From Bacteroidaceae bacterium (lineage in GTDB: Bacteria > Bacteroidota > Bacteroidia > Bacteroidales > Bacteroidaceae): a stretch of 10,580 bases of DNA. This document shows, in pieces, positions 1 to 10,580 of the stretch. The notes beneath the pieces are model-generated. The model was not told the origin of the DNA, searched no databases, and saw only the letters and a program-made list of their open reading frames with translations. Location of the stretch: NCBI GenBank assembly GCA_021443285.1, contig JABUUG010000030.1, forward strand, positions 1,356 to 11,935, read 5' to 3'. The position numbers and the translations under genes were made by a program. Every line of letters begins with the position of its first letter. Position 1 is the stretch's first letter.

Positions 1-1721
1 GTGGCGAAGAACACCTCGCCCGTCTCCGGATTTATCTCAATGTCCTTTATTTCATCATCAAGCAGGAGCGAGTTTTCTTTGGTGAAATGCTCTATCTGGG
101 TCATGTTGTCGGCAGAGATGAGATACACCCCATTGCTTGTCGTTCCGAACCATTTACGGCCCGCACCGTCGATGGCGATGGCGGAGATGTCTATTCCTGA
201 GAGCAGATAGTCGGCGTATGACGAACCGTCCTTCCGCGGCACCTTCTCCTGCCAGAAGCCTCCCGTAGGGTTGCTCATCATGGAGGGTTTGAGGTAGAGC
301 GGGCCGAGGTCTGTGCCTATCCAGATGTTACCCTCCTTGTCTTCGACGGTGCATCTCACGTGATACACGGATCCTACGGACGTTCCCGACTGATTGACAA
401 ACGTGTTGTACTCCACAAGCCTGTTGCTCTGTATATCGTAACAGTAGAGCGCAGGACTCATATAATTGTCATTGACAAACCATACCAGCCCCCGGCTGTC
501 AACAAACATCTGCGTAAGTTCACCGTTGGCGCCATTGCGTAACAACAAGTCCTGTCTGAGGTGGGAATATTCGCCTGACTTGACATCACGTTTACACAGA
601 GCTTCTTTCGTCAATGATGTCAGGTAATACATACTGCCGTCTCCGGCAAATGTTACTCCGCAGGCGACGACATAGCTTGCACTCCCCTCAATGGCAGACT
701 TGACATGCGGATTGTTCGACTCTGTCTGGTTGCTCACAAACTGCAGGTTGTTGTACTCAAAGAGTCCGTTACCCCATGTGCCGACCACGATGTTCTTTGT
801 GTTTGTCGGATTAACCGCTATCTGGCGGACGGGGCGCAGGAATCTCACGGTGGCGGCGCTGACGGGCTGCGCATAATGCGTCCAGCCCGTCTTGGGGTTG
901 TACTCACTTATGGCGGTTTCCTTGTATGTGTTCCAGTTGCTTACGCCCTCTTCCCATCCACCGGCAGCCACGATAAGCCTGCCGTCGGAGAAGGCCAACT
1001 GGGTAATCTGGTTGTTTCTCGGAGCATCATCCATCTTCAGTGTCTTTACGATGGCGGTGTCCTCAGGGTTGATGTCGTCTGTCTCAGACTTGAAGCTGAC
1101 CTGCCCCGACCATTTCTCGGTGGTCCACTGCGTAGGGTCGATAAGGTTTTTCGTGCGGTCGCCCTTGTAGAGGGTCGTGGCATCGGCGGTTAGGGCATAG
1201 ACGTATTTGTCGTCAATGCCCGACTTCTGGAACTTCTTCCCCAGTCGGTAAGTCTCCATTATCTCCGCCGACTTCAGGTTTACCTTCACCACGCCGAAGT
1301 TTGTGGCGAGCAGCATGAGCCCGCCCTTCACACAGACATGGTTGATGGTCTTGTCATCGGTGGTGGTATAGATATAGTAGTCGGGTATGTTCTGGCAGTC
1401 CTCTCCGTTGTTTCCGATGAGGTCGATGTTTCCGTTATCGTATATCACAGCGAGCTTCTTCGGACTTTTCGCCCATGCGATATACCTCACACTGATGTCC
1501 GACAACACGTTTGCCGTGCTGTAGGTGTATATGGAGTGGTCGGAGCGGCTGTAGGAATAAAGGCAATTGTTCACCTGGACGTATATGAACTTGTCTGCCG
1601 ACTGCACTGCCTGCGGCTCTCCATTATACGACAAATGCAGTGTCCATCTGCTGTTGTCTGCAAAAACGGTGCAGGCAAAGCCCAAAAGAAGGGAGAAAAC
1701 AAAAAAACGCAGTATTTTCAT
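1..1721 (-). CDS. porZ: PorZ-like T9SS-associated beta-propeller protein (3' end outside window)
   Basis: The gene runs leftward off the window; 573 codons are present from the ATG at 1719-1721. The N-terminus (MKILRFFVFSLLLGFACTVFA, then DNS) is a type I signal peptide, probably cut after VFA. The mature start reads WTLHLSYNG, followed by blade-like repeats. Propeller signatures include VWFVND (W about 414), NIWIGTDLG (W about 467) and KWFGTTSNGMYLIS (W about 524), then a stretch ending INPETGEVFFAT. This order matches the PorZ family (roughly 770-800 residues in P. gingivalis), whose two propellers precede a T9SS C-terminal domain that would lie beyond base 1. From family knowledge, PorZ is an outer-surface component of the type IX attachment complex that binds anionic LPS and helps join it to cargo. 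Annotation pipelines may call this a two-component regulator propeller protein, but no histidine kinase part is visible. It is divergent from the flippase gene. The family call is by recognised sequence pattern, not by search. Confidence 0.8.
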   Translation of the reverse strand, partial: MKILRFFVFSLLLGFACTVFADNSRWTLHLSYNGEPQAVQSADKFIYVQVNNCLYSYSRSDHSIYTYSTANVLSDISVRYIAWAKSPKKLAVIYDNGNIDLIGNNGEDCQNIPDYYIYTTTDDKTINHVCVKGGLMLLATNFGVVKVNLKSAEIMETYRLGKKFQKSGIDDKYVYALTADATTLYKGDRTKNLIDPTQWTTEKWSGQVSFKSETDDINPEDTAIVKTLKMDDAPRNNQITQLAFSDGRLIVAAGGWEEGVSNWNTYKETAISEYNPKTGWTHYAQPVSAATVRFLRPVRQIAVNPTNTKNIVVGTWGNGLFEYNNLQFVSNQTESNNPHVKSAIEGSASYVVACGVTFAGDGSMYYLTSLTKEALCKRDVKSGEYSHLRQDLLLRNGANGELTQMFVDSRGLVWFVNDNYMSPALYCYDIQSNRLVEYNTFVNQSGTSVGSVYHVRCTVEDKEGNIWIGTDLGPLYLKPSMMSNPTGGFWQEKVPRKDGSSYADYLLSGIDISAIAIDGAGRKWFGTTSNGVYLISADNMTQIEHFTKENSLLLDDEIKDIEINPETGEVFFA

Positions 1722-1909
1722 CAGTTGTAATAACGTAAGAGTTGCAAAAAAATTGTTTTTGGCATATTATTTAATGTCGAAATACAATTTTTTCCGTTTT
1801 TTTTTGTTATATAGTTATTTGCGATTGGACTCTTTTGCAAATGAAATAACAAAATCGTCCAATAAACAAACTAAACAGATAAATTGTAAATGGTCAAACA
1901 GTAAACGGG
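1722..1909. promoter_or_regulatory. AT-rich divergent intergenic region, presumed to hold both promoters
   Basis: This 188-bp gap between the PorZ-like gene and the flippase gene must supply transcription to both sides, since neither has an upstream neighbour on its strand in view. It is markedly AT-rich compared with the genes. It contains a run of nine T (1797-1805) and a spaced inverted repeat GTTATTT (1814-1820) / AAATAAC (1844-1850) that could be an operator or chance. I looked for the Bacteroidota promoter pattern (TTG near -33, TAnnTTTG near -7) on both strands and found no convincing full match. A four-codon mini-ORF (ATG at 1890, stop TAA) precedes the flippase start. No protein-coding gene is visible here. 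Confidence 0.4.
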
Positions 1910-3277
1910 ATGTCCACTCAATACAGGAGCATATTGAAATATGTGGGGCTTTTTGGCAGCATCCAGGGGCTTAACCTTATGGTAGGCCTGCTGCGCGGGA
2001 AGCTCGTGGCACTGATACTGGGTCCTTCGGGCATGGGGCTATCATCCATGCTCAACACGGCTGTGTCGCTGCTCAGCTCCAGCACCAACCTCGGCATCGG
2101 CATATCGGGCGTGAAGGAACTGTCGCTCGCTCTGCCGGAATCCACGGAGGGGGCAAGCCAAGAGGCGGCAGCGCGTAAGATTGCAATCATCAGGGTATGG
2201 TCGCTGATAGCGGCTGTCCTCGGCCTCAGCTGCACCTGTCTGGTCGCGCCACTGATTGACATGCTGTCGTTCTCGTGGGGAAACCACACTCTCCACTATA
2301 TGCTCCTCGCGCCTACTGTGGCGCTTATGGCAGTTACAGGCGGCGAGACTGCCATACTAAAAGCGGCAAGGGAACTGAAGCATCTCGCCATGATCCAGAT
2401 TTTCACCGTGGTGATGTCGCTGTTCATTGCGGTGCCCATCTACTATTTCTTCGGAGAGAGCGGCATCGTCCCTGTGCTGTTCCTCACTGCTTTGGCAACA
2501 ATGCTCGCCACTGTTTTCTACTCCTACCGTCTGTTTCCCCTACAGCTCAAGAATATCCGTCAGCACATATCCGATGGCGGGCCTATGGTGAAGCTTGGGC
2601 TATCCTTTGTAGCGGCAGGCATGGTAGGCAGCAGTGTGGAGATGTATATCCGAGCCTTTCTGAACGTACAGGCAGACCTTGAGACGGTGGGTCTTTACTA
2701 TGCGGCGTTCCTGATAGCCATAACCTATCCCAGTTCGCTGCTGGGATCATTGGAGAACGAGTATTTCTCACGGTTGTCGGCAGTTTGTGCAGACAGCAGG
2801 GAGATGTGCCGCATGGTCAATGCACAGGTGGAGGTGCTGCTAATGGTGATGTTCCCGATAATAGCGGTGCTTATCATTGCCCTGCCCATCGCCCTTCCGA
2901 TGCTGTTCTCCACAAAGTTCAACGGCGCAATACCCCTTGCACAGGTAACACTGCTCGCCATGTTCCTGCGGTCGGCGACCATGCCGATAGAATACTCCCT
3001 GTTGGCAAGAGGAGAGTCCCGACGCTTCTTCTATATGGAAGCATTGTGGGGAGCGCTCACCGTCGGATTTCTTACCATCGGCTACCACCTTTTCGGACTT
3101 ATCGGCATGGGCTACGGTTGGGTTGCAGAATATCTCTCAGAGCTCATCATCATACTCATCGCCTTCCGCCTGCTATGGGGCTTCAGGCTGTCAGGGAAAG
3201 CCACTGCACTGCTCCTGTGCGAGGGGGCTGTATTAGTGGCTATATGTATCGCCATCGTACAACCTTCACCCATTTAA
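1910..3277 (+). CDS. Wzx-like oligosaccharide flippase (polysaccharide biosynthesis protein, MOP superfamily)
   Basis: This is a 455-residue, almost wholly hydrophobic protein with many membrane segments, the usual size for Wzx/RfbX-type transporters. The N-terminal part (residues about 13-70) has the family pattern: a first helix (YVGLFGSIQGLNLMVGLLRG), then KLVALILGPSGMGLSS and a Ser-rich helix ending in GVKELS, resembling the Polysacc_synt/MVF domain start. Such proteins move lipid-linked oligosaccharides from the cytoplasmic to the periplasmic face of the inner membrane. The ATG at 1910 is chosen because the family pattern begins within the first dozen residues; no strong Shine-Dalgarno is seen. 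A GT-C-like membrane protein follows 68 bp downstream on the same strand. Substrate specificity cannot be read from sequence. Flippase function is confident as a family assignment; the role with the minus-strand glycosyltransferases is inferred from proximity. Confidence 0.85.
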   Translation: MSTQYRSILKYVGLFGSIQGLNLMVGLLRGKLVALILGPSGMGLSSMLNTAVSLLSSSTNLGIGISGVKELSLALPESTEGASQEAAARKIAIIRVWSLIAAVLGLSCTCLVAPLIDMLSFSWGNHTLHYMLLAPTVALMAVTGGETAILKAARELKHLAMIQIFTVVMSLFIAVPIYYFFGESGIVPVLFLTALATMLATVFYSYRLFPLQLKNIRQHISDGGPMVKLGLSFVAAGMVGSSVEMYIRAFLNVQADLETVGLYYAAFLIAITYPSSLLGSLENEYFSRLSAVCADSREMCRMVNAQVEVLLMVMFPIIAVLIIALPIALPMLFSTKFNGAIPLAQVTLLAMFLRSATMPIEYSLLARGESRRFFYMEALWGALTVGFLTIGYHLFGLIGMGYGWVAEYLSELIIILIAFRLLWGFRLSGKATALLLCEGAVLVAICIAIVQPSPI

Positions 3278-3345
3278 CTCTCTTCCTCTAAACGAGCCTC
3301 AAATTCCTCTTCATCATTCCTGCCGTCAGGAACACAAAGACATCA

Positions 3346-4434
3346 ATGAAACCAGAAAGATTTCTCACATGGACCAACCTTATGGTCTTCGTATGTATAG
3401 CAGTAAACTCGCTGTTTGTCATCAAGTACGGACTTCGTGTATTGCCGGCATCAGCCGTAACAGGAGCGGTTATCGTGTATTCGGGCATTTGGGTATCACT
3501 GACCTACTGCTGCAGAAACAGGTATGCAAGAGAACTGGTGGCAAACAAGTGGACGGTCTTGTTGCTGTTTATCCTTATTCTCACAACCATTATATTTCTG
3601 CATATATACATCGACCCATACTCCATAAACGTGGACAGATGGTCTGCCATAGACGGATGGGGGAGGTATCTGCTCGATGGGCGCTATCCCTACGATGCCC
3701 CAACCCACCTGAACGGCAAAGGGTCGCCGTTCCCTGTCTGGCAGCTGTTCCACCTCCCCTTCGTCATGCTGGGAGATGTCGGATATGGGTTCACAGCCTC
3801 CCTCATACTTTTCTTCGCCTTGTTATGGAAAGACAAGGAGTATGGTTTTCTTGGCAGCTCTCTGGTGCTTATGGGTATCTCGCCGGCATTCTGGTATGAG
3901 GTTGCAGTGAGGAGCGACTTGTTTTACAACATACTGTTACTGGCACTCCTGACGAAATACCTGAAGCATTACTCCCCCTACACCGTTGCCGTACTGGCGG
4001 CATTGTTCTTCTGCACAAGATTAGTCTGCGTCATCCCAATTGCCATCCTGTGCCTGCAATGGTATGTCAAAGAATGCAAATGGGAAACCCGCATATTCAT
4101 GGCAATGATATTTGCCGGGATAGTCGTTGCGGTGTTCCTGCCCTTTGTCTTATGGCCTGACAACGACCTGCTGTCCTCCGACATATCCCCACTACGTCTG
4201 CAAACACGTCAGGGAGGTTTGTTCCAACTGCTTCTCTGCCTATGCCTGGTGGTTGTGGCGGCATGGACAAAAACAAAGAACAACTATTATGCAATAACCG
4301 CAGCCGTCATGTTCACCTTCTTCGTCTTCTGCGGCATCTATAATGAAAACACGCTGAACTACGATATCACCTACATTTCCACGGCATTACCTTTCGCCAT
4401 ATTTGCACTGTGCAAGCCCAACAAGTTAGGATGA
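3346..4434 (+). CDS. Polytopic membrane protein, GT-C-like (possible polyprenyl-phosphate-sugar glycosyltransferase)
   Basis: This 362-residue protein has about nine or ten hydrophobic segments (for example residues 11-28, 36-54, 70-87, 134-160, 196-223, 224-238, 249-270, 292-307 and 314-331). After the third comes an extracytoplasmic loop, residues about 88-130, reading DPYSINVDRW then LLDGRYPYDA and GSPFPVWQLFHLP. An acidic residue in the first large loop followed by a (L/G)xGxxPY motif is typical of GT-C-fold enzymes such as the GT87/mannosyltransferase-like families; D97 is the candidate catalytic acid. A second acidic site, RSDLFYN (D191), is also GT-C-like. These enzymes take sugars from a lipid phosphate donor on the periplasmic side, which would fit directly downstream of a flippase. 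A Wzy-type polymerase is an alternative, though the protein is short for that. An AGGAA lies 13 nt before the ATG. I do not recognise a specific named family, so the function is tentative. Confidence 0.6.
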   Translation: MKPERFLTWTNLMVFVCIAVNSLFVIKYGLRVLPASAVTGAVIVYSGIWVSLTYCCRNRYARELVANKWTVLLLFILILTTIIFLHIYIDPYSINVDRWSAIDGWGRYLLDGRYPYDAPTHLNGKGSPFPVWQLFHLPFVMLGDVGYGFTASLILFFALLWKDKEYGFLGSSLVLMGISPAFWYEVAVRSDLFYNILLLALLTKYLKHYSPYTVAVLAALFFCTRLVCVIPIAILCLQWYVKECKWETRIFMAMIFAGIVVAVFLPFVLWPDNDLLSSDISPLRLQTRQGGLFQLLLCLCLVVVAAWTKTKNNYYAITAAVMFTFFVFCGIYNENTLNYDITYISTALPFAIFALCKPNKLG

Positions 4435-4439
4435 AGACT

Positions 4440-4466
4440 TACGGACGCGGAAGTTCACCGTCCGTA
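4440..4466. terminator. Hairpin between convergent genes, possible bidirectional terminator
   Basis: TACGGACG (4440-4447) and CGTCCGTA (4459-4466) form a perfect 8-bp stem with an 11-nt loop. It sits 6 bp after the stop of the GT-C-like gene and 26 bp beyond the stop of the convergent sulfatase-fold gene. There is only a short pyrimidine tail (CTTTCC) on the plus side and no real T-run on the minus side, so intrinsic termination would be weak. The position between two convergent stops is the main support. Confidence 0.45.
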
Positions 4467-4492
4467 CTTTCCATACTCCCTTTATACTGACC

Positions 4493-6223
4493 TTACTTGA
4501 GACCGAACCAGTCTGTCTCAAAGATGATGTCCGACATCGTCTGCTTTTCTTCTTCGCTCAGTTTGTTTTTGTCAGCAGAGAATATGCTGCTGCCCACACC
4601 CCTCCATTTCTGTTTTGTCCCGAACAGCCCGAGCATCGTCGGGTAGAAATCGGTTTGGCAGATGGCATGAAGGTCTGCCCCTGCGTTTGCATTGTCTGCC
4701 CCCGCGTTCGGAGCATCAGCGCCGAATGACACTCCCCCCGTGAATATCAGCGGTATCGGGTCGCGATTGTCGCCGCTCCACTCACCACCCACATGGTGGT
4801 CGGAGGCTATCACGACAAGCGTGTTCTGCCATAGGCCCTCTTTCTTCAACACCGCGATAAAGCGGCCCAGGTGGAAGTCGAAGAAGTTTGCGCGCTCGTA
4901 ATAGTACAGCTTGTTTTTCGGCAGCTTGTCGTCATGGAAGTCCTTCAGCCGCTTGCCGAACTGCTTGGAGAACGGTGTGTGCGTCGTCATGTTCAGAACG
5001 GTCAGGAAGAACGGTCTGCCCTTCAGCTTGCCAAGCGTTTCTATGGCATAGTCCATCAGTATGCCGTCGTCAACCTCGCCGTAGTCCGTCGCCGCATAAA
5101 GGGAGTCTATGCCATACGCCCTGCACATCCGGTCCTGATGCCATATATGCCCGCCCGTAGGGATAACCATAGCCGTCTGCATGCCCTTTTCCTTCATCAC
5201 GCTGCCAAGCCCGATATACTCATTCCCGGCAAAACTGCTCACCACCACCTTACGGCTGTGCGGCAGCAGTCCCGTCATGTATATCAGCTGCCCGTCGCTG
5301 CTCCACCCGTTGTGCACCTCCGACCTCATGTTGAAGTTGGCATACGATGCCCCGCGAGCCATACGCCAGAGGTTCGGCATTACGGTGTCGCCGCTGCATA
5401 CAGCAGTAACAGCGTCCGACACTATCGCCTCCATAAGCACAAACACCACATTGCATTTCCCAACGGCTTTCGCGCAGCCCGCCACCGTGTCCGTCGCTGT
5501 TTCGCCGGATGACAAAGCCCCGCCTTCCAGCGGCATGAAGCGCTCACGGTGGTTGTTCATGAAGCGGCGGTCGTCATCGGTGGCATCGCGGTTCATATCG
5601 GAATGATACAGATTGAACGCCGTAAGCTGGGTCAGGCCGAACATCTCCGCTATGATAACACTGCTGGAGATACTGCCCTCGTCCATGAAGGCGAACACCT
5701 CAAGCGAATAGTTGCGCGTGCCTCTTGCCACGAGACCATAAATACCGAAGAACGAAAGAACAGCCAAAACCGCGAAATAACGCAGCCTCATCCACGCGAG
5801 CCTGCGCCACTGCCTGCGCCAGGCAAGGAAATAGAATGCGCAGAAATAAAGTGCGGTCACCACTATATCGCCTGCCCTGACCAGCGCCCCAATGCTCTCC
5901 GCAAGGATGTCAAAATTGCGCACCTCGCCTATGAGCGTCAAATCCATGCAGTCATGGAACTGCCGGAAATACACGACATTAGACAAACAGAACAGCCAGA
6001 ACACTGCCGCAACAATCCATCCCCACAACGCAGAAAAACGGTGCAGGGGCTTCACACCGCCAAACAGTCCGGTAAACACTGTTACCACCGCTGCATCGAG
6101 CGACATATTACATATAAGTATCGCAACGAACAGCGGCCCGTCCAAATCGTCATCGCCGATGAACCCGTAATGGGTGTAACAGAGCAGCAGGAAATATATT
6201 ATGAACGAAACAGGGAGGGACAT
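4493..6223 (-). CDS. LTA-synthase-like membrane phospho-group transferase (alkaline phosphatase/sulfatase superfamily)
   Basis: This 576-residue protein has five N-terminal membrane helices (about 4-18, 31-55, 66-86, 118-134, 147-166), a linker to about 255, then an extracytoplasmic catalytic domain, the architecture of LtaS and related phosphoglycerol or phosphoethanolamine transferases. Expected catalytic residues are present: E265 in VVFVLMEA (metal), S308 in GWSSDGQ (the nucleophile position, Thr in LtaS), H415 in MTTHTPF, and D475-H476 in VIASDHHVGG (metal). It should therefore be an active enzyme adding a phosphorylated headgroup to a periplasmic glycan or lipid. True lipoteichoic acid is not expected in a Bacteroidota cell, so LPS, capsule or glycolipid decoration is likelier. 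It lies 28 bp after the GT-B glycosyltransferase. Residues 500-517 are an odd Gly/Ala/Asn/Asp insert (GADAPNAGADNANAGAD) between the IPLIFTGG strand and the DFYPTMLGLFG helix. Family assignment is strong; substrate is unknown. Confidence 0.85.
   Translation of the reverse strand: MSLPVSFIIYFLLLCYTHYGFIGDDDLDGPLFVAILICNMSLDAAVVTVFTGLFGGVKPLHRFSALWGWIVAAVFWLFCLSNVVYFRQFHDCMDLTLIGEVRNFDILAESIGALVRAGDIVVTALYFCAFYFLAWRRQWRRLAWMRLRYFAVLAVLSFFGIYGLVARGTRNYSLEVFAFMDEGSISSSVIIAEMFGLTQLTAFNLYHSDMNRDATDDDRRFMNNHRERFMPLEGGALSSGETATDTVAGCAKAVGKCNVVFVLMEAIVSDAVTAVCSGDTVMPNLWRMARGASYANFNMRSEVHNGWSSDGQLIYMTGLLPHSRKVVVSSFAGNEYIGLGSVMKEKGMQTAMVIPTGGHIWHQDRMCRAYGIDSLYAATDYGEVDDGILMDYAIETLGKLKGRPFFLTVLNMTTHTPFSKQFGKRLKDFHDDKLPKNKLYYYERANFFDFHLGRFIAVLKKEGLWQNTLVVIASDHHVGGEWSGDNRDPIPLIFTGGVSFGADAPNAGADNANAGADLHAICQTDFYPTMLGLFGTKQKWRGVGSSIFSADKNKLSEEEKQTMSDIIFETDWFGLK
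4673..4726 (-). repeat. In-frame insert repeat: FGADAPNAG copy 1 followed by 21-bp period repeats
   Basis: On the minus strand this encodes F then GADAPNA, GADNANA and GAD, a seven-residue (21-bp) period: the DNA unit AACGC(G/A)GGGGCAGAC recurs 21 bp apart with one mismatch. The first 27 nt (4700-4726) match the copy in the family 2 glycosyltransferase gene at 23 of 27 positions. Bases 4707-4726 form an imperfect palindrome (plus strand TTCGGAGCATCAGCGCCGAA; stem TTCGG/CCGAA plus inner GC/GC, loop ATCA). Related LTA-synthase-like proteins usually have a short turn here. Confidence 0.8.
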
Positions 6224-6265
6224 TCTACACTTTCTTTATTTTCTATATCTTCTATACTTTCTTTA
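6223..6265. repeat. 27-bp tandem duplication across a gene junction
   Basis: TTCTACACTTTCTTTA (6223-6238) and TTCTATACTTTCTTTA (6250-6265) match at 15 of 16 bases with a 27-bp period. Read on the minus strand they span the last codons of the GT-B glycosyltransferase and the start codon of the sulfatase-fold gene. Both copies encode K-(V/I)-K-K-V-stop in the same frame, so the duplication placed an earlier stop and created the present 28-bp spacer. In the downstream copy the stop and the next start would be separated by one base (TAGAATG). Confidence 0.75.
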
Positions 6266-7385
6266 CCTTACAAAGTCTGTGGTACACCGTCTCATACTCC
6301 CTCGCCACCTTTATATGGTCATGATGCCGCCGCACATACTCTTGCGAGTCATGCTTCAGGCGGTTGATGTCAGCGCGGAGGATTAGTTTTTCCAATTCTT
6401 CATAAACGCTTTCCTCTGTGGGCTGCACATTTATTATGGGCCGCAGGTCGTGCTCATCGATTATTCCGTACTGTTCCTCTTCGCCGCCACCCACAACTAT
6501 CACCCCTCTGTTCATGGCTTCGAGGGCATTCATCGCGGGGGTGTAGGCATAGAGCTGGTCGAGGATGATGTCTGCCCTTGCATACATCCTCTTGTATTCC
6601 TCAAAGGGCAGACCTTCTGCCACGAGCAGTTCCACTCGGTCGCTCCATTTCTCGGCAATGCGCTGCGCCGCACGCAGCATGATGTCAGTTCCCTTATATG
6701 ATGACCGTGCCCGCGAGATACCCACAAACACGCGCAGTTTATCCTGCCGGTCAGCTGTAACGCCCGTCTTGGCAGCAGGCACTTCTGAAGGATGTGCTAT
6801 CTTTATAGGGAGGGGGATGAAGGTGGTCTTATCCTTAAATTCAGTGTGGTCGTAAGTTACCTTATACTCGTAGAGTGCGGCGACAATGGCGTCGCAGTCG
6901 GCAGCGATGTATTTGTTCAGACGTTCCTTCGCAGTGCTTACCCAGTCGTTGTAGTCCTTCATGGCAGTAGGGTCGTTGCGCTGCGTGTCGCCGATGTTGA
7001 AGTCGGAATAGCGCAGGGGCTTCTGGTGGGCATTGACGTAAGCCCAATAGTAGTCCATGCCGTATGCCCCGAGCACTATCTTACCATTATGGCGGCGCAG
7101 GTAGTTGTAGAAGAAGAACAACCGCTCGGCTTTCAGTTCGAGGAACATCGGGTTTATCAGCTGAACCACATCATATCCGCGCATACGGGGCAGCAGCGCC
7201 AGCAGTCTGATGTATAGCGACAGTCCGCCGAACCTGCTATCACGGCGCGCCACATCAATGTCGCGCGGATAGTTCTTCCAGTAGTCGCCGTTTGACATCA
7301 CTGTAACCTTATGCCCCAAGCTCCGCAGCCCTTCCGCAAGAGTCCAGTGTACATTGCTGTATTCGCCGAGCAGTAGTATTCTCAT
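6252..7385 (-). CDS. GT-B fold glycosyltransferase (family 4-like)
   Basis: This 377-residue cytoplasmic protein has an N-terminal Rossmann domain starting MRILLLGEYSNVHWTLAEGLRSLGHKVTVM, the usual GT4 opening with a glycine-containing acceptor loop. The C-terminal donor-binding domain starts near residue 217 (LRVFVGISRARSSYKGTDIML, with candidate phosphate-binding R226/R228 and K231). It continues with YKRMYARADIILDQLY and NALEAMNRGVIVVGGGEE. E289 fits the second Glu of the EX7E motif of retaining GT4 enzymes; the first position is Y281, so the classical motif is incomplete. It probably transfers a sugar from a nucleotide donor to a lipid-linked glycan. The ATG at 7383-7385 overlaps the upstream family 2 glycosyltransferase stop as ATGA, implying translational coupling. 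The last codons lie in a 27-bp duplication that fixes the stop position. Donor and acceptor are unknown. Confidence 0.85.
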   Translation of the reverse strand: MRILLLGEYSNVHWTLAEGLRSLGHKVTVMSNGDYWKNYPRDIDVARRDSRFGGLSLYIRLLALLPRMRGYDVVQLINPMFLELKAERLFFFYNYLRRHNGKIVLGAYGMDYYWAYVNAHQKPLRYSDFNIGDTQRNDPTAMKDYNDWVSTAKERLNKYIAADCDAIVAALYEYKVTYDHTEFKDKTTFIPLPIKIAHPSEVPAAKTGVTADRQDKLRVFVGISRARSSYKGTDIMLRAAQRIAEKWSDRVELLVAEGLPFEEYKRMYARADIILDQLYAYTPAMNALEAMNRGVIVVGGGEEEQYGIIDEHDLRPIINVQPTEESVYEELEKLILRADINRLKHDSQEYVRRHHDHIKVAREYETVYHRLCKVKKV

Positions 7386-8416
7386 AACTTATACGCCAAC
7401 AGTTTCAGAAGCTCAGGCTTGCTCACATGTCCTATCGCAGACAGCAGGCATTGCCATGAAAGGCTGACGTTGATGGGATATTTCCCGCCAGTCGCCATGC
7501 AATAGTCTTTCCTCACATTCAGCATCGAGGCGAACAACTTGGCGTATGCCCCGCCTTTTCGTTTCTGTTCGGGTATCCACTCCACGAGGTTCTTCAGTCC
7601 GTCGAGGTGGTCTTTATACTGCTGTGCACCCGACTTCTGGCATATACCGTCAGGGCTTAATGTGTAGAAATAGCATCCGCCATCGTAAGTAACAATGCGC
7701 CGCGCCCTCGACAGCCATTTGGGCAGGGCATGAATATCCTCAAATGTCTTGCCATCAGCAAAGAAGCCCCCTGCGACATTTGTTCCGCCATTGTCCTCAG
7801 GTATCAGCACCCGGCGACGGTAAATCTTATTCCATGCGTATGAGTGGAGGAACGCCTTGGTCTCGTAAAGGTAGGATATTGCATCCTCATAAAAATCAAC
7901 GGTGAAGGTAATCATCTCCTTCTTCAGGAAGTCGTTGTAGAACTTCGCAACGGGGAACTCCACCACATCCACATCGTCAGCACACTCAAAGAACTCCATC
8001 TGCTTGGAATAGGTGTTCCTGCCAAGGAAATCGTCGGCATCCACAAAGGTTATCAGCTCACCTGTCGAGGCATTTATGCCGGCATTTCGCGCAGACGACA
8101 GCCCACCATTCTCCTTGTGTATTACGACTATCCTACAGCTTTCATCCTCATACTGCCGCTTTATGTTGTCGCACATCTCGCCGCTGCCGTCGGTAGAACC
8201 GTCATCTACGAGGACTATCTCCAGCAATGCGCCGCCCGTATCTTCTCCTCCAGTACCTTCATTAACCCCTGCGTTCGGGGCGTCAGCTCCGAATTTCATC
8301 GCTTCTCCATCCCTCTCTGTTTCGGATGAAATATCCTGTAGCACCACGCTGTCCACGCACCGCATCAGCGATGCACTCGCATTATAGACCGGTATGATTA
8401 CAGATAATCTTGACAT
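7382..8416 (-). CDS. Family 2 glycosyltransferase with an in-frame loop insert
   Basis: With the ATG at 8414-8416 this is a 344-residue GT-A enzyme beginning MSRLSVIIPVYNAS, the standard family start, 13 bp after the antiporter stop. An upstream in-frame ATG at 8461 would add 15 residues (MCQQCSGRKN and onwards) overlapping the antiporter and unlike the family, so it is not chosen. Motifs in order: EIVLVDDGSTDGS (D71, D72, nucleotide binding), NGGLSSARNAGI (103-114), FVDADDF (D126-x-D128, metal/donor binding) and TFEDIHALPKWL (E226, D227, candidate catalytic base). Unusually, about 35 residues (30-64) containing FGADAPNAG are inserted between the first helix (CVDSVVLQDI) and the second strand (LEIVLVDDG), where the family normally has a few residues. 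Core motifs are intact, so activity is plausible. It overlaps the next gene by 4 bp. The sugar transferred cannot be told from sequence. Confidence 0.87.
   Translation of the reverse strand: MSRLSVIIPVYNASASLMRCVDSVVLQDISSETERDGEAMKFGADAPNAGVNEGTGGEDTGGALLEIVLVDDGSTDGSGEMCDNIKRQYEDESCRIVVIHKENGGLSSARNAGINASTGELITFVDADDFLGRNTYSKQMEFFECADDVDVVEFPVAKFYNDFLKKEMITFTVDFYEDAISYLYETKAFLHSYAWNKIYRRRVLIPEDNGGTNVAGGFFADGKTFEDIHALPKWLSRARRIVTYDGGCYFYTLSPDGICQKSGAQQYKDHLDGLKNLVEWIPEQKRKGGAYAKLFASMLNVRKDYCMATGGKYPINVSLSWQCLLSAIGHVSKPELLKLLAYKL
8267..8293 (-). repeat. FGADAPNAG palindromic element, copy 2
   Basis: This 27-nt segment inside the family 2 glycosyltransferase gene encodes FGADAPNAG and matches 4700-4726 at 23 of 27 positions; the four differences are all at third codon positions and silent. 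Bases 8274-8293 form a plus-strand hairpin TTCGGGGC-GTCA-GCTCCGAA, an 8-bp stem with one G-T wobble. It is embedded in a larger low-complexity insert (about 8225-8329) rich in Gly, Glu, Asp and Thr. Confidence 0.8.
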
Positions 8417-8429
8417 ACTTGCACAGTCT

Positions 8430-9863
8430 TTATTTTTTCTTCCCGAACATTGCTGACACAAGGATTGTCATGAACGGGCTGACATAATTGAACACGCAGT
8501 AGGGCAGGTAGTCAAACGTGGCAATGCCGAGCACCGCCGACTGCGTCATGCCGCATGAGTTCCAGGGTATCAGCACTGAGGTGATGGTTGTGGAGTCTTC
8601 AATGGTGCGGCTGAGCAGCTTCGTCTCCAGCCCTTCTCGCTCGTAGGTGTCCTTGTACAGGCTGCCAAGCAGGATGATTGAGGTGAACTGGTCTGAGGTG
8701 GTCAGATTAAAACCTATGCCGGTGAACACGGTTGATGTAACAAGTGCCACGCGCCCCTTTATCTTGCGCGTCAGTGCCTTCATAGCAGCCTGAAGCATAC
8801 CGCAATACACGAGCGACGCCCCGAAGAAGAGGGCGAAAAGGATGAGCCAAACGGTGTTCGACATTCCCATCATGCCATTCGTCTTTGTCAGGTTGTCTAG
8901 AAACTCACTGCCCAACGAATAGTGGGTGCCGGAGACGTATGACAAGAAAACACCCTTCAGCAGCCCATGAGCTGTAACCTCGCTGTCGCCCGCAAGCGAG
9001 CAGACCATTTCCGGCTGCAACAGCACAGCCATTATCCCTGCAAGGATAGAAGAGGAAATGAGCGTTACAAGTGCCGGCACTCTCTTTATTATCATCACCA
9101 GAGTGGCGGCAGGGACTATGAGTGTGAGCAGGCTGACATTGAACTGTTCTCCAAGCTGCTTCACCTGACTCATACTGCCCATATCGCTCCCTTTTGACAG
9201 CCCGAAGCCTGCAATGAGAAAGACGATGAGCGCGATGGACATCGAGGGGATGGTGGTGGTGAGCATATTCCTCACATGGGTGAACAGCTCTGTGCCGGTC
9301 GATGACGAGGCAAGCACCGTCGTGTCGCTCAGCGGCGACATCTTGTCTCCAAAATATGCTCCCGACAATATCGCGCCCGCAGTCCATCCGCTGGGGACAC
9401 CCAGAGCAGAGCCTATGCCGTAGAGCGCGACGCCTATCGTGGCTACGCACGACCAAGAGCTACCCGTAACCAGCGACACTATCGAGCATAGCACGCAGGA
9501 CGTGAACAGGAACAGCGACGGCGAGACTATATCCACACCATAATATATCAGTGTGGGCACTGCGCCGCAGAGCATCCATGAGGCGGCAAGCATTCCGATG
9601 AGCAGCACTATGGCTATCGACTCCGCCGTGTTGCCCATAAGCTTCGCCATCACCTCCACATAGTCCTTCCACCTGTAGCGGTAGACACCAATGGATATTG
9701 CCAGCGAGACCACCGTGGCGAACATCATGGAAAGCTGCGAACCGCCGCCCGATATGTCGCCATCGAACACCCATAACGAAATAATTATGAACGCCAGCAG
9801 CGTGAATATGGGCACCAGTCCCACAAGCGGGTGCATCGCCTTCTGCCGTCTTTCTTTCTCCAT
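8430..9863 (-). CDS. nhaC: NhaC-family Na+/H+ antiporter
   Basis: This 477-residue polytopic inner-membrane protein carries NhaC family signatures: LVTGSSWSCVATIGVAL (about 131-147), GAYFGDKMSPLSDTTVLAS (168-186, with the conserved D173, S176 and D180) and IEDSTTITSVLIPWNSCGM (421-439). The length and the many hydrophobic helices are normal for the family. It exchanges Na+ for H+ in pH and sodium homeostasis; some relatives take organic substrates such as malate/lactate pairs, so the exact substrate is not certain. The ATG at 9861-9863 is used; a second ATG ten codons in (MHPLVGLVPIF) is also possible. It begins only 25 bp beyond the rplQ terminator stem and is followed by the family 2 glycosyltransferase after 13 bp, so it heads a four-gene unit with glycan genes. 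No clear promoter or Shine-Dalgarno is visible in the short leader. Confidence 0.9.
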   Translation of the reverse strand: MEKERRQKAMHPLVGLVPIFTLLAFIIISLWVFDGDISGGGSQLSMMFATVVSLAISIGVYRYRWKDYVEVMAKLMGNTAESIAIVLLIGMLAASWMLCGAVPTLIYYGVDIVSPSLFLFTSCVLCSIVSLVTGSSWSCVATIGVALYGIGSALGVPSGWTAGAILSGAYFGDKMSPLSDTTVLASSSTGTELFTHVRNMLTTTIPSMSIALIVFLIAGFGLSKGSDMGSMSQVKQLGEQFNVSLLTLIVPAATLVMIIKRVPALVTLISSSILAGIMAVLLQPEMVCSLAGDSEVTAHGLLKGVFLSYVSGTHYSLGSEFLDNLTKTNGMMGMSNTVWLILFALFFGASLVYCGMLQAAMKALTRKIKGRVALVTSTVFTGIGFNLTTSDQFTSIILLGSLYKDTYEREGLETKLLSRTIEDSTTITSVLIPWNSCGMTQSAVLGIATFDYLPYCVFNYVSPFMTILVSAMFGKKK

Positions 9864-9888
9864 TTATTCTTATATCTTGAATAATGCC

Positions 9889-9924
9889 AAAAAGGACTGT
9901 ACCGTAACGGGTACAGTCCTTTTT
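9889..9924 (-). terminator. Strong intrinsic terminator of the rpoA-rplQ operon
   Basis: AAAAAGGACTGTACC (9889-9903) and GGTACAGTCCTTTTT (9910-9924) form a perfect 15-bp stem around a 6-nt loop. On the minus strand the GC-containing core is followed by TTTTTGG, and the stem starts 27 bp after the rplQ stop. The flanking A/T runs make it formally bidirectional, but only minus-strand transcription from rplQ reaches it in this layout. Confidence 0.9.
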
Positions 9925-9951
9925 ATTTTAGGTATCGGACATTTGCATCCT

Positions 9952-10452
9952 TTATTCAGCCTTAGCCTCTTCTGCCGGAGCTTCAGCAGCTGGAGCGGCG
10001 TCTGTGGCAGGAGCCTCAGCAGCGTCAGCCTTCTTGCCGCCACGTCCACGACGTGTCTTCTTTGCACCGGTCTTAGGAGTCTTTGCCATCTTCTCATCAT
10101 AATCGACGAGCTCAATGAAGCAGATGTCTGCCGTATCGCCCTGACGGAAGCCGAGCTTTATGATACGGGTGTATCCACCCGGGCGGTCGCCCACCTTCTG
10201 TGATATCTCCTTGAAGAGCTCAGTAACAGCCTCCTTGTCCTGAAGGTAGCGGAACACTACACGACGGTTTGGGGTTGTGTCGTTCTTGCAACGTGTGATG
10301 AGAGGCTCTACGTACTTCTTCAGTTCCTTGGCCTTGGCGAGAGTCGTAGTGATTCTTTTGTGCTTGATCAGAGAGATAGCCATGTTTGCGAGCATGGCAC
10401 TACGGTGAGAAGCAGTACGACTCAGATGGTTGAATTTTTTGTTGTGTCTCAT
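9952..10452 (-). CDS. rplQ: Large ribosomal subunit protein bL17
   Basis: The 166-residue product opens with the bL17 signature [25 protein letters not shown], followed by the conserved [21 protein letters not shown] and a [15 protein letters not shown] segment near residue 93. The conserved domain ends near residue 123. The remaining 43 residues are a basic stretch ([15 protein letters not shown]) and then an Ala/Glu/Pro-rich acidic tail, longer than the 116-130 residues of most bL17 proteins but common in Bacteroidota. It is part of the exit-tunnel region of the 50S subunit. It follows rpoA by 32 bp, the usual order in the alpha operon, and is followed by a strong terminator. No Shine-Dalgarno is seen before the ATG, as is typical for this phylum. 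Confidence 0.98.
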
Positions 10453-10467
10453 TGTTTTTTGAGTAAG

Positions 10468-10488
10468 TTAATGGAACTACACCATTAA
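10468..10488. other. Small hairpin over the rpoA stop codon
   Basis: TTAATGG (10468-10474) and CCATTAA (10482-10488) are a perfect 7-bp inverted repeat with a 7-nt loop in the rpoA-rplQ gap, covering the rpoA stop. It has no T-run and sits inside an operon, so it is more likely an mRNA structure or chance than a terminator. Confidence 0.35.
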
Positions 10489-10580
10489 AGTTTGTAAATT
10501 GAAATGTCAGTTCCAAAAGAAAGATTCAGACTCTCGAGCAAATCATCAAGCTCAGAAAGCGATTTCTTACCGAAGTTGCG
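10485..10580 (-). CDS. rpoA: RNA polymerase alpha subunit, C-terminal end (5' part outside window)
   Basis: The 31 codons present encode [18 protein letters not shown] and then [13 protein letters not shown] before TAA (10485-10487). This is the end of the alpha C-terminal domain: R-N-x-G-K-K-S-L-x-E is the conserved final helix-hairpin-helix of alphaCTD, which contacts UP-element DNA and activators. The short tail after SFGTDIS is typical of Bacteroidota alpha subunits. The rest of the gene lies beyond base 10580. The position directly before rplQ agrees with the alpha operon. Confidence 0.97.

Follow-up and report, generated by a model that had tools for sequence, protein, structure and literature searches.

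Palindromic repeats lying inside genes, both REPs and RPEs, have already been published (the parts of PMC3733652 and PMC6006769 on which we draw throughout). As described in the first of these, CGTC REPs and RPEs have a stem of 8-9 bp with A-T in the first and second position and a loop of 4-5 nt, and the hosts of REPs include tRNA synthetases and DNA repair genes (PMC3733652). GTAG REPs are given stems of 5-13 bp and loops of 2-20 nt (Table 1 of PMC3733652). In addition, atypical REP-like structures of TnpA subclass 2.6 are reported mostly from Bacteroidetes and are described as lacking the GT[AG]G consensus (PMC6006769).

We examined a 10,580-nt stretch of DNA (the window) in which two neighbouring genes both encode the peptide FGADAPNAG, and the peptide arises because a short DNA repeat able to form a hairpin is translated in both. 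The source genome (G000) is a draft of 2,558,877 bases in 309 contigs, 76.8% complete, and its bacterium is termed Prevotella-like here because the closest named HisRS matches, among the best 80 listed, are Prevotellaceae/Prevotella at no more than 81%. The explanation that we favor, with a probability of roughly 0.8, is a REP/RPE-like mobile palindrome of about 30 nt that is present at 94 or more places in this single genome and may owe its spread to movement of the RAYT type.

The element is most readily compared with RPE-4 and RPE-6 of Rickettsia and with the CGTC REPs, which it resembles as a short palindrome with an 8-bp stem, a 4-nt loop, tens of copies and a patchy occurrence (PMC3733652, in part). 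Pairs 1 and 2 of its stem are mostly A-T, copies are read in frame inside unrelated genes (16 with family support here, judged from their sequences), and its hosts are of matching kinds, namely HisRS, PriA and MutS2. A transposase partner has been found in neither case, going by the part of PMC3733652 used here. However, the CGTC, TGTC or CCTC tag described there is absent from the element, whose foot is AGCCACTGTG or AGCCCCCGCG. The CCA-like unpaired tail is absent as well, the stem being followed by TAA/AAA-like letters. Head-to-head dimers are said in the same source to predominate, whereas the element forms three close pairs (within 100 nt), all in the same orientation, and its host is a Prevotella-like bacterium.

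The GTAG REPs and REPINs, which are moved by RAYT (TnpA_REP), have in common with the element a one-sided foot hairpin and a high copy number. Its 8-bp stem, 4-nt loop and 94 dispersed places fall within the GTAG REP ranges, and like them it lies mainly between co-directional and convergent genes. The GTAG/GTGG tetranucleotide 5' of the hairpin is nevertheless absent from the foot consensus of 39 aligned copies and from the position counts of 91, and a RAYT gene flanked by the repeat was not found in the 77%-complete assembly. The repeats of subclass 2.6, compared by description only, are alike in phylum, in the absence of GT[AG]G and in having copies elsewhere in the genome, but they adjoin their own transposase gene (PMC6006769, in part), and no cognate gene was found for the element in its assembly. 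The coding palindromes of Nematomorpha mitochondria are also inverted repeats within coding sequence, but as described in the relevant part of PMC6649704 they are long, up to 284 bp, and mitochondrial, and do not form a dispersed 30-nt family. We found no report in the open-access PMC literature of in-gene palindromes of Prevotella or Bacteroidales, of this tag, of this host or of this species-restricted burst, and an element family with neither a GTAG nor a CGTC tag in a Prevotella-like genome is apparently unreported.

The two copies of the window

Both copies of the peptide are encoded on the minus strand, as the first-pass annotation had stated. The first (8267-8293) lies in a family 2 glycosyltransferase gene (GT2; 7385..8416, 344 amino acids from the ATG at 8416; PF00535, 7.2e-28), and the second (4700-4726) in a gene for an LTA-synthase-like membrane protein of the sulfatase fold (4493..6223, 576 amino acids; PF00884, 6.1e-20). 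A direct comparison of the two 27-nt copies bore out the claim that their four differences are all synonymous third positions. What that annotation overlooked is that the 27-mer is mostly palindromic and that each copy makes up most of a 30-nt element, the aligned unit extending 3 nt further in both cases. In its foot-first orientation the element lies on the plus strand, antisense to both genes. Copy 1 (8264..8293) consists of a 10-nt foot (8264-8273) and a hairpin (8274-8293) with an 8-bp stem and a 4-nt loop, and reads CCCCTGCG-TTCGGGGC-GTCA-GCTCCGAA over 8266-8293. Copy 2 (4697..4726) has its foot at 4697-4706 and its hairpin, with one stem mismatch, at 4707-4726, and reads CCCCCGCG-TTCGGAGC-ATCA-GCGCCGAA over 4699-4726. 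Both belong to subfamily A as defined below, and they score 42.1 bits (E 1.4e-9) and 40.3 bits (E 5.1e-9), respectively, with a covariance model whose training set includes them.

As DNA, copy 1 folds with -6.8 kcal/mol and copy 2 with -8.9 kcal/mol, energies equalled by 4 and 1 of 200 shuffles, respectively. The palindrome occurs at two places in the window compared to a shuffle mean of 0.02, and one of 200 shuffles also had two. A weak model match at 5480-5509 (15.9 bits, E 0.2) is regarded as chance.

The claim that relatives lack the peptide was confirmed by homolog alignment at both loci. In GT2, about 33 codons (minus strand, 8225..8323, ends approximate) that hold copy 1 and its Gly/Glu-rich flanks have no counterpart in the nearest homologs: a 33-residue gap is present in 15 of the 16 homologs shown, and the sixteenth (P0064) is truncated there. 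The loop region of the LTA-synthase-like gene (minus strand, 4673..4726) comprises copy 2 and, behind it, a direct duplication of 21 nt (NAGAD..NAGAD), and it is about 8 residues longer than in the nearest homologs, with an 8-residue gap in all 16 homologs shown. Both inserts are predicted as low-confidence loops in the AlphaFold models, with a pLDDT of 52-63 at GT2 residues 31-60 (28 of the 32 other ten-residue blocks exceed 90) and of 49-54 at residues 501-520 of the LTA-synthase-like protein; low values also occur outside the inserts, at GT2 residues 211-220 (69) and LTA-synthase-like residues 231-250 (49). No near-identical empty site was found for the element. The protein database, in which same-species empty sites were sought, had no close entries apart from the proteins of the window itself, the next matches being at 62-65% for GT2 and 46-49% for the LTA-synthase-like protein.

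Two features of the surroundings were also observed. The 21-nt tandem duplication behind the NAGAD repeat adjoins copy 2 at 4672-4711, and several in-gene copies are bordered by purine-rich codons for Gly and Glu. Such codons were noted at 8225-8263 and 8294-8323 in the window and at loci L032 and L059, and they are also present without the element, in a linker of L032.

The element family in the source genome and its relatives

The search of the genome for further copies that the first-pass annotation had proposed was productive, as a degenerate FGADAPNAG pattern gave 8 matches against none in the reversed control. The 30-nt unit joins a foot on one side to a palindrome, CCCCCGCG-TTCGGAGC-GTCA-GCTCCGAA, and the palindrome TTCGGAGC-N4-GCTCCGAA with up to three mismatches occupies 64 genomic places against 5 in the reversed control. 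From 50 foot-first copies we picked 39 with a recognisable foot for a gap-free alignment. Their foot consensus is AGCC[CA]C[CT]G[CT]G (position counts were also made in 91 copies), and 97.1% of the cells of the 8-bp stem hold standard pairs. Compensatory changes were found at five of the eight stem pairs, with 16 cells changed on both sides. None of 500 shuffles reached any of the five measures of pairing, and slid partners paired at no more than 49%. Stem pair 1 is U-A in 39/39 copies and pair 2 in 33/39. Positions 30-32 after the stem, counted in 91 copies, are mostly T/A, A and A and weakly conserved.

With the covariance model (R1), built from the 39 copies, which match it by construction, we located 94 distinct places in the genome (2.56 Mb, 77% complete) at E<0.001. 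Of the 95 rows below E 0.001, one is the opposite strand of another, and the 94 places are a lower bound because 150 of 1,093 first-look candidates were scored. The table of 95 places used below consists of the 94 (the start of C48 extended by hand) plus C33 (E 0.205, 16 bits); a copy in PriA (20.1 bits, E 0.011) falls outside it. Among the 91 copies with full flanks, a loop rule separates two subfamilies: A (42 copies), with the foot CCCCCGCG and a loop that is mostly GTCA or ATCA, and B (49 copies), with the foot GCCACTGTG and a loop that is mostly TATT or TACT. In seven copies the element runs on as a longer composite into ATCGGCTTTTGCCGCTTGCCAGAGCAAG or a variant (C177, C83, C15, C250, C210, C254 and C309:2106, hairpin followed by ATCGGC(T)nGCCGCTTGCCAGAGCAAG or a variant).

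In the other genomes searched the family was not found. We searched 299 genomes of the same genus (130 of them with a completeness of 90% or more and a contamination of 5% or less) for exact TTCGGNNC-N4-GNNCCGAA. The source genome had 38 places, 58 others had 1-3 and 240 had none, compared to 0-3 in the reversed control. Among the places listed, the arms of matches in other genomes are mostly not self-complementary. In 60 relatives (the source genome included), two others had 1-2 one-mismatch matches. Both scans used fixed arm letters and would miss a relative with different arms. The exact subfamily-A hairpin plus foot was found neither in GTDB genome contigs, a collection that possibly omits the source genome, nor in viral contigs. 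These comparisons indicate that the element family, at the family level, is confined to the source genome among the 299 genus genomes searched.

Host genes, reading frames and orthologs

At least 16 copies, two of them in the window, lie in frame inside genes with protein-family support, in both orientations and in several frames. By Pfam, the hosts are GT2, two LTA-synthase-like proteins, HisRS, a GDSL esterase, MenD (TPP-enzyme domains by Pfam, MenD by its PDB alignment), PriA, Tex, GH115, DUF4922/SpoIID, an O-methyltransferase, an ABC transporter, a periplasmic-binding plus AraC regulator, a Sde182-like protein, NAGLU and MutS2. Further copies lie in long open frames that have no family support for frame or position (L053, the HprK-like L026 and shorter frames). 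Long reading frames remain open through the genic copies.

The translations vary with frame and strand. Seven A copies read as [FS]GA[DNG]AP[NK]xG, the FGADAPNAG type, and two A copies, read on the opposite strand of the palindrome, give AFGASAP[NK]. The PAFGASAPN of HisRS looks like the tag for one reason alone, namely that in this frame both strands of the palindrome give the same reading. Other frames give CSEHQLQ (L026) and GISSE within VPGISSETF (PriA). The B copies give RNSSSEHSG (in Tex), RRNSAEHGG, RHNNAEHSG, FGTVVPN, VFGTTMP, VFDATVP and VFGTTAV (in MutS2). Via the composite, Tex and the Sde182-like protein have ILALASGAGRLR in common, and a search with Tex matched the Sde182-like gene at residues 392-431.

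By sequence alignment, the segment is lacking from the orthologs examined at five loci, namely GT2, the LTA-synthase-like gene, HisRS, Tex and MenD. The HisRS segment has 45 residues, compared to 32 in 77 of 109 orthologs; 107 of the 109 are shorter, one is equal and one is longer. The Tex segment has 80 residues versus 51-65 in 23/23 rows and the MenD segment 90 versus no more than 74 in 25/25 rows, some of them truncated; the rows for these two include some loci with the same gene twice or with a truncated gene. Alignments to PDB structures for MenD, Tex, GH115 and HisRS place extra query residues at the insert places, and the one for PriA leaves residues 148-245 unaligned, which is compatible with an insert and imprecise. 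The extra lengths differ from the 30-nt unit, at about 99 nt in GT2, 39 nt in HisRS and 24 nt in the LTA-synthase-like gene.

Most tabulated copies lie elsewhere: 17 of the 95 were treated as genic and 78 were not. A simple ORF caller assigned both neighbours to 55 of these 78, flagged 9 as inside an open frame and left 14 without a neighbour. The 55 resolvable copies are arranged as unidirectional (36), convergent (14) and divergent (5), an order also reported for REPs in the relevant part of PMC3733652.

Probable movement of the element and alternative explanations

We hold it highly probable, on the evidence of its copies and their sites, that the element is a mobile palindrome. As such it would be non-autonomous and would be copied or pasted as single-stranded hairpin DNA, the enzyme, supplied in trans, being a RAYT-type HUH (Y1) transposase. 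It would land in genic and intergenic DNA alike, and in-gene insertions would persist only if their length leaves the frame intact and they sit in a loop or linker tolerant of extra residues. The 23% of the genome that the assembly lacks would contain the transposase gene, unless the gene has since been lost.

The RAYT step itself we rate at about even odds on the Y1 findings that follow. No RAYT gene was found in the 77% complete assembly, and its one Y1_Tnp match, 99 aa long, is a remnant of the IS200/IS605 type that has another hairpin and lacks the element. By eye, this locus (L073, on C243) shows an IS605-type TnpA remnant beside a TnpB-like frame, and next to them an open frame resembling a reverse transcriptase, possibly a diversity-generating retroelement. 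In relatives, 9 of 18 Y1 loci have at least two palindromes (7-8-bp stem, 3-4-nt loop) within 700 bp, by a reading by eye that had no background control. The five Y1 proteins of these relatives that were tested (~150 aa) match the IS200/IS605 model, two of them above the cut-off, and two also match REP_Tyr_transpos below the cut-off.

A replication-strand (lagging-strand) bias was considered as support for a single-strand mechanism and rejected. The skew of the foot-first strand is negative (C-rich over G) for 71 of 95 copies at 300-1500 bp; at 1.5-8 kb it is so for 35 of 59, with a bootstrap interval that includes zero. Since the skew is local and not seen at the longer distance, we make no single-strand claim from it.

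Among the alternatives, a MITE-type element moved by a DDE transposase via terminal inverted repeats would account for a small, palindromic, non-autonomous and dispersed repeat, and a larger inverted repeat, AGTTTGCTGCCGCG...CGCGGCAGCAAACT, does enclose three copies and has a fourth next to one of its arms. However, what is conserved is one hairpin whose foot is on one side only, and the flanks, inspected by eye, show no evident target-site duplication, so we consider this alternative improbable. The larger repeat itself is bordered by ATTCACT-like repeats (L024:7054, L052:2037, L036:2039 and L031:2530).

A non-mobile DNA or RNA signal kept by selection at each site, such as a protein-binding palindrome, a leader or terminator hairpin or an uptake sequence, appears less probable still. 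Compensatory stem changes, the many intergenic copies, some B copies that lie directly upstream of start codons and the co-orientation of neighbouring copies on one contig (23 of 30 adjacent pairs, p=0.005) would all suit such a signal. A conserved signal should be shared, though, and the 298 other genus genomes gave none at the family level. The element also sits in loops of conserved enzymes whose orthologs are without it, and the window has no Rfam match at the gathering threshold.

The first-pass annotation had weighed a dispersed element inserting in frame against selection on the peptide itself. The former is upheld by copy number, segment-free orthologs and many unrelated hosts. The latter, in which FGADAPNAG would be an interaction, export or modification tag and the similarity of the DNA would stem from recent duplication of a useful tag, we regard as very unlikely. 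It is true that the seven copies treated as genic in this frame (six with family support plus L053) read FGADAPNAG or a close variant, and that the family-supported A copies in that orientation leave the other open frame of the strand unused. However, open frames without family support do use it (C279, C108:1796 and C291:8297), and PriA, Tex, MutS2, NAGLU and other copies are read in different frames or orientations. The seven copies depart from the A consensus by 5 synonymous codon changes and 8 replacements, a ratio that does not differ from the 37 and 60 obtained when the 34 A copies outside that frame are scored in it (Fisher p=1, and p=1 for a test of third positions). The codon test therefore gives no signal of peptide selection as the cause of the similarity, and the four silent differences that had been taken as a sign of constraint are a small-sample accident. 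Moreover, 78 of the 95 tabulated copies lie outside the genes counted here, and the hosts, judged by family, mix cytoplasmic with membrane or secreted proteins. Chance convergence or an artefact of a draft assembly (309 contigs, 77% complete) is hardly credible given 94 distinct places across many contigs, 64 palindrome places versus 5 in the control and long frames that stay open through genic copies.

The HisRS loop may have received sequence more than once. HisRS genes of two other Prevotella-named/Prevotellaceae genomes (L267:1436-1454 and L268:1436-1454) have an extended loop at the same place as the element-bearing HisRS, in which a perfect 8-bp palindrome, GCTGCGAC-TCT-GTCGCAGC, comes straight after GTAG, the arrangement of GTAG REPs. 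It occurs once in each and nowhere else among 459 loci. The two count as one case because 1326 of 1383 bases (96%) of their HisRS are identical, and chance is possible because such palindromes, of which the HisRS matches have 5 in 140,958 bases (L267/L268 included), also occur 56 times in 183,027 flanking bases. In further relatives (L276, L278 and L328) the HisRS loop has low-complexity tracts (CTCTCACC, TTCTCAATTCTCC or CCCCCTGCC repeats), which would suit a hot spot of insertion. We tentatively raise the possibility, while thinking it doubtful, that Prevotella-like bacteria repeatedly gain species-specific palindromes from which essential enzymes acquire new surface loops, and that the HisRS loop before LARGLNYYTG is a landing pad for unrelated palindromes in different lineages, the element here and the GTAG-preceded palindrome in L267/L268.

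The Rickettsia-type translation of selfish palindromes within conserved proteins now extends to a Prevotella-like bacterium. The finding also cautions that short peptides common to unrelated proteins may be DNA repeats rather than motifs. Finally, the apparently recent natural insertions in HisRS, MenD, PriA, Tex and MutS2 are useful for asking which loops accept new sequence.
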